Origin: Desulfosediminicola ganghwensis
GTDB lineage: Bacteria; Desulfobacterota; Desulfobulbia; Desulfobulbales; Desulfocapsaceae
Direction of reading: 5' to 3'
Assembly: GCF_005116675.2 (NCBI RefSeq)
Contig: NZ_CP050699.1
Span: 3,992,001-4,056,000, forward strand
DNA length: 64,000 bases
The notes under the pieces are model-generated. The model was given only the letters and a program-made list of their open reading frames with translations. It made no database searches and had not been told where the DNA came from. Each line of letters begins with the position of its first letter. The first letter of the stretch is position 1. Below are positions 1-64,000 of this stretch, in pieces. Made by a program: the position numbers and the translations under genes.

Positions 1-1
1 C

Positions 2-652
2 TCGGGAGCATATAAATATAAGTCGCATTGGGGTGGCAAGTTCGCCACCACCACCAAGAAATTTGAATTCTACAGCGAGACCTTGAAAAAGGCACTTGCA
101 GGCCATGCGGAAAAGCACAATGTCGATGTGGACACGGTTATGGAGAAGAGCAATTATACCGCCAGGGGCGAGCTTGCCTTTGTACCGCACTACGAGCCGC
201 CATTGCGCCATGGCAGTGAGCAGGAATATCCTTTTGTCTTTATAGATTACAAATCACGCCTCAATCGCGAAGGTCGCAGCCAGAATAGCCCATGGTACTA
301 CGAGTTCAAACATGTTGACCCGGGCGATGTGGGACACCAGGATAGCCTGCGCATCCACCCCACGGATGCCAAAAAACTGGGAATCAGTAACGGCGACAAG
401 GTGAAAATCACCTCCATGGGAGGCAGCGGCGAATGCGTTGCCCGGGTCTGGGAAGGCGTGCGGCCCGGTACAGTCAGTAAAGCCTACGGCCAGGGCCATT
501 GGGCATACGGCCGGACCGCGACGGATGATTTTATGAAGAGCGCAACCAAAGGCGTGAACAACAACACCATCATTCCATGGGAGCTCGAACGCCTCTCCGG
601 CTCGAACGCCCGTAACGGTGGTCATGCTGCAGTTCGTATCGAGAAGATCTAG
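2..652 (+). CDS. Molybdopterin oxidoreductase catalytic subunit, C-terminal part (5' truncated by window)
   Basis: The reading frame is open from the first complete codon at position 2, so the gene begins before the window. Only about 216 C-terminal residues are visible. They end in a molydopterin-dinucleotide-binding beta-barrel of the DMSO reductase family: the segment with SLRIHPTDAKKLGIS, then GDKVKITS, then GVRPGTV and GQGHWAYGR is typical of the Psr/Phs/Ttr/Arr-like clade. It is followed 20 bp downstream by a four-cluster ferredoxin subunit and then a TorD-type chaperone, the usual arrangement for a respiratory Mo/W-bisPGD enzyme. The substrate (sulfur oxyanion, polysulfide, arsenate or other) cannot be told from the C-terminus. 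Signal peptide, Fe-S motif and Mo ligand lie outside the window, so cellular location is unknown. Confidence 0.9.
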   Translation, partial: SGAYKYKSHWGGKFATTTKKFEFYSETLKKALAGHAEKHNVDVDTVMEKSNYTARGELAFVPHYEPPLRHGSEQEYPFVFIDYKSRLNREGRSQNSPWYYEFKHVDPGDVGHQDSLRIHPTDAKKLGISNGDKVKITSMGGSGECVARVWEGVRPGTVSKAYGQGHWAYGRTATDDFMKSATKGVNNNTIIPWELERLSGSNARNGGHAAVRIEKI

Positions 653-672
653 CAAAGAGGAGGACATAAGCA

Positions 673-1437
673 ATGACACAATATGGAATGATAATAGACC
701 TCAGAAAATGTGTTGGCTGCGGAGCCTGCGCACTCGCATGCAAGACCGAGAATAACACTGCGCTCAGGAATAATGGTCAAACCCATAACTGGGCAGATTT
801 CATCCATGAGACAACCGGAACATTCCCTAACACCAAATTCCGTACCATCCCGGTACTCTGCAATCACTGCAGCGATGCCCCATGTGTCGAGGAGTGCCCG
901 GTTGAGCCAAAAGCTATGTATAAAACCGCTGATGGCATCACCATGCATAATGATGAGCGCTGTATCGGTTGCCGGGCCTGTCAGGGCGCCTGCCCCTATA
1001 GCATGGACCATGTTGAGAAAGACAGTGCTTCAGGCGAATACAGCGTTATCAGTTACAATGAGGAGGGTGAGTCGACTCAACCGTTTTATACAGACAACAC
1101 CCAAGTCATCAAAGACTGTTCAACCTCTGCGGCGGAGATCGCTTCATTGGCAGGGGCTACCCCGCCGTATAGAACAGATTACCAGCACTCTGAGTACGAA
1201 AATGTCCGTCGTGACAACATCGTCGAGAAATGCATTTTTTGTGATCACAGGGTAAAAAACGGCAAGCAGCCTGCCTGTGTGGAGGCATGTCCTTCAAACG
1301 CCAGAGTTTTTGGCGATCTTGAGGACAGCAACAGCGAGGCGGCGAAACTGCTCGCCGATAACAAGGGGTTTGTCCTGCTGGAGGATGAAGGTACTTCGCC
1401 AAATGTCCATTATATACGCGACTATTCAGCACGCTAA
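673..1437 (+). CDS. Four-cluster [4Fe-4S] electron-transfer subunit of the molybdoenzyme
   Basis: A 254-residue DmsB/PsrB/NrfC-type ferredoxin subunit that would pass electrons between the preceding catalytic subunit and a quinone or membrane partner. The first cluster motif is at C13-x2-C16-x2-C19-x3-C23. Others follow: CNHCSDAPCVEECP, CIGCRACQGACPY, and CIFC with PACVEACP near the C-terminus. No signal peptide or membrane segment is visible, so it probably rides with the catalytic subunit. A strong AGGAGG ribosome-binding site sits just before the ATG. An insertion of about 55 residues rich in acidic and serine residues separates the third and fourth cluster motifs. A hairpin with a T-run follows the stop codon. 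Confidence 0.93.
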   Translation: MTQYGMIIDLRKCVGCGACALACKTENNTALRNNGQTHNWADFIHETTGTFPNTKFRTIPVLCNHCSDAPCVEECPVEPKAMYKTADGITMHNDERCIGCRACQGACPYSMDHVEKDSASGEYSVISYNEEGESTQPFYTDNTQVIKDCSTSAAEIASLAGATPPYRTDYQHSEYENVRRDNIVEKCIFCDHRVKNGKQPACVEACPSNARVFGDLEDSNSEAAKLLADNKGFVLLEDEGTSPNVHYIRDYSAR

Positions 1438-1451
1438 TCTCAACTCAAGAT

Positions 1452-1484
1452 ACAGCACCGTCAAATTGAGGCGGTGCTGTTTTC
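1452..1484 (+). terminator. Hairpin with T-run between Fe-S subunit and TorD gene
   Basis: A perfect 9-bp inverted repeat (ACAGCACCG at 1452-1460 with CGGTGCTGT at 1472-1480) is followed directly by TTTT. It lies inside an apparently co-directional operon, so it may act as a partial terminator that lowers chaperone expression relative to the enzyme subunits. Confidence 0.7.
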
Positions 1485-1511
1485 TATTACAGCGAGACAC
1501 TATCACCTACT

Positions 1512-2147
1512 ATGAGCAATCCAGAAACCATCATACACCGCAGTAACTGTTTCAAACTACTCGCTGCCTGCTTTTATGAGCCGGATAAAAAGATGTTTCT
1601 CGAAGAGAAGGTGACCGAAAATCTCAGCGGCCTGTTGATAACACTCGATCCGGAAATGGCTCCGAATGCGCAGCAGTTGACTGAAACGTTTGAATCTTCT
1701 TTAGAGGAACAGCTCAAGGTTGATTATGCATCTCTTTTTGTCGGCCCTTTTGCGTTGCTGGCTGCTCCATATGGCTCTGTCTACCTGGAGGCTGGAGGGC
1801 GGGTGCAAGGCGAGTCAACTGTTGCCGTGCAAAGGTGTTATGACGAGGCAGGACTCTCACTTGATATTCAGGAGCCGGCTGATCATATCGCTATTGAACT
1901 TGAGTATATGAGCTATCTGTCGTTGCGTGAGGGGGAGGCAGTTTCTGCCGGCAGGAATGCTGATGCCCGGAAATTATGGGAGATGCAGGCGCGTTTTTTA
2001 GGTCAGTTCATGTCCTGGGTTCCCTATTTTTGCCAGCGAATTGAACAAGGTGCAATGACAGATTTCTACAAAAAACTGGCACAATGTTTAGCGTCATTTT
2101 TTCAGCATTGTAAAAATGAATACATTGTTGAGCCAATCACTCTGTGA
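1512..2147 (+). CDS. TorD/DmsD-family molybdoenzyme chaperone
   Basis: A 211-residue all-helical protein of the TorD/DmsD/NarJ type, which binds the apo-catalytic subunit and helps cofactor insertion and export. The diagnostic segment is the central Y-x-x-LFVGP motif (here DYASLFVGPF, near residue 77), followed by the helix EPADHIAIELEYMSYL matching the family's EPxDHI-x-x-ELEF signature. The length fits the family. It stands 75 bp after the Fe-S subunit, beyond an intrinsic-terminator-like hairpin, and its TGA overlaps the GTG start of the next gene, implying translational coupling. Its client is most likely the oxidoreductase at the left edge. Confidence 0.9.
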   Translation: MSNPETIIHRSNCFKLLAACFYEPDKKMFLEEKVTENLSGLLITLDPEMAPNAQQLTETFESSLEEQLKVDYASLFVGPFALLAAPYGSVYLEAGGRVQGESTVAVQRCYDEAGLSLDIQEPADHIAIELEYMSYLSLREGEAVSAGRNADARKLWEMQARFLGQFMSWVPYFCQRIEQGAMTDFYKKLAQCLASFFQHCKNEYIVEPITL

Positions 2148-3151
2148 GCGCTGCCATCTCATTTGTCATGATTTCAACCTTAACCCAAAAGCTGATGCAA
2201 TCGCCCCAGATAGTCCTGGAAGAAAAGCGCTGTCTGCGAAACCGATTACGAGGCTTCTCATGCCGTAGCTGTGTTGATGGGTGCAGATCAGAGGCGCTAG
2301 CGGATAATGACGGGAAAGTGAGTTTAATCCCGCATAAATGCACCAACTGCGGAGCCTGTGTCGCCTTATGCCCAGGTGACGCTTTTTCATTTGACCGATT
2401 CAACCTCAACCAGCTGCTGGAAGAGAATGTACAAGGAAAAAGCCTTGTCATCTCATGCTATGGAAGCACCTACAGATCTGAAAATGAGCTCAGGCTTCCT
2501 TGCGTTGGGGTGATGATTCCTGAGTCTCTTCTCTTTTTGGGACTCAGACAGCGGGGGGATGTAAGGTTTAATCTCTCGGAATGCACGAAATGCTCAAACC
2601 GCCTTACAGCTGATGCCTTTATGCAGCTTTTTCAGCATGTACAGAGACAAGCCGCGCATCTCTTTCGTTCTCGCCTTACGCTGATTCGCACCGCAGATGA
2701 ACTGCCAGCTGGTGATGATCAGGATCGTAGGAAGTTTCTGTTCAGCCTGGGCTCCACTGTGGTTAATGCTGTCCAGGGGAAGTTTGCTCCAGAGACGATA
2801 AAGAAAAAGAGACCGACGGGGACCAGGCAAGTGATGTCCAGGACTCAGTTGCTCATAAGAATTCTTAAGCATGAGAAGGTTATTTGCGATGAGTTGATCC
2901 AACTGTGTACCCCTGAGGCCCAGGTCTCGCTATCATGCACCCTATGCCCACGCTGTACAGGAATGTGCCATACTGGAGCTTTGAAAATCAGGAAAAGTGG
3001 AAAGCACAAGGTGCTGTCATATGACCGCACCTTGTGCATAGCATGTGGGCTTTGTGTAGAGTTCTGTAAAGAAGAAGCCATCTCCATACGAGAACCAGGT
3101 CTTGTTTCGTCAAAACGAATTTCTTGCGGGAGTCCTGTTTTCTATCAATGA
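2144..3151 (+). CDS. Polyferredoxin-like protein of the molybdoenzyme cluster
   Basis: A 335-residue protein with two pairs of [4Fe-4S] motifs. The N-terminal pair is CRSCVDGCRSEAL and CTNCGACVALCPGDAF. The C-terminal pair is CTLCPRCTGMCHTGAL and CIACGLCVEFCKEEAI. Between them is a cysteine-poor region of about 190 residues containing a further CTKC. No signal peptide or membrane helix is seen. It overlaps torD by 4 bp (GTGA); an in-frame ATG at 2168 is an alternative start that removes eight residues. It may be the cytoplasmic electron carrier or an assembly partner of the upstream enzyme. I recognise the class (cluster-associated ferredoxins of sulfur or arsenic oxidoreductases) but not a precise family. 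Confidence 0.8.
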   Translation: MSAAISFVMISTLTQKLMQSPQIVLEEKRCLRNRLRGFSCRSCVDGCRSEALADNDGKVSLIPHKCTNCGACVALCPGDAFSFDRFNLNQLLEENVQGKSLVISCYGSTYRSENELRLPCVGVMIPESLLFLGLRQRGDVRFNLSECTKCSNRLTADAFMQLFQHVQRQAAHLFRSRLTLIRTADELPAGDDQDRRKFLFSLGSTVVNAVQGKFAPETIKKKRPTGTRQVMSRTQLLIRILKHEKVICDELIQLCTPEAQVSLSCTLCPRCTGMCHTGALKIRKSGKHKVLSYDRTLCIACGLCVEFCKEEAISIREPGLVSSKRISCGSPVFYQ

Positions 3152-3339
3152 TTGGTAGTTGCCCATCTAGAGTACAAGTCTTGCAGCAGGCTGACCGGCT
3201 CCTTCGCGCGAGAGCTGGAAAATCTGTAGCATCCCATCCCTTTTCGTGTTTTGCTCTCTTAATCCACACAAAACGGCGAGGAACCCACTTATTGTACTAA
3301 TCGAGGCACACTCCTTAATATTAACAACACAGCTAAGAA

Positions 3340-3702
3340 ATGCCCTACGTTGAAATCATAAGCAGCCATTATAAAGAAGTATATGCGCAAGTTGATGAGC
3401 ACGCTATCACATTTCTATCCAACGAAACTGATAATGTTAAAGGTTCTGTGAAGCTTTCAGACATAGAAGATGTACAAATATTAAAAGTTAACAATCCCTC
3501 GGACTTTTGCAGCACGATGGACTATGGAATGACCAACCCCACTTTCCTGCTGCCAACCAATGTGATAATCCGTATTATTCAATTCTTTCAAAAGAAAAAG
3601 AAACTGGTAGTATTCCAGATTAGCCTTAAAGATAAACGTACAATTATAGCAAAAGGAGAAGAGAAACATTTTCTTACCTTGAAGTCTGGAATACGCGCAT
3701 AA
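3340..3702 (+). CDS. Hypothetical protein, 120 aa
   Basis: Unrecognised. The frame is open for 120 codons with a sensible mixture of hydrophobic and charged residues, but it is more A+T-rich than its neighbours and has only a weak purine-rich stretch (GCTAAGAA) before the ATG. The pattern of short alternating beta strands (VEIISSHY, VYAQVDEHAITFL, GSVKLSDIEDVQIL) and a lysine-rich centre resembles a PH-like membrane-associated domain (inference only). It stands alone between the molybdoenzyme operon and the DUF188 gene. It could be a real orphan gene or a chance frame. Confidence 0.45.
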   Translation: MPYVEIISSHYKEVYAQVDEHAITFLSNETDNVKGSVKLSDIEDVQILKVNNPSDFCSTMDYGMTNPTFLLPTNVIIRIIQFFQKKKKLVVFQISLKDKRTIIAKGEEKHFLTLKSGIRA

Positions 3703-3818
3703 AAAGCAAACCTGTTGACTCCCGCAATAAGACAAAATTATAATCATTCAGGGGTATGAGGGAGAGCCTATGCCGTGCGGCCCTCTGATTCAAACCCTCT
3801 TCGTAATATGGCAATGAT

Positions 3819-4274
3819 ATGAAAATCTGGGTAGATGCTGACGCCTGTCCTGTAGTGATAAAAGAAATACTCTATAAAGCAGCCAAGAGAGAACATGTAC
3901 AATTGATCTTGGTGGCCAATCAGTACTTTCGCATTCCGCAATCCTCATTAATTACATTCCTGCGTGCCCCTAAAGGCATGGATGCTGCTGACAATGAGAT
4001 AGCCAACAAACTGGAATCCGGTGACCTTGTTATCACTGCCGATATCCCATTAGCCGCCAGAGTCGTAGAGAAGGGAGGGCTTGCTCTCAACCCCCGTGGG
4101 GAAATTTACTCGGAAGAAAACATAAAAGAACGGCTCAGTACCAGGGACTTCTTTGACGATCTCCGCGCCAACGGAATTGAAACTGGTGGACCATCTGGAA
4201 TGAGCGCGCGTGATAAACAAGCCTTTGCCAACAGCTTGGATCAATTACTGAGGAAATATAAAAACAGGGCATAA
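3819..4274 (+). CDS. YaiI/YqxD (DUF188) family protein
   Basis: A 151-residue protein with the family hallmark at its very start, [18 protein letters not shown], followed by [17 protein letters not shown] and [18 protein letters not shown]. The acidic residues in DADAC, DAADNEI and TADIPLA resemble the metal-binding acidic set of PIN-like nucleases. The family's function is not settled. The length is normal for the family and the C-terminal segment with [19 protein letters not shown] is present, so the gene is intact. The gene appears monocistronic; no terminator with a T-run is obvious in the 330 bp that follow. Confidence 0.93.
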
Positions 4275-4604
4275 CACCCACTGCAAAAAGCAATAACTGA
4301 TAATTCAGCTGTGGCGTCAATCAGCTTAAAAAGTATTCCCAGCAACTTGATACAGTGAATCGATTCCAGGAGGGCTAATTACCAATCTGCACCCCTCACT
4401 CCTCTCTTTTCACCTTTTAAAGCCTTGATTATAATCCCGCCTGTTCTTCAGAAGAGTACTGCGCCCTCAAAATGGACCTACTACCCAGATCCTTGACAAA
4501 ACACGTGACGGTGCAATAATTCCCATCGTGCATATAATATAATTATTCGTTATAGTGAGGTAAATAATTATATTACGCTGTTTCTCCCTTAGCTGACGAA
4601 TAAA
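4275..4604. other. Intergenic region, 330 bp
   Basis: No gene seen. It holds a CTCACTCCTCTC-type pyrimidine-rich stretch near 4395 and an A+T-rich inverted repeat just before the RDD gene, listed separately. Confidence 0.5.
4538..4572. promoter_or_regulatory. A+T-rich inverted repeat upstream of the RDD gene
   Basis: Perfect 10-bp arms, TATAATTATT (4538-4547) and AATAATTATA (4563-4572), flank a 15-bp centre and end 32 bp before the ATG at 4605. It could be an operator or simply overlap the promoter's -10 region. Confidence 0.4.
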
Positions 4605-5342
4605 ATGAACAACTCAGACATCCGATACGCACCACTGCCTCGAAGGATCAAAGCTGGATTACTCGACACGTTAATTTTCTTATCTTTGCTTATTGTTGTT
4701 CCAGCTATCATTATTGATATATTCCCAGATCAATCCAGGTACGCGACCATTCTTATGCTGTTCACCTTGTTCTTGCTTGAACCGCTGTTGATCAGGTATC
4801 TGGGTTCGACATTAGGCCAATACGCACTTGGTGTTGAAGTAATAAGCACGAACAAAGAAAAACGCTGCCCACTGCTATTATCTGTATTGAGGTATGTTGC
4901 CAAGGTTACCTTGGGGAGTTTTTCTCTTATTTTTATGCTTTTTAGCAAAAAACATCAGGCTATACATGACCACATTGCCAACACCTTGGTCATATTATCC
5001 AGAAAGAAAATTGTGCGAGATCCTGACTTTGCTGCTGTTGGGGTATATGAACAGGATGATTGCAAACATATTTATCCGTCTGCAATGAGAAGATTTTTCG
5101 TGTTCATATTCTGGTATGCACTTGTCTTAATAATCGCTTCATCGCTTATCAATATTGCCACGATAGTGTTGGTCTCAAACAATATGCTCGCAAAAGAACA
5201 ATACGTAATAATTTATGAAATAATTACCAGGATTATTTTCTTCACAATCTTCTTAGTTACAGCAATCCTGGCCTCTAAAAGCTCTTTATATGGCGCCCGT
5301 AAAAAAGCAGTTGAGACAATATCCGTGTCAGCCAAAATTTAG
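4605..5342 (+). CDS. RDD family integral membrane protein
   Basis: A 245-residue membrane protein. The N-terminal half is an RDD domain: the arginine/aspartate pair appears as PRRIKAGLLDTLIFLSLL, the second part as LGSTLGQYALGVEV, and the third as HQAIHDHIANTLVIL. At least four hydrophobic segments are visible, two in the RDD domain and two more around residues 165-190 and 200-225. RDD proteins are poorly characterised; some act in ion or metabolite transport. The gene appears to be monocistronic and its 3' end faces the sthA gene. Confidence 0.85.
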   Translation: MNNSDIRYAPLPRRIKAGLLDTLIFLSLLIVVPAIIIDIFPDQSRYATILMLFTLFLLEPLLIRYLGSTLGQYALGVEVISTNKEKRCPLLLSVLRYVAKVTLGSFSLIFMLFSKKHQAIHDHIANTLVILSRKKIVRDPDFAAVGVYEQDDCKHIYPSAMRRFFVFIFWYALVLIIASSLINIATIVLVSNNMLAKEQYVIIYEIITRIIFFTIFLVTAILASKSSLYGARKKAVETISVSAKI

Positions 5343-5369
5343 GCGTATTCTTACTTAATTACTCCTAAT

Positions 5370-5525
5370 CTTCAGCTTGAAAGAGTGAGGTGAGAGACGT
5401 GAGGTCTGACCGATTGGCAAATGACCAATCCCCGGAATCATTATCCAATCAGCCTGTGGAGAGGAGGTTTTTAGCTTTAAGCAGTTGCCCCAACCACCTC
5501 ACTTCTCACCCCTTGAAGCTGAGCT
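5370..5525. repeat. Imperfect long inverted repeat between convergent genes
   Basis: The left arm (5370-5404) begins CTTCAGCTTGAAAGAGTGAGG and the right arm (5493-5525) is its imperfect reverse complement ending CTTGAAGCTGAGCTT. A smaller hairpin (GATTGG...CCAATC, 5412-5430) sits inside. Located between the 3' ends of two convergent genes, it may terminate transcription both ways or be a small degenerate mobile element. Confidence 0.5.
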
Positions 5526-5591
5526 TTAGTGGTTACCAGCTTATTCCCTTGTCACTAAAATGAGTACATCAAAGCACCCCTCACCCTGCTA

Positions 5592-7010
5592 TTACCTGCA
5601 CTCTTCGTAATCTATCTGATTCATGGCTGACAGTGCCGCTATTTTCAGCGCCTCGGAATAGGTCGGGTAATTGAATATATTCTCTATGAACAGGTCGATC
5701 TTTGCGTTATGGAAGAGCGCTATCAGGGCGATATGTATGATCTCGGTGGCACCGCCGCCGAAGATGTGTACGCCTAAAATTTCCCGGGTATCCTTGTGGA
5801 CGATCATCTTGAGCATCCCCTCAGACTCGCCGGAGATCTGCCCTCTCGGCAGTTCCTCGTAATAACATCGTCCCACTACATATTTAAAATCACGTTCTTT
5901 CACTTCCTCTTCGGTCATGCCCACATAGGATATCTCGGGGATTGTGTAGATGCCCACCGGGAAAATGGTAGGGAATCCTTCCGAGCGCCTTTGCATGGCG
6001 TTCAGGGCAGCGATCCTGCCCTGAATAATCGAGGTTGCTGCAAGACTCGGCCAGCCGACCACATCGCCCACTGCAAAAATGTGATCCACCGATGTCTGGT
6101 ACAGGTCGTTCACGGTGATATACAAGTTCTTGTTGAGAACCACGTCGGTATTTTCCAATCCCAGGCCTTTGACATTCGCTTCCCTGCCCAGAGCAAAAAA
6201 CAGTGTATCCGCCCTATAGACTGTGCCATCATCGAGCCGTATTTTTGCCTTATTTCCTTCGGTTGCGATCTCAAAATCGCCCACGTTGTGAATACATTCA
6301 ACATAGCCGTTGGGGAAGTGCTGCTGAAGCTGGTCGGTGATCTCCTGATCGATAAACTTCAACAGGCGCGTACCCTTATCCAGCAGGATAACTCTTACCC
6401 CCAGTGCAGCAAAGATCGTTGCATATTCAGAACCGATCACCCCGCCACCCAGAATAATCATGGAAGATGGTACGGTGCTGATATCAAGAATGGAGCGTGA
6501 ATCGACTATTAATTCGCCATCGAAGGGTATCTCCGGCGGATTACGTGGACGCGAGCCAGTGGCGATAAGAATTATCTCTCCCCGGACCAGAAGCGGTCTG
6601 TCCCCACCGACCTGGTGCAAAGCCACCGTGCTATTGTCGATGAACGTCGCTGTGCCGCGTATCAGACTAATATTGTTTCGCTCCAGCTGACTGTCGATAA
6701 TGGCATGCTCTTTCAGTCGGACATACTGGAGCCTCGTTTTCAGGCGATCCATAGAAATTTCAGAACTACCCAGAGAGCAGAATTCTTCACCGAATATCTG
6801 CTTCTTCAGATGGCCGGTCAGGTGCAGCACCGCCTCCCTCAGGGTCTTACTCGGAAAAGTACCGGTATTGACACAGACTCCACCAAGGGAGTCTTCTTTT
6901 TCCACCACAAGTACACGCTTGCGACATTTCGCCGCCGTCATCGCGGCGCTCATCCCCGCCGGTCCGGTTCCAATTATTATGAAATCATACTGTTCAGGAT
7001 TCATATCCAT
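5592..7010 (-). CDS. sthA: Soluble pyridine nucleotide transhydrogenase (SthA-like)
   Basis: A 472-residue FAD-dependent flavoprotein of the disulfide oxidoreductase superfamily. The N-terminal FAD site is FIIIGTGPAGMSAA, and the NAD(P) site MIILGGGVIGSEYA is near residue 185. The redox-disulfide motif has lost its second cysteine: C46-VNTG-T51 in GGVCVNTGTFPSK. The C-terminal end has FNYPTYSEALK in place of the HPT-E motif of disulfide reductases. Both changes match SthA rather than lipoamide dehydrogenase or mercuric reductase, so hydride exchange between NADH and NADPH is the likely reaction. It is monocistronic in this window. Confidence 0.88.
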   Translation of the reverse strand: MDMNPEQYDFIIIGTGPAGMSAAMTAAKCRKRVLVVEKEDSLGGVCVNTGTFPSKTLREAVLHLTGHLKKQIFGEEFCSLGSSEISMDRLKTRLQYVRLKEHAIIDSQLERNNISLIRGTATFIDNSTVALHQVGGDRPLLVRGEIILIATGSRPRNPPEIPFDGELIVDSRSILDISTVPSSMIILGGGVIGSEYATIFAALGVRVILLDKGTRLLKFIDQEITDQLQQHFPNGYVECIHNVGDFEIATEGNKAKIRLDDGTVYRADTLFFALGREANVKGLGLENTDVVLNKNLYITVNDLYQTSVDHIFAVGDVVGWPSLAATSIIQGRIAALNAMQRRSEGFPTIFPVGIYTIPEISYVGMTEEEVKERDFKYVVGRCYYEELPRGQISGESEGMLKMIVHKDTREILGVHIFGGGATEIIHIALIALFHNAKIDLFIENIFNYPTYSEALKIAALSAMNQIDYEECR

Positions 7011-7321
7011 CCTTGCATTTGATATTTTAAACGGAACAAAAACCTCCCCCGATACTGTGCACTACTTCAATAACTATAGCATAATGAACAAAAGATACTG
7101 CGCTTCCCCATACTGCATTACAGCTATCATATGTACTATCCTGCCAACGCACAATGTGGCTCTATTATTTGATTTTCAACGCAATTCTTTTGCAACGCAA
7201 GATTTGCAGGGCAATGATGCTCATAGCAAAATGTCATTGTTATTCAAGTTAGGCTGTATTAAGAATTACTATCGTCATATTTTGCATCTCAGGTAAGCAC
7301 TTCATTCAAGGTGAGAAAGAC
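7011..7321. other. Intergenic region, about 310 bp, divergent promoters
   Basis: A+T-rich spacer between sthA (minus) and the SpoU methylase (plus). No gene or convincing RNA structure seen. The methylase ribosome-binding site (AAGGTGAG) is at its right edge. Confidence 0.5.
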
Positions 7322-7873
7322 ATGCCCACCAGAGCAGAAAAGAAAAAACAGCAGGATGCCCGGAGATGGGCTGAAAGACAGTACATCAAGCATCGCAGGC
7401 ATAACATGGTCTATGCCGAACCGGGTGTTCATGACTTTGTAATCGTGCTCGACAACCTGAAACCATCATTCAACATTGGTAAAATATTTCGCAGTGGTGA
7501 TGCTTTCGGTGCGAAAGCCATTCACCTGATCGGCACTGAATATTTCGATGTCAAATCAGCAAAGGGCTCGTTCAAATGGTTGCCTGCCCATTTTCATCCC
7601 ACCTTTGAAAAATGTTATGAACAGCTGATAGCCGAAGGATATACATTTTTCGTTCTGGAACCTGATGCGCCACACTCCCTACACAGGATGGAGATTCCTG
7701 CCAAAAGCGCCTTTGTTTTTGGCCATGAAGAGCACGGCATCAGTTTTGACAAAAACGCCTATAAGGGAGTTGCGTCTATTAAAGTTCCCCAGGTCGGCAA
7801 GGTGGAGAGTTTGAATGTGAGTATCGCCGCCTCAATCGTTATGTACGAATATGCACGACAACATGGGGAATAG
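7322..7873 (+). CDS. TrmH/SpoU-family RNA 2'-O-methyltransferase
   Basis: A 183-residue SPOUT methyltransferase. All three knot motifs are visible: motif 1 KPSFNIGKIFRSGDAFG with its conserved asparagine, motif 2 SAFVFGHEEHGIS, and motif 3 VPQVGKVESLNVSIAAS with the SLNVS core that binds S-adenosylmethionine. A lysine- and arginine-rich N-terminal tail (residues 3-27) may contact RNA. The tRNA or rRNA target is not predictable. A good AAGGTGAG ribosome-binding site precedes the ATG. The stop at 7871-7873 is one base from the start of the EamA gene, so the two are probably co-transcribed. Confidence 0.9.
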   Translation: MPTRAEKKKQQDARRWAERQYIKHRRHNMVYAEPGVHDFVIVLDNLKPSFNIGKIFRSGDAFGAKAIHLIGTEYFDVKSAKGSFKWLPAHFHPTFEKCYEQLIAEGYTFFVLEPDAPHSLHRMEIPAKSAFVFGHEEHGISFDKNAYKGVASIKVPQVGKVESLNVSIAASIVMYEYARQHGE

Positions 7874-7874
7874 C

Positions 7875-8780
7875 ATGCAAACAGAGACGGCAGGCAAAGA
7901 ACTCCCTTTTTCCACCTCCATGTTTGCCGTTTTCCTCTGTATGCTCTTCGGGGCCAACCCGGTAGCGGTCAAAACCACCCTGACCGGAATCGGCATTTTC
8001 ACGTCAGCCGGAATACGTTTCGGAATAGCTGCTGCAGTTCTTTGTTGCTGGGCTAAAGTCGCAGGAATCTCACTTTATCTCAGCACCAGACAAGTGTTGC
8101 AGATGGCAGGGCTCGGACTCATCTTTTTCATACAAATCTCCCTCTTCTACTCTGGCATGAGTCGCACGACCGCCTCCCATGGTGCTCTTATAGCGAATAC
8201 CGTCCCCTTTGTGGTGATGATACTCGCTCACTTCCTGCTGCCCGACGATAAAATCAACCCCAAGAAAATTAACGGTCTGCTTCTGGGCTTTGCCGGTGTT
8301 TTCCTGCTCATCAGGGACTCACTCGACCTGACCGCTGAGGCCTTCTCGGGCGATTGCCTGCTTTTTCTGGCTGTTCTTTTCTGGGGTTGCAACGTCATCT
8401 ACGTTAAAAAAATCATTGCCGATTTCAACCCGATACAGATCACCGTGTTCCCTATGATCTTCACAGTCCCCTTTTATCTGCTGGCAGGTTATCTACTCGA
8501 CGGTGGAATGGTGCGGGAAGTTACCCCAATGGTCATCCAGGCCGTACTTTATCAGTCTCTGGTCACCGCATCTTTTGGCTTTGTCATGTGGAATTCGCTC
8601 ATTCAGAAATATGGTGCCACCACCCTGCACTGCTTTCTATTTCTCATGCCCGTATCCGGAGTGTTGCTCGGTGTGCTGGTGCTCGGTGACCCTATCTCTT
8701 ATAGCCTGGCGGCATCGATAATACTGGTGGCAAGTGGTTTGATAGTGATAAATTGGAAGAGCGACACTGCTACGGTCTGA
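7875..8780 (+). CDS. EamA-family (DMT) transporter
   Basis: About 301 residues forming ten hydrophobic segments arranged as two EamA repeats. The first repeat contains LFGANPVAVKTTL and IFTSAGIRFGIAAAV; the second has GDCLLFLAVLFWGCNVIYVKK and ends PVSGVLLGVLVLGDPIS. Members of this family export amino acids, nucleotides or other metabolites across the inner membrane; the substrate here is unknown. I chose the ATG at 7875, preceded by GGGGAA; the frame also allows starts at 7851 and 7863, which overlap the upstream methylase gene. Confidence 0.88.
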   Translation: MQTETAGKELPFSTSMFAVFLCMLFGANPVAVKTTLTGIGIFTSAGIRFGIAAAVLCCWAKVAGISLYLSTRQVLQMAGLGLIFFIQISLFYSGMSRTTASHGALIANTVPFVVMILAHFLLPDDKINPKKINGLLLGFAGVFLLIRDSLDLTAEAFSGDCLLFLAVLFWGCNVIYVKKIIADFNPIQITVFPMIFTVPFYLLAGYLLDGGMVREVTPMVIQAVLYQSLVTASFGFVMWNSLIQKYGATTLHCFLFLMPVSGVLLGVLVLGDPISYSLAASIILVASGLIVINWKSDTATV

Positions 8781-8979
8781 AACTCTGCTTCCCCTGCCCC
8801 AGCGACACCTTGACAAAAAATGCAGCCAAACGTGTTGCAATATCAAAAATTTGCTGATATATCGAACTATTCACAACCCACAATTTCATATTAGTTTCTG
8901 GATATCCTGCCTCTACGAACACCTGGAGCATCCTGAGTATTACTTTTCACTTCAAACATCACAAGGAGAACTCGCCGCA

Positions 8980-9159
8980 ATGGTACTGTTACGCACAACA
9001 ATAGCAACACTCTTTCTTGGCATCTGCTTCACCACCCTTACCGCCTGCGCCCCGGAAGTCGGAAGCGACAAATGGTGCAACCAGATGAAAGAAAAACCTA
9101 AAGGTGAATGGACATCCAATGAAGCAGCAGACTTTGCCAAGCACTGTATTTTCAAATAA
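8980..9159 (+). CDS. Small DUF3012-type lipoprotein, 59 aa
   Basis: The frame extends further upstream, but the AAGGAG at 8963-8968 points to the ATG at 8980. The product has a short basic start, a hydrophobic stretch (TTIATLFLGICFTTL) and a lipobox-like LTAC cysteine, then a mature part of about 36 residues with WCNQMKEKPKGEWTSNEAADFAKHCIF. The two cysteines and the KPKG-W-x-x-NEAADFAKHC pattern match the DUF3012 family of tiny lipoproteins, whose role is unknown. It is probably anchored to the periplasmic face of a membrane. Monocistronic. Confidence 0.85.
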   Translation: MVLLRTTIATLFLGICFTTLTACAPEVGSDKWCNQMKEKPKGEWTSNEAADFAKHCIFK

Positions 9160-9288
9160 AATCCCATATAACACCTGGCAAAGCGTATTCTCTTCCAGAT
9201 TTCTCTCTTCCTGTCAGTGGCCCTAGAGGTTAGGAAGAGTGAGCATTTCGCTTTTCTCTGACCTACCTTAACTGAACAGGTACAACCA

Positions 9289-9906
9289 ATGTTTATAACT
9301 CCTGAGTTTCTTGTTACCTCTCTGGTCGTTGTACTCATGCCGGGGACGGGTGTCATATATACCGTTTCCAACGGTCTTTTTCTCGGCTGGCGCGCTGCAA
9401 CTGCCGCAGCCGTTGGTTGCACATTCGGAATCGTCCCCCATCTGCTTGCCTCGGTCTTCGGGCTGTCCGCAATCCTGCACATGAGCTCCCTGGCTTTTCA
9501 ATGCATCAAGTACGCCGGAGCAATCTATCTGCTATACCTTGCCTGGTGCATGTGGAGGGAGACCGGTGGCATCAATTTCAAGAAGCCCGAGAAGGCCAAC
9601 GGCCTCTGTCAGATTGCGGTTCGCGGCACACTGATCAATATCCTGAACCCGAAACTTTCGATTTTCTTTCTTGCTTTTCTGCCGCTCTTTATCTCATCGG
9701 GGTCTGCAAACCCAACTCTGCATATGCTACTGCTCAGCGCAATCTTTATGCTGATGACCTTCGTTGTGTTTATTCTGTATGGTTTTTGCGCCCACGGTTT
9801 AAGAAGATATGTAACCGGCTCCGATCGCCTGTTGACTCTCATTCAGCGCTCTTTTGCAGCCACCTTTGCCGCTCTTGGTATCAAACTGGCCTTTACTGAG
9901 AGATAG
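9289..9906 (+). CDS. LysE/RhtB-family amino-acid exporter
   Basis: A 205-residue membrane protein with about six hydrophobic segments. The N-terminal signature VVLMPGTGVIYTVSNGLFLGWRAATAAAVG and the central NILNPKLSIFFLAFLPLF are characteristic of the LysE/RhtB superfamily, which exports amino acids such as homoserine, threonine or leucine. The substrate cannot be assigned. The conserved proline-glycine (PGTG, in place of the usual PGPD/N) is slightly altered. The gene ends at a strong bidirectional hairpin shared with the convergent PEP-CTERM gene. Confidence 0.9.
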   Translation: MFITPEFLVTSLVVVLMPGTGVIYTVSNGLFLGWRAATAAAVGCTFGIVPHLLASVFGLSAILHMSSLAFQCIKYAGAIYLLYLAWCMWRETGGINFKKPEKANGLCQIAVRGTLINILNPKLSIFFLAFLPLFISSGSANPTLHMLLLSAIFMLMTFVVFILYGFCAHGLRRYVTGSDRLLTLIQRSFAATFAALGIKLAFTER

Positions 9907-9924
9907 TTTTTACTTGAATACAAA

Positions 9925-9954
9925 AAAGCACAGTGTGTCCCCACACTGTGCTTT
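9925..9954. terminator. Bidirectional terminator between lysE-like and PEP-CTERM genes
   Basis: A perfect 13-bp inverted repeat, AAAGCACAGTGTG (9925-9937) with CACACTGTGCTTT (9942-9954), around a 4-base loop. The A/T ends can serve both convergent genes. Confidence 0.85.
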
Positions 9955-9988
9955 ATCATCTATGGTTGAAGCGTATCTTATTAATTAA

Positions 9989-10675
9989 TTACTGCTTCTT
10001 CCTCAATCGCAGACCAGAAAGACCAGCCAAGCCAGTGCCGAATAGAAGCATCGTCACTGGTTCGGGGATCGGTTCACCGCCTCCTTCATAATAACCGGCG
10101 GCAAAGCCGCTATCCGACCGCCTATAATCTGCAGTAAGGCTCTGCAGGTGTGCACCAAGCTGGAATGTACCAAGCCAATCATCATTACTCTCGGACTCTT
10201 TAGCATTCAGGAACAGATCCACATTCCAGAATCCTGATAATAAGGTTGCCTCGAAAGTAAGATCCTGACTATTAGTTACGTTAATTGCAGGATTAGAAGA
10301 ATCCGCCTCAAAGTCAAAATCGGCACCACCGGAGCCAGCAGCATTTGTTGCCGGGCTGGTCACCGACCAGGTTGACGGAACGAAATTGCTGAAACTCACA
10401 TCGCTAGCGTCAAGATTAAGATTAAAGTAAAATGCGTCAAGCTTCACATCCGGATGCATCGGTGAATTGATGTCTACAGTCCAGTAAGTCGTAGCTGAAG
10501 TGGTATCACCAGTTATGGATACATCCACGATAAGATTATCCGGATTGTTCGGACGTGGATCGCCTATCAGTTGTGACGTTATGGTAAAGGGGTCTGCCAC
10601 ACTTTGTGTAGCGAACAGCATTGCACCCGTGATAAAAACTGCGCAGGTTAATGTTTTCGAGAAATTCATTCTCAT
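9989..10675 (-). CDS. PEP-CTERM sorting-domain protein
   Basis: A secreted protein of about 228 residues. It has an N-terminal signal peptide (hydrophobic CAVFITGAMLFATQSVA, cleavage near ADP) and a C-terminal PEP-CTERM tripartite signal: PIPEPVTMLLFGTGLAG, then a hydrophobic stretch, then the basic tail LRLRKKQ. Such proteins are processed by an exosortase and usually end up in extracellular matrix or biofilm. The middle is Ser/Thr/Asn/Asp-rich with few charges and no recognised enzyme motif. A GGAGGT ribosome-binding site places the start at 10675 rather than 14 codons upstream. No exosortase gene is in the window. Confidence 0.87.
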   Translation of the reverse strand: MRMNFSKTLTCAVFITGAMLFATQSVADPFTITSQLIGDPRPNNPDNLIVDVSITGDTTSATTYWTVDINSPMHPDVKLDAFYFNLNLDASDVSFSNFVPSTWSVTSPATNAAGSGGADFDFEADSSNPAINVTNSQDLTFEATLLSGFWNVDLFLNAKESESNDDWLGTFQLGAHLQSLTADYRRSDSGFAAGYYEGGGEPIPEPVTMLLFGTGLAGLSGLRLRKKQ

Positions 10676-11450
10676 GGTAACCTCCATCACCTTTGAGTTT
10701 GGACGTAGTTTACACAATGGTTGGTAACCCGATTACGTAAAATATTAGCTAAAATGAACTGCGACAGCGTTACACACTTCCATAGAATACGGAAACAGGA
10801 AGTGAATTTAACTCACCCTGCAGCTGCTATGGCGAATGCCATATCAGAATCATATAGGTACTATAGCGTTGCGGTCAAGTTAGTGGCACCAAACAGTGCT
10901 TTATTTTTCGCACCTTCGGCAAATCTAAAACACATAATGAATTGCACATTTTTTCAATATATATTCAATATTTAACATTTTTAACAAACACTAAACCCTA
11001 ACAAACCCACCCATCCTATCCTTATAAAAACAGAGAGTGTTTGGTCCCCTCCCACTCACCCTTCCATAGATTTTTTTCTGACAAATAAAGCCGTTGTGTC
11101 TATGGGAGCAGTTGAATGAATATTAGATTCGTATTAATGGAGAAGGCCGGAACAAAATTTGTGAAAAAAACGTAAGGACGGACATCAACAGTCGGGGCGC
11201 TATCATGTCAGGCCCGTTTCTGTATCAACAGTTTTTCTGGAAGGAGTCGGGTTCGGTGTCCATGACAGATTGGCGCCTGTAACTCACCGGCCAACAGGAG
11301 CAAGACCGATCTACAGGCTGGCGATGCTCACTGCCAACCGGAAGAAGCAAGTGCAATCAGGCGCCCTGGGAGGGCAAAACCAAGTAGATACTTTGTGCAA
11401 AAGATTTTTTGCTTTTTTGATGAATACGCGATGAACAGAATTTTATGATT
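10676..11450. other. Intergenic region, about 775 bp, with a GC-richer island
   Basis: No convincing gene. The left 400 bp are A+T-rich. The segment 11180-11385 is noticeably more GC-rich and contains several potential stems, but I cannot match it to a known RNA family or transposon end. Confidence 0.4.
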
Positions 11451-12209
11451 TCACATGGGAAATCTCTTACGATAGGCCTGAAGTGATTCACCATCCAATT
11501 GATGGGTGGTTACTGCCTGATCCCTGCCACACTCATGCAATACTTCTCCCTCCGGATCAACCAGCACTGATCCACCGGCGTAGCAGAGCCTGTTCCCATC
11601 CCTGCCTATCCTGTTCACACCCGCTACATAAATTTGGTTTTCAATCGCCCTGGCCAACAGCAATGAAAACCAGTGATTCTGCCTGGAGTCCGGCCAGTTA
11701 GCAACATATATACCCAGATCATATGTACCTTTTCTCCTGCTACTCCACTCAGGAAAACGAAGATCGAAGCAGATAAATGGGCGAATGCGCCACCCCTTGA
11801 GATGTACCGTGAGGAGTGCTTCCCCCCCCGAATATACAGAATCTTCCCCGGCAAAGCTGAACAAATTATTTTTATCGTAATGATAAAGCTCACCATCTGG
11901 CGTCGCCCAGAGAAGACGGTTATACAACTTACCATCATCACGAATGATACAGCTTCCTGTTATTGCGGCACCTGTGACGGAGGCCATTTTCGTCAGCCAG
12001 TGAGCTGTGGTTCCCTCACTGGTGTTATCCATCACCTCCGCTAATTGCTCACCGGCAAGGGTAAAACCGGTGGTAAACATCTCAGGCAGGATAATCAGGT
12101 CTGTCTGACCAGCCAACTGAGTCAATTGTGGCGTCAAAACTTCTCTATTTGCGGTCGGATTTTCCCAGATAATATCTGATTGAACCAGTGTCACTCGCAG
12201 ATCTTGCAT
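11451..12209 (-). CDS. Carbon-nitrogen hydrolase, omega-amidase (YafV) type
   Basis: About 252 residues of the nitrilase superfamily. The Glu-Lys-Cys triad is visible as E43 in LPEMF, K113 in YDKNNLF and C147 in FICFDLRFPEW. The FSFAGE sequence after the lysine and the short length match the YafV/Nit2 omega-amidase group, which hydrolyses alpha-ketoglutaramate or alpha-ketosuccinamate to the dicarboxylic keto acid. The ATG at 12209 has a GGAG six bases upstream; a GTG four codons earlier is less likely. It lies 26 bp downstream of the channel gene on the same strand and is probably co-transcribed with it. Confidence 0.87.
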   Translation of the reverse strand: MQDLRVTLVQSDIIWENPTANREVLTPQLTQLAGQTDLIILPEMFTTGFTLAGEQLAEVMDNTSEGTTAHWLTKMASVTGAAITGSCIIRDDGKLYNRLLWATPDGELYHYDKNNLFSFAGEDSVYSGGEALLTVHLKGWRIRPFICFDLRFPEWSSRRKGTYDLGIYVANWPDSRQNHWFSLLLARAIENQIYVAGVNRIGRDGNRLCYAGGSVLVDPEGEVLHECGRDQAVTTHQLDGESLQAYRKRFPM

Positions 12210-12235
12210 ATTACACTCCACAAAATTATGCCGAA

Positions 12236-13345
12236 CTATTCGGATTCGCTCAGAATAAGTGTTACCCAGTCGACATCCGGCCTGTGCTGGGCGATAACGA
12301 AGAGATGATCATTAGGATACACTTCAAGGTTTTCTCCTGGATTCATGACGATAGAACCATCTTCGTCACGTTTTATACCCACCAGCAGGGCATGGGCGTC
12401 TGTGGAACGCAGCATTTGCCGTACGTAAGGAACCGGGATGCTTTTATCAAGCCCTGGCCAGGCCTTAATCGAGAAGAAGGTATCACCAGACGAACTATCG
12501 ATCAGTAGCCGCATCACCTCAGATAGATCCGGATTCGATATCTCCCTGGCCAGCATCAGGTCATTAAGGCGGGTAATGACTTTAATACGATTATATTGTT
12601 TGCCATCGATCAGGCGATGGGCAATCCTTGCCTTGTTGATCCTGTCTATATGACGGATATTGGCACGGTCCCGAATATAGACCGTGGTAAATGCCTGCCT
12701 GTTCAACTCATCCACGGCAAGGGTCGTTAAAATCGTCTCCTCGTCGGTATACCCGTAGATGATGACGAAATCGGCATCTGCAATACAGGCTCTGGTCATC
12801 ACATCTTCACTGCCTATACTGCCTCGTACATACTCTACCTCATCACCGAAAGGGTTCTCCTCATAGACGTCTGTGCAGACAACCAGATCAGTACGACAAT
12901 AAAACGGATCGTTGCGAATCTCCTTGATCAAAGTGGTAACTTTTTGTATTGCGCCACCGCCAAGGATAACAATGTGATTCTTCAAATTCAGCTGTTTGAG
13001 TCCTCGCACGCGTATTTTCCTCCGTTCTATAAGCTTATCTGCACCGGCGCCAATAGCTGTAGCCATCAGCCCAATACCGAAAATCATATCGAAAATTGCA
13101 ATGATCTGACCTGGCACACTCTGGGGTACCACATCACCATAGCCCACTGTGGTAGCGGTCACAAAAAACCACCAGGTACCTTTCCAGAGGGTTTTGGCAA
13201 GGGTCTCCTGGGCGAAAGTCTGATAATCAAATACAAGCAACAGACCCGCCGACATCGTATGCATAAATAGCAGCACGATGATTATGGTGAACCAGTCATA
13301 TTTCTTGTAAAGATGACGGATTTTCTTAATCACCAACAGATACAT
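12236..13345 (-). CDS. Potassium channel with RCK (TrkA-N) domain
   Basis: A 369-residue ion channel subunit. Residues about 15-100 form two membrane helices around a pore loop with the selectivity filter TTVGYGDVVP. An RCK/TrkA-N Rossmann domain follows, beginning NHIVILGGGAIQKV. A TrkA-C-like domain makes up the C-terminal 90 residues. The architecture is that of MthK/Kch-type channels gated by a nucleotide or ion bound to the RCK ring. The first glycine-rich loop reads GGGAIQ, a divergent form of the usual G-x-G-x-x-G, so nucleotide binding may differ. Confidence 0.9.
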   Translation of the reverse strand: MYLLVIKKIRHLYKKYDWFTIIIVLLFMHTMSAGLLLVFDYQTFAQETLAKTLWKGTWWFFVTATTVGYGDVVPQSVPGQIIAIFDMIFGIGLMATAIGAGADKLIERRKIRVRGLKQLNLKNHIVILGGGAIQKVTTLIKEIRNDPFYCRTDLVVCTDVYEENPFGDEVEYVRGSIGSEDVMTRACIADADFVIIYGYTDEETILTTLAVDELNRQAFTTVYIRDRANIRHIDRINKARIAHRLIDGKQYNRIKVITRLNDLMLAREISNPDLSEVMRLLIDSSSGDTFFSIKAWPGLDKSIPVPYVRQMLRSTDAHALLVGIKRDEDGSIVMNPGENLEVYPNDHLFVIAQHRPDVDWVTLILSESE

Positions 13346-13592
13346 AGAGTTACCGTGTACTTGAGAGTTGCATTATGCTGCGACTAACAGCAACCAACTG
13401 CCTGAATTCATCAAAATTTTGTAAAGGCTGCTATTTTAACGAATTTTTGGATATTGGTCTTGGAAATTTTTTGATATTTTCGGGTTGTTGAGTGAGGGGT
13501 GGTTTTGCTCGCAGGGGGGGCAGGTAGAAACAGCTTAGACAGCTCTACATCTACACATGGTCAGGCACGTGTAGGGAAAAGAGGATAGTAAC

Positions 13593-13633
13593 AACCTGCC
13601 ACAGTCTCTTCCGGTGAGCGACTGCGGCAGGTT
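13593..13633 (-). terminator. Hairpin downstream of the nitroreductase gene
   Basis: Fourteen-base arms (AACCTGCCACAGTC at 13593-13606; GACTGCGGCAGGTT at 13620-13633) with one mismatch. It sits 20 bp after the nitroreductase stop. The longer T-run is on the plus-strand side, so orientation is uncertain. Confidence 0.65.
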
Positions 13634-13654
13634 AGGTTGTTTTTTTAGTATTGC

Positions 13655-14287
13655 TCACTTGAATGAAACGACAATTTCATCTCTGGTCTTACGCCATTTA
13701 GCCGGATGGAGTTCAAGGCCCGGCTTTTTGTAGCCCACAGCGAGCAGCATTGGAACCCAGAAATTATCGGGAATGTTAAACTCCTTACGAACAGCTTCAT
13801 GGTCAAATCCATCCATAGGATGAGATTCCAATCCCAGGCTGGTTGCAGCATACATAAGACTCATTCCGAAAAAGCCTGCGTTTTTGGCTGCAAACGCCAG
13901 ATTGGCGTCTGAATTCCAGTTATAAAGAGATTTAGCGGCATTCAGAAACCAGTCTCGTTGCTCAGGTTGCATGGAGCCTGAGTCAAGCATCTGCTGCCAG
14001 TTTTTTTCAACTGTCGGATGCCCTTCCTGCCAGCCATTCTTATCTGCCAGCAAAATAAGGTTCACAGGAGCCTCCACAACTTTGGGCTGATCCCACGCGA
14101 GTGCTTTCAAGGCCTCTTTCTCGGCATGTTCCCGTACCACAATCAGATTCCATGGTTGCAGATTGAAACTGGATGGCGACTTAGCTGCCAACTCTATCAT
14201 CTCATCAAGCACTTCACCTGATACATCTCTATCTGGATCAAAAAAATTGATTGCGCGTCTCTGTTCAACGATATCTCGAAAGCTCAT
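13655..14287 (-). CDS. Nitroreductase-family FMN oxidoreductase
   Basis: A 210-residue flavoprotein of the NfsB/YdjA type. Recognisable elements are the N-terminal RRAINFFDPDRDVS (the FMN-binding RRS/RRA motif), SPSSFNLQPWNLIVV, and LGLESHPMDGFDHEAVRKEF with VPMLLAVGYK near the C-terminus. Such enzymes use NAD(P)H to reduce nitro compounds, quinones or related electrophiles; the physiological substrate is unknown. A GGAG ribosome-binding site precedes the ATG. It is monocistronic, with a hairpin right after the stop. Confidence 0.92.
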   Translation of the reverse strand: MSFRDIVEQRRAINFFDPDRDVSGEVLDEMIELAAKSPSSFNLQPWNLIVVREHAEKEALKALAWDQPKVVEAPVNLILLADKNGWQEGHPTVEKNWQQMLDSGSMQPEQRDWFLNAAKSLYNWNSDANLAFAAKNAGFFGMSLMYAATSLGLESHPMDGFDHEAVRKEFNIPDNFWVPMLLAVGYKKPGLELHPAKWRKTRDEIVVSFK

Positions 14288-14673
14288 ATTGTCTCCTGTC
14301 CATATGATTGCATGCCAGTTTGGCTTTTAAAAGATTACAACAGCTTCTCACTTTCCCGCTATCAGGTTGAGCGAGAAAGGATTCGTTCAACTCCTAAATG
14401 GTTTAATATCAAACTATATCACATCTAATCAGTGTCAATGGGTTCAAGGTCATTATTTGATAATTATTCCCAGCTACATAAATACCTTTACGACCTATGC
14501 CCTTCAAGTATCGCAGACTTCATCTCTTCATAAAAGGATATTACATTGTGAAATATTTTAAAGATGAACAGAAGGACCTCTACCCCTTTACTTTAACTGG
14601 TAAATTGACCAGGCCCTGAGTATAGTAAGCGCAGGCTCATTATTTTTTCTCTTGTACTTCACCCGGGTTTGCT
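14288..14673. other. Intergenic region, 386 bp, divergent
   Basis: A+T-rich spacer between the nitroreductase (minus) and AspT-like transporter (plus) genes. No gene, repeat or RNA element recognised. Confidence 0.5.
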
Positions 14674-16272
14674 GTGGAACTTTTACATAATCATATTTTC
14701 CTTCTGCTGCTGATAACTATTATCGGTACGGCATTCGGCAAGCTTCGCCTGAAATCCTTTTCTCTTGGCTCTTCAGGAATTATCTTTATAGCTCTTTTTT
14801 TCGGTCATTTCGGTTACACGCTGCCCACCGATTTTCAAACCCTCGGTCTCGTCCTGTTTATCTATTCCATCGGTCTTCAGGCCGGCCCTGGCTTTATCAC
14901 CACCCTTCGAAGCAGGGGGCTGCATCTTTCCCTTGGTGCTTTCGCAATCATTGGCATCGGCTTTGCCACTACCCTGGTCATGGCATGGGTCTATGGTTTT
15001 GGTCCCGATATCAGCGCCGGCATCTTTGCCGGTGCGCTCACTTCCACCCCCGGTCTGGCAGTTGCTGTTGAAATGGCAGGTGATACCAGCGCTGCAGCCA
15101 GCTATGGCCTGACATATTTCTTCGGTGTCACCGGTGTTATCCTTTTTGTGCAGCTTATTCCCAGGATTCTGAAGGTTGACGTTGAAAAAGAAGAGATTTA
15201 CCTGAATGAAGAGGTGGCCAGTTCCCGGGAGCCGCTGAAAATGCAACATGTCGAGCTCACCAACCCCAACATTTTAAACCAGAAGGTTAAGGATTTACGG
15301 TTGGGGAGCCTGGCGCCCGTGGTCATTACCCGTCTGCTGCGGCTTGGTGCAGATCAACCCATTCTGGTCAGCGGCGAGACAGTGCTGCATGAAGGTGACC
15401 ATATCCGCATTGTTGGCCGTCCCGCCGACCTGAAAAAGATACTCCCCCTGCTGGGCTGCCTGATAGACAAAGAAATCCAGTTCGACAGGGCACTCAGCAA
15501 AAAGTCGATCATCGTTTCAAGAAAAGAAGTGGCAGGCATGACCTTAAACCAGCTTAACTGCCGGGAGGTTTTCAATGTGCAGACCACAGGAGTCACCCGG
15601 AACGGATTTGACCTGCCCGCGACCCCGAATCTCCGCCTGCAGATGGGAGACATCGTCCACGCGGTTGGTCAACGGAGCGCGCTCAGGAATATCATCAAGA
15701 TTTTTGGTAACAACACCAAGGAACTCTACAGCATAAACCTGCTGCCGATCTTTATCGGCCTGCTCATTGGCTTTCTTATCGGCCAGCTTCCTCTGTATCT
15801 GCCCTATGCTGGTACTTTTACCCTCGGCACCACAGGTGGCGTGCTGGTCTCTGGAATAATTCTCAGCAATATCTATAAGACAGGTCCATTTGTCTGGGAA
15901 ATTCCCAGCACTGCCAACAGCTTCATCAGAGCCCTGGGTTTGACCCTGTTTATGGCCACAGTTGGCACCAGAACAGGTGAATCTATTGTTGCGACTGTAA
16001 GTGAACAGGGAATAGACCTCTTTATAGCCGGTGCAGTTGTTACCCTCGTGCCTCTTATCTCTTCAATCTTTATCTGCAAGTATTTGCTGAAGATTCCCTT
16101 TCTGCGGATGCTCGGTGTAATAACAGGCTCCATGACCAGTACCCCTGGCCTTGCCGCTGTGAGCGAATTATCAAAGACCCACTATGCCTCTTCCGCCTAC
16201 GCCACCGTCTATCCTGTCGCCTTGATCGCTATGATTTTGTTTACCAAACTGCTGGTCTTGATCTTGAGTTAG
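14674..16272 (+). CDS. AspT/YidE/YbjL-type transporter with TrkA-C domains
   Basis: A 532-residue membrane protein built as a duplication. About five hydrophobic segments (residues 5-175) carry the family motif GALTSTPGLAVAVEMAG. A cytoplasmic part follows with two TrkA-C-like domains (about residues 195-350), and then a second membrane half with the repeated motif GSMTSTPGLAAVSEL. This is the aspartate:alanine exchanger (AAEx) family; both TSTPGL motifs are intact. The substrate here is not known, but organic or amino-acid anions are typical. Translation starts at a GTG. Confidence 0.9.
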   Translation: MELLHNHIFLLLLITIIGTAFGKLRLKSFSLGSSGIIFIALFFGHFGYTLPTDFQTLGLVLFIYSIGLQAGPGFITTLRSRGLHLSLGAFAIIGIGFATTLVMAWVYGFGPDISAGIFAGALTSTPGLAVAVEMAGDTSAAASYGLTYFFGVTGVILFVQLIPRILKVDVEKEEIYLNEEVASSREPLKMQHVELTNPNILNQKVKDLRLGSLAPVVITRLLRLGADQPILVSGETVLHEGDHIRIVGRPADLKKILPLLGCLIDKEIQFDRALSKKSIIVSRKEVAGMTLNQLNCREVFNVQTTGVTRNGFDLPATPNLRLQMGDIVHAVGQRSALRNIIKIFGNNTKELYSINLLPIFIGLLIGFLIGQLPLYLPYAGTFTLGTTGGVLVSGIILSNIYKTGPFVWEIPSTANSFIRALGLTLFMATVGTRTGESIVATVSEQGIDLFIAGAVVTLVPLISSIFICKYLLKIPFLRMLGVITGSMTSTPGLAAVSELSKTHYASSAYATVYPVALIAMILFTKLLVLILS

Positions 16273-16638
16273 TGACAAGAACCTGCTTAAAGCCAATCAG
16301 TTCTTAAGCAACTTCTTCTCACTGAATTATCATAGTTTGTTATATCTCCCGCACATTTGTTACCATCTCAAAAAAGAGCGCAAATTGAAATTCGTAGAGG
16401 CGGGGTTCAAATCGGTAGGTGCTAAAATAGCAACAGGAACTACCGAACTCTGCTATTAGCAGGTTCACTATGACGACTCAATAATTTTAGATATCTCTTA
16501 CGGTGGGCCACCACAAGTGTACACCTAAGCCATCAACAGTGCCGCAACAACGGAACTTGAGGGCGCTGGCAAATAGTGAAGTCATCAACTACCCTGAAAG
16601 AAAGTTCAGCCTTTAATCTCAACTATCGGGGTAACAAT
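16273..16638. other. Intergenic leader region, 366 bp
   Basis: Spacer before the PLP enzyme. It contains a TGCTTAA/TTAAGCA inverted repeat (16289-16312) and the nested hairpin listed next. No gene is seen. Confidence 0.5.
16412..16446 (+). promoter_or_regulatory. Nested hairpin in the leader of the PLP enzyme gene
   Basis: An outer 7-bp stem, TCGGTAG (16412-16418) with CTACCGA (16440-16446), encloses a small GCTA/TAGC stem (16421-16431). It lies about 190 bp before the start codon. It does not match a SAM-I, SAM-II or T-box pattern that I know, so its meaning is open. Confidence 0.35.
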
Positions 16639-17934
16639 ATGGCTGCCAAAAGTTCATTCCGTCGCACTCATCTCGGTAAAAGAAAGCTCTCTCCGACAAC
16701 CCAGATGACCGCTTATGGTTACAATCCTCTCTTTTCGGAAGGATCAGTAAAACCGCCCGTTTTTCTTACCTCAACCTTTACCTTTCAATCAGCTGAAGAA
16801 GGCGCCGAGTTTTTTGATGAGGTAGCAGGCAGAAAACCAGTCGATCAGGACCGCGGTGCAGGTGGACTGGTCTACAGTCGCTTTAATCACCCGAACTGTG
16901 AAATAGTTGAAGACAGGTTGGCTATTCTTGATGGAACTGAATCTGCGCTCATCACTTCTTCTGGTATGGCGGCAATAAGCAGTCTCTTTCTCACCTTTGC
17001 CAGACCGGGTGACAGCATCGTTCATTACAGCCCTCTTTACGGTGGCACAGAGACTTTACTCTCCAATTATTTCAATAGTTGGGGGGTAACTCCCATGGCC
17101 TTTTTCGACGGCCTTGCTGATGCTCCGCTGACAGAATCCCTCACCAAAGCATATGCAAAGGGACCGGTAAAAATTGTTTATCTCGAAACACCTGCAAATC
17201 CGACCAATAGTATGATCGACCTCGCCATGTGCCGACAGGTCGTGGACAAATGGAGCCAATCACGCGGAATCGCATCCCCTCTTATTGTTTGCGACAACAC
17301 CCTGCTTGGACCAGTCTTTCAAAAACCTCATGACTTCGGCATAGATCTCTGTATCTATTCATTAACCAAATATATCGGTGGTCACAGCGACCTTATCGCA
17401 GGTGCAATTACCGGCAAAAAAGCGTTATTGCACAAACTGCGCTTAACCAGAAGCAGCTTTGGTTTTCAGCTTGACCCACACTCCTCATGGATGCTGACAC
17501 GATCTCTGGAGACCGTCTTTTTGCGAATGGAGCGTGCTGCGAAATCAGGAGTTAAGGTTGCGGAATGGCTGGCCGGCAACAAGCTTCTGCCGTGCAAACT
17601 GCTACACCCGCATTTTCTCGATGACCAGACCAAAAACGTATACGAACGCCAGTGCACAGGACCCGGCTCCACCTTCTCGTTCGTGGTTGAAGAAAATCGC
17701 CAGCTTGCTTTTAAAATTCTCAATGAGCTACAACTGTTTCAACTGGCGGTAAGCCTTGGCGGTACCGAGTCGCTGGTTTGTCACCCGGCCTCGACCACCC
17801 ATTCAGGTGTACCAGTCGATATCAGGGAAAAAGTTGGGATAAGTGAGGGGATGATCAGGCTCTCGGTGGGGTTGGAAGATCCGGACGACCTTATTGAAGA
17901 CCTTCGGCAGGCATTCGCTCAAGCCAGGAAATGA
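16639..17934 (+). CDS. Cys/Met metabolism PLP-dependent enzyme (cystathionine gamma-synthase / methionine gamma-lyase family)
   Basis: About 431 residues of the trans-sulfuration fold-type I family. Visible elements are VYSRFNHPNCEIVEDRLAILDG, SSGMAAISSL and YGGTETLL, the loop YLETPANPTNSMID, VCDNTLLGP, and the PLP-lysine motif YSLTKYIGGHSD. A short extra loop between EGAEFF and GLVYSR (about 20 residues) marks a subgroup. Reaction specificity (cystathionine synthesis, lysis, or sulfhydrylation) cannot be read reliably from sequence. The frame is open 21 codons further upstream, but the GGGG at 16628 favours the ATG at 16639. Confidence 0.88.
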   Translation: MAAKSSFRRTHLGKRKLSPTTQMTAYGYNPLFSEGSVKPPVFLTSTFTFQSAEEGAEFFDEVAGRKPVDQDRGAGGLVYSRFNHPNCEIVEDRLAILDGTESALITSSGMAAISSLFLTFARPGDSIVHYSPLYGGTETLLSNYFNSWGVTPMAFFDGLADAPLTESLTKAYAKGPVKIVYLETPANPTNSMIDLAMCRQVVDKWSQSRGIASPLIVCDNTLLGPVFQKPHDFGIDLCIYSLTKYIGGHSDLIAGAITGKKALLHKLRLTRSSFGFQLDPHSSWMLTRSLETVFLRMERAAKSGVKVAEWLAGNKLLPCKLLHPHFLDDQTKNVYERQCTGPGSTFSFVVEENRQLAFKILNELQLFQLAVSLGGTESLVCHPASTTHSGVPVDIREKVGISEGMIRLSVGLEDPDDLIEDLRQAFAQARK

Positions 17935-18503
17935 TAGCATTATCTGCGCACCGTGGTTGTACCCCATAGACTACTGGAATTTCCTACCCAAACCTTCGAA
18001 TCTGACAGTTCTGAATTTTTTTTTCGTGTTTTCTGAACAATTTAATTCTTCAGAGTACAGAAAGATAATGCCCTGCAGTCGACCAGACTGCCTAACACAT
18101 TCACAACCATGCTTTAAAGTATTCCAGCCTAAAATAAACAGAATAGGTTTATCAATAGTTGCGCTCTGGCAGTCCTTGAATTCACAACAAAACATGCTGC
18201 AATTATTGATAAACCTTGAGAACTGAACTGCGGGGGAGTTGTGGCCGGAAACGTTATGCTATGGGGATTAATTGCGGTTCCTGATTACTGTTTATCGGTC
18301 GTGGTGCAATATTGAGAAGCGGGTCTTTCGAGCATAGCCGGCGAAACTGGTCTTTGATGACGCTGGCTATGCGACAAAATGTATATTTTTTCATGGCACC
18401 CACGTATTTGCTCGCAATTTTCACCTGTGCAAGACGCAGCTATCCTGTTGAATCCAACATCGGTATATCTGGAAATTAGATAAATCCTGATACAGAAACC
18501 TGA
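17935..18503. other. Intergenic region, 569 bp, left flank of the IS91-type element
   Basis: No gene with support. The element's left end probably lies within it, but IS91-type termini lack long inverted repeats and I cannot fix the boundary. Confidence 0.4.
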
Positions 18504-19688
18504 TCAGGAGCTATCATCATAAGCCAGGTCGGTAATCGGCCTGAGATAGACCAGCTTTCCCTTGCCGCACTGCGGGCAGCAGCAGATGTCGATGCCGGTC
18601 AAGCGCAGCATCATCTCCTGAACGGTCTCCACTGTTTTCTGTGTATATTTGACGTCTGAACCGATCAGGGTGCGGATTAAAGCGATGCAGGTTTTCTTGT
18701 TAGCATGAGCCAGGAAGCCGTAATAGCGGATTTTGGTAAAGCCGCTCGGCAGCACGTGCAGGAGAAATCGCCTGATAAATTCTTCAGCACTGAGGGTAAG
18801 TTCTTTTTCCTTATTGTCGTCGCTGCGGTCCCGATACCTGAAGCTAACCTTGCCATCATCGATAGCAATGATCCGGTTGTTGGTTATTGCCACCCGGTGG
18901 GTATAGCGACCGAGATATTCGAGTACCTGTTCCGGTCCACCAAAGGGCTGTTTGGCATAAGTGATCCACTGCTTGCCACGCAACGTTTCTATGAACGTCA
19001 GGAACTGTTTTTTCTCTTGCAGCCCTGCAACCTTGCCAGGGAAAGAAAGGAGGTTTTTCTTATGTGCCCTTTCTAGCTTGTCCAGATAGCGTTTTTTGAA
19101 CTCCTTCGCCAATGACTGAACCCGGAATAAATATTTTCTTCTGGTGCCGGTCCAGCTTGTACGATCAAATGAAAGAACTCCTGCCGGGATGATGCAGTGC
19201 AGGTGGTAGTGGTCCATGAGTTTCTGATTCCATGTGTGAAGCACGGAAATGAAGCCGAGTTGGCCCCCAAGGCGCCACTGCGGATCACGGGCGAAGACCT
19301 GCAATGTTTCTTTGACTGCGGTAAACAGCAGAGTCAGCATAATGTGTTTATTGCCCATAACCAGGGGATTAAGCTCATGCGGCAAAGTGAAAACGTTGTG
19401 AAAATAGGGGCAAGGCAGCAGTTCTGTCCTTCTGTCACTGAGCCATTTCTCCTTGACCATGGTCTGGCATTTCGGACAGTGTCTGTCCCGGCAGGAGTTA
19501 TATGCGTTGCGGCTATAACCGCAATGATTACAGGCTTCGACATGGCCTCCAAGGGCAGCGGTCCGACATATTTCGATGCGTCTCATGACCTTATATTGCT
19601 GCGATCCCACCACATGCATATCCCGGTATTTCTTACCATATCTGCGAAAGATATCGGCAATCTCCGGTGTGTTGCCATTATCTTTCAT
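18504..19688 (-). CDS. IS91-family transposase
   Basis: About 394 residues. The N-terminal zinc-binding region has [23 protein letters not shown]. The HUH-type relaxase core shows [10 protein letters not shown] and [11 protein letters not shown], followed by [18 protein letters not shown] with the catalytic-tyrosine region YLGRYTHR. The C-terminal end has a [10 protein letters not shown] zinc motif. This is a single-strand, rolling-circle-type transposase. I chose the ATG at 19688, preceded by GGAGGGAG; it overlaps the end of the frameshifted integrase, suggesting translational coupling. The gene looks intact. Confidence 0.93.
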
Positions 19689-20549
19689 CTGCTCCCTCCT
19701 TCGTCTCGTCCAGCAGATCAAGCGGACTCTTGAGTTGGACATACCTGGCTGGAACCAGATGCAGATAGATCGTCGTTGTTTCTATGTTGCTGTGGCCGAG
19801 CAGTTGGCTGATGGTATAAAGGTCGTAGCCTTTATAGAGGAGGTGGGTGGCAAAGCTGTGTCTGAGAGTATGGAGACTGCATTCCCTGGTTAAGCCGATT
19901 TTTTTTTAGCTGCGTAGAGCATCATCGAGACGGAAGCACTTCTGATATGGGTTCCGGGCTTCTGGCCGGGAAACAACCACAGCTTGGGCTTGTACTCCTG
20001 CCAATAGGCCCGCAGTTCAGGGAGCAACTGTCTGGACAGAACCGTATAGCGATCCTTGCGTCCCTTGCCCTGTTGGACCCTGATTACCATCCTGGACGGA
20101 TCGCTTTCAATATGCTCCGGCTTGAGGCGAATAGCTTCCCCGACTCTAAGCCCTGCGCTGTAGATGGTCTTGAGCAGAACCCGGTGTTTAAGGTTATCAA
20201 TGCAGCCCAGAAGACGGCCTACCTCTTCCATTGACAGTACGGCCGGTAGTTTCTTGCTCCGTGGTTTCGGCGGCAGGCCAAAGCGGTCATCAACCTCCCG
20301 GTCGCAAATATGACGGTAGAAATAGGTGATGCCTGAGAGATAGGTCTTGCATGAACTCCATGCCAGTTTTTTCTCCAGCAGCAGATGGCGGAAATAGCCC
20401 CGCACCTGGTCATTGCTCAGCTTCTCCGGGGACTGATTGTAGTACTTTGCCAGGCATCTGACCCCACTGATGTACCCACGCTGGGTCTCATGGGTGAGAC
20501 CGTGAAAATTCATGTGTTCGACGAACTCGTCTCGGATCGGACTACTCAT
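19678..20549 (-). CDS. Tyrosine recombinase of the IS91-type element, read through a -1 frameshift at an A9 tract
   Basis: The zero frame from 20549 gives 219 residues and stops at 19890, right after nine consecutive A residues (T9 on the plus strand, 19909-19917). This frame has the SAM-like N-terminal domain and the first catalytic arginine in [13 protein letters not shown], but ends early. The -1 frame continues from the A9 tract with [18 protein letters not shown], then [13 protein letters not shown] and TIYLHL, which supply the missing H-x-x-R, H and Y catalytic residues. It ends at 19678, inside the transposase start. The complete product would be about 290 residues, normal for the family. 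Either programmed frameshifting/slippage makes the active protein, or a one-base indel has broken the gene. Confidence 0.8.
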
Positions 20550-20558
20550 GACGCACCT

Positions 20559-20607
20559 CCTTGGTTGAGTTGATAAGGACGCTACTACAGTATCTTATCA
20601 ATCAAGG
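20559..20607. repeat. Inverted repeat upstream of the IS91 integrase gene
   Basis: Arms CCTTGGTTGAGTTGATAAG (20559-20577) and CTTATCAATCAAGG (20594-20607) pair over about 14 bp with small gaps. It overlaps the integrase ribosome-binding region and may be an operator or part of the element's terminus. Confidence 0.5.
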
Positions 20608-21030
20608 AAGTAATGGTAGAAATGAATTTCTTGCTGGAAGAGGTGGAATAAAAGGGAGGCTGGTTGGTCGGTTTTTCCGCGTAGCGGTTCAGTTCACAGC
20701 GAGTATCTCAAGCTGAGAACCTGTTACAGCCTGAAAAGGTTTCGTCTGGCAATCTCAACCTAAGCCTCCTGAAGCGTTCGGCAGAAAATCGATACTTCCA
20801 TGATTTTTTCTCATTTAATTTTGAGAACTATTCTTGTGCGAGGAATTCACCAGAGGCCCTACAAACACAATACTCTCTTGATATTTTAATCGAGATTTCA
20901 ATCGAATGGACATACCTAACCCCATTGTCAACGTTCAATTGTGCCTTAGCATATCAAACAATAAGGTCCAATTACGTAGCGTCTTAGTAATTGAACTTTT
21001 TACCCGTATTAACCCAGAGGGGGAATAGAT
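20608..21030. other. Intergenic region, 423 bp
   Basis: Right flank of the IS91-type element and upstream region of the second PEP-CTERM gene. No gene found. AGAGGGGGAATAG before 21031 supplies the ribosome-binding site. Confidence 0.5.
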
Positions 21031-21786
21031 ATGAAAAAATCACTGACGATTGCTGCTATTGTATTTGGAATGGCAGCATTTGGAACAACAGCATATGCAT
21101 TACCAGCATTACAGTTAGGACCTGGAACAGGTGATTGGACTTATATTGGCGGAGGAGACGACACCTGGTATACAAGTGATGATCCATATAACCTGCAAGC
21201 GTTGGCCAATGCCACTCAGGCGGACGGGGGAGATGGAGATTACGCATGGGATACAGATGGGGCAATTATGCAATACGCTTATTTGGTTTTTTCCGCAGTC
21301 CCGAACGCTGATTCCGCTACAGATCTCTTTGATATAGATATTTTCAACGATGGTGGTGTAACCCTTGTGGATTCAGGTTTTGGGACACCTCCGCCGGAAG
21401 ACCTGAATAGCCTTTCGCCTCATAGTGTTTTCCCAACATATTATGAAGTTTATGAGTTTAGATTTGATGATGTCCTTGAAGACATTTGGAATACAGAGGA
21501 AGGAGAGTCTGGGTCGGGTAAGGGCTACATTGAAGATTTTGTAGTAGACGTATTGTACTATGACCCTGGAGTTGAAGGTATCCACATGGATCTTTTAACG
21601 ATCTTTGGAGATGGAAAATATAATCCTGGTGATTTTGAGAATCAATTTTTAGTCAAGGCGAATGCCCCATACTCCCATGATGCTCAGTACGCTTCACCAG
21701 AGCCAATTCCAGAACCAGCAACAATGCTCCTCTTCGGAGCTGGTCTTGCCGGACTTGCCGGAATGAGCAGGAGAAAGAAAAAGTAA
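21031..21786 (+). CDS. PEP-CTERM sorting-domain protein (choice-of-anchor N-like)
   Basis: A 251-residue secreted protein. It starts with a signal peptide (MKKSLTIAAIVFGMAAFGTTAYA, cleaved before LPALQ). The body is acidic and rich in Gly, Asp and Tyr. The C-terminal sorting signal is PIPEPATMLLFGAGLAGLAG followed by the basic SRRKKK. The N-terminal LPALQLGPGTGDWTY resembles choice-of-anchor N proteins (moderate confidence). It would be processed by an exosortase encoded elsewhere. A G-rich ribosome-binding site precedes the ATG, and a clear terminator follows 20 bp after the stop. No internal cysteine was seen in the mature part. Confidence 0.85.
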   Translation: MKKSLTIAAIVFGMAAFGTTAYALPALQLGPGTGDWTYIGGGDDTWYTSDDPYNLQALANATQADGGDGDYAWDTDGAIMQYAYLVFSAVPNADSATDLFDIDIFNDGGVTLVDSGFGTPPPEDLNSLSPHSVFPTYYEVYEFRFDDVLEDIWNTEEGESGSGKGYIEDFVVDVLYYDPGVEGIHMDLLTIFGDGKYNPGDFENQFLVKANAPYSHDAQYASPEPIPEPATMLLFGAGLAGLAGMSRRKKK

Positions 21787-21806
21787 GCTCACCGTCATAT
21801 GGGGAT

Positions 21807-21840
21807 AAAAAGGCAGGTCCTAAAATAGATCTGCCTTTTT
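21807..21840 (+). terminator. Intrinsic terminator of the PEP-CTERM gene
   Basis: AAAAAGGCAGGTC (from 21807) pairs with GATCTGCCTTTTT (ending at 21840), with one G-T pair, and ends in a T5 run. Confidence 0.85.
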
Positions 21841-22150
21841 ATTCACGTCATAACATCGTATCCAGCATTGTAGTAGAAACTATATGTACAATCATGCAAC
21901 GGTATTCATTTGTTCACCGTGGTAAATTTCATAGCTCTATCCCGCAATCTCAGTTCACAGATTATCATTAACACTATCAAACGATTGCAACCTTTCTGTC
22001 GCGAAGGTTTTTCCTGTAAATGTTCAAGCTCAACACTATCGTAAGCTGTTCCATTTTCAGCCAATACAGTGATGGACTATACTTTCAAATAGGCTCACAC
22101 AGACTAGATTCTGGTTATCAGATTTGATTGCAACGCCAAATCCAGATTTA
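21841..22150. other. Intergenic region, 310 bp
   Basis: Spacer between the PEP-CTERM terminator and the 3' end of ftcD. No feature recognised. Confidence 0.5.
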
Positions 22151-23764
22151 TCAATGTTCCAGCAAGTTAAGAACTTTCTCGCATTGCTCTTTGGCCCGCA
22201 GCGTGAGTTGTTCAGCTTCTGCCAAAGTAGCTTGGCGATACTCCTCGTCCTTTATCCCTGCCATATTGATCAGCACGTTCTGATATGCTCCCCAGATACC
22301 GGTCTCCAGAGAGCGGGCGCCAACCTGAGTGTCTGATTTTGAAGCTGGATTACCATATGCAGCCACCAGATTGAGCGCATCCCAGGCGGAATCGGCCAAG
22401 CGCATGGTGGTGAGCGGCACCTGAATCGCAGTCTTCAACCCTGCCTGCATCTTCGCGGTCCGGGCCTTTTTTTCGGCCTCACTATTTTTGGGCATACGCA
22501 AGCCTTCCATATACTCATTGAAGGCCGAGGTATCAGCATCTATCATTGGTATCAACTTTTGGGTCACTTCATGAAGCACCGGAATGGCTTCCATCATCTT
22601 CGGCTGCACACCCTCAAATTTACGTACCCCCCAGGTGAGCTTGGCTACCATGGAACCCAGCCCCGACCCGATTGCCGCCACCGCTGCCGAAGCAGAGCCA
22701 CCGCCTGGTGCCGAGCTTCTGGCAGCGATCTCTTCGATAAACTCCCGCACGCTCATACCGGCAAGAGGTTCATCGGGCTCTTCTGCCACAATATATTCAA
22801 TTATCTTTTCTTCCGGCTTGAACGGCGCCACCGAATTCAGACCCATCCGTTCCACTGCCAGCCTGATTTTCTGATCTTCCTGATAGATGAATAGCTCTTC
22901 TTTTTCTATGTAATAATCCGCTGCCATCAACATCGCCTCCAGCGGCACTACACCCACAATTTCAGAACCTGTTACGGCAAGATTCAATGCCGCAGCCTCT
23001 TTTTTAGCCTCCTCGTACATCACATGGATAGGTGTGACCTGATAGTCGTTGAGGTTTACCGTGACCTGAGCCAGGTTATACTCATCAACAAACCAGCCCA
23101 TCCCCTTAACTTCTTTCAAGCTACCGGGGCTGTCTTCACCGCGGCCGGCTTCCCGCAAGTTGAGGGCAATCCTGTGGGCCTGGTTGGAAGTACCGAGGAT
23201 ATTGACATTGTAGGCAATCAGGAACTTTCTGGCCCCGGTGGCGGTGATGCCCCATTCCGGTACAAAGTCGGTTGGACCGAAATCCGGCTTCCACCTGGGG
23301 TCCTGCAGTTTTTCGGCAAGTCCCTCATATTCTCCGGCGCGCACATCTGGCAATTTGCGCCGATAGTCATGTTCTGCCGCCTCTTCGTAGAGGTACAAAG
23401 GAATTTTCAACTCCTGGGCAGCCCGTGCTGCGAACTTTTTGGCGATTTCAACACATTCAGCCATGGTAACACCTGCCACCGGTACAAACGGGCAGACATC
23501 CATGGCTCCGAACCTGGGATGTTCACCACCATGCTTTCGCATGTCGATCCGCTCCCGCGCCACCCTTGCTGCCGCCAACGCACCTTCAATGATGCTCTCC
23601 GGCCCGCCCACGAAAGTATAGACTGTTCTATTGGTGGAACGCCCCGGATCAACATCAATCAGGGAACAGCCTTTCACATTTCTGATCGCCTCCGCGATCG
23701 CTTCTATGATCTCCGGATCTCTTCCTTCAGAAAAGTTCGGAACGCATTCTATTATCTTCTTCAT
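22151..23764 (-). CDS. ftcD: Fused glutamate formimidoyltransferase / formimidoyltetrahydrofolate cyclodeaminase
   Basis: A 537-residue bifunctional enzyme. Residues 1 to about 330 are the formiminotransferase domain, starting MKKIIECVPNFSEGRD, with HGGEHPRFGAMDVCPFVPV and WGITATGARKFLIAYNVNILGT. Residues from about 345 are the helical cyclodeaminase domain with SAPGGGSASAAVAAIGSGLG and LTTMRLADSAWDALNLV. It moves the formimino group of N-formimino-glutamate to tetrahydrofolate and then releases ammonia to give methenyl-THF. This fused layout is the one found in animals and some anaerobic bacteria. It is the last gene of the leftward hut operon, after hutU and hutI, with a 171-bp gap to hutI. 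Confidence 0.95.
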   Translation of the reverse strand: MKKIIECVPNFSEGRDPEIIEAIAEAIRNVKGCSLIDVDPGRSTNRTVYTFVGGPESIIEGALAAARVARERIDMRKHGGEHPRFGAMDVCPFVPVAGVTMAECVEIAKKFAARAAQELKIPLYLYEEAAEHDYRRKLPDVRAGEYEGLAEKLQDPRWKPDFGPTDFVPEWGITATGARKFLIAYNVNILGTSNQAHRIALNLREAGRGEDSPGSLKEVKGMGWFVDEYNLAQVTVNLNDYQVTPIHVMYEEAKKEAAALNLAVTGSEIVGVVPLEAMLMAADYYIEKEELFIYQEDQKIRLAVERMGLNSVAPFKPEEKIIEYIVAEEPDEPLAGMSVREFIEEIAARSSAPGGGSASAAVAAIGSGLGSMVAKLTWGVRKFEGVQPKMMEAIPVLHEVTQKLIPMIDADTSAFNEYMEGLRMPKNSEAEKKARTAKMQAGLKTAIQVPLTTMRLADSAWDALNLVAAYGNPASKSDTQVGARSLETGIWGAYQNVLINMAGIKDEEYRQATLAEAEQLTLRAKEQCEKVLNLLEH

Positions 23765-23898
23765 GGCATCCAGTACCCTGATTTTCTATTATCATTCTTT
23801 ACCGAGCATCGATTCAGAGGATGTTTACTCCTAACCCCTGTCACCTCACGCCTCACAATGCTCTTCTAACTTCACGCACCCAGGTTTTTCAAATCCCC

Positions 23899-23936
23899 CA
23901 TCCAACATCCAACGTCCAACCTGCGGTTAACGTCGT
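23899..23936. repeat. Short CCAAC-rich degenerate repeat between hutI and ftcD
   Basis: Three tandem imperfect units of the form CATCCAAC / CATCCAAC / CGTCCAAC followed by GTTAACG. A related sequence in opposite orientation, GGACGTTGAACGTTGG, lies at 29904-29921 after hutC. Confidence 0.45.
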
Positions 23937-25180
23937 CAAACCACCCGAACCCCTTTCTTATACACTTCTTGAACCGGCGATACTCCGGCATGATATGCAA
24001 GAATTGCCGGTGAGTCCCCATCAAGGGTCAGAAAATCAGCCTGCTTGCCAACATCAAGGCTGCCCACTTTATCTGCCATACCGATGGAATAGGCTGCATT
24101 CAAGGTGGCGGCAACCAGAGCTTCCGCCGGTGTCATATTCATATTGAGCACTGCAAGTCCGATAACGAATGGCATCGACTCTGTATAACTGGAACCGGGG
24201 TTACAATCAGTGGCCAGCGCCACAGGCAGGTTATTGTCGATCATAAACCTGGCCCGGGCATAGGGTTTCCTCAGGCTATAGGCCGTGGCTGGCAACAGAT
24301 TAGCCACAACGCCATGAGCCGCCATTGTCCTGATATTTTCGTCAGAAGCAGCAAGCAGATGATCCGCAGAGCACGCCATGAGTTCTGCAGCCAAGCCCGC
24401 CCCACCGAGATCATGCACCTCATCGGCATGAATCTTCACCTTCATGCCCTGTGCTTGGGCTGCTTTAAGCAAGCGCCGCCCCTGTTCAATGGTAAACACC
24501 CCCACTTCGCAGAAAATGTCGCATTGAGCAGCGATACCTTGCTCTACTACCGCGGGCAACATCTCATCTATCACCAGGGTAATGAATTCATCGGGGTTGT
24601 GTTTAAATTCCAGCGGAATGGCGTGGGCACCGAGAAAAGTTGCCACCACATCCTGCACACCTTCTCTGGCGAGTTTACCAATAGCCCGTAATTGCTTGAG
24701 TTCACTCTCTGTATTGAGCCCATAGCCACTCTTGATTTCCAAGGTGGTGGTACCGCTTTTCAAAGCGGACAGTGCATGCTTTCTGGTTACTTCATATAAT
24801 TCGGACTCGGTGGCTTCAGCCACCGCCCGAACCGAGGAGAGGATTCCCCCACCCTTTTTCAGGATTTCCAGATACGGTGTTCCGGCAAGCCGCAACTCAA
24901 ACTCTGCCTCGCGACGTGTGGCAAAGCACATATGGGTATGCGGGTCGACAAAACCTGGGATCAGGCATTTGCCCTGCATATCCATCGTCTTGACCTTGCT
25001 GAGCGTTGATGCCTCTTTGGTAACCTCGTGCTCTTCACCAATCGCGACAATTCTGCCATCACCTGCAACAAGCAGCGCGCCATCTGGAAACGATGCCAAC
25101 TCGCCCTGACTGTTACCACCGCATGGTACGCCTCGATCGACTGGGGTGAATATCCTACAGTTTTTAAACAATATGTACAT
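23936..25180 (-). CDS. hutI: Imidazolonepropionase
   Basis: A 414-residue amidohydrolase that opens imidazolone propionate to N-formimino-glutamate. The metal-binding VDPHTHMCFATRR with its H-x-H, then KSGTTTLEIKSGYGL, the conserved HADEVHDLGGA and the late ALATDCNPGSS are all present and intact. An AGAGG ribosome-binding site precedes the ATG. The gap to hutU is only 13 bp, so the two are co-transcribed. The product feeds FtcD, the next gene downstream, rather than a glutamate formimidohydrolase. Confidence 0.95.
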   Translation of the reverse strand: MYILFKNCRIFTPVDRGVPCGGNSQGELASFPDGALLVAGDGRIVAIGEEHEVTKEASTLSKVKTMDMQGKCLIPGFVDPHTHMCFATRREAEFELRLAGTPYLEILKKGGGILSSVRAVAEATESELYEVTRKHALSALKSGTTTLEIKSGYGLNTESELKQLRAIGKLAREGVQDVVATFLGAHAIPLEFKHNPDEFITLVIDEMLPAVVEQGIAAQCDIFCEVGVFTIEQGRRLLKAAQAQGMKVKIHADEVHDLGGAGLAAELMACSADHLLAASDENIRTMAAHGVVANLLPATAYSLRKPYARARFMIDNNLPVALATDCNPGSSYTESMPFVIGLAVLNMNMTPAEALVAATLNAAYSIGMADKVGSLDVGKQADFLTLDGDSPAILAYHAGVSPVQEVYKKGVRVV

Positions 25181-25193
25181 AATGCCAGCCTCT

Positions 25194-27227
25194 CTATTTC
25201 TGCAACCGGGTAAAGAGATCCACTACCGCACTTTCAACCGCCTCTTCGTCGCTCACATAGGGAATGGTGATCTGGTCTCCATTGCTGTTGTCGCGATTAT
25301 AGGCCATGGCCACATCCATTGCGTTAGGATTGCGCGCCCAGTTGCGGCGTGCGACCCCACCCATAACATCCCAGCTCATGGCTGAACGCAGGATTTCATC
25401 CACCCGGTCGCTGCCATCGAGCACCATGCCGAAGCCACCGTTGATAGCTTTGCCAATACCGGTGCCACCGCCGTTATGCAGTGCCACCAGCGACATACCG
25501 CGCGCTGCATTACCCGCAAAACAATGCGTGGCCATATCAGCGCAGACATTGGAACCGTCGTAAATATTCGCAGTCTCACGAAATGGGGAGTCGGTACCGC
25601 CCGGGTCGTGATGGTCGCGACCAAGCATAATCGTTCCCACTTCCCCATTTCGCACCATCTCATTAAACTTGAGAGCAATAGCAGCCCGGCCGCCGGCATC
25701 TGAATAGAGGATTCGCGCCTGACTACCTACGACCAGCTTGTTTTGCTCCGCATCGCGTATCCAGATATAATTATCACGATCTTCCGCCCTGCGCTCCGGA
25801 TCGATGCAGCTCATCGCCGCGGCATCGGTTTTTTTGAGATCATCATGTTTTCCGCTCAGGCATACCCAGCGGAACGGGCCATATCCGTAATCAAAGATCG
25901 GCCCCATGATATCCTCGAAATAAGAGGGATAAATGAAACCATCCCGTGCATCCACACCGTTTTTGGCAACTTCCGTGACCCCTGCATCGAAAACGGCTTT
26001 CAAAAAGGCGTTGCCGTAATCGAAGAAATAGGTGCCCTGTTCTTTCAGCCTCTGCACTGCTGCGATATGTCGTCTCAGGCTTGTATCGACCAGTTTTTTG
26101 AATCGCTCCCGGTCAGTTGCCAGTAAACGGGTGCGTTCCTCAAAGCTGATACCGGCAGGACAATAGCCACCATCGTATACCACATGACAGGAGGTCTGGT
26201 CGGATAGCAACTCCACCTCAAACTCCCGGTCCGCGATGTACTCGAGCAGGTCCACCACATTGCCATGATAGGCGATGGAGAGATTTTCTTTCGCAACTCT
26301 GGCTTCTCCAGCCAGACGCAGTACTTCCTCCATATCACTTGAAACCACATCTACCCAGCCTTGCTGATGGCGGGTAGTAATACGGGAAATATCCACCTCG
26401 GCGGTGATTGATACCGCACCTGAAATTTTCGCAGCTTTCGGCTGTGCACCGCTCATTCCGCCCAGGCCCGACGAGACAAACAGCAGACCACGCAGATCAC
26501 CTTCAGCGGGTACTCCACACATCTTACGACCGGCATTGAGCAGGGTGTTGTAAGTGCCATGCACGATTCCCTGGGGGCCGATATACATCCAGCCCCCGGC
26601 GGTCATCTGACCGTAGGAGGAGACACCCATCTGGGTAGCGATCTCCCAGTCATCCGGGTTGTCATAGAGGCCCACCATCAAGCCGTTGGTAATGATCACC
26701 CTGGGTTGATCGGGACTCGACTTGAAAAGGCCAAGCGGATGGCCTGACTGCATAACCAGAGTTTGATGGTCGGTAAGCGCTTCCAGATATTTCCGGATCA
26801 ATCGGTACTGCATCCAGTTTTGACAGACCGCTCCGGTCTCGCCGTAGGTGACCAGCTCATAGGGGTAAAGGGCGACATCAAAGTCGAGATTATTATCGAT
26901 CATTACCTGAAAGGCTTTTCCCTCAAGGCAATTGCTGGTGTATTCGTCAATCGGTTTAGCGTAGAGTCTTCCCTCGGGCCGGAAACGGTAACCGTATATA
27001 CGGCCTCTGGTGCGTAACTCCTCCAGGAACTCCGGGATTAACTCGTGGTGGTGTTGCTCTGGAATATAGCGAAGCGCATTTTTCAGCGCGGTCATGGTCT
27101 GTGACTGGGTGAGCCGAAATCCACGATCAGGAGCACGGCGTATACCTTCCAAAAATTCCTTCTGCCGTGGTAGCTCGTCATCTAGTCGTATGGTCATAGC
27201 CTTTGCGGCCGTTACATTGGTTTGCAT
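25194..27227 (-). CDS. hutU: Urocanate hydratase, long type
   Basis: About 677 residues, converting urocanate to imidazolone propionate with tightly bound NAD. The length exceeds the usual bacterial enzyme (about 555) and is close to the animal UROC1 type. The extra sequence lies at the N-terminus (through RYIPEQHHHELIPEFLEEL and RGRIYGYRFRPEG) and in the middle. Family motifs include QSGHPLGLF, ITNGLMVGLYD, GGWMYIGPQGIVHGTYNT and YGPFRWVCLSG. The GAGGT ribosome-binding site selects the ATG at 27227; the frame is open for 51 more codons upstream but those residues look non-coding and include a HutC-like operator. Confidence 0.93.
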   Translation of the reverse strand: MQTNVTAAKAMTIRLDDELPRQKEFLEGIRRAPDRGFRLTQSQTMTALKNALRYIPEQHHHELIPEFLEELRTRGRIYGYRFRPEGRLYAKPIDEYTSNCLEGKAFQVMIDNNLDFDVALYPYELVTYGETGAVCQNWMQYRLIRKYLEALTDHQTLVMQSGHPLGLFKSSPDQPRVIITNGLMVGLYDNPDDWEIATQMGVSSYGQMTAGGWMYIGPQGIVHGTYNTLLNAGRKMCGVPAEGDLRGLLFVSSGLGGMSGAQPKAAKISGAVSITAEVDISRITTRHQQGWVDVVSSDMEEVLRLAGEARVAKENLSIAYHGNVVDLLEYIADREFEVELLSDQTSCHVVYDGGYCPAGISFEERTRLLATDRERFKKLVDTSLRRHIAAVQRLKEQGTYFFDYGNAFLKAVFDAGVTEVAKNGVDARDGFIYPSYFEDIMGPIFDYGYGPFRWVCLSGKHDDLKKTDAAAMSCIDPERRAEDRDNYIWIRDAEQNKLVVGSQARILYSDAGGRAAIALKFNEMVRNGEVGTIMLGRDHHDPGGTDSPFRETANIYDGSNVCADMATHCFAGNAARGMSLVALHNGGGTGIGKAINGGFGMVLDGSDRVDEILRSAMSWDVMGGVARRNWARNPNAMDVAMAYNRDNSNGDQITIPYVSDEEAVESAVVDLFTRLQK

Positions 27228-27367
27228 TGCAACCTCTTTTTTGGTTGGTCTTTGTCTGATATCGCTGCAATTTAACTCGTATTCAGCATGACATTGAGAT
27301 TTACCCGCACGCTCATGGGATAAAACCTCTCTTGAATTCATATCAGATAATATGCTAAACGCTCCAG

Positions 27368-27381
27368 CTTGTATATACAAG
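27368..27381. promoter_or_regulatory. HutC-type operator 1
   Basis: Perfect palindrome CTTGTATATACAAG in the divergent hutU-hutH intergenic region, 140 bp upstream of the hutU start. It matches the TTGTA-TACAA pattern known for HutC/GntR repressors; hutC is the second gene of the rightward arm. Confidence 0.8.
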
Positions 27382-27467
27382 TGAATATTTCAATCAACTT
27401 CAACAATTCGGCTATTTACCTACATCTAACCTCAATAGCTTGAATTTTCATCTTGAACGAGATTAAA

Positions 27468-27481
27468 TTTGTATATACATT
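27468..27481. promoter_or_regulatory. HutC-type operator 2
   Basis: TTTGTATATACATT is a near-palindromic second copy, centred 100 bp from the first and about 105 bp before hutH. Two sites ten helical turns apart could allow looping or independent control of each arm. Confidence 0.7.
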
Positions 27482-27580
27482 GTCAGCACATTCGACTGAC
27501 ACTCCATCTGATTTCACAGATGCAACACATTCTAATCGGGGTTCAACTCTGTGAAGCCCGTTACTTCATTCTGACGAACT

Positions 27581-29113
27581 ATGCGCACATTTGAAATAGA
27601 ACCAGGAAAAATTTCCCTCGAAGAGCTCCGCTCCGTCTCCAGAGAGGCTACCCGGATCAGTCTCAACCCAGCCTGTCGTAATGCCATCGATGATTCCGTT
27701 GCAACGGTACGCAAGCTTATAGATGAGGGCCGCGTCATCTACGGTATCAATACCGGTTTTGGCCTGCTGGCCCATACTGTGATACCAAGAGATGAACTTG
27801 AGCATTTGCAGGAATCAATCGTTCTTTCCCACGCAGCCGGAGTCGGCAACCTGATGAGCGAATCCACCACCAGGCTGCTGATGGTACTGAAAATCAACAG
27901 TCTGGCTCGCGGTTATTCCGGCATTCGCTATGAGGTAATCGATGCTCTGGTGCAGCTGGTGAATCATGAGGTTTACCCCTGCATACCGGTGAAGGGTTCC
28001 GTGGGAGCATCCGGTGACCTTGCCCCGCTCGCACACATGAGCACCGTGTTGCTGGGCGAAGGCGAAGTGATGCATAAGGGAAAGCGATTGACCGGCAAAG
28101 AAGGTCTGACAATCGCCGGTCTCTCCCCTTTTACCCTGCACCCCAAAGAGGGACTAGCCCTGCTCAACGGTACCCAGGCCTCCACCGCGCTGGCTCTTAA
28201 AGGACTTTTTGCGGCTGAGGATCTCTTTGCCGCCGCAGTGGTAACAGGTTCCCTTTCTGTTGAGGCGGCCATGGGCAGTCGCAGACCTTTCGATCCTTTG
28301 ATCCATGAGGTGCGGGGCCACCAGGCACAGATTGATGCAGCCAGGATGTATCGTGACCTGCTGCAGCATAGCGAGATTGAAGTTTCCCATCTCGACTGCG
28401 AAGCTGTGCAGGACCCCTACTCACTCAGATGCCAGCCCCAGGTGATGGGCGCCTGCCTGACCCAGATACGAAACGCGGCCGATACGCTTTTAATCGAAGC
28501 CAACGCTGTCTCTGACAACCCACTGGTATTTGCGGAAGTGAATGATATTTTCTCTGGCGGCAATTTCCATGCCGAACCGGTCGCAATGGCAGCAGATAAC
28601 CTGGCACTGGCAATAGCCGAAATCGGCTCACTCTCTGAACGCAGGATGGCCCTGCTTATCGACTCGAACATGAGTAAACTGCCGCCATTTCTGGTTGAGA
28701 AAGGCGGGCTGAACTCTGGTTTTATGATCGCCCAGGTAACCTCTGCCGCACTTGCCAGTGAAAATAAATCCCTGGCCCACCCTGCTTCCGTCGATAGTCT
28801 GCCCACCTCGGCCAACCAGGAAGACCATGTTTCCATGGCAACCTTTGCCGCAAGACGGCTCACCGATATGGCAGAAAATAGTGCCAACGTGCTCGCCATT
28901 GAATTACTCGCCGCCTGTCAGGGCTTGGACTTCCGGGCACCACTCAAGAGCAGCGAGCTGCTTGAATCCGCCAAGGATCAGGTGAGAAATCGAGTGCCTT
29001 TCTATGACAAGGACAGATATTTTTCCCCTGATATTGCAAAAATCTGCGAGCTCATCCAACAGGGTGAGTTAAATCATCTGGTCGATTCCTCACTGATACC
29101 AAGTTTCAAATAA
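27581..29113 (+). CDS. hutH: Histidine ammonia-lyase
   Basis: A 510-residue enzyme that deaminates histidine to urocanate. The self-forming MIO cofactor tripeptide Ala143-Ser144-Gly145 lies in [26 protein letters not shown] near residue 55, and the [22 protein letters not shown] and [17 protein letters not shown] motifs are intact. The length is normal. No strong ribosome-binding site is seen before the ATG. It is divergent from hutU, with the HutC sites between, and is followed 11 bp later by hutC, so the regulator is co-expressed with its pathway. Confidence 0.96.
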
Positions 29114-29124
29114 CAGGCATAATC

Positions 29125-29892
29125 ATGAGCAGCTCAAAACCAGCATCGCTTTCAACCGGAGAAAATGCTCCACCACTCTATCAGCAGGTTAAAGAGTATA
29201 TACTCAGGAAAATACATTCCGGCGAATGGCATGCCGATATGAAAATTGACTCTGAAGCGGAGCTGGTTGCTGCCACCGGAGTATCCAGAATGACGGTCAA
29301 CCGTGCTTTAAGAGAATTGAGCGCAGAAGGACGTCTCATCCGCAGGCAGGGGCTCGGAACTTTTGTCGCTGAAAAGAAACCGCAGGCAGCGTTACTTGAG
29401 ATCAACTCCATAGCCAGAGAGATCGAAGCGCGGGGAGGTAAATACTCCTGTACTGTGCATCTGTTACAAGAAGAAAAAGCACAGCCCGGGGTTGCCGCCA
29501 GGATGGAGTTGCAACCGTACTCAAGTGTCTTTCATTCTGTCATCGTCCATCGGGACAACCTTATACCAATTCAGCTCTCCAGCAGGTATATCAATCCAGC
29601 CTTCGCACCGGAATATCTCAAACAGGATTTCACCTCTGTCACTCCCAACGAATACCTGCTGAGTCTTGCGCCGATAACAGCTGTTGAACATGTGGTTGAA
29701 GCGCTTATCCCCGACCCATGGGTCCGGGAGTTGCTTGAAATCAATTCCGCCGAGCCCTGCCTTGCCCTCTACCGCACGACATGGGTCGGTAATCTTATCG
29801 CCACCTATTCTGTCTTCTATTCACCAGGCTCACGCTATACGCTGGGGTCGAGATTCGTGCCCCCGAGTGGTGGGGTAATTGAGGTGAGTTAG
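29125..29892 (+). CDS. hutC: GntR/HutC-family histidine-utilisation repressor
   Basis: A 255-residue regulator. The winged helix-turn-helix occupies about residues 15-85 (YQQVKEYILRKIHSGEW, then DSEAELVAATGVSRMTVNRALREL and RRQGLGTFVAEKK). The UTRA ligand domain follows (about 105-245), with IPIQLSSRYINP and EAL-PDPWVRELLEI. It lies directly after hutH, and the two TTGTATATACA sites between hutU and hutH are its likely targets. The usual inducer of HutC is urocanate. A bidirectional terminator stands 70 bp after the stop. Confidence 0.93.
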   Translation: MSSSKPASLSTGENAPPLYQQVKEYILRKIHSGEWHADMKIDSEAELVAATGVSRMTVNRALRELSAEGRLIRRQGLGTFVAEKKPQAALLEINSIAREIEARGGKYSCTVHLLQEEKAQPGVAARMELQPYSSVFHSVIVHRDNLIPIQLSSRYINPAFAPEYLKQDFTSVTPNEYLLSLAPITAVEHVVEALIPDPWVRELLEINSAEPCLALYRTTWVGNLIATYSVFYSPGSRYTLGSRFVPPSGGVIEVS

Positions 29893-29961
29893 GCGTTGGG
29901 CGATGGACGTTGAACGTTGGAAGGATAGCATATCTGTTATTTTTTCCAGTCAATCACTAAG

Positions 29962-30001
29962 AAAAAGGCCCGGCTGGTTACTCTACCTGCCGGGCCTTTT
30001 C
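29962..30001. terminator. Bidirectional terminator between hutC and the MoaD-like gene
   Basis: AAAAAGGCCCGGC (from 29962) pairs with GCCGGGCCTTTTT (to about 30001) around a loop of about 15 bases; A and T runs on both sides suit both convergent genes. Confidence 0.88.
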
Positions 30002-30022
30002 CTGCTCTGTACACAATTCGTA

Positions 30023-30265
30023 TCAACCTCCAGCAATAGTCGGAAATAAAACGATGTAATCACCTTCAGCCAGAACCGTTTCGAGATCGCATGTTGCCTC
30101 GTTAATCAGGATCATTCTCACCTTCTCCACGGGAACAGCGAGATCGCGCGCCAGATCTGCGACCGTCGTGCCGACAGGAACGGTAACATAACAGGTAGGG
30201 CCATCGTCACATGGCTTGTATTTTGCCAATGAGGCAAAGAGCTTCAATGAAACTGTTATTTTCAT
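30023..30265 (-). CDS. MoaD/ThiS-family small sulfur-carrier-like protein
   Basis: An 80-residue ubiquitin-fold protein: MKITVSLKLFASLAKY, then TVPVGTTVADLARDLAVP, VRMILINEAT, and the diagnostic diglycine C-terminus FPTIAGG. MoaD proteins carry the sulfur used to make the dithiolene of molybdopterin or tungstopterin. A copy placed 85 bp after an aldehyde ferredoxin oxidoreductase gene is common and suggests a dedicated role in cofactor supply for that enzyme. The frame allows ten more N-terminal codons, but they do not look like family sequence. Confidence 0.85.
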   Translation of the reverse strand: MKITVSLKLFASLAKYKPCDDGPTCYVTVPVGTTVADLARDLAVPVEKVRMILINEATCDLETVLAEGDYIVLFPTIAGG

Positions 30266-30349
30266 AATTGGTTGATTCAACCTCGGACCAGGCATGTCGA
30301 TCAGCGGCAGACCGACATACCCTGGGAGAAAGGGATTGAAATTTTCAGG

Positions 30350-32194
30350 CTATATCTGAATACCCAATGCTTCAAGAGTCTCGGATTTGGGCACGCCATT
30401 GTCATCCCAGCCTCGCAACTCATAATAACGATCGAGAGCTTCATCCATATTATGCGGCACCTTACCAGCCCGGCTGCCGTTTTCGCTGGCCTTGTAGACC
30501 ACTGCAGGTAGCTTGTCATCCTTACGGTCTATGCCATACTTTACATTGACCATACGCTGCAGGGTATAGATGCGCTCCGCGGCTTTCAAAAGATCGTCCA
30601 TGCTCCATTCCCAACCGGTGATAGCATTGATGGAATCGAGCATTACGGTCATGCTATAACCGCCGAAAAGCATGAACTTGCAGTGGCAGGCTGCCTGGGT
30701 AAGTGTTCCGTAATCCTGGTATTTTGCTGCAACAAATTCTGAATTTTCCATCTGGAAACGATCCACTTCCTGATCGACTCCGGCCTCGGGCAACAGAAAA
30801 CCTGCGGTGGCAACCTGCGGATTACCACGCTCATGGTGCGGCCCCACATTACCTGTTGCATAGTTGACCGCCAGGGAGAAAAACGCGCGAGGATCGTGGG
30901 CAGGCAGATCAAGACCTTTGACATGCGGTGCCAGCTCTACAGCTTCCTCACCGAGTTTTTCTGCAGCAGGCAGCAAGCCATCAGCAAACAACTCACCAAA
31001 CCCGGATTTACGGTTGCCGAGGTTGTGAATCAACTCAATCATGGTGTCCGCATCGCCCCATTTCAGCTCAACACCGCCGATATCATCAGCAGTCATCAAA
31101 CCTTTTTCCTGGCAATCCATGGTGTAACCAAGAAATGAGCCCATTGAAATACAATCCAGACCGTATCTGTTGCAGAGATCATTCATCAGCGAAAGGGCTT
31201 TTACATCATCCATCAGGCAGTTGTTACCAAGCATACCCAGCGCCTCATATTCGGGTCCTGGTCCTTTCATTGCATATTTTTCGGGTTCTGCGACCTCTAC
31301 CTCTCTGTGACAACCAACAACGCAGGAACTACAGGCATGGGGCTTGGCACCAAGCACATCTGTGTAGTTCGGCACACCGAGTTTTTCTGCTCCTTCCGGC
31401 CAGGAAGCTTCGCTCCAGTTTTTGGTGGGTGTGTCACCGTCGGCATCACAGCCGATCTCAACAAATGGGGTACCGTGCAGACGAAGCCAGTCCTTGGTGT
31501 TTTCGTGAACTGTTTTGCCGATACTCTTATTGATCTCAGCCAGTTTTTCCGGCTTATTAACAGCGACTTTTCTGGTGCCATTCACAACCACAGCCTTGAG
31601 GTTCTTCGACCCCATCACCGCGCCAAGACCGCAACGACCTGCAAAACTATGTTTATCAACCACGATACAGGCTATGGCGACCTTCTTCTCACCAGCCTGG
31701 CCAATTGAACAGATGGAAGATTTTTCCAAACCTGTATCAGCGACAATCGCATCGGACGCCTCAAAGGCATCCTTCCCCCAGAATTGTGCCGCCTCGCAAA
31801 TCTCAACCAGGTCTTCATCTATCTTCAGGTAACATGGAGACTCCGATTTACCCTGTATGATCAGGGCATCGTAACCGGCATTTTTCAGGGCCATTCCCCA
31901 GCCTGCACCGGCAGCGCTTTCACCATAGATTCCGGTAACCGGAGATTTTGAGACAACAGTGAACTTCGCCGCTCCCGTCTGCCTGGCTGCCTGCAATGGC
32001 CCGGTGGCAAAAACCAACCTGTTTTCTGCGTCATATGGCCCAACTTCAGAACCAACTTCATCAGACAACACCTTGGCACCAAAACCGCCACCACCGAGGT
32101 AGAGTTTCCAAACCCTCTCTCCTACCTCCTCGATAGTCGTCTTTTTGGTCGTTAAATCAATTCTCAGAACCTTGCCCCAATATCCGTTCCCCAT
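30350..32194 (-). CDS. aor: Tungsten-containing aldehyde:ferredoxin oxidoreductase
   Basis: About 614 residues. The N-terminal AOR domain starts MGNGYWGKVLRIDLTT, with YLGGGGFGAKVL and GIYGESAAGAGWG. A [4Fe-4S] site is formed by C288-x2-C291-x3-C295 (CSSCVVGC) and a fourth cysteine near residue 500 in AACHCKF. The enzyme oxidises aldehydes to carboxylic acids with ferredoxin, or runs in reverse. Length is normal. The AAGGAG spaced six bases before ATG at 32194 decides the start. It forms a leftward operon with the MoaD-like gene and is divergent from a two-component pair that may control it. Confidence 0.94.
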   Translation of the reverse strand: MGNGYWGKVLRIDLTTKKTTIEEVGERVWKLYLGGGGFGAKVLSDEVGSEVGPYDAENRLVFATGPLQAARQTGAAKFTVVSKSPVTGIYGESAAGAGWGMALKNAGYDALIIQGKSESPCYLKIDEDLVEICEAAQFWGKDAFEASDAIVADTGLEKSSICSIGQAGEKKVAIACIVVDKHSFAGRCGLGAVMGSKNLKAVVVNGTRKVAVNKPEKLAEINKSIGKTVHENTKDWLRLHGTPFVEIGCDADGDTPTKNWSEASWPEGAEKLGVPNYTDVLGAKPHACSSCVVGCHREVEVAEPEKYAMKGPGPEYEALGMLGNNCLMDDVKALSLMNDLCNRYGLDCISMGSFLGYTMDCQEKGLMTADDIGGVELKWGDADTMIELIHNLGNRKSGFGELFADGLLPAAEKLGEEAVELAPHVKGLDLPAHDPRAFFSLAVNYATGNVGPHHERGNPQVATAGFLLPEAGVDQEVDRFQMENSEFVAAKYQDYGTLTQAACHCKFMLFGGYSMTVMLDSINAITGWEWSMDDLLKAAERIYTLQRMVNVKYGIDRKDDKLPAVVYKASENGSRAGKVPHNMDEALDRYYELRGWDDNGVPKSETLEALGIQI

Positions 32195-32520
32195 AACCAA
32201 CTCCTTTATTTCGTGCTTTACCTCAATACCTGTTTCGCCTTCGCCCTCCAGTTTCTAAGGTCTTCAGCTCTTCAATATCCGGAGTTATAGTCTTGGCAAT
32301 GATGCGGAACAATGGGGGGAACACCCCATTTCTCCCTACAGGATAACTGTATCTTTTAGGCAGCTACCTGCATGAAAGAGCAAAGACACAAGGCATGACC
32401 CCATCTCGACAACCTGTCATTTATAGTAAACTTCGGTTGTTCTTTTCCTCTTTCCATTATACTTTTGCAGTACGTTGCGATAAGAATTGCCATTTTACTC
32501 ATGTACTTCGAATAATTTTT
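32195..32520. other. Divergent intergenic region, 326 bp
   Basis: Between aor (minus) and the LuxR-type regulator (plus). Contains no gene; the region should hold both promoters. An in-frame extension of the regulator upstream of 32521 does not resemble family sequence. Confidence 0.5.
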
Positions 32521-33186
32521 ATGACCAATACACCTATCCGCATTGTTATTGCTGAAGACCACCTGCTTGTCCGCGAAGGTATGAAGGCCCTTATCTCCTC
32601 TCGAAAAGGCTTTGAGGTTGTCGGTGAAGCGGATAATGGACTGGATGTATTGAAAATCTGCCAAAAGGCCCGTCCGGATCTGCTCCTGCTTGATCTCTCC
32701 ATGCCTAAAATGAGCGGTCTTTCCACCCTGCGGCAGATTAAATGCGAGATACCTGAAACACGTATTCTGGTCATAACCATGCATGCGTCCAGGGAGTATG
32801 TCTTGCCGACTCTTAAGGAAGGAGCAGACGGCTACCTGCTGAAAGGAGACGACCCCGAAGAACTCTTCGTAGCCATGAAGTCCGTTATTAAAGGCAACGC
32901 CTATCTGAGCGGGGTGCTCTCCCGCCAGCTTATCAATAATTACATCATAGATAGTGACGCCGGAAGTATCACTGCCGATGACCCTCTCTCACCTCTCACC
33001 AAGAGGGAACGTGAGATCTTTCAGCTTGTGGCAGAAGGGTTTACCAACCAGAAGATCGGAGAAATGCTCTTCATCTCACCCAAAACCGTTGACCGGCACA
33101 GGTCGAACATGATGAAAAAAATGAAAGTACACAGCGCGCGGGAAATTATCGAGCTTGCCCGCCAAAGCGGCATCATCCAACCATGA
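32521..33186 (+). CDS. NarL/LuxR-family response regulator
   Basis: A 221-residue two-component regulator. The receiver domain is IVIAEDHLLVREGMKAL, with phospho-acceptor aspartate in LLLLDLSMP and the later VITMH and K residues. The C-terminal LuxR helix-turn-helix is LTKREREIFQLVAEGFTNQKIGEML followed by SPKTVDRHRSNMMKKM. The frame is open 42 codons further upstream, but the receiver fold starts at MTNTPIRIVI, so 32521 is chosen. It is followed within 35 bp by its probable kinase and is divergent from aor. Confidence 0.93.
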   Translation: MTNTPIRIVIAEDHLLVREGMKALISSRKGFEVVGEADNGLDVLKICQKARPDLLLLDLSMPKMSGLSTLRQIKCEIPETRILVITMHASREYVLPTLKEGADGYLLKGDDPEELFVAMKSVIKGNAYLSGVLSRQLINNYIIDSDAGSITADDPLSPLTKREREIFQLVAEGFTNQKIGEMLFISPKTVDRHRSNMMKKMKVHSAREIIELARQSGIIQP

Positions 33187-33217
33187 TCATGCCTTCCTGT
33201 TCTCCCCCTTGGTACTA

Positions 33218-34993
33218 ATGGAAGCTCAACCTCTCCCCGCTATTGAAGAGACCATGGAAAATCTGCCGGTTCCCTGTCAGGTCTTCACCCTGGATGCCGG
33301 CGACGCGCTTATTTTCAACAAGGCTAACAGCGCGGCCGATCGCTTATTGCGTATCACCCACGATAATCTCAAGGGCATGCGGCTCGAGCAGGCTTTTCCA
33401 CAATTGGCTGACTCGGTTGTCCCCGAGCGCTATAAACATATTCTGGCAACGGGCAGCAACTGGGGCTATCACGGAGTATACTATGATGAATCAGGGAATT
33501 TCATCGGACTGTTCCATATACATGCCTTTCGCTTGACCGACAAAAAACTCGCCTGCTTTTTAACGCCGGATGCAGACACCGACACAGAAGTCATTATCCA
33601 TAAAAGCCCGCTTACTTTAAGTAACCACTCTATCGATTATGGGTCTGCCGCAGAAAGGGAAAACCGATCCCCAAAGCCTGCAACCCAGGCAACAGGTGCT
33701 ACTGAGTTCACACGTGACCGCGTGGCAGATACGGATATGGACAATATTTTGTTCACCGACCTCTTCACCATTGTCGAACTTGAGGCAATCCAGAAAGCTT
33801 TCTGTGATGTCACCGGTGTTGCTTCAATCATCACCATGCCCGATGGAACGCCAATCACCCGCCAGGAAAACTTCTGCACCTTCTGCCGCCAGGTAATTCG
33901 CTCCACTCAACAGGGCCTGGCCAATTGCATTTACTCCGACTCCATCATAGGCAAACCCAATCATCAGGGCCCTACTATCCGTCCCTGCCTAAGTGGTGGC
34001 CTGTGGGATGGCGGGGCCAGTATTATTGTAGGGGGCAAGCACGTCGCCAACTGGCTCATCGGACAGGTACGTCTTTCAAACTCTGTTGATGAAAATCGAC
34101 TGCGGGAATACGCCAGGGAAATCGGTACCGATGAAAGCACCTTTATGGCAGCCTATCATGAAGTACCTATCATGAACTCCAAACAGTTTTACCGTACCTG
34201 CAATTCACTCTATCTTTTTGCCAACCTGTTGTCTGAGATGGCATATCAGAACCTGCGCCTTGCAAGGGCTAACGCTGCCCAGAAAGAGATTACCCTGGCT
34301 CTTCGCCACTCCAAGTCACGACTGCATCGCCTTTCCTCCAAACTGATACTCAGCCAGGAAGATGAACGAAAGAGACTGGCCCTCGAACTTCATGATGGTA
34401 TTGGCCAATCACTTACGGCGGTAAACTATTCCGTCCACGCTATTCTGGCTAATCTACAAAAGCCTGAGGTGGACCTGCGTAACTGCATAGACACCTCCTC
34501 CCGAATTATAGCAAGCGCCATAGCAGAAGTACGCAAGATGCAGGTTGAATTACGCCCACGCATACTCGACGAACTTGGCGCCATTGCCGCCATTCAATGG
34601 CTTTGCCGTGAATATCTTGATGTTTACAAACAATTCACCATCGACCTGAATATCAATATTCAAGAAGAACTGATACCTGCACCACTCAAAGCGGTTCTAT
34701 TCAGAATTGCCCAGGAGGCAATGAATAATGCTGCGAAATACAGTGAAGGGGACACCCTGTTCTTCTCACTGCTCAAAATTGACGATGAAATCCACCTTAC
34801 AATCAGAGACAACGGGAAAGGGTTTGATCTTGAGAAAATCATTGAATCGGATGATTTCAATCGTGGGCTTGGCCTTGAAGGTATGAAAGAGCGCGCAGAG
34901 TTGTGCGATGGTACTTTGACAATCAACTCTGCAGCCGGCAAGGGGACCCGGGTGACAGCCTGTTGGCCGATATCTAACATTTCAAGACAGTAG
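33218..34993 (+). CDS. PocR-domain sensor histidine kinase (NarX/DegS type)
   Basis: About 591 residues with no membrane segment, so a cytoplasmic sensor. The N-terminal 110 residues look like a divergent PAS domain. A linker follows, then a PocR domain (DLFTIVELEAIQKAFCDVTGVASIIT with cysteines in FCTFCRQVIR, NCIYSD and IRPCLSGGLWDG). Next comes a HisKA_3 helix with the phospho-histidine in LALELHDGIGQSL, and an HATPase domain (FRIAQEAMNNAAKYS, DNGKGFD, GLGLEGM). PocR domains sense small hydrocarbon derivatives such as 1,3-propanediol. That makes an alcohol or aldehyde linked to the neighbouring AOR an attractive ligand (inference). The partner regulator is immediately upstream. Confidence 0.92.
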   Translation: MEAQPLPAIEETMENLPVPCQVFTLDAGDALIFNKANSAADRLLRITHDNLKGMRLEQAFPQLADSVVPERYKHILATGSNWGYHGVYYDESGNFIGLFHIHAFRLTDKKLACFLTPDADTDTEVIIHKSPLTLSNHSIDYGSAAERENRSPKPATQATGATEFTRDRVADTDMDNILFTDLFTIVELEAIQKAFCDVTGVASIITMPDGTPITRQENFCTFCRQVIRSTQQGLANCIYSDSIIGKPNHQGPTIRPCLSGGLWDGGASIIVGGKHVANWLIGQVRLSNSVDENRLREYAREIGTDESTFMAAYHEVPIMNSKQFYRTCNSLYLFANLLSEMAYQNLRLARANAAQKEITLALRHSKSRLHRLSSKLILSQEDERKRLALELHDGIGQSLTAVNYSVHAILANLQKPEVDLRNCIDTSSRIIASAIAEVRKMQVELRPRILDELGAIAAIQWLCREYLDVYKQFTIDLNINIQEELIPAPLKAVLFRIAQEAMNNAAKYSEGDTLFFSLLKIDDEIHLTIRDNGKGFDLEKIIESDDFNRGLGLEGMKERAELCDGTLTINSAAGKGTRVTACWPISNISRQ

Positions 34994-35060
34994 CGGAGCG
35001 TTGGAAGACAGGGAAAATTGCGTCCTGTAATTCAGCCGAGGAGGCACTACGCTCACATCG

Positions 35061-35291
35061 ATATTCCTGATCAAAACCAAAGAGATACAATTAGTAAAAG
35101 TAATTGAAGGACTATCTGTATTTACCGGGGTTTCCGAGGTCTATTCTGTCAACGGCACATTCGATCTGGTAGTTATAGCGAAATTGAACAGTGGTGAAGA
35201 ACCGGTATCTCTTGTAACTGACGAGATGGGGTCTGTTGCCGGTATTGCCAGACCATGGTCGCATTTGATTGTTACAGTCGTGGCGATCTGA
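35061..35291 (+). pseudogene. Remnant of a stand-alone Lrp/AsnC ligand-binding (RAM) domain gene
   Basis: The frame ending at TGA 35289-35291 reads FLIKTKEIQLVKVIEGL, then FTGVSEVYSVNGTFDLVVIAK and a less typical end. This matches small single-domain AsnC-type proteins of about 78 residues. An AGGAGG lies at 35039-35044, but there is no ATG, GTG or TTG in frame between the preceding stop and the conserved sequence. The start has therefore been lost, or a rare start such as ATA at 35061 is used. The C-terminal part is also diverged. Most likely a decaying gene. Confidence 0.6.
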
Positions 35292-35336
35292 AATCAGTAT
35301 ATGCCATGAAAATGTAGCAGTTGCATTTTACGTTCA

Positions 35337-36230
35337 TTAAAAAATAGCCGCTACAGAGGCTCTGCCCTGTCTTTCTCCATTCTTGACTGCAAGGATTGGA
35401 CATGAACTGATGGAAACAAGTCGCTCAATGGTGCTGCCACCGAATATCTCAATAAAAGCCTGCTCAGTTCTTACACCAAGCACAATAAGATCCATGTGCC
35501 GTGCTTTGGCATAGTTTGCCAGACAATGCTCCGGGATATTGTAATCCATGCTGTTGATAACAGATATACCACGCAACTCAGCCCTTGAGGAAAATGCCTC
35601 CAGAGCCGCTGTGGCCTTTTCTTCAGCCTCTCTTGCAACACCATACCGTAATGAGCGCTCAGCCGGAATATCTACTGAATAGAGCCCATGAACCTGGCTG
35701 CCATAGCTTTCGGCAATATCGAATGCCCGTATTTCTCCAATGATACCTTGTTCAGATTCAGCCACATCCACAAGTATATTAGAAAACCTGATTTCCGAAC
35801 CCTCCGGTATAACCAGGACGTCACAGCTACTGTTGGTGACTATTTCCGCCAGGATTCGCCCGAGTAACATTCTTTCAAACTGGAGTTTCCGTTTACCTCC
35901 CAATACAATAAGCGAAACAGACTCCTCCAGGGCTACCTCTAGAATCTCATCGCTGGGCTTTCCTTTCCGATGGACTGTCTTCAGACTCAAGCCTAGCGAA
36001 TTCGCATAATCAAATGCCTCTTTCAAAATCTTCTGAAAAGGCTCATCAAATTTTTTCTGAGCATCCTCGATACAGAATCGATTCATATTTCCTTCATAAT
36101 TAGGTGTCACAGCAACAATGACCACCCTGGCCCGAAGAGTTGAAGCAAGCACCAGCGTTTCTTTGAATACTGATCGGCTCGCCTCTGAATTATCAATGGC
36201 TGCAAGTATCGTTTTAGTGGAATGTTTCAT
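35337..36230 (-). CDS. Tandem universal stress protein (UspA x2)
   Basis: About 297 residues forming two Usp domains. The first is TILAAIDNSEASRSVFKETLVLAS to LIVLGGKRKLQFERMLLGRI and SCDVLVIPEG. The second is ISNIL-type FSNILVDVAE to MDLIVLGVRTEQAFIEIFGGSTIERL and CPILAVKNG. The first repeat ends GGKRKLQFERMLLGRI, a modified form of the ATP-binding G-x2-G-x9-GS/T motif, while the second lacks a clear one, so nucleotide binding may be limited to one half. I chose the internal ATG at 36230, where Usp homology begins. It follows another Usp-like gene on the same strand. Confidence 0.88.
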   Translation of the reverse strand: MKHSTKTILAAIDNSEASRSVFKETLVLASTLRARVVIVAVTPNYEGNMNRFCIEDAQKKFDEPFQKILKEAFDYANSLGLSLKTVHRKGKPSDEILEVALEESVSLIVLGGKRKLQFERMLLGRILAEIVTNSSCDVLVIPEGSEIRFSNILVDVAESEQGIIGEIRAFDIAESYGSQVHGLYSVDIPAERSLRYGVAREAEEKATAALEAFSSRAELRGISVINSMDYNIPEHCLANYAKARHMDLIVLGVRTEQAFIEIFGGSTIERLVSISSCPILAVKNGERQGRASVAAIF

Positions 36231-36261
36231 GGTCTGATTTGCATGTTTAACAATCGGAATT

Positions 36262-37095
36262 TTAGTGGCCAATCCTTTTGGTCGCAACCTTCATAGCACC
36301 TGCGCCTCGCTTCCTGCCCTCCCCTTGACGGATTGGAATTTTCCCTGTTTTCGAATTTTTTTCAAACACGAAAAAAATAAGACCATCGAGAAACAGTTGC
36401 TGGACATAATAGAATACGCAAACAGTCAACAGGGGCAATATTGCATACAAACCGCCCGCTGACCAGCACTGCACAATCGCCTTTGAATTGGTGAAAAACA
36501 GCCAGTATAAGACTATGGCCAACAGGCCGTAACAAATCATTTTGACATATTCGCCGACTACCTTCTTATCCTCTATCTCCAGATCATCAATGTTCAGTGT
36601 GTTCCGTTTTTGCCTTCGAAGTACCCGCGCAGCCACCCCGCCATCACCACCGATACTGAAAACCGGTACCGAAGCTCCCTGTTCGGCATCATCAATTCGC
36701 ACACCTTCATCAACTACCACAAAAGAAACTTTGCGGACCAGCAAACAGAGACGGTGAACAACCTTACGAATCCTGCCGGATTCTTTGACATGGCTGACGG
36801 TTATCCCAGTTGCGCAAGCCCTGCTGGTCAACTCTGTAAAACTTTTCTCCACGGCAGAGTTAAAACGCCTGATTCTCCGCCCTCCATCCCATAACCGCGG
36901 CATGGTATTGATATATGCCACCAAAACCGCACATTGCAGCCTCCCAGCGACCTCCAGGGCATAATTCATCAGTTTTTCGGACAAGTGACCATTCCGTGTC
37001 ACAATCAGTATAACTGAAGAACGCTGTATGAGTCCCTGTTGAATATCCTCATACCCATTAAAACTAGAATCCGGCATCGGGTCCAATAGCTCCAT
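36262..37095 (-). CDS. Membrane-anchored Usp-like protein
   Basis: A 277-residue protein of unusual layout. Residues about 28-150 resemble a universal stress protein fold (SVILIVTRNGHLSEKLMNYALEVAG, then VLVAYINTMPRL and VSFVVVDEGVRI). A linker leads into two hydrophobic segments near residues 185-205 (MICYGLLAIVLYWLFF) and 215-240 (GLYAILPLLTVCVFYYVQQLF). The tail is lysine- and arginine-rich. It probably places a Usp-like domain at the inner membrane. It precedes the tandem Usp gene and is likely co-transcribed. I do not know a named family for the whole chain. Confidence 0.7.
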   Translation of the reverse strand: MELLDPMPDSSFNGYEDIQQGLIQRSSVILIVTRNGHLSEKLMNYALEVAGRLQCAVLVAYINTMPRLWDGGRRIRRFNSAVEKSFTELTSRACATGITVSHVKESGRIRKVVHRLCLLVRKVSFVVVDEGVRIDDAEQGASVPVFSIGGDGGVAARVLRRQKRNTLNIDDLEIEDKKVVGEYVKMICYGLLAIVLYWLFFTNSKAIVQCWSAGGLYAILPLLTVCVFYYVQQLFLDGLIFFVFEKNSKTGKIPIRQGEGRKRGAGAMKVATKRIGH

Positions 37096-37240
37096 CCTGT
37101 CGAGAAAGCTGTTGAAGGTTCATAATTATTGTTCATTGCCGCATTACACACTGCAGATTTCATGCCCGATGATGCAGTCCATTTATCTTGTTGAATCTAC
37201 TGTAATTGATATATTTTCTTTCAAGGATGGATCAGAAACC

Positions 37241-37255
37241 GTTTCACATTGCAAC
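37241..37255. promoter_or_regulatory. Putative activator site 1 (GTTTCA-N3-TGCAAC)
   Basis: GTTTCACATTGCAAC, first of three related 15-bp palindromes upstream of the sigma-54 promoter; one arm mismatch relative to the perfect copy. About 390 bp before the predicted transcription start. Confidence 0.6.
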
Positions 37256-37437
37256 AATCTTCAGAGAGCACTTTCCACATCCAGCAATAATTCTCTTGTC
37301 CAAACATCTCCCACTGCACTTCATATTTTTTGTTTTAATCATCAAAATATTGATATTATTTGGTTTTCAGGAGGATTCTTCCCTTACGCCAAGTTCATTT
37401 ATCTCTCCATGGATTCCCATTATACGACTTGAAGACT

Positions 37438-37452
37438 GTTGCATATTGAAAC
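37438..37452. promoter_or_regulatory. Putative activator site 2 (GTTGCA-N3-TGAAAC)
   Basis: GTTGCATATTGAAAC, second copy of the palindrome, one mismatch, identical centre TAT. About 190 bp before the predicted start. Confidence 0.65.
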
Positions 37453-37528
37453 AATCAGCCTGAAGCCTACCCCTTCCAATCTATCTCAATAATAATAGAA
37501 ACTTACATTAACATTGGCTTTTTCTGAC

Positions 37529-37543
37529 GTTGCATATTGCAAC
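37529..37543. promoter_or_regulatory. Putative activator site 3 (perfect GTTGCA-N3-TGCAAC)
   Basis: GTTGCATATTGCAAC with exact 6-bp arms, about 100 bp before the predicted transcription start, a normal enhancer distance for an NtrC-family activator. Confidence 0.7.
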
Positions 37544-37611
37544 ACTAGCTTCAAAAACTATAAAAGGTCTTATGTTATTGTTTTTATTGCTTTTATTTTA
37601 AATAGCGAGCT

Positions 37612-37627
37612 TGGCATCTAAGTTGCA
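37612..37627 (+). promoter_or_regulatory. Sigma-54 (-24/-12) promoter of the TauE-Lon locus
   Basis: TGGCATCTAAGTTGCA matches the sigma-54 consensus TGGCAC-N5-TTGCA except at one base, with the invariant GG (37613-37614) and GC (37625-37626) ten bases apart. Transcription would start near 37638, leaving a leader of about 127 bases. Confidence 0.8.
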
Positions 37628-37764
37628 AATCATAGGTACAGAAAAGAAAGCAATCACTCTACCTGGACACAGAACATTACATAGCCGCAATACCACGGGG
37701 GTCAAAAGCACATGCAGGTATTGCCGATAACTTGAAAATACAAGCCAAAGGAGATGAACAGCAA

Positions 37765-38103
37765 ATGAACCAAATCACTCAACCGCAAACTCAGCTCGCC
37801 GTAAATAGCGGCAAAGCCAACGTTTCCAAGGCTGAAAGAAAAGAGAGCAAAGTGGCAACCACCGTTGCTACTCAAACACCCTACAAACCGAAGAAGCCGG
37901 TTGGTCAAATGGTCCTCTTCGGGGCAATGTCTCTCTCTGCTTACCTGTTTCTCTTCTCCAACGAAGGTCTCGTCACCAAAACCTTCACTCTTGGCGGGTG
38001 GCACGCCGCATTTCCGGTAATGACAGCATTTGCTTTTTCATTTATCCACGGAGCATTTGCCAGCAACCTGCTGAGTGTTCTTGGACTTGAGGCGAAAAAA
38101 TAA
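37765..38103 (+). CDS. Small membrane protein of the TauE operon, 112 aa
   Basis: About 112 residues. The N-terminal 50 are polar and Gln/Lys/Thr-rich (low complexity). Two hydrophobic segments follow, around QMVLFGAMSLSAYLFLF and AAFPVMTAFAFSFIHGAFA, and the chain ends LLSVLGLEAKK. An AAGGAG lies 11 bases before the ATG at 37765; a start 11 codons upstream in the same frame is possible. It is the first gene after the sigma-54 promoter and stands 33 bp before the TauE exporter, suggesting an accessory subunit or small regulator of it. I do not recognise a named family. Confidence 0.7.
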   Translation: MNQITQPQTQLAVNSGKANVSKAERKESKVATTVATQTPYKPKKPVGQMVLFGAMSLSAYLFLFSNEGLVTKTFTLGGWHAAFPVMTAFAFSFIHGAFASNLLSVLGLEAKK

Positions 38104-38136
38104 CAGAAGGTCCACCAATAGCAGGAGCAACCAACC

Positions 38137-39477
38137 ATGAAAAAAATCCTTTTTATACTTTTAACGGTACTCATATCGGCTTTCGTGACTCAAAACGCCT
38201 TCGCAGCTGGACCACCACCGAAGAATGTAATGAAAGGTGTATTCGTTCAGGTCGATGGAAATGCAGGAACAGCAACAATCAAGCTTGATGGACACGATGA
38301 CCTCAAGGTGCTTACCCTGGGCGAGGGAATGGCGATCGAAGACGTGGCGTTGAATAAGAAGGTACTGGTCAGCCTCGACACCCATACGGGCCCCAACGTC
38401 ATTAAAGATATTTCCGTCATGTTCATGGACATGACAGTGAATAAGATCGTAGCTTTTTTGCTGATCGGACTGATCGGCGGTCTTCTCTCCGGCTTTATCG
38501 GCTCCGGTGGAGCTTTTGTGCTGACCCCCGCCATGATGTCACTCGGAGCGCCTGGCGCAGTAGCCGTAGCCAGCAATATGTGCCACAAATTTCCCAAGGC
38601 CATGGTAGGTGCCTACAAACGCTGGAAGTACGGTCAGGCTGATATCAAACTCGGACTGGTCATTGCCGTCAGCTCTATCGTAGGCGTACAGATCGGTATC
38701 AAGATTCAGAAATTCATCCTCAACAGCTGGGGAAATGCAGGTTCCAACCTCTACGTAAGCGTAGTCTTCGTCTGCGTTCTGGTTCTGGTAGGCGGCTATG
38801 TGTTTATCGATGCGTATAAACTTGCCAAAGGCAAGAGTGAAGCCACAACATCCGACCTGGCAATAAGACTTCAAAAAATTAACATCTGGCCCATGATGGA
38901 ATTCAAGGTAGCCAAGCTGCGCATCTCTGCCTGGGTAACCATCCCCGTTGGCCTGTTCACCGGCATGTTGGCCGCCACCATCGCCGTCGGCGGATTTATA
39001 GGTGTTCCTGGCATGATCTACGTGGTCGGCGCTTCAGCCCTGGTTGCCAGTGCAACGGAACTTATCGTCGCTTTCATTATGGGAGCCTGGGGTTCCATAC
39101 AGTGGGGTCTTTCGGGACTTATCGACATCCGTATGACTCTGCTTATCCTGGCAGGGTCTCTTATCGGCGTCCAGCTCGGCGCCCTTGGTACCACTTACGT
39201 AAAAGATTACATGATAAAGCTCGTCATGGCCGCCGTCATGTTAATCGTAGCGGTCTCCAGGGGAGCAAAGATTCCCGGTTATCTCGCTGACCTCAATCTG
39301 ATCCCCCAGCTTCAGGAAAGCCTGGTAACAAATCTTAACAGTCTGAGCTTCTGGGCTCTCATGGCCGCTCTGGCTGTCGCTGGAATTATCATTTCTGTGG
39401 CCATGATCAAGGGAATGATTCAGGCACGTGCGGAAGAAAAAGCCCAACTATTGGAAGAAGCTGCCAACCCGAGCTGA
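38137..39477 (+). CDS. TauE/SafE-family anion exporter with extra N-terminal extracytoplasmic domain
   Basis: A 446-residue permease. It begins with a signal-like segment (MKKILFILLTVLISAFVTQNAFA). A soluble beta-rich domain of about 75 residues follows (VFVQVDGNAGTATIKLDGHDDLKVL). The TauE/SafE membrane core comes next, with about eight helices: the first repeat is LIGGLLSGFIGSGGAFVLTPAMMSLG, the second GLFTGMLAATIAVGGFIGVPGMIYV. Family members export sulfite, sulfoacetate or related C-S anions. The extra N-terminal domain is not typical of the core family. It lies between two small membrane-protein genes downstream of a sigma-54 promoter. The substrate is unknown; a sulfur anion would suit the organism. 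Confidence 0.9.
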   Translation: MKKILFILLTVLISAFVTQNAFAAGPPPKNVMKGVFVQVDGNAGTATIKLDGHDDLKVLTLGEGMAIEDVALNKKVLVSLDTHTGPNVIKDISVMFMDMTVNKIVAFLLIGLIGGLLSGFIGSGGAFVLTPAMMSLGAPGAVAVASNMCHKFPKAMVGAYKRWKYGQADIKLGLVIAVSSIVGVQIGIKIQKFILNSWGNAGSNLYVSVVFVCVLVLVGGYVFIDAYKLAKGKSEATTSDLAIRLQKINIWPMMEFKVAKLRISAWVTIPVGLFTGMLAATIAVGGFIGVPGMIYVVGASALVASATELIVAFIMGAWGSIQWGLSGLIDIRMTLLILAGSLIGVQLGALGTTYVKDYMIKLVMAAVMLIVAVSRGAKIPGYLADLNLIPQLQESLVTNLNSLSFWALMAALAVAGIIISVAMIKGMIQARAEEKAQLLEEAANPS

Positions 39478-39537
39478 CGTCATGCCCAGTTGAACGATAA
39501 ATTTCAGAAACTGGAACAACCGAAAACTCAGTGATTC

Positions 39538-39571
39538 GAGAGGAAAGAGCACCCGGTGCTCTTCTCCTCTC
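39538..39571 (+). repeat. Strong hairpin between tauE and the next small gene
   Basis: GAGAGGAAAGAGCAC (39538 on) pairs with GTGCTCTTCTCCTCTC (to 39571) with a single bulge and a tight loop. No T-run follows and the ribosome-binding site of the next gene is just downstream, so an RNA-processing or attenuation role is more likely than termination. Confidence 0.6.
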
Positions 39572-39588
39572 GGCAGAGGAGAGAGCTC

Positions 39589-39864
39589 ATGGAGTCAGGA
39601 TTGCTTTTCTCAACTATGGTACTGGCCGTTGGAGCATTGCAACTCATAGACAGGGTAGTCCATTTCTTTAACAAAAGGTTCATGTCCGGGAGCAAAGCTT
39701 CATCAGTGAATGCAACACGTGATGACTGGTATATGTTTTTCAACCGCTCCGACCTGACAGGCAAACCAAAGACCAAACCGGTCAAGCCCAACAGGAAAAA
39801 CTCGGCACCGAAAAGCAGGATCGTTGAAAAACGTCGCCCCAGCCGGATGCGTGCGGCGCTGTAA
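39589..39864 (+). CDS. Small membrane-anchored basic protein, 91 aa
   Basis: About 91 residues. A single hydrophobic segment near the N-terminus (LLFSTMVLAVGALQLIDRVVHFF) is followed by a long, strongly basic tail rich in Lys, Arg, Pro and Ser, in which KPKTKPVKPNRKNSAPK stands out. GGAGAG before the ATG at 39589 supports the start. It lies between the tauE exporter and the receiver-Lon gene on the same strand, and a strong hairpin precedes it. A basic cytoplasmic tail on a membrane anchor could be a partner or a substrate tag for the protease (speculative). Unrecognised family. Confidence 0.6.
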   Translation: MESGLLFSTMVLAVGALQLIDRVVHFFNKRFMSGSKASSVNATRDDWYMFFNRSDLTGKPKTKPVKPNRKNSAPKSRIVEKRRPSRMRAAL

Positions 39865-40036
39865 ACGTTACCTTTCTGTTCAACCCTGCATCTAAGCTCT
39901 ATCATAATAAATTAAAACTACTTTCCAGCTGATACTGGTATACTGCAGTACGAGCTGTCAGTCGCCCCGGGGACTTCGATCTACGGATTCAGTCCCGACG
40001 CACAAAACCTGCAACAACAAGGAGTTCGCAGAGATC

Positions 40037-42157
40037 ATGTTCTTTAAAAAGAAGAACAAATCAGAAGACCAACCGCAAACAGTGCAATCCGTCGAGGAAT
40101 CTCCACTTACCTTATTACGTAAACGGGTCTCAGAGGCCGATTTGCCGCAGGCAGCCCGGGATGCGGTCAGCAGGGAACTGGAAAAACTCGAAAAATCAGA
40201 TCCGGGCATCGCTGAATATTCCGTAGGCCTGAATTACATAGAACTTGCACTCGCCCTCCCCTGGAATTCCTCGACCATAGGTAATCTCGAACTCAGTCGA
40301 GCCCGCAAAGTTCTTGACAATCGACATTGCGGCCTCGACCAGGTCAAACAGAGAATTCTCGAATTCCTTGCCGCCAAGACCCTGAGGGAATCCATCAGCC
40401 AGACTATTCTGCTCGTTGATGATGAAGAAATTGCCAGGATCAACATGAATCATGTATTGAGCAAGGAAGGTTATACCTGCCTCTGTGCATCCAATGGTAT
40501 CGAGGCATTGAAATTTCTCAGCGAGGAAAATGTCGATCTCATTGTCAGCGATCTGAAGATGGATAAGATGGACGGTCTCGAACTGCTGGCGGAAGTTAAC
40601 CGATCCTACCCTGAAATACCGGTGATCATGGTTACCGGCTTCGCAACAGTAGATTCTGCTGTTAAGGCCCTGAAAAGCGGTGCCGCCCATTATCTCGGCA
40701 AACCGATCAACCTGAATGAGCTCAAAAAGACAGTTGCGGAGGTACTCAGCCAGAAGCACACCAGTGAGATCGGCAAAGGACCGATTCTCTGTTTTTCCGG
40801 CCCACCGGGAACTGGCAAGACCTCAGTAGGTCGCGCCATCGCAGAGGCATTACAGTTGCAGTTCGTCAGGACCTCCATGGCCGGCCTGCGCGATGAAGCG
40901 GAACTCCGTGGCCACCGGAGAACCTATGTTGGCGCCATGCCAGGGCGCATTATTACCGAGCTCAAGAGAACCGGTGTCAACAACCCGGTTTTCATGCTGG
41001 ATGAAATTGACAAGATTGGCCAGGATTTCAGAGGAGACCCCGCCTCCGTCATGTTGGAAGTACTCGATCCCGAGCAAAACGTCCGTTTCATGGACCATTA
41101 CCTGGATATCCCGTTCAACCTTTCCAGAATCATGTTCATAGCCACTGCCAACGATATCTCACAGCTTCCCGGGCCGTTACTGGACCGCATGGAGATTGTC
41201 GAATTTTCCGGCTATACGGAAAAGGAAAAAGCCGAGATAGCCAGCCGGTTCATTATCCCGAGACAACTGAAAGCAGCAGGACTCGGCAGGGAACCGATCA
41301 CTTTCGAGCCCGATGCAATCAACAAAGTCATTGTCGAATACACCAAGGAGTCAGGGCTGCGTAACCTTGAAAGGGAGATATCCACCATTTGCAGGAAACT
41401 GGCCCTAACCAAACTCAGCACCCAAGAAGAGCAGTTGAACAAGGTTATCGATTGCGAGGCTGTTACCACTCTGCTTGGCCCCAGGAAATTTTTACGGGAC
41501 GAGGCCAGTCAATGGCTGCCAAAAGTCGGAATTACTACAGGCCTTGTATGGTCGGCAACCGGCGGAGAGATCATCAGCGTCGAAACAGCCGCTATGCAGG
41601 GCAGTGGCAACCTGATGCTGACCGGCTCCCTCGGCGAAGTACTGCAGGAATCGGCTAAAACGGCGCTCAGCCTTATCAGGAGCAGATCTGCTGAATTCGG
41701 TATAGCCAATGACCACTTTTTCAAGGAAATAGACATCCACATTCATTTCCCTGCAGGTTCGATTTCTAAAGACGGACCATCTGCGGGTGTCACAATTTTC
41801 GCCGCTCTGCTATCGCTGCTGACCCGTAGACCTGCGCGCAGGGATATTGCAATGACCGGAGAGATGACCCTGAGTGGACGAGTTCTTCCGGTGAGCGGTA
41901 TCAGGGAAAAACTCCTCGCCGCTCAGCGATCAGGAATTACAAGGGTTTTCCTGCCAAAAGCCAACAAGGAAGAGTATGATGCCTTGTCTGTTGATGTTAC
42001 CGAAGGGGTGCAGGTGGAACTGATCGACGATATCGATGAAATCATCTCTCATGTCCTGTTTCACCCGGAACACAATCAAGTTAAACAAGACAACAAAGAA
42101 GAGAGAACACCAGTGGAGAATACCGCTGATGCTCAGTCAGGGTTGTCCAGCCCGTAA
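40037..42157 (+). CDS. Lon-type ATP-dependent protease with inserted response-regulator receiver domain
   Basis: A 706-residue fusion. Residues 20-115 are the end of the Lon N-terminal helical region (YIELALALPWN, then VKQRILEFLAAK); the usual substrate-binding N-domain is missing. Residues 121-240 are a receiver domain: D128/D129, phospho-acceptor D172 in VSDLKMD, T200 and K222 (YLGKPIN). The Lon AAA+ module follows at once: Walker A GPPGTGKT (255-262), Walker B VFMLDEID (318-325), ATAND and GLRNLEREIS. The S16 protease domain keeps the catalytic dyad Ser582 (DGPSAG) and Lys625 (GIREK), exactly 43 residues apart as in Lon. Receiver and protease both look active. Its 3' end overlaps by 25 bp the convergent sigma-54 regulator gene. 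Phosphorylation-controlled proteolysis is the obvious hypothesis. Confidence 0.93.
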   Translation: MFFKKKNKSEDQPQTVQSVEESPLTLLRKRVSEADLPQAARDAVSRELEKLEKSDPGIAEYSVGLNYIELALALPWNSSTIGNLELSRARKVLDNRHCGLDQVKQRILEFLAAKTLRESISQTILLVDDEEIARINMNHVLSKEGYTCLCASNGIEALKFLSEENVDLIVSDLKMDKMDGLELLAEVNRSYPEIPVIMVTGFATVDSAVKALKSGAAHYLGKPINLNELKKTVAEVLSQKHTSEIGKGPILCFSGPPGTGKTSVGRAIAEALQLQFVRTSMAGLRDEAELRGHRRTYVGAMPGRIITELKRTGVNNPVFMLDEIDKIGQDFRGDPASVMLEVLDPEQNVRFMDHYLDIPFNLSRIMFIATANDISQLPGPLLDRMEIVEFSGYTEKEKAEIASRFIIPRQLKAAGLGREPITFEPDAINKVIVEYTKESGLRNLEREISTICRKLALTKLSTQEEQLNKVIDCEAVTTLLGPRKFLRDEASQWLPKVGITTGLVWSATGGEIISVETAAMQGSGNLMLTGSLGEVLQESAKTALSLIRSRSAEFGIANDHFFKEIDIHIHFPAGSISKDGPSAGVTIFAALLSLLTRRPARRDIAMTGEMTLSGRVLPVSGIREKLLAAQRSGITRVFLPKANKEEYDALSVDVTEGVQVELIDDIDEIISHVLFHPEHNQVKQDNKEERTPVENTADAQSGLSSP

Positions 42158-43491
42158 CGTTTGATCTTACGCCAAAGTGACACCCGATCGATCTTGAGGA
42201 TTTTGGCAGCTTTCGATTTATTCCCTTCGACCTCGTCGAGAACTTCCAGAATATAATTTTTTTCGTGTTCCTCAAGGGAGGGCCAGCTATTTCCAGTGTC
42301 CCGCAGCTGGCTGCTGCCCGTCGTGGGAAGATCACGGTCAAAAGCTGAACCGTTGATGAGATCGCCGTCACTATGCAGCAGCAACCGCTGGGAAATATTC
42401 TCCAGTTCACGGATATTCCCTGGATATTCGTAAGCAAGGAGCGTTTCAATCACCCGGGAAGACACTTTGGGAATCTCAGCGGAATTCGGCGAATGCTTTG
42501 CCAGAAAATGGTTCACCAGAAGAGGGATATCTTCTTTACGTTTCGCCAGCGGCGGCACCTGGATAGTCAGCACATCCAGTCGATAGAAGAGGTCGACCCT
42601 GAAAGTGCCCTCCTCCGACTCTTTTTTCAGGTCCTTGTTAGTGGCTGCCAAAATCCGCACATCCACTGAAATTTCCTTAGTGCCTCCGACCCGCATAAAT
42701 GTGCGTTCCTGAAGAAATCTCAGCAGCTTGACCTGCATGGCAAGCGATAATTCACCCACCTCATCAAAAAAGACCGTGCCTCCATCGGCCATTTCCAGAA
42801 GCCCTCTTTTAACCTGCCCGGCCCCTGTAAAAGCCCCTTTTTCGTAGCCGAACAGCTCACTGGTTATCAGCTCCTCGGTAAAGGCACCACAATTGAAAGC
42901 CACAAATTTCTTATCAGCCCTGGCACTCAATTCGTGTATGACCCTGGCAACCAATTCCTTGCCGGTCCCGGTTTCCCCTTGAATCAACACATTACAGTCA
43001 AGCTGAGCAACCTGCTCGATGCTCTCCTTGAGCAACTGTGTCGTAGGACTGTGACCGATTATCTTGACCGTCCCGGCATGAGAAGCAACCTGTTTACGAA
43101 GTTTCGAAATTTCCGCCTTGAGCGCCCTTTTCTCGAGCGCTTTTTGAACAAGGGCGAAAAGTTCATCCATGTTCACCGGTTTGGCAAGATAATGGTAGGC
43201 GCCCTTTTGCATGGCTTCGACTGCCGTACTTATGGTTGCATAACCGGTAATTATAATGACCTCACAGTCGGGCCAACATTTTTTCACCGCTGAGAGTACA
43301 GCTATCCCGTCATGACCTTTCATGCGTAAATCGGTTAGGACGAGATCGAACTCCTGACTTTGCACGAGCTTGATCGCTTCCCCTCCGTCAGCAGCCGAAA
43401 ATATTTCGTATTTGCTGTCCTTTTCCAGCATATAGACAACATTTTCGCGAGCTATTTCTTCGTCATCAACGACCAGTATTCTGGGTATCAT
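42133..43491 (-). CDS. NtrC-family sigma-54-dependent response regulator
   Basis: A 452-residue enhancer-binding protein. The receiver domain carries D9/D10 and phospho-acceptor D54 (VLTDLRM) and ends YHYLAKPVN. The AAA+ domain has Walker A GETGTGKE and the sigma-54 contact loop GAFTGA in YEKGAFTGAGQVK. The C-terminal Fis-type helix-turn-helix is EGNKSKAAKILKIDRVSLWRKIKRYGL. Its start overlaps the stop of the kinase gene by 4 bp, so the pair is one unit. The sigma-54 promoter and three palindromes before the TauE-Lon genes are its most obvious targets. Its receiver resembles that of the convergent Lon fusion (DDEEIAR-N, then K-P-N-M/L-x-E). Confidence 0.95.
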   Translation of the reverse strand: MIPRILVVDDEEIARENVVYMLEKDSKYEIFSAADGGEAIKLVQSQEFDLVLTDLRMKGHDGIAVLSAVKKCWPDCEVIIITGYATISTAVEAMQKGAYHYLAKPVNMDELFALVQKALEKRALKAEISKLRKQVASHAGTVKIIGHSPTTQLLKESIEQVAQLDCNVLIQGETGTGKELVARVIHELSARADKKFVAFNCGAFTEELITSELFGYEKGAFTGAGQVKRGLLEMADGGTVFFDEVGELSLAMQVKLLRFLQERTFMRVGGTKEISVDVRILAATNKDLKKESEEGTFRVDLFYRLDVLTIQVPPLAKRKEDIPLLVNHFLAKHSPNSAEIPKVSSRVIETLLAYEYPGNIRELENISQRLLLHSDGDLINGSAFDRDLPTTGSSQLRDTGNSWPSLEEHEKNYILEVLDEVEGNKSKAAKILKIDRVSLWRKIKRYGLDNPD

Positions 43492-44930
43492 CCTGTGCCC
43501 TTGCTCTCCCTTTCACCGTCGGATCTTAGTGGCAGGGAAATAAGAAAAGTGGTGCCTTTACCAGGTTCGCTATCAACCGAAATGTTCCCCTCATGCTTCT
43601 GGATAATTCCATATGTTATTGACAGCCCCAAGCCCGTTCCCTGCCCCTCCTCTTTGGTGGAGAAAAAAGGATCAAACAGGCGCCCCTGGATATCTGCAGG
43701 AATGCCGCAACCGGTATCGTGAACCGAAATGAGGACTGTATCCGAATCAGTAGACTCCCGAGCGGATATGGTAATCCGGCCTGCACCATTTATCGCATGG
43801 GAAGCGTTGATGATCAGGTTCAGAAAAACCTCCTGCATCCCCTGGAAGTCCATGGGCATATTCAAGGATGAAGGAATATCCACTACCACCTCAATAGACG
43901 AAGGTACTTGACTGTGAACCAGGTTGGCAGCACGATTGACAACTTCCTTCAGGTTGGCATATCTCAGCGCAAACTCCTTTTCCCTGGAGAATTCCAAAAG
44001 CCCCTGAACCACATCCCTGGCACGAGCTGTTTCCTTGTTGATATTGTTCAGCATCTTCAGGATGAAATCGCGTTCACCCGTCTCAAAGTCACTGATAGCG
44101 ATCTGGCATGATGTTGATATGTTGTTCAGCGGGTTGTTGAGCTGGTGGGCTATGCCCGCACTCAAGGTACCGATGGATGAAAGCTTTTGAGATTGAACCA
44201 GCTGATCCTGTCGACGTTGCAACTCGGAGACCATGGTATTGAAGGCATCTATCATCTGCTCCATTTCATCCCGGGTATCCACAACTTCAATGGGACTGAA
44301 TCTGCCGTGGGCGATATCCTCCGTAGCCTTCTTGATAATATTCAACGGTTTGAATACTTTAAGAAACATGATCAGGGGAACGATTATCCCCACCATAATC
44401 GCTATGAATGACCACACCACCAAACGAAAAATCAGCTCTTCCAGAATGATCCTGATCTGCTTATGCTCAAACGCAACCAGCTCCTCTGAGAGTTCGTTCA
44501 TTTTCTGCCCTTCAATACGAACGCCATCCGATAAAATGTTCGGTGCGTTCCCATCTGTACCCCGCGGAAGATTAGCAAGGATTTCCATCTGTTCTTTATA
44601 TGCGAGCAGGGTATTTCGAAGCTCGGCAAGCAGAGGGCGAACCTTGAATTTCATCGCAAGCACATCAATTTCTGCCATCGTTTCAAGGGCAAGTTCTATC
44701 TGCTTCCGATTATTCTCAAGAGCACCCTCCGTTCGGTACAGGAGGAAATTTTTTTCATACCGCCGTACTTCAAGCACCATTGTGTCAAGTTTATATGCCA
44801 GCTCGAGGGTTTCCAGTTTCTCCTTTGCCGTAAGCAGATCATTCTGCGCGACAAAAAACATAACCAGAATGCCGATTATATAACTGGCCAGCACCACAAT
44901 CATTTTAAATCGAATATCTAGAGCAGGCAT
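43488..44930 (-). CDS. Membrane HAMP sensor histidine kinase
   Basis: A 480-residue sensor. A first membrane helix (VVLASYIIGILVMFFV) is followed by a periplasmic helical domain of about 130 residues. The second helix is VWSFIAIMVGIIVPLIMFL, and a HAMP domain (KPLNIIKKATEDIAHGRFSPI) comes next. The HisKA helix carries its phospho-histidine in SAGIAHQLNNPLNNIS, and the HATPase domain has NLIINASHAI, DTGCGI and GTGLGLSITYGI. The periplasmic four-helix-bundle-like domain resembles nitrate/MCP-type sensors but has no recognised ligand site. It is the first gene of the operon with the sigma-54 regulator, and might also phosphorylate the receiver of the neighbouring Lon fusion. Confidence 0.93.
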   Translation of the reverse strand: MPALDIRFKMIVVLASYIIGILVMFFVAQNDLLTAKEKLETLELAYKLDTMVLEVRRYEKNFLLYRTEGALENNRKQIELALETMAEIDVLAMKFKVRPLLAELRNTLLAYKEQMEILANLPRGTDGNAPNILSDGVRIEGQKMNELSEELVAFEHKQIRIILEELIFRLVVWSFIAIMVGIIVPLIMFLKVFKPLNIIKKATEDIAHGRFSPIEVVDTRDEMEQMIDAFNTMVSELQRRQDQLVQSQKLSSIGTLSAGIAHQLNNPLNNISTSCQIAISDFETGERDFILKMLNNINKETARARDVVQGLLEFSREKEFALRYANLKEVVNRAANLVHSQVPSSIEVVVDIPSSLNMPMDFQGMQEVFLNLIINASHAINGAGRITISARESTDSDTVLISVHDTGCGIPADIQGRLFDPFFSTKEEGQGTGLGLSITYGIIQKHEGNISVDSEPGKGTTFLISLPLRSDGERESKGTG

Positions 44931-45230
44931 AATTTTCTTGATGATCTCAGAGGATTCTCACTAGTCCGGATGACCCAATGTAACAGAGTGCAAGTTAAAA
45001 CGATACCGTAAACTACCACAATTCTGGTTGATATTTCAGCTGAACACCATGAATCAAGCACTGGTATTCGCTGCATAGAAACCTGCAGTGAAAATTTCTA
45101 TTTCCTGTGCATGACTTGGAAAATTCCCGGATTTAACTGAAGAAGGGAGGGGGGAGGAACGATAAAAAACGGGAAGTTCTTTATAAAAAGAATTTCCCGT
45201 TTTTTCAGATGTTACGTTGCATTTTCTCGA
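44931..45230. other. Intergenic region, 300 bp, with terminator
   Basis: Upstream region of the kinase operon. It holds the DUF1326 gene terminator at its right side. No sigma-54 site or copy of the GTTGCA palindrome is seen here. Confidence 0.5.
45164..45205 (-). terminator. Terminator downstream of the DUF1326 gene
   Basis: AAAAAACGGGAA (from 45164) pairs with TTTCCCGTTTTTT (to 45205), with inner TTCTTT/AAAGAA pairing. It is followed by a T-run in either direction and stands 25 bp after the DUF1326 stop. Confidence 0.85.
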
Positions 45231-45947
45231 CTAAATGCTCAGGTCTTCAGAGGTCATGTCTATGGTGATCATAAAACCTGTAGTCCCTTTGAATTCGAAA
45301 GCCTTGTCACCGACTTTCCAGGTTTCAATTTCATTGGGCATCATTTTGAAACCACTATTTCTTGGCGCCCCAAAATACGCAATATTATTCAACATGGCTG
45401 AATGATCTTCCATTCCCTGCCAACTATTCAGGATGATGTGAGCATTCTCACCGCCAGCGAGCTTTGCCTCTGCACGCTGCTCCGATGCCACCCATTCTAT
45501 GGTAGTATCAGCCATCACCTCGAATGATTGCCATTTCACAGGGAAAACGTTCCCCAGAATGACTTTTATCGCCTCTTTCTGGTCATCTGTAGTTCCTATC
45601 TGAAAAGTGAGTATTGCCCAATCGGTCTCACCGTCTTTCCAGGTCTCACCAAGATCACCAGCAACCCAGAATTTTACGCCGGCAAGATCAGTCTCACCAT
45701 AGTGGCCCTTGTTGACCTTATAAGCCATATTAAATTTGCAGAAGTGTTTTGCACCATCTTCGGTTTGATGCAACGCTGGCTCGGTGTTGAAATAACATTG
45801 GCAGAACATCGGGCAACTGCACGCCTCAATAACTGTGCCGTTAAAATGCCAATTTTCAGCCTCAGCACCTGATGACTGTAAGGGCCCTAGAAGAATAAAT
45901 GCTGCGGCTAATATGCCGATAAACAAGGAATAATTGTTTGTTTTCAT
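45231..45947 (-). CDS. Secreted DUF1326 domain protein
   Basis: A 238-residue protein with an N-terminal signal peptide (FIGILAAAFILLGPLQSSGA) and a DUF1326 domain: WHFNGTVIEACSCPMFCQCYF, then FNMAYKVNKGHYGETDLAG, TFQIGTTDDQKEAIKVIL, and a C-terminal GTTGFMITIDM. The cysteine cluster C-x-C-x3-C-x-C in EACSCPMFCQCYF is a plausible metal or heme-processing site; the family's role is unknown. GGAGGATCG precedes the ATG. It is monocistronic with its own terminator. Confidence 0.9.
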   Translation of the reverse strand: MKTNNYSLFIGILAAAFILLGPLQSSGAEAENWHFNGTVIEACSCPMFCQCYFNTEPALHQTEDGAKHFCKFNMAYKVNKGHYGETDLAGVKFWVAGDLGETWKDGETDWAILTFQIGTTDDQKEAIKVILGNVFPVKWQSFEVMADTTIEWVASEQRAEAKLAGGENAHIILNSWQGMEDHSAMLNNIAYFGAPRNSGFKMMPNEIETWKVGDKAFEFKGTTGFMITIDMTSEDLSI

Positions 45948-46281
45948 TGTGCGATCCTCCCCGTTTGGAATTCTTGTTATCCGAACGTCTATACGGAGGA
46001 CCCAATGAGATGTTTGGTCTGATCCAGATCACTGCTCACTGCATACAAGTTCAAGCACCCTTGACGCTCCTCACAAGTAAAGACGTCTGGGACGTAAATG
46101 AAAAATATGGATTGTGCGTGGTATGTCAAATCAATCTGGAAAGCGTGAACTATATAGTTCAGTAGTAATTACAAAACATTCCAACTATTCAGTGAACTTC
46201 ATAGAAAGTTACCTGTAACGTTAGACTGTAAACGAAAACAGATCAGACCATCAGAGTCAATGGCAAGACAGTGAAGCTGAG
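45948..46281. other. Intergenic region, 334 bp
   Basis: Spacer upstream of the DUF1326 gene and downstream of the 128-residue hypothetical gene. No feature recognised. Confidence 0.45.
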
Positions 46282-46668
46282 CTAAATATCAATTTCATAA
46301 TTGTCGATTATGTAAGCCATAATCTCATCCATCTTCTTTTCAGAAATGATTTGTAAAAAAACATGTGAATCAAGATAGGCCAAAAGGAAATTGACAGAGT
46401 AGTTTAAGGTATCATCAGGTTCAATTTCAAAGTCTTTAATCCTTTCCTCTATAGCATATGCTGTGACTTCCTCACCAAGGACGGCATCAGTTACCCCTCT
46501 GTTTTTCAGGCAAAGCCAAGGTCCATATTGGTAAACATTCTCTAAGCTATCCCTTGAAAGATCAGGATCTCGAGTCACTACCATCTCAACTGCCATGTTT
46601 AACGAGTCCATTACTTCCTTGGCCCAATCTTTATTTTTCTTTGGCGGTTTCATAATGTCTTTGAGCAA
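46282..46668 (-). CDS. Hypothetical acidic protein, 128 aa
   Basis: Unrecognised. The 128-residue frame encodes a soluble, mostly helical acidic protein with a basic start (MKPPKKNKDWAKEV) and C-terminal ISEKKMDEIMAYIIDNYEIDI. An in-frame ATG six codons in is a possible alternative start. Base composition is more A+T-rich than the metabolic genes nearby, and it lies next to an IS110 insertion in a gene-poor stretch, so it may be part of an acquired or decaying segment. Confidence 0.5.
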   Translation of the reverse strand: MLKDIMKPPKKNKDWAKEVMDSLNMAVEMVVTRDPDLSRDSLENVYQYGPWLCLKNRGVTDAVLGEEVTAYAIEERIKDFEIEPDDTLNYSVNFLLAYLDSHVFLQIISEKKMDEIMAYIIDNYEIDI

Positions 46669-47290
46669 AGCGTGAAGTTGACCAGAGGATTTCAGCGAGT
46701 CCGCGTTGAGAGATCGTATATTCCCTTAACATGCTTCAGATACGTGAACTCAACTTCAGATGACCAATTATGATTGAGATAGATATTTCTCCTTTTTTTA
46801 AGTAGAGGCACCGTAACTGCAAAAATACGCAAATTGCACATATTATGAATGAACACTGCAATGCTCCTCCACGACTTTGAAAGGAACATACCCCAACATA
46901 ACAAAGTATTACCGTAGCAAGACTGGGCCAAATAGTTGCAATTGTCAATACATATATTACCTATATAAGGGATATAAAGTTAAATAATCAAGAATATCAT
47001 GTAATTGATGGAAACCTTACAAACTCTCATCAATATTCCAATAACGCTATTCGATATAATCAGAGGATATCCCTCCTCGCTCCTTGTATGTTGCGCCCAT
47101 ACTCCTACATAGTTTACTAAGTAACATATTTCGCTACATGACCGTAACAGATCGACCACTCCTTGGGACAATTAAACTACGAGCCCGTGTGTGAGCGCTG
47201 GTCGTTATGGTCCTTTCTGCTTAACCCGAACAGTTGCCGGGGCCTTACTAAGAGCCCGCATTTCACAAGGCTGGGAAACGGAAATCTAAC
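46669..47290. other. Gene-poor A+T-rich region, 622 bp, left flank of IS110
   Basis: No supported gene. The last 130 bases (47160-47290) are GC-richer and contain potential stems; they precede the IS110 transposase and are the most likely place for a left-end bridge RNA. Confidence 0.4.
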
Positions 47291-48400
47291 ATGGATCAAC
47301 AGATATTTATTGGAATTGATGTATCAAAAACTAAGCTGGACATCGCCGTTCGGCCAACCAAGGAAAAATGGAGTACAGCCAATGCTCCAACGGAAATTTC
47401 CGCTCTGGTAAAACGCTTTGAGGAATTACAGCCTACATTGATTGTTCTTGAATCAACGGGCGGCCTTGAGATTCCCCTCGTAAGTGAACTTGCCAAGAAA
47501 TTCCTACCCATTGTCGTAGTAAACCCCAGACAGGTGAGGGACTTTGCTAAAGCTACTGGCAAGTTGGCAAAAACAGATTCTATCGATTCTGAAATAATCG
47601 CTCGATTTGGTGAAGCTATTCGACCAGAACCTCGACCGATCAAAGACGAGCAAGCTCGAGAATTGGATGCTGTTCTAGTGCGCCGCAGGCAAATTGTGGA
47701 CATGTTAACTATGGAAAAAAATCGCCTTAGATGCTCTACAAAACATGTTCGCAAAGATCTTGAAGCACATATCAAATGGCTGGAAAAACGTTTGCAAAAC
47801 GTTGATGGGGATCTCCAAAAGCTCATCCAGCAATCAGATGTCTGGCGAGTAAACGATAAAATATTACAAAGCGTGCCAGGTGTAGGACCAGTATTGTCGC
47901 TTGCACTCCTAGCAGGCTTGCCTGAGTTGGGCCAACTCAACAGAAAAGAGGTGGCAGCACTGGCCGGAGTAGCTCCACTCAATCGAGATAGCGGCTTTTT
48001 TCGCGGTTCCCGAAGAATATGGGGAGGGAGAGCCCAGATAAGATCTGTCTTGTACATGGGGGCTTTGACAGCCGCACGCTGCAACCCTGTCATCAGGACT
48101 TTCCACGAGCAATTAATTGCTCGTGGAAAAAAGCCTAAGGTTGCTCTGACGGCATGCATGCGGAAACTCTTAACCATCCTAAATGTCATGGTGAGAAATC
48201 AAACCACTTGGTCGCCTACTTATGCTGAACAAAGATGATGAAATTTAAAACCCTTACCTCTGAGTCAGTTGCAGATTTCATCTGTACGATTAGGTTTGAC
48301 TTTGAACACAGTTGCTCACACCTAACTCCTCACTGCTGAAATAAACTCATTGACACAACCCTGATTCCGCAGCACAATAGCCTCTCTCTCCCCACACATT
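47160..48400 (+). mobile_element. IS110-family insertion sequence (approximate limits)
   Basis: A single intact DEDD-type transposase gene is flanked by GC-shifted non-coding ends. Elements of this family lack terminal inverted repeats and the exact borders were not determined; the limits given are estimates. Confidence 0.6.
47291..48238 (+). CDS. IS110-family (RNA-guided) transposase
   Basis: A 315-residue DEDD recombinase. The N-terminal RuvC-like domain has D10 in FIGIDVSKTKLD, E in LESTGGLE and the aspartates in KTDSIDSEIIARFGE. The C-terminal Tnp2 domain has the SVPGVGPVLSLALLAGLPEL helix-hairpin motif, LAGVAPLNRDSGFFRGSRRI with the candidate catalytic serine, and GGRAQIRSVLYMGALTAARCNP. 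Both halves are intact and the length is normal, so the element may be active. It sits in a gene-poor region before an EamA gene. Confidence 0.94.
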   Translation: MDQQIFIGIDVSKTKLDIAVRPTKEKWSTANAPTEISALVKRFEELQPTLIVLESTGGLEIPLVSELAKKFLPIVVVNPRQVRDFAKATGKLAKTDSIDSEIIARFGEAIRPEPRPIKDEQARELDAVLVRRRQIVDMLTMEKNRLRCSTKHVRKDLEAHIKWLEKRLQNVDGDLQKLIQQSDVWRVNDKILQSVPGVGPVLSLALLAGLPELGQLNRKEVAALAGVAPLNRDSGFFRGSRRIWGGRAQIRSVLYMGALTAARCNPVIRTFHEQLIARGKKPKVALTACMRKLLTILNVMVRNQTTWSPTYAEQR

Positions 48401-48414
48401 CATAAGGATTTTCA

Positions 48415-49317
48415 ATGCGGTACCTTACCTACGTTTCACTGGTTTTCACAATGCTGCTCTGGGGCGGCACTTTCATTGCCGGGCGCTCCCTCGCCGGTTC
48501 AGTAAGCCCTGCTGCGGCAGCATTTTTTCGCTTTACCATTGCCACTATCGCACTGGCTGTTCTGGTTAGATTAATTGATGGGCGGATCATTATTCCCCCA
48601 CGTAAGCTCTGGTTCAGACTGCTGCTTTTGGGGGCAACCGGCATCTTCAGTTACAACATCTGCTTTTTTACCGGCCTGCAATACCTTGAAGCTGGTCGGG
48701 CTTCATTGATTATCGCCCTGAATCCGCTCGCCATAGTTCTTGGTGCCACCCTTATTTTAGGAGAATTGCTCACTTTTAAGCAGGTTTGCGGGATTCTTAT
48801 TTCGCTTGTCGGAGCTTTTCTGGTTATCACAAATGGGCATCCCGGCATGGTGCTTGAGGGGGGATTCGGAACTGGTGAGTTGGCTATTCTCGGTTGTGTC
48901 GCAAGCTGGGCCGCCTATTCAATAATCGGCAGAACTGTCCTCAGCTCTCTTACCCCGCTTTCAGCAGTCTTCTATTCTTCGCTCTGCGGGACTTTATTGC
49001 TTCTGCCCTATGCACTTGCGGATGGTTCCGTTTTGAAGGCGTTTTCCTACTCTTCAAGTGACTGGTTGAGCCTTGGCTTCTTGGGCCTACTTGGCACAGC
49101 TGTTGGTTTTTCCCTTTACTACCGGGCCATTCAGGCTATTGGAGCCAGCAGGGCAAGTGTGTTCATCAACCTTGTTCCCTTTTTCGCCATCATTCTTTCC
49201 TGGTTTTTCCTCGATGAGTCAATCGGTCTTGCCGCCCTTTCTGGTGGACTGCTGCTGCTTGCCGGAGTAACCTTGACCAACCGAGGTGCAGCTGTAAAGG
49301 TGAACAAGACACAATGA
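48415..49317 (+). CDS. EamA-family (DMT) transporter
   Basis: A 300-residue membrane protein with ten hydrophobic segments in two EamA repeats: MLLWGGTFIAGRSLA and AAFFRFTIATIAL in the first, ILGCVASWAAYSIIGRTVL and LGFLGLLGTAVGFSLYYRAIQ with FINLVPFFAIILSWFFLDE in the second. An AAGGA lies eight bases before the ATG. Substrate unknown. Its TGA overlaps the ATG of the DUF3820 gene (ATGA), so the two are translationally coupled. It is more similar in layout to RhaT/YdcZ-type exporters than to the EamA gene at 7875. Confidence 0.92.
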   Translation: MRYLTYVSLVFTMLLWGGTFIAGRSLAGSVSPAAAAFFRFTIATIALAVLVRLIDGRIIIPPRKLWFRLLLLGATGIFSYNICFFTGLQYLEAGRASLIIALNPLAIVLGATLILGELLTFKQVCGILISLVGAFLVITNGHPGMVLEGGFGTGELAILGCVASWAAYSIIGRTVLSSLTPLSAVFYSSLCGTLLLLPYALADGSVLKAFSYSSSDWLSLGFLGLLGTAVGFSLYYRAIQAIGASRASVFINLVPFFAIILSWFFLDESIGLAALSGGLLLLAGVTLTNRGAAVKVNKTQ

Positions 49318-49583
49318 TTGACGATAAGACAAATTCTCCGGGCCAGGTCATGCCTTTCAACTATCAGGCCTTGCTTGAGCTTGCCGAGACGAAAATGCCA
49401 TTTGGCAAATATAGCGGCAGGCTATTGATAGATCTGCCCGAGCGATATGTGGTCTGGTTTGCCGGTGAAGGATTCCCGCCGGGAAAACTTGGCGTAATGT
49501 TGCGGACTGTTTATGAAATTAAAGTCAACGGACTGGAATATTTATTTGACCCCATAAGAAAGACGCCCAGAAAGCAGGCGTAA
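49314..49583 (+). CDS. DUF3820 family protein, 89 aa
   Basis: An 89-residue protein. The DUF3820 signature MPFGKYSGRLLIDLPERYVVWFAGEGFPPGKLG is complete. The same motif occurs at the start or end of several DNA-polymerase-III-epsilon-like exonucleases and as stand-alone proteins; the function is unknown. It overlaps the EamA gene by 4 bp and is followed by a winged-helix-like hypothetical gene 53 bp later, so a three-gene operon is likely. Confidence 0.9.
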   Translation: MIDDKTNSPGQVMPFNYQALLELAETKMPFGKYSGRLLIDLPERYVVWFAGEGFPPGKLGVMLRTVYEIKVNGLEYLFDPIRKTPRKQA

Positions 49584-49635
49584 ATGCATTCAGACCAACT
49601 GTTTTCCAATAATCAGCTATAGACAAGGAACCCAT

Positions 49636-50190
49636 ATGACTATTGACACACCGGAGAAGGACAGCTTTTTGCAGGAATTGCATCGCACTTCAGGTGGGGA
49701 AGCCAGGACACATGTCTCGATGTATAAGCTGGGTGAGAGTTTGGGACTGACACGATCTGAAGCATCAGCCTTGAGCGAAGACCTCATTATTGACGGCTAT
49801 GTGGAGTTACAAAATCTTTCCGGTGCTATATCCATAACCCAGGAAGGCCTGGCCGCTATTGGAATTACTGCCGAAGTATCACCACCCCAGAATCTTCCGC
49901 AATTAAGCGGAGAAAAGATCATCACCGACAACGACAGCCAGCTGCTGAACCGTGCTATAGACAAAGTACGAAAGTGTACATTCAACACCGATACCGATCT
50001 GGCCCAACTTGAAGAGTTACTGATCGATCTGAAAACACTCGAGATCCAACTCCTGTCCAGCAGACCCAAAACAACCGTTGTCCACGCTATACTAACCTCT
50101 ATAAAAGAGGAAATTAGGCAACATGCTGCCAGTGACGCCCTCTCAAACCTCGAAGCCGAGTTGGAGAGTCTGGTCAACCTTAATAATTAG
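49636..50190 (+). CDS. Hypothetical protein with winged-helix-like N-terminus, 184 aa
   Basis: A 184-residue soluble protein. Residues about 20-80 (HVSMYKLGESLGLTRSEASALSEDLIIDGYVELQNLSG with ISITQEGLAAIG) look like a winged helix-turn-helix as seen in many small regulators. The rest is an acidic helical region, probably coiled-coil, containing KVRKCTFNTDTDLAQLEELLIDLKTLEIQLLSS. AAGGAA precedes the ATG. The gene follows DUF3820. I do not recognise a named family; the pattern of HTH plus helical tail recurs in cyanobacteria and proteobacteria as hypothetical proteins. Confidence 0.65.
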   Translation: MTIDTPEKDSFLQELHRTSGGEARTHVSMYKLGESLGLTRSEASALSEDLIIDGYVELQNLSGAISITQEGLAAIGITAEVSPPQNLPQLSGEKIITDNDSQLLNRAIDKVRKCTFNTDTDLAQLEELLIDLKTLEIQLLSSRPKTTVVHAILTSIKEEIRQHAASDALSNLEAELESLVNLNN

Positions 50191-50221
50191 CGTGTCGGCA
50201 GAACCACATGAGATATTCGGC

Positions 50222-50440
50222 TTACAACGGAGAGGAGTTCTTCAGCCGATGAATTATTACGAAAGCAAGCGCCGCCAGTTCATTGCGGCTCAATTCTGAT
50301 TCCAGCTTCTGTAATCGGGCCTGTATGCGTTCCGAAGACCCGGGGTCTTCCTCCGCTAGCCTGTGGGCTTCTGCCATCTGCTGTTCGTTGATACAATGTA
50401 CTGACTTGCCGCCCAAAAGCGGGATCGGGTCATGAACCAC
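50222..50440 (-). CDS. Small hypothetical protein, 72 aa, coupled to the IscA-like gene
   Basis: A 72-residue protein: MVHDPIPLLGGKSVHCINEQQMAEAHRL, then an acidic helix and ALAFVIIHRLK. It starts inside the 3' end of the IscA-like gene (11-bp overlap), which argues for a real, translationally coupled gene. No known motif; one cysteine in SVHCINEQQ. Possibly an accessory of Fe-S assembly (inference from position only). Confidence 0.6.
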   Translation of the reverse strand: MVHDPIPLLGGKSVHCINEQQMAEAHRLAEEDPGSSERIQARLQKLESELSRNELAALAFVIIHRLKNSSPL

Positions 50441-50792
50441 AGCTCACTCCTTTTTTATTCAGGGTAGGGAAACCAGCCAACTCAAAACTCGCACCGCAGC
50501 CACACGACGAGCTATTTGAACCGTTGGTGAAACGGAAGCCGGCGGAAATCAGATCGTCAGAATAGTCGATATCGAGTCCGTCCAGAAATAGGGTTGACTC
50601 CTGGTCCGACACCACAACGATACCGTCTTCGTTTTGCACCACCGATTCCCCCTGCCGCTTTTCTGTGTCTATCTCTGCGTCGTAGGTCATACCGGCACAA
50701 CCACCCCTTTTCACAGTTATACGTACAAACCGGTCACTTCCCTGCAGCTCTTTTGCCAGCATCCCTTTAGCCTTTTCACTGAATGTTATCAT
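50430..50792 (-). CDS. HesB/IscA-type Fe-S carrier protein
   Basis: About 120 residues. It has the three conserved A-type carrier cysteines: one in VKRGGCAGMTYDAEID and two in NSSSCGCGASF. The segment LDGLDIDYSDDLISAGFRFTN is typical. I chose the ATG at 50792 (MITFSEKAKGML), where the family usually begins, with AAGGTGAG upstream. The frame is open 34 codons further. The C-terminal extension FPTLNKKGVSCGS adds one more cysteine. Such proteins hand [2Fe-2S] or [4Fe-4S] clusters to apo-enzymes. Confidence 0.9.
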   Translation of the reverse strand: MITFSEKAKGMLAKELQGSDRFVRITVKRGGCAGMTYDAEIDTEKRQGESVVQNEDGIVVVSDQESTLFLDGLDIDYSDDLISAGFRFTNGSNSSSCGCGASFELAGFPTLNKKGVSCGS

Positions 50793-51029
50793 CTCCAGTC
50801 TCACCTTCATCAAATTGTAAGCAGATAAGAATTTGTTGTACTCATTCATAGTACAGCGTTCTTCCGCCCCAGACACCATAGGGTCGTTCGACAAAAGATG
50901 AAGAGTAAATTTATTCTCATATACACATTACGAAATAAGAGAACGGTTAACCGATTGCTCGAATGGACTTACATGGAATGATACCCCCATTACGGGAGCA
51001 AAAGTCACTGACTATATCAGGATTATCGA

Positions 51030-51064
51030 CAAAAAAAGGCCCGTCGGATAATCCGACGGGCCTT
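51030..51064 (-). terminator. Terminator of the nfnAB operon
   Basis: A perfect inverted repeat AAGGCCCGTCGGAT / ATCCGACGGGCCTT is followed, reading leftward, by a T7 run. It stands about 35 bp after the nfnB stop. Confidence 0.92.
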
Positions 51065-51097
51065 CATATGCAGTGGCTTAAACTACAGCTTTAACGC

Positions 51098-52510
51098 TTA
51101 CCAACCAAGGGTCAGATAATCGTGCATGGAGTTGGCGGCAGCACGACCTGCGCCCATGGCCAGGATAACGGTTGCAGCACCGGTCACAATATCACCACCA
51201 GCCCAGACACCTCTCATGGTAGTCTTGCCGTTGGCCTCGTCCGCATCGATGTTGCCCCATCTGTTCAGCTTGATATCAGGAGTTTCCGCAGTGAGCAGCG
51301 GGTTCGCACCGGAACCTACAGCCACGATACAGAGATCGGTTTCCAGGTGGAACTCGGAACCCTCGATGGCTACAGGGCGGCGACGTCCGGAAGCATCCGG
51401 CTCGCCAAGTTCCATCTTCAGGCATTCCATACCGGTCAGACGACCATTCTCGTCACCAATGTACTTAGTGGGGTTGGTGAGCAGAAACAGCTCGATACCC
51501 TCTTCTTCCGCATGATGAATCTCCGCGGCACGGGCAGGCATCTCTTCGCGGGAGCGGCGGTAAACAACACGAACCTTCTCCGCACCAAGACGCATTGCGG
51601 TACGGGCCGCATCCATGGCCACATTACCTGCTCCAAGTACGGTGACGTTTTTGCCCTTTGGAATTGGGGTATCCACTTTCGGGTACTCATAGGCCTTCAT
51701 AAGATTGGCCCGGGTCAGGTATTCGTTGGCAGAGAGGATGCCGACCAGGTTCTCACCAGGGATATTCATAAAACGTGGCAGACCAGCGCCAACGCCAATG
51801 TAGACGGCATCGAAACCTTCATCCAGGAGTTCCTGAATAGAAACAGTCTTGCCTACCACGGCATTACACTCGACTTTTACGCCAAGACGCTCCAGAAAAT
51901 TGACCTCCTGAGCCACGATAGCCTTGGGTAGACGGAACTCCGGGATTCCGTAGACCAGAACGCCGCCCGGCTTGTGAAAAGCTTCAAAAATGGTGACGTC
52001 ATGACCTTTGACAATGAGATCGCCGGCAACGGTAAGACCGGAAGGACCGGAACCAACCACGGCAACTTTCTTGCCGGTAGGCTCAGCTTTTGGTGGCAAC
52101 TCGCCGGTACCGTTTTCACGCTCGTAGTCGGCGCAAAAACGCTCAAGGTTACCAATAGCCACCGGCTCGCCTTTCCGGCCAACGATACATAAACCTTCAC
52201 ACTGGGACTCCTGCGGGCAGACACGGCCACAGACCGCAGGCAGGGCATTTTTGCTCCAGAGATTACGAATAGCGCCAGTCATATCACCCTGGCTCAACAG
52301 ATCGATGAAACCTGGGATATCAACACCTACCGGGCAGCCCTGAACACAGGCCGGCTTTTTACACTGCAGGCAGCGGGCAGCTTCTTCCTGGGCCATTTTC
52401 ACAGTATAGCCGGTGGGTACTTCAAGAAAATTGCGCGCCCTTACCTTCGGCTCCTGCTCAGGCATGGCAATTCTTGGATTTTTGGTATTCTTCGCAGCTT
52501 TCTCAGCCAT
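51098..52510 (-). CDS. nfnB: NfnB: NADPH-binding subunit of NADH-dependent ferredoxin:NADP+ oxidoreductase
   Basis: About 470 residues of the glutamate-synthase small-subunit/SudA type. The N-terminal Fe-S part is ARCLQCKKPACVQGCPVGVDIPGFI and CGRVCPQESQCEGLC. A first nucleotide fold has VAVVGSGPSGLTVAGDL (FAD), the second VTVLGAGNVAMDAARTAMRLG (NADPH). Alone such a protein might be a glutamate synthase small subunit, but the adjacent NfnA-type gene and lack of a large subunit point to the electron-bifurcating NfnAB complex. The start at 52510 follows a GGAGG. NfnAB interconverts NADPH with NADH plus reduced ferredoxin. Confidence 0.92.
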   Translation of the reverse strand: MAEKAAKNTKNPRIAMPEQEPKVRARNFLEVPTGYTVKMAQEEAARCLQCKKPACVQGCPVGVDIPGFIDLLSQGDMTGAIRNLWSKNALPAVCGRVCPQESQCEGLCIVGRKGEPVAIGNLERFCADYERENGTGELPPKAEPTGKKVAVVGSGPSGLTVAGDLIVKGHDVTIFEAFHKPGGVLVYGIPEFRLPKAIVAQEVNFLERLGVKVECNAVVGKTVSIQELLDEGFDAVYIGVGAGLPRFMNIPGENLVGILSANEYLTRANLMKAYEYPKVDTPIPKGKNVTVLGAGNVAMDAARTAMRLGAEKVRVVYRRSREEMPARAAEIHHAEEEGIELFLLTNPTKYIGDENGRLTGMECLKMELGEPDASGRRRPVAIEGSEFHLETDLCIVAVGSGANPLLTAETPDIKLNRWGNIDADEANGKTTMRGVWAGGDIVTGAATVILAMGAGRAAANSMHDYLTLGW

Positions 52511-52614
52511 TGTTTCCTCCATATATAGAAACGATCAGACCATTACGTCTCAATCGTCACTTATCTATTTATGCTCCGGCTTTTCCGGAGACCAGATCAC
52601 CTGAAACCAAGATT

Positions 52615-53451
52615 TTAGTTCGCGTCACGAATGGTGCAGTACTCGTCGTGGCATTTCTTTTCTTCTTCCTGGTAGGCACGGAGACGGAGCATAAGCTCAT
52701 CGTAGTCGACTTTGTGACCGTCAAATTCTGGGCCGTCTACACAGGCAAATTTGGTCTCACCGCCAATTGTGACACGGCAACCGCCGCACATGCCGGTGCC
52801 ATCAACCATAATGGGGTTCAAGCTGACCATGGTTGGAACATCATAGTCTTTGGTTATATTGGAAACAGCTTTCATCATCGGCACAGGGCCAATAGCGACT
52901 ACCAGCTTCACATCTCCACCTTCCAGCACCTCTTTCATAACCTCTGTTACGAAGCCGTGATGACCGTAAGAGCCGTCATCGGTGCAGACACGCAGATCGT
53001 TACTGGCATCTTTCATCTGCTCTTCCATGATGAGCAGGCCTTTGTTTCTGGCACCTATAATACACGTAACATCGTTGCCAATCTCTTTGAGAGCACGGGT
53101 GATCGGATGAAGGACCGCTACACCGGTACCACCGCCAACGCAGATCACTTTGCCAACTTTTTCGATATGGGTTGCTTTACCCAGGGGACCGATGACATCC
53201 TGGTACCCATCGCCGACCTTCAGATCTCTGAAAATCGCAGTTGATTTGCCAACGACCATGTAGATTATGGTGATGGTTCCTTTTTCCGGATCGGTATCAG
53301 CCATGGTGAGAGGAATGCGTTCACCTTCCTCATTGGCTTTCAGGATTACAAACTGGCCAGGTTTCGCCTTCTTTGCAATGAGCGGAGCCTCAATCTCATT
53401 GAGAATCACCGTTCCTTCAGCCATTTCTTCTCGTCTTACAATCTTAAACAT
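52615..53451 (-). CDS. nfnA: NfnA: FAD/NAD(H)-binding subunit with [2Fe-2S] cluster
   Basis: About 278 residues of the dihydroorotate dehydrogenase electron-transfer (PyrK-like) family. The FAD domain contains KAKPGQFVILKANEEGERIPLTMAD; the NAD domain VICVGGGTGVAVLHPITRAL. A C-terminal [2Fe-2S] site is DGTGMCGGCRV with a later KFACVDGPEFDG. The GGAGGACAAT before the ATG at 53451 decides the start. It stands 104 bp upstream of nfnB on the same strand, the usual nfnA-nfnB order. A small 53-residue gene immediately upstream may belong to the operon. Confidence 0.93.
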   Translation of the reverse strand: MFKIVRREEMAEGTVILNEIEAPLIAKKAKPGQFVILKANEEGERIPLTMADTDPEKGTITIIYMVVGKSTAIFRDLKVGDGYQDVIGPLGKATHIEKVGKVICVGGGTGVAVLHPITRALKEIGNDVTCIIGARNKGLLIMEEQMKDASNDLRVCTDDGSYGHHGFVTEVMKEVLEGGDVKLVVAIGPVPMMKAVSNITKDYDVPTMVSLNPIMVDGTGMCGGCRVTIGGETKFACVDGPEFDGHKVDYDELMLRLRAYQEEEKKCHDEYCTIRDAN

Positions 53452-53553
53452 ATTGTCCTCCGGGTTGATAAATACCATTGGCCTGAACAGGTTACCTACA
53501 GTTCAGCTATATGATGAAACGAACCACTCCCGTACTATGTTCATAATTACGTT

Positions 53554-53715
53554 CTACATTTCTTCGTAGCAAAATATAAGAACCTCGGGGTCCTGCACGA
53601 CGATGAGCATATCGCCGCACTCGACGCTAAAAAATGAACGCTCGTTCGGATTCCCTTTCGGTTTACGTACTTCCGGGTCTTTCGGTAATTCGGGTAATTG
53701 CACTGCGTCAGCCAA
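53554..53715 (-). CDS. Small hypothetical protein, 53 aa, upstream of nfnA
   Basis: A short coding frame starting at TTG 53715 (GTG at 53703 is an alternative) and ending at 53554. It reads MADAVQLPELPKDPEVR, then KPKGNPNERSFFSVEC and GDMLIVVQDPEVLIFCYEEM. A stop lies two codons before the chosen start. Balanced amino-acid content and GC-rich third positions make it look coding. It is about 100 bp from nfnA on the same strand and may be the first gene of that operon. No known family is recognised; the two cysteines (in VECGD and IFCYEE) are worth noting. Confidence 0.55.
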   Translation of the reverse strand: MADAVQLPELPKDPEVRKPKGNPNERSFFSVECGDMLIVVQDPEVLIFCYEEM

Positions 53716-53931
53716 CGCTTAGCCCATTTACAGGGGTGTAGTCAAGACAGAAAATCTCTTTTAGATAAAATAGTTACTCCATAATGCCCTACCGTGTCAG
53801 GTGACGAAGAAATTTGTGCATCTTCGTCATGTTGTGCACATCCTCCCGCCCCGAGCCTATCCAGGTACAGCAGTTACAACAAACATTCAATTTGCATAAA
53901 TTGATTTCACTTGACCAGCATCCAAAATCAA

Positions 53932-53949
53932 TAGTACACATATGTACTA
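53932..53949. promoter_or_regulatory. Palindromic operator, probable MarR site
   Basis: TAGTACA-CATA-TGTACTA has perfect 7-bp arms and lies 100 bp upstream of the thioesterase-marR pair, just downstream of a TTGACC (53911) that could be the -35 box. Size and symmetry fit a MarR-family dimer. Confidence 0.6.
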
Positions 53950-54048
53950 TGTATCTCACATAATGTATAGTCATTGAGCAAAGAGCACTTTACCAGATAA
54001 GCTGGCATCATTAAACCGTAATCCTTTACTCAAGGAGGAAACAGGAGC

Positions 54049-54495
54049 ATGAGCAAGCTGTATGAGCTGTACAAAGCTGTTGGTAATGAGGCGTTTTCCC
54101 ATGAAATCACCAAGATTGCCCCTTATTTTGGCACAATTGACCCGATGTTTGTGGCATTGCGTCCCGGCTATGCCGAAGTGACCATGCCAAACACCCCTGA
54201 AGTCCACAATCATATCGGCAGCGTCCATGCCATAGCCATGTGTAATGCCGCTGAAGTTGCCGCGGGCCTGATGACCGAAGTATCCATCCCCAAGAACTGC
54301 CGCTGGATACCCGTCGGCATGAGTGTGAAATATCTGGCCAGGGCCTCAACCGATCTCAGAGCGATTGCTGATGGTTCCGGTATCGACTGGGAGATCCCCG
54401 GCGACAAGGATGTTCCGGTTTCAATTACTGACACTGAAGGTGTGGAGGTTTGCTGCGCTGAAATCACCATGAAAGTGAGTGAACTGACAAAGTAA
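54049..54495 (+). CDS. Hotdog-fold thioesterase-like protein (DUF4442/PaaI type)
   Basis: A 148-residue hotdog-fold protein of the YiiD-C/DUF4442 group. The segment PMFVALRPGYAEVTMPNTPEVHNHIGSVHAIAMCNAAEVAAGL forms the central helix and active-site region with the conserved N-H-x-G. PVGMSVKYLARASTDLRA corresponds to the later strands. It probably hydrolyses or binds an acyl-CoA; substrate unknown. AAGGAGG lies before the ATG. It is co-transcribed with the marR gene 17 bp downstream and preceded by a palindromic operator. Confidence 0.9.
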   Translation: MSKLYELYKAVGNEAFSHEITKIAPYFGTIDPMFVALRPGYAEVTMPNTPEVHNHIGSVHAIAMCNAAEVAAGLMTEVSIPKNCRWIPVGMSVKYLARASTDLRAIADGSGIDWEIPGDKDVPVSITDTEGVEVCCAEITMKVSELTK

Positions 54496-54512
54496 CGGGG
54501 ATAGTTGCAGCC

Positions 54513-54968
54513 ATGGAACATCAGCTCTTTTTCAAGCTCAACCTCTCCCAACGGGTGTTAATAAAGTGGGTAGACCGGGAAATGACCGATCTGGTCGGTG
54601 CCACCACCACCCAGATCGCCGCCATCCTCTACCTGATGGAAAACGACGGCTGTCAGCCGGTAGATTTGAGCCGGGAACTGTTGCAGAACAAATCCGCCAT
54701 CACCACCCTCGCAGAACGTATGGAGAAAAAGGGCTTGATTTACCGGGCTCCATCAGCGAAGGATGGACGCGCCTCAATCCTTCATCTCACTGAAAAAGGT
54801 AGAGAAATCGGAATAAAGGCCATACCCTATATTTCTGAATACAACCGGGAATTGATGAAAGGATTCAGCGAAGTGGAGGTGGCTGTTATAGACCGTTTTT
54901 TCGAATCGATCATGCGACGCTTCGAGACTGTGCCTGATAATTACTTCAAAAGGTTGAGCGAGGAATAA
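54513..54968 (+). CDS. MarR-family transcriptional regulator
   Basis: A 151-residue winged-helix regulator. The DNA-binding core is TTTQIAAILYLMENDGCQPVDLSRELLQNKSAITTLAERMEKKGLIYR, with the wing APSAKDGRASILHLTEKGRE. Dimerisation helices lie at both ends. Located 17 bp after the thioesterase gene, it probably represses this operon through the palindrome at 53932. Its ligand may be an acyl or aromatic CoA ester or acid, as for related regulators next to thioesterases (inference). Confidence 0.92.
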   Translation: MEHQLFFKLNLSQRVLIKWVDREMTDLVGATTTQIAAILYLMENDGCQPVDLSRELLQNKSAITTLAERMEKKGLIYRAPSAKDGRASILHLTEKGREIGIKAIPYISEYNRELMKGFSEVEVAVIDRFFESIMRRFETVPDNYFKRLSEE

Positions 54969-55030
54969 AAGAGCTGGGTGAGGAGCAGAAGCTACAGCCC
55001 TACTCCTCGCTCCTTAATCCTCACATTATA

Positions 55031-56098
55031 TCAACCAAGCTCCGCCCGGATTGCCTCAGACACTTCACGGGTCAGCCTGAGCACCTTGGTCGCCTGCTCC
55101 AGGCTGATGGTTCCGGTTCCGCAACTTGGGGTGATAAAGGTTTGCTCGTAAACAGTCTGCCTGGAGATACCAAGCTCTTCAAGTTGTGCCGCCTGCTCAA
55201 ACCACTGTTTCACCAGTTCCTCGGTATTGGCTGCCTCCACAAACTCGGCATTGGTCGGCACTATTCCGGAAGCGAGCATACCGCCCCTGGCAAAGAAATC
55301 CCTGAGCTGATCAGGATAGAGCACCAGGCGGTCGAAGTAGCCATAGGCATCATAACTCAGCACATCCACCCCGGCCTCAAAGAGCAGTGACCACTCGGTA
55401 TTGCCGCAGACATGTACCCCGTTCAGCCCCCCCTCTGCCTTCACCGCATCGAAGACCTCAGAAAGACAGCCAATAACGTCTTCCTTGGTAATGGTGATAA
55501 AAGCGGAAGTACCAAAACCAGACAGACCAGGTTCATCGAAGAAAACAATAGCAGGAGTCTTGATTTCCGCCATCTTGCGTGCCTGGTACTGGGCTTTCAG
55601 AGCCAGCATTTTCACAGCCGCGTCACGGAGTTGATCATTATAGAAGATCGCCCTGCCCGCCTGGTCCACGGTACCGGTACAGAAAGTGATCGGGCCGGTA
55701 ATCTGCCCCTTCAAACCAACAAGTTCCTCCTTTTTACTACCGGCGAGTTCAATGAATTCAAAAAAGCCCCTGGCAATATCAGGAGTAAGAGCAAATCTTG
55801 AATCCCCGAGCGGCATGGCCCCTTCGGTGACCATCAGATAATCTTCAAAAAAGGCCAGGAACTCAGCATCAAAATTTTCGCTTTCGCCGTTAATAAAGAT
55901 TTTGCCGTCACATTCATCTACGCCGGGAAAACCGGGAAGGAACTGGGGCACCATGCCCTCCTTCTTGTATATCGGCAACTGAGGCCAGATTGGCATCTCA
56001 GGAGTATATTGAAAAATAAGCTCTGCAGCCTCTTTATGATCCGCAAGCGGGAGACTGCCAATGAGCAGAGGAAGACAACATGGTTTAAAATCAGACAT
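55031..56098 (-). CDS. MetE-like methyltransferase of the UROD/MetE superfamily
   Basis: About 355 residues. The N-terminal PLLIGSLPLADHKEAAELIFQYTPEMPIWPQLP and the GQITGPITFCTGTVDQ segment place it in the UROD/MetE-like superfamily, in the group often labelled vitamin-B12-independent methionine synthase. The zinc ligands expected for MetE appear as H-x-C in GVHVCGNTEW and a late cysteine in FITPSCGTGTI. It lacks the N-terminal folate-binding half of full MetE. It therefore resembles core methionine synthases that take the methyl group from a corrinoid protein. Homocysteine as acceptor is an inference. It is near another methionine/folate gene but convergent with marR. Confidence 0.78.
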   Translation of the reverse strand: MSDFKPCCLPLLIGSLPLADHKEAAELIFQYTPEMPIWPQLPIYKKEGMVPQFLPGFPGVDECDGKIFINGESENFDAEFLAFFEDYLMVTEGAMPLGDSRFALTPDIARGFFEFIELAGSKKEELVGLKGQITGPITFCTGTVDQAGRAIFYNDQLRDAAVKMLALKAQYQARKMAEIKTPAIVFFDEPGLSGFGTSAFITITKEDVIGCLSEVFDAVKAEGGLNGVHVCGNTEWSLLFEAGVDVLSYDAYGYFDRLVLYPDQLRDFFARGGMLASGIVPTNAEFVEAANTEELVKQWFEQAAQLEELGISRQTVYEQTFITPSCGTGTISLEQATKVLRLTREVSEAIRAELG

Positions 56099-56563
56099 CT
56101 TTACAACCCTTTTGTAAGCGTTCATTCAATGATGCATCAGAAGAATACTAATAACTGTAATTCCGCTCGCACCTCTGTCACTTCGTATTTCATGTCACAC
56201 GGTCCGCCCGCTGTTTTTTGATCTCAAGTTTGTATAAAATGAGTACGGAGGATCTGCTCGATAGAGCCCTGTGACAGGCACCTTCAACCAACTTCAGCTC
56301 TAAACAGCACGAATGAAAACGATATTTTTCTTAACCCACCCCTTTATTCGGCTCCATGCAGTTGCTATGATTACTGCAAGGCGATTTTTCAGGCGTTAAG
56401 TAATATTTTTTTCACTTCGTCTTTCCCGGCCGGCAGGCCCTGGGCGAAATAGCCTTCCGAAAACTTCCGCTGATGGGACTGAGGATCTTCTCGGAACACG
56501 TATCAATACCAGAGCAGCAATGAAACTTCAACATTATGATGTCCTCAAATCAAGGAGAATACA
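56099..56563. other. Intergenic region, 465 bp
   Basis: No gene or RNA structure recognised between the MetE-like gene (minus) and the 60-residue gene (plus), which are divergent. Confidence 0.5.
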
Positions 56564-56746
56564 ATGAAAATTGAAATCGATAATAGAGTTGTGGAGATCA
56601 CTCCTGAGTCAGAAACAGAAACCGAACAGCTCGATGCACTCTGGAAAGTCATCATCGACTGTGTTGGCAGCAATAAGCGGTTATTGCCCATCGGCGAATA
56701 TATTCCCGGGAAATCAGATCTGGCCAGATTTTCAATAGAAGGCTGA
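56564..56746 (+). CDS. Small hypothetical protein, 60 aa
   Basis: A 60-residue acidic protein: MKIEIDNRVVEITPESETETEQLDAL, then WKVIIDCVGSNKRLLPIGEYIPGKSDLARFSIEG. A good AAGGAGAA ribosome-binding site precedes the ATG and a strong hairpin follows the stop, both supporting a real gene. No family recognised. The central tryptophan and single cysteine in IIDCVGSN may be useful for database matching. Monocistronic. Confidence 0.72.
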   Translation: MKIEIDNRVVEITPESETETEQLDALWKVIIDCVGSNKRLLPIGEYIPGKSDLARFSIEG

Positions 56747-56750
56747 GAGC

Positions 56751-56786
56751 AATCACCTCCGGCACAAACAGATGCCGGAGGTGATT
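56751..56786. terminator. Hairpin after the 60-residue gene
   Basis: Perfect 14-bp arms AATCACCTCCGGCA (56751-56764) and TGCCGGAGGTGATT (56773-56786) around an 8-base loop. There is no long T-run, so termination efficiency is uncertain. Confidence 0.65.
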
Positions 56787-57015
56787 ACAAGGCCGGCCCC
56801 TACAATCTTGTTACTTCAACAAGATAGCGAACACCCTTGTCAATCTCAGTATTACAACCTTGATTTTTGACCTCAACAAGACAATATTGTTTAGGTTTTA
56901 ATAACTCACAATTCTCTGCCGCGCGTTCCTCACTGTGTCTGGTCACACCCCAGCTGTCTGCTCCTGCTCGCAGTAATTAGTCCGGCTTTCCCCCAATTCC
57001 TTGATTAGAATCAGC

Positions 57016-58902
57016 ATGAAGCCCAATTTTCTTGAATATATACAGGACCGGGTCATCCTCGGCGACGGCGCACTTGGTGCCTACCTTTACCAGTGCGGAG
57101 TAAGCCGGGACAAGAACATAGACCTGCTCAACTTGCAGTCTCCCGAGACGGTACATAACGCCCATGAAGAGTACATTCGAGCCGGCAGCCAACTCATAGA
57201 GACAAACACCTTCGGCGCCAGTCGCTATCAACTCGAACCAATGGGTTTTGGCGATTCGCAACGGGAAATCAACCGGGCCGGCGCTGAAATTGCGGTAAAG
57301 GCCGCTGGCGGCAAAGTCTTTGTCGCAGGTTCCGTCGGCCCATCTGGGATCCGCTTTCCGCTTATCGATGAAGAGACAACCATAGATGAGATCAGGGATT
57401 CTTTTCGGGAACAGTTCCTGGGTCTTGCCGAAGGCGGAGTCGACGCATTCATTATCGAAACCTTCAGCAGTCTCGACGAAATGCTGCTTGCTCTTGAAGT
57501 GGCAAAAGAAACTGTTACGGATATGCCCATCATTGCCCAGATGGTCTTCCCGACCGGTGGCACCACCACCCACGGGGAGGACGCCCTCCATTGCGGTGAA
57601 GCGATGCTTCGTGCCGGAGCCGATGTTATCGGCACCAACTGCGGCCGTGGCGTCGATACCGCCGCTACCGCGATCAGAAAAATGGCCCAGGCAGGCGGTG
57701 GCAAGGCTATTCTCTCCGCTTTCCCGAATGCCGGTATGCCGGAGATGATAGGACACAGAACCATTTATCCGGCCCAGCCGGACTACATGGCCAAAAAAGC
57801 GGCCGAGATGATACGCGGCGGCGTCCATCTTATCGGCGGTTGCTGCGGCACAACACCTGCTCATATCCAGCAATTCAAATCGGTCCTCAAAATTAAACCT
57901 GTCCGCCCAACGGCACACTCTGCGGTAGCGCAGGCCGCTACTGAACCTGACAGTGAAAGAACTGCCGGGCCAGGCAAATTTCTGGCTGGCCTTACCGGTG
58001 ATCGCCTGCCAATAATTGTGGAACTTGACCCGCCCACCCATCTAGACATCGAACATGTGCTGACAGGGGCTGAAAAACTTGCCGAGGCAGGTACCGATGC
58101 CATATCCCTTGCCGAGAACCCCCTGGCGATACTGCGAACCGGCAACCTTGGTCTCGCCTCGCTTATTCAGAAACAGGCAAAAATCTCAACCATTCTTCAT
58201 CAGACCGGGCGGGACCTCAATGCGCTTGCTCTTCAGGCCCGGATGATGGAAGCACACCTGCTCGACATCCCTGCGGTTCTCGGGGTAACCGGCGACTCAG
58301 CCACAGGCACCGACCAGCCTGGCGTAAGCGGCGTTTTTGATCTACGCTCCCACGGCATTATCTCCATGCTGAACGGTCTCAACAATGGTGCCAACATGGC
58401 AGGGAAATCACTTAAAAAAAATACTGATTTTTCCATCGGTGCAGCCTTTAGCTTCAGGCCGCAAAACCCCGATTTCCAGATTCGCCGCCTGGAAAAGAAA
58501 GTTGAACTCGGGGCCCGCTTTGTTATGACGCAACCGCTATTTTCGGCTGAAGCGATATCGCAGATGGTGGAGAAGACTTCCCACATTAATGCCATGATCT
58601 TCCCTGGGATATTTCCACTCATCTCCCTTCGCAATGCGGAATTTCTACATAACGAAGTTCCAGGAATCCATGTCCCGTCAAAAGTGCGTGAGCAACTTGC
58701 CAGGTACGACCAGGTTGCCGACCAGCGCAAGGTCGCACTTGAGTTTACTGCCCAACTGATTGACCAGGTCGCCACCATGATAGATGGCATTTACCTGATC
58801 AGCCCTCTCAACAAGTGGGATATCGTCCTCAATTACGTAAAACAGATCCGGAACGCTCAATACCAGGGCAGTGGTCGCATTAAAGATTTCACCCGCGCCT
58901 AG
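57016..58902 (+). CDS. Homocysteine S-methyltransferase / methylenetetrahydrofolate reductase fusion
   Basis: About 628 residues. The N-terminal barrel (to about 290) is a homocysteine S-methyltransferase: ILGDGALGAYLYQCG, then LIETNTFGASRYQLE, and zinc cysteines in IGTNCGRGVD and IGGCCGTTPAHI. A linker leads to a MTHFR domain (about 325-610), with GDRLPIIVELDPPTHLD, VLGVTGDSATGTDQPG, FSIGAAFSFRPQNPDF and GARFVMTQPLFS. It resembles the YitJ-type bifunctional protein. No cobalamin-binding module is attached, so the methyl donor for the first half is open (a separate corrinoid protein, or S-methylmethionine). A terminator follows. The ATG at 57016 starts the family sequence; TTG five codons earlier is possible. 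Confidence 0.9.
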   Translation: MKPNFLEYIQDRVILGDGALGAYLYQCGVSRDKNIDLLNLQSPETVHNAHEEYIRAGSQLIETNTFGASRYQLEPMGFGDSQREINRAGAEIAVKAAGGKVFVAGSVGPSGIRFPLIDEETTIDEIRDSFREQFLGLAEGGVDAFIIETFSSLDEMLLALEVAKETVTDMPIIAQMVFPTGGTTTHGEDALHCGEAMLRAGADVIGTNCGRGVDTAATAIRKMAQAGGGKAILSAFPNAGMPEMIGHRTIYPAQPDYMAKKAAEMIRGGVHLIGGCCGTTPAHIQQFKSVLKIKPVRPTAHSAVAQAATEPDSERTAGPGKFLAGLTGDRLPIIVELDPPTHLDIEHVLTGAEKLAEAGTDAISLAENPLAILRTGNLGLASLIQKQAKISTILHQTGRDLNALALQARMMEAHLLDIPAVLGVTGDSATGTDQPGVSGVFDLRSHGIISMLNGLNNGANMAGKSLKKNTDFSIGAAFSFRPQNPDFQIRRLEKKVELGARFVMTQPLFSAEAISQMVEKTSHINAMIFPGIFPLISLRNAEFLHNEVPGIHVPSKVREQLARYDQVADQRKVALEFTAQLIDQVATMIDGIYLISPLNKWDIVLNYVKQIRNAQYQGSGRIKDFTRA

Positions 58903-58908
58903 CCCTTT

Positions 58909-58944
58909 TGTGGTGCCACAGAACCACTCCTGGCACCACATTTT
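58909..58944 (+). terminator. Terminator of the methyltransferase/MTHFR fusion gene
   Basis: TGTGGTGCCA (58909-58918) pairs with TGGCACCACA (58931-58940) and is followed by TTTT. Confidence 0.8.
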
Positions 58945-59675
58945 CGACCAATTGTGCAAACGTTGCTGCCACGAAAATTCATTCAGATTTATTTAGTAAT
59001 TTCATAACTCTTACTGATATACAGCTCTATTTATCAATTATTTTTCTGGTGCAAAATTCCAACACAATCCTAATTACCCGAAACTACTGAATTGCAGCTC
59101 ACCCGCGCGTTGACGATCGGTCGCTCGGCTCCGTTTTCTCAAGCCCCTGTAGTAAGTTACAGCCTAATCTAAACAATTGACTTTTAAAAATCCTCTCAGT
59201 AAATTCGGTTCTGCCTCATTGGTTATGGCAGGAAACAGGCCAACTTAGATATGAGATAATTGTCCCCCCATGTTTGGGCCGACAACTGTCTCCAACACTG
59301 ATGACACTTAACGGACACCAGCGGTATGGTATGTAACCAACTATCATATTTCCCGTTCTCTTCCGCTCGCATTTGCAAGCGTTACCGAACCGCTATGCTC
59401 CGTATCCCTGAACTGGCTTATCCCAGATCACACTCCCCCTGAAAAGATCCCGCCTTCCAGCGCCCGTGAGAGTATCACAGACGCTTATCAAGCATGCTTA
59501 AACGATTCGCGCATGCAGAGTATTCAGTAAAACCCAGAAATATAAAACGGAGGTCAACTAACAACATAATGGTGATATCAGCCATAGCAGCCTGAAAAAT
59601 GATGTTTTTTGTTCTGACTGACAATCGAATTTACCTGCTCCATAACGCGGGCAGGGCAGAAAGAGGATTGAGTTT
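58945..59675. other. Intergenic region, about 730 bp, before the Hdr-MetF cluster
   Basis: No gene. A+T-rich on the left; a small AAGCATGCTT palindrome lies near 59491. It should contain the promoter of the Hdr-MetF operon, but no element is clear enough to name. Confidence 0.45.
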
Positions 59676-60998
59676 ATGGCAGAAAGCAGTATCAAAATCA
59701 AAGGCAAGAAAGAGAGCTTCTTCATCGACCAGGTAAAGGAGATCCTGCCGACAGGCGGGAACCTCAATCTATGTCTCACCTGTGGCGCTTGCGCCTCAGG
59801 GTGCCCGGCTACGGGACTTTCAGACATGGATCCGCGCAAATTCCTGCGCATGTGTGCCATGGGCATGGATGAAGAGGCAACCAAATCACCATGGGTCTGG
59901 ATGTGCACTATGTGCCAGAGATGTATCTACGTCTGCCCCATGCAAATCGACATTCCTCAACTGGTTTTCAACGCCCGCGCCAGCTGGCCGCGTGATGAAC
60001 GCCCCAAGGGTATTCGCGACTCCTGCGACATGGCCCTGAGGAACCCCTCCAACAGCGCCATGGGAACCGCTCCCGACGACTTCATCTTCGTGGTCGAAGA
60101 CGTTCTGGCCGAATATCAGGAATCACAGCCCGAGTTTAAGGATATGGCAGCGCCCATTGATAAACCCGGCGCCCATTTTTTCCTGAATCAGAACTCCCGT
60201 GAACCGGTAACCGAACCGGATGAACTGGTACCGCTCTGGAAGATCCTGCACCTGGCAGGAGTAGACTGGACGTACGGTTCCAAAGGTTGGGCGGCAGAAA
60301 ATTACTGCCTGTTCCTGGCCGACAATGAATGCTGGGAGCATGTTACCCGGGTCTCGGCCAACCAGGCCAACGAGTTGGGGACAAAAGTCTTTCTCAATAC
60401 GGAATGAGGACACATCACATTCTCAGTCCGGGCCGGACTGAAAAAATTCGGTGTTGAGCATAACTTTGAAGTTGCATCCATCTATCAATATTACGCCAAG
60501 TGGATCCGTGAGGGTCGACTCAAGGTGAACTCCGACTGGAACCGCGATCGCAAGATCAAGTTCACCATCCAGGATCCATGTCAGATCGTCAGAAAGGGCT
60601 ATGGTGACGCTGTGGCCGATGACCTCCGTTTTGTAATAAAATCAGTGGTCGGTGAAGAAAATGTCATCGAGATGACACCAAACAAATCCAACAACTACTG
60701 CTGCGGCGGTGGCGGTGGCTTCCTGCAGTCTGGATACCCTGAAGAACGCAGGGCCTACGGCAAGAAGAAGTTCGACCAGATTATCGAAACCGGAGCCGAT
60801 TACTGCATCACCGGCTGCCATAACTGTCACGCTCAGGTCCATGACATCGGCCATCATTTCGGCGGAACATACAGCACTGTCCATCTCTGGACACTCATCT
60901 GCCTCTCGCTGGGAATTTTAGGTCCCAATGAGCGGGAATATTTAGGAGAAGATTTAAAAGACGTAGACGTTTTTCACCCCGAAACAGCTCTTTTTTAG
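59676..60998 (+). CDS. Selenocysteine-containing HdrC/HdrB-like fusion protein
   Basis: Read with UGA at 60405-60407 as selenocysteine, the frame gives 440 residues. The HdrC-like N-terminus has two [4Fe-4S] motifs, C33-x2-C36-x2-C39-x3-C43 and C77-x2-C80-x2-C83-x3-C87. After a linker, Sec244 falls in NTE-U-GH, where homologous CCG proteins usually have ECGH. A complete CCG motif follows: C302, C342-C343 and C381-x2-C384. Homology continues smoothly across the UGA, with no ribosome-binding site or start before the second part. A hairpin lies 16 bases downstream. The protein would be the disulfide- or ferredoxin-linked partner of the HdrA at 62021 and the MetF between them. Confidence 0.88.
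60405..60407 (+). other. UGA selenocysteine codon (Sec244)
   Basis: In-frame TGA between two parts of one conserved protein; replaces cysteine of an ECGH motif. Confidence 0.82.
60424..60440 (+). promoter_or_regulatory. Candidate bacterial SECIS hairpin
   Basis: CAGTCCG-GGC-CGGACTG: a perfect 7-bp stem with a short apical loop starting with G, beginning 16 bases after the UGA. Distance and loop agree with the general rules for bacterial SECIS elements. Confidence 0.75.
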
Positions 60999-61069
60999 TG
61001 GCCATACGATGTTTTCACCAATGTCCTGGAGCTGATCACAACTTACAGGAATGAAGGGAGCAGAAACGT

Positions 61070-61942
61070 ATGAGTTTTCAAAAGCGATTAGCAGCGAACG
61101 AGTTTGTTGTTCTGGCCGAGATGCACACACCCAAGGGGGTGAATATCTCAAGGCTGGTGAATGACGCCCGCAGAATGAAAGGGAAGATCGACGGAGTTGT
61201 CATCCCGGACATGGACAACGGTATTATGCGAATGAGCAGCATCGCCGGCGGCGTGCTGATGCAGCAGCAGGGTATCGAGTCAATTCTGCATGTGTATTGC
61301 CGTGACCGCAACAGAATGGCCCTGCAGGGTGACATTCTCGCGGCCCATGTACTTGGTATCCAGAACCTTATTGTTGCCCATAGCGAGGATATTGAAAATG
61401 GAGACCATCCTGAAGCTGTCGTGGTCAATGACCTCAACGAAGTTGAGTTGCTGAAAGGCATTGCTCAACTACAGCGTGGAAAGGACATGGAAGGTTTCGA
61501 ACTTGACGGCGTTCCCACATTCACCACCGGTTGCACTATCGAACCTTTTGCCGATGAAGCGCAAATGGTACAGCAACTCAAACTGGCCAAAGACAAAGTG
61601 GCAGCAGGTGCCTCATTTGTCATCACCCCGGCGGTGTTTGATATAACGCACTTCAGTGGCTTTTACTCCAAGGTTCGCGAACTGGGCGTTCCTGTTATTC
61701 CGACCGTATTTCTCATCAAGTCACTGGCTATAGCCCAGTACATAGCCACCACGGAACCCAGCTCCCAAATCTCCAATGAGCTCATCAACCGTATCCGTAA
61801 ATCCCCCAACCGCGACCAGGAGGGGGTCAAGATTGCAGGTGAGACCATTGCAGCATTACGTGAAATGACCCAAGGCGTGCTGGTGCAGACGCTCGGCTGG
61901 GAACACAAGCTGCCTGAGATCCTGGACGCGGCAGGAATGTAA
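61070..61942 (+). CDS. metF: Methylenetetrahydrofolate reductase (MetF) of an Hdr-linked complex
   Basis: A 290-residue MTHFR barrel: FVVLAEMHTPKGVNISRLVNDAR, then GVVIPDMDNGIMRMSSIA and HVYCRDRNRMALQGDILAAHVLGIQNLIVAHSED, with GASFVITPAVFDITHFSGFY near residue 185 and the C-terminal VKIAGETIAALREM. The R-D-R-N segment is the FAD/folate-binding hallmark. It lies between the HdrC/B-like and HdrA-like genes on the same strand, as in the MetF-Hdr clusters of acetogens and sulfate reducers. There methylene-THF reduction is thought to be coupled to ferredoxin or NADH through Hdr subunits. No MetV gene is seen before the window ends. GAAGGGAG precedes the ATG. Confidence 0.92.
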   Translation: MSFQKRLAANEFVVLAEMHTPKGVNISRLVNDARRMKGKIDGVVIPDMDNGIMRMSSIAGGVLMQQQGIESILHVYCRDRNRMALQGDILAAHVLGIQNLIVAHSEDIENGDHPEAVVVNDLNEVELLKGIAQLQRGKDMEGFELDGVPTFTTGCTIEPFADEAQMVQQLKLAKDKVAAGASFVITPAVFDITHFSGFYSKVRELGVPVIPTVFLIKSLAIAQYIATTEPSSQISNELINRIRKSPNRDQEGVKIAGETIAALREMTQGVLVQTLGWEHKLPEILDAAGM

Positions 61943-62020
61943 TTAGAGGCGGCATATTGCAGAAGGATTGACCGATTATTTCGTTTAACCCTGCGTAACC
62001 TGTGCAAATGAAGGGTAGAA

Positions 62021-64000
62021 ATGCAGAACACAAATAAACTTCAAAGCAGCAACAAGGTACTTGTTATCGGTGGAGGCATGGGTGGTATTCGTACTGCTCT
62101 TGATCTTGCCGAGGCGGAGAAGGATGTTGTGCTGGTGGATAAGGCCCCCGCTATTGGCGGCCTTATGACCCAGCTGGACAGAACCTTCCCCACCAATAAC
62201 TGTGATCTCTGTACACTGGCTCCCAATCTCTCTGAGAGCAGCAGGCAGGATCATATCGATCTACTGGCACTCACCAGCGTCACCGACGTTCAAGGCGAAA
62301 AAGGCAACTTCACCGTCAGCCTTACCACTGCCCCACGATACGTCAATCTTGATAAATGTACAGCCTGTGGTGAATGCCATAAGGCTTTTCCGGAGTGCGT
62401 AACCTTCACTCCCGGTCTCGATCACCGCGCGCCTACCTGCATGCGGTACCCGCAAGCCACTCCACAGGCATTCGCCATCGATCTGACTAAATGCGACGAT
62501 GTGGAAGCACTTATGAAGGTGTGCCCGGCCGGCGCTATCAACCCGGACGATATCGGTCGCAATCAGGAATTGAAATGCGGAGCTATCGTTTTCAGCCCCG
62601 GCGCATCTCTTTTTGATCCGAGCCACCTCGACTATCTGGCCTATGCAACACAACCAGACGTGGTAACCAGCCTGGAGTACGAGCGTATTCTTTCTGCATC
62701 CGGTCCTACCCAGGGCAAGCTGGTTCGTCCCTCCAATGGTGAGCCACCAAAGAAAGTCGCCTGGATTCAATGTATCGGCTCACGCGGTCTGCAAAAAGGT
62801 GCCGGTGAGCATTGCTCCAGTGCCTGTTGTATGTTCGCCATGAAAGAAGCCATGGTTACCAGGGAGCGTTTCGGTGACGATATTGAAGCGACCATATTCT
62901 ATATGGATATGCGTACTTTCGGTAAAGACTACGAGTTGCTTTATACCCGCGCCAAAGATGAGTTCGGCGTTCGTTTCGTACATAGCCGGCCACATAGTAT
63001 CCTCCAGCCTGAAGGCGAGGAGAAACTCCTGCTCTCCTACACCAACGACGGGTCAACCGAGCAGCATGACGAAGCATTCGACATGGTGGTTCTCTCCACC
63101 GGCTTCAAGGTTGGTGACGACGTCAAGGTGCTGGCCGAAAAGATGGGTATCGAACTGCGCAGCGACGGCTTTCCTAAAACCGAGTCGTTCAACCCGCAGG
63201 CAACCTCGGTTCCCGGTATCTATGTTTGTGGTGCCTACCAGGCGCCGAAAGATATCCCCGAGACCATGATCCAGGCAAGTGCCGCTGCCTGTATGGCCTC
63301 TCGCGATGTCGAGTCCGTCAAGAAAACCAAACATGCCTCAGAACTGTTCCCAGCCGAGCGCGAAGTTGCAAATGAAGCACCCAAAGTTGGTGTCTTTGTC
63401 TGTGAATGCGGTGAGAATATAGGTAATACCGTCAATGTTGAACAACTTGTCGAGAGCGCCGGCAAGATCTCCAATGTTGCCGTGGCCCAGGCTGTCGGGC
63501 ATGGCTGCAGCAGGGAATCGATGGCAACCATCAAGGCTACCATCGAGGAGCAGGGATTAAACCGCGTTGTTATAGGCGGCTGCTCCCCACGCACCCACCA
63601 GGAGAAATTCCAGGATCTGCTCCGTTCCACAGGTCTCAACAAGTATCTGCTTGAAATCGCCAATATACGTGAGCAGGCAACCTGGGTCCATCCAGGTGAT
63701 CCCGCAAGAGCGACCGCCAAGGCCGAAGATCTTATCAAGATGGCTGTGGGCGGCGTATTAAAGGCACAACCTCTTGCCGACCAGACCCTGCCGATGAACA
63801 AAGACGCCCTCGTGGTAGGCGGCGGTGTGGCGGGTATGACCGCTGCTATCGAATTGGCTGATCAGGGTTCCAAGGTATATCTGGCAGAGAAGTTTGATCA
63901 GCTTGGCGGTATAACCAGTATGCTCAGCAAGACCCTCGAGGGTGCCGACGTTAAAGCATTCCTGGCAGAATTGATAGAAAAGGTTAATAGTCACGAAAAC
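62021..64000 (+). CDS. HdrA-like protein with an extra N-terminal flavoprotein module (3' truncated by window)
   Basis: The frame is open from ATG 62021 to the window end (660 codons, no stop). Residues 1 to about 430 form a first FAD module (VLVIGGGMGGIRTALDLA, NNCDLCTLAP) with a ferredoxin-like insert (CTACGECHK, VCPAGAINP) and WIQCIGSRG, HCSSACCMFAMKEA. Then a canonical HdrA begins: VGVFVCECGENIG, VGHGCSRESM, LNRVVIGGCSPRTHQ, NIREQATWVHPGD, and a second FAD site LVVGGGVAGMTAAIELAD. This double arrangement resembles long HdrA forms in sulfate reducers. It follows metF by 78 bp and would be the flavin-based electron-transfer hub of the complex. RBS-like AAGGGTAG precedes the start. Confidence 0.92.
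   Translation, partial: MQNTNKLQSSNKVLVIGGGMGGIRTALDLAEAEKDVVLVDKAPAIGGLMTQLDRTFPTNNCDLCTLAPNLSESSRQDHIDLLALTSVTDVQGEKGNFTVSLTTAPRYVNLDKCTACGECHKAFPECVTFTPGLDHRAPTCMRYPQATPQAFAIDLTKCDDVEALMKVCPAGAINPDDIGRNQELKCGAIVFSPGASLFDPSHLDYLAYATQPDVVTSLEYERILSASGPTQGKLVRPSNGEPPKKVAWIQCIGSRGLQKGAGEHCSSACCMFAMKEAMVTRERFGDDIEATIFYMDMRTFGKDYELLYTRAKDEFGVRFVHSRPHSILQPEGEEKLLLSYTNDGSTEQHDEAFDMVVLSTGFKVGDDVKVLAEKMGIELRSDGFPKTESFNPQATSVPGIYVCGAYQAPKDIPETMIQASAAACMASRDVESVKKTKHASELFPAEREVANEAPKVGVFVCECGENIGNTVNVEQLVESAGKISNVAVAQAVGHGCSRESMATIKATIEEQGLNRVVIGGCSPRTHQEKFQDLLRSTGLNKYLLEIANIREQATWVHPGDPARATAKAEDLIKMAVGGVLKAQPLADQTLPMNKDALVVGGGVAGMTAAIELADQGSKVYLAEKFDQLGGITSMLSKTLEGADVKAFLAELIEKVNSHEN

Follow-up and report, generated by a model that had tools for sequence, protein, structure and literature searches.

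An in-frame UGA in the genome of Desulfosediminicola ganghwensis, at positions 60405-60407 of the 64-kb stretch of DNA analysed here (the window), is very probably decoded as selenocysteine (Sec) with the hairpin at 60423-60441, giving one 440-residue HdrCB-like protein of the UGH family, which we infer to be a subunit of an Hdr-type methylene-THF reductase. Sequence comparison supports the full-length product, Sec at residue 244, the bSECIS and the presence of decoding machinery. The gene is a further copy from a selenoprotein family that is already known, and the selenoproteins of this selenoprotein-rich genome have been surveyed before; the additions of the present analysis are the operon HdrCB-MetF-HdrA-MvhD-MetV-MetF and the placement of the Sec. 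The features concerned are as follows.

57001..58902, + strand: bifunctional homocysteine S-methyltransferase/MTHFR, upstream (NF006396, 663.7 bits, cut-off 453)
59662..59667, + strand: ribosome-binding site AGAGGA (from the sequence, by eye)
59676..60998, + strand: HdrCB-like (Fe-S oxidoreductase-like) selenoprotein gene, 440 residues, predicted Sec at 244
60405..60407, + strand: UGA probably read as selenocysteine, within T-E-U-G-H (from relatives and own copies)
60423..60441, + strand: bSECIS-like hairpin, 8 bp, 3-nt loop (from pairing in relatives)
61070..61942, + strand: MetF (methylenetetrahydrofolate reductase), next gene of the cluster (PF02219)
62021..64000, continuing beyond the window, + strand: HdrA-like flavoprotein, Cys form, 1013 residues

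A first-pass annotation made from the letters alone had proposed that one HdrC/B-like protein is split here by a single UGA read as Sec, and the closer analysis bears this out. The frame 59676-60998 comprises 440 codons and is open except for the TGA at codon 244, within T-E-U-G-H; its ATG is preceded by AAAGAGGA. The HdrC/B-like character is supported by the domains, with a 4Fe-4S dicluster region (Fer4 families) in the N-terminal part and a CCG domain (PF02754) in the C-terminal part, and in a search of solved structures HdrC chains match the first part of the protein and HdrB chains its last part. The name HdrB, CoM-S-S-CoB reductase, was rejected because the curated HdrB model TIGR03288 reaches only 23.3 bits against a cut-off of 345.15 and two complete CCG ligand sets are lacking: PF02754 matches once, and the ligand set of a first CCG half was not found in a region that aligns poorly. 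GlpC proper, of anaerobic glycerol-3-phosphate dehydrogenase, was rejected as well (TIGR03379, 37.1 bits against a cut-off of 279.9); the window neighbours are the methyltransferase/MTHFR, MetF and HdrA rather than glpAB. The best NCBIfam matches, DsrK, TmcB and HmcF, all fall far under their cut-offs (TmcB 164.8 against 735 bits), and a DsrK-like protein of the same genome (L147) has E-C-G-H at the place of the Sec.

By its sequence, the HdrCB-like protein appears to belong to the known Fe-S oxidoreductase-like (GlpC) selenoprotein family (PMC1794560), for which the available text of a 2026 review gives the motif UGH (PMC13188914); WP_174406253.1 is a published member. It combines a CCG domain with a 4Fe-4S dicluster, its UGA lies in U-G-H with Cys homologues, and a hairpin follows just after the UGA. 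Further points of agreement with the family are the GlpC/COG0247-type Fe-S protein, the occurrence in Deltaproteobacteria and the linkage to hdrA. The published operon kind, with Sec-HdrA, Sec-MvhD (FrhD) and hydrogenase, is that of another copy in the same genome (L005), whereas the window copy stands with MetF, MvhD, MetV and a Cys-form HdrA and has no hydrogenase.

The conservation of the UGA was assessed in relatives from a scan of genome contigs, which confirmed at least 496; the best 80 of these were used, and distant forms are therefore under-sampled. Codon 244 is UGA in 75 of the 80 and TGC (Cys) in the other five. A natural C-terminus at the UGA is contradicted by the same set, as in all 80 the match extends past codon 244 in the same frame. 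Five of these best 80 also contain TAA or TAG in the matched range (L077, L085, L095, L107 and L108), and two have extra TGAs there (L092 and L095). In a tree of 78 of 85 sequences, from which seven were dropped as short or for TAA/TAG, the five Cys loci group together (support 1.0) within the Sec forms; its backbone supports are low and its rooting was our choice, and we draw from it no direction of change between Sec and Cys. Within the D. ganghwensis genome itself (a single contig of 5,653,142 bases) there are five full-length copies including that of the window, and the four others are 71, 71, 63 and 36-37% identical to it, three with TGA at codon 244 and one with Cys. Chance would not be expected to put UGA at this one codon in 75 of 80 relatives and four of five own copies.

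The settings of the own copies differ. L003 lies with Sec-HdrA, MvhD, MetV and MetF, L002 with an HdrD-like gene, Sec-HdrA genes and MvhD, and the neighbours of L005 (wider locus L037) are Sec-HdrA, Sec-MvhD and the large subunit of a hydrogenase, which likewise carries an in-frame UGA. The only Cys copy of the genome, L004 (L036), is found beside FAD-dependent genes that resemble GlpA and GlpB, names given by eye. We observed in passing that the Sec copies L002, L003 and L005 (wider loci L034, L035 and L037) are each near HdrA genes with an in-frame UGA in NDCxxU, and, from the GlpA/GlpB-like neighbours of L004, that the choice of Sec or Cys may go with the partner enzyme. One Cys and four Sec paralogues with different partner genes in one cultured sulfate reducer possibly make a useful natural series.

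The first-pass suggestion that the window protein partners MetF is supported by domains and gene order. MetF and HdrA follow the gene directly, and MvhD, MetV and a second MetF come after HdrA, outside the window; a carbon monoxide dehydrogenase-like gene was seen by eye further on, also outside it. Clustering of hdrA, mvhD, metV and metF with HdrB/C genes is the gene content of an Hdr-type methylene-THF reductase. An HdrCBA-MvhD-MetVF enzyme of this type is described or proposed for Sporomusa ovata and Moorella thermoacetica in the available text of PMC9430772, where hdrA, mvhD, metV, metF and HdrB/C-like genes are likewise clustered. The present gene cluster departs from it in the fusion of HdrC with HdrB, in a Sec within the HdrB-like part, in having two MetF genes and in a degenerate first CCG half. 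An HdrC-HdrB fusion is noted in the accessible part of PMC5736913 for an hdrABC-mvhD-metVF cluster of Chloroflexi and, citing other work, for certain sulfate reducers; the accessible part of PMC2702500 reports hdrD4 of Desulfobacterium autotrophicum as a Sec protein. In the portions available of these two sources we found no tie of a UGH Sec protein to MetF, and we do not present such a tie as new to the literature.

Judging from gene content, the HdrCB-like protein would be the electron-transfer subunit of an HdrCB-MetF-HdrA-MvhD-MetV complex, in which electrons would pass between the HdrA flavin, cubane clusters, one noncubane [4Fe-4S] cluster and MetF or another acceptor. Sec244 would lie next to the noncubane cluster, and its selenolate could there speed or tune a redox step. 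Tuning of the redox potential at the Hdr-like centre by selenium, as suggested in the first pass, is a plausible though putative role.

A different partnership is the most serious alternative, although we consider it rather unlikely: the protein would be a selenoprotein that serves a general HdrA-MvhD electron hub, with MetF a mere neighbour. It draws on the paralogues beside hydrogenase (L005) or GlpA/GlpB-like genes (L004), and on the neighbourhoods of the 75 Sec relatives among the best 80 of at least 496, where five have a NiFe hydrogenase nearby, 12 have only HdrA/MvhD and 27 have none of the tested genes, all neighbour-gene counts being lower bounds since many flanks are short. With 27 of 75 Sec relatives lacking tested partner genes nearby, MetF cannot partner the whole family. 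Against the hub stands the finding that MetF or MetV lies on the same strand within 4.6 kb in at least 31 of the same 75. The gene order of the nearest relatives also speaks against it: the window gene clusters with L041-L050 (support 1.0 in the tree of 78 of 85 sequences), and in eight of these ten loci MetF and then HdrA are directly downstream. The other two, L049 and L050, have HdrA directly downstream, with MetF farther away in L049. In the seven loci of the clade whose flank is long enough, MvhD and MetV come next. Among the five Cys relatives of the best 80, four have HdrA/MvhD only and one has none of the tested genes.

The first base of the hairpin is the 16th after the UGA, in agreement with the first-pass annotation, and its stem has 8 bp (strands 60423-60430 and 60434-60441) rather than the 7 bp given there. 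In the window sequence its folding z-score is -2.46, with two of 200 shuffles as stable or more so. Its bSECIS nature is better judged across relatives. In 79 UGA sequences (76 distinct), 94.6% of hairpin cells are paired and two-sided changes occur in five of the eight pairs; none of 500 shuffles reaches the observed covariation on four of five measures, and 21 of 500 do so on the fifth. Sliding the partner strand abolishes the pairing pattern of the UGA forms. The outermost pair is absent in 24 of the 76 distinct UGA sequences and the fourth pair in eight of them. In six Cys forms only 64.6% of the cells are paired, against a shuffled mean of 60.4%. These comparisons indicate that the hairpin is kept by compensatory changes in Sec forms and not in the six Cys forms, and the divergent own copy L005 has a hairpin with a different stem sequence. 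The free-energy z-score proved a weak discriminator of Sec and Cys forms that alone does not separate the groups, and the pair count was used instead; the mean was -1.36 for the 79 UGA forms, and the six Cys forms gave -3.10, -0.21, 2.38, 1.00, -1.10 and 0.48, the value of -3.10 belonging to the own Cys copy, which has another fold.

The same hairpin bears on the idea of two separate genes, an HdrC-like protein that ends at the UGA and a CCG protein that begins at GTG 60525. The first pass had found no start signal in the downstream part, and this stood in part only: the GTG is in frame, has a weak GAGGG ten bases upstream and opens a frame of 157 codons that contains the whole CCG match, which is what two genes would need. 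The 39 codons between the UGA and the GTG nevertheless change as coding sequence does, with 17 changes at first, 7 at second and 120 at third codon positions (273 codons, the window gene compared with seven of the ten nearest orthologues among the relatives listed), a pattern which argues that they evolve as translated sequence under purifying selection. Cys homologues are continuous across this region, and compensation in the hairpin is confined to UGA forms, so that two genes are highly improbable. A pseudogene or sequencing error, which a single stop splitting a gene might suggest, has next to no probability given the same UGA in 75 independent loci of the best 80 of at least 496 and in three own paralogues, and purifying selection downstream of it.

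Machinery for Sec decoding, which the first pass had named as a check, is largely in evidence: selB (384.7 bits), tRNA-Sec (75.4 bits) and two selD were all found above cut-offs in the D. ganghwensis genome. The two selD (L025 and L026) are different genes, and each has an in-frame UGA, which a six-frame reading shows in a U-x-x-K context. The exception is selA, for which neither TIGR00474 nor PF03841 gave a match in the readable part of the genome; SepSecS (PF05889) had no match in the genome either. Across 58 genomes (this one and 57 relatives) selA was matched in 51, over the cut-off in 49. In the congeners G001 and G002 (L133 and L134) selA adjoins an rRNA operon and is followed by the same conserved genes, and in D. 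ganghwensis these conserved neighbours, located via one of them, adjoin a stretch that reads N. The missing match is thus no evidence that selA is absent, and another route to Sec-tRNA, entertained for its lack, was dropped on this synteny. As a side observation, many draft relatives have a selA match that begins no more than a few hundred bases from the start of a contig, and assemblies broken or masked at rRNA may falsely seem to be without selA. The conservation of UGA or Cys at codon 244, the covariation of the hairpin and the presence of selB, tRNA-Sec and selD together indicate that the UGA is read as selenocysteine. According to the available text of PMC12013277, which picked Sec-using organisms by searches for SelA, SelB and SelD, D. 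ganghwensis IMCC35004 (GCA_005116675.2) has 40 known and five new selenoprotein genes; this supports the Sec reading and lowers its novelty.

The window holds 33 candidate UGA junctions, the HdrCB-like gene among them, and by eye none of the others is convincing as readthrough. A frame of 425 codons at 18506 on the minus strand has a zinc-finger-like C-terminus and stops at a UGA beyond which 72 further codons are open; judged by eye, the frame resembles a transposase with a natural end. Elsewhere in the genome, an in-frame TGA near G000:C1:4340392 was rejected, since it looks by eye like RnfC ending naturally at UGA.

Where the Sec sits was approached through an AlphaFold2 model built from 30 sequences (mean pLDDT 86.5). 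The best fold match of the model is EtfD of M. smegmatis (Z 26.8, rmsd 2.6, 369 residues), HdrB chains match at Z 21.1-22.0, and LutA and 3kwl at Z 20; among the matches listed, EtfD and HdrB thus appear to be the closest solved folds to the predicted one. An alignment of L005 with EtfD pairs the Sec with Cys581 and the U-G-H histidine with His583, and the family profile match starts at the same pair. In EtfD, as given in the available text of PMC13083937, Cys581 is among the ligands of the linear [3Fe-4S] cluster D1, and the noncubane cluster D2 is bound by His583 together with Cys637, 672, 673, 709 and 712. The five noncubane-cluster Cys and the ligand His all have counterparts in the HdrCB-like protein, in which Cys 302, 342, 343, 381 and 384, His246 and position 244 (Cys or Sec) do not vary among the 30 aligned sequences, U being entered as C. 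The two proteins differ in that the HdrCB-like protein is soluble and does not retain the linear-cluster ligands except at position 244, in a region that aligns poorly. In this degenerate first CCG half, position 244 alone has Cys or Sec in all 30 sequences, and Cys211 is Cys in 29 of 30; no partners were found in the family for the other D1-type cysteines of an EtfD-like protein of the same genome (L148), again where alignment is poor.

On these alignments Sec244 appears to match a ligand of the EtfD linear cluster and to lie two residues from a likely noncubane-cluster ligand. That Sec244 itself ligates the noncubane [4Fe-4S] cluster through its selenolate, directly or in a switchable way, or with the nearly invariant Cys211 holds a small residual metal centre at the place of the EtfD linear [3Fe-4S] cluster, is a doubtful proposition which we regard as improbable; either reading, if true, would mean a selenium-modified Hdr centre in methylene-THF reduction. 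With Sec placed near a likely noncubane-cluster ligand and the series of paralogues in this one genome, the role of selenium in Hdr-type complexes becomes directly testable.
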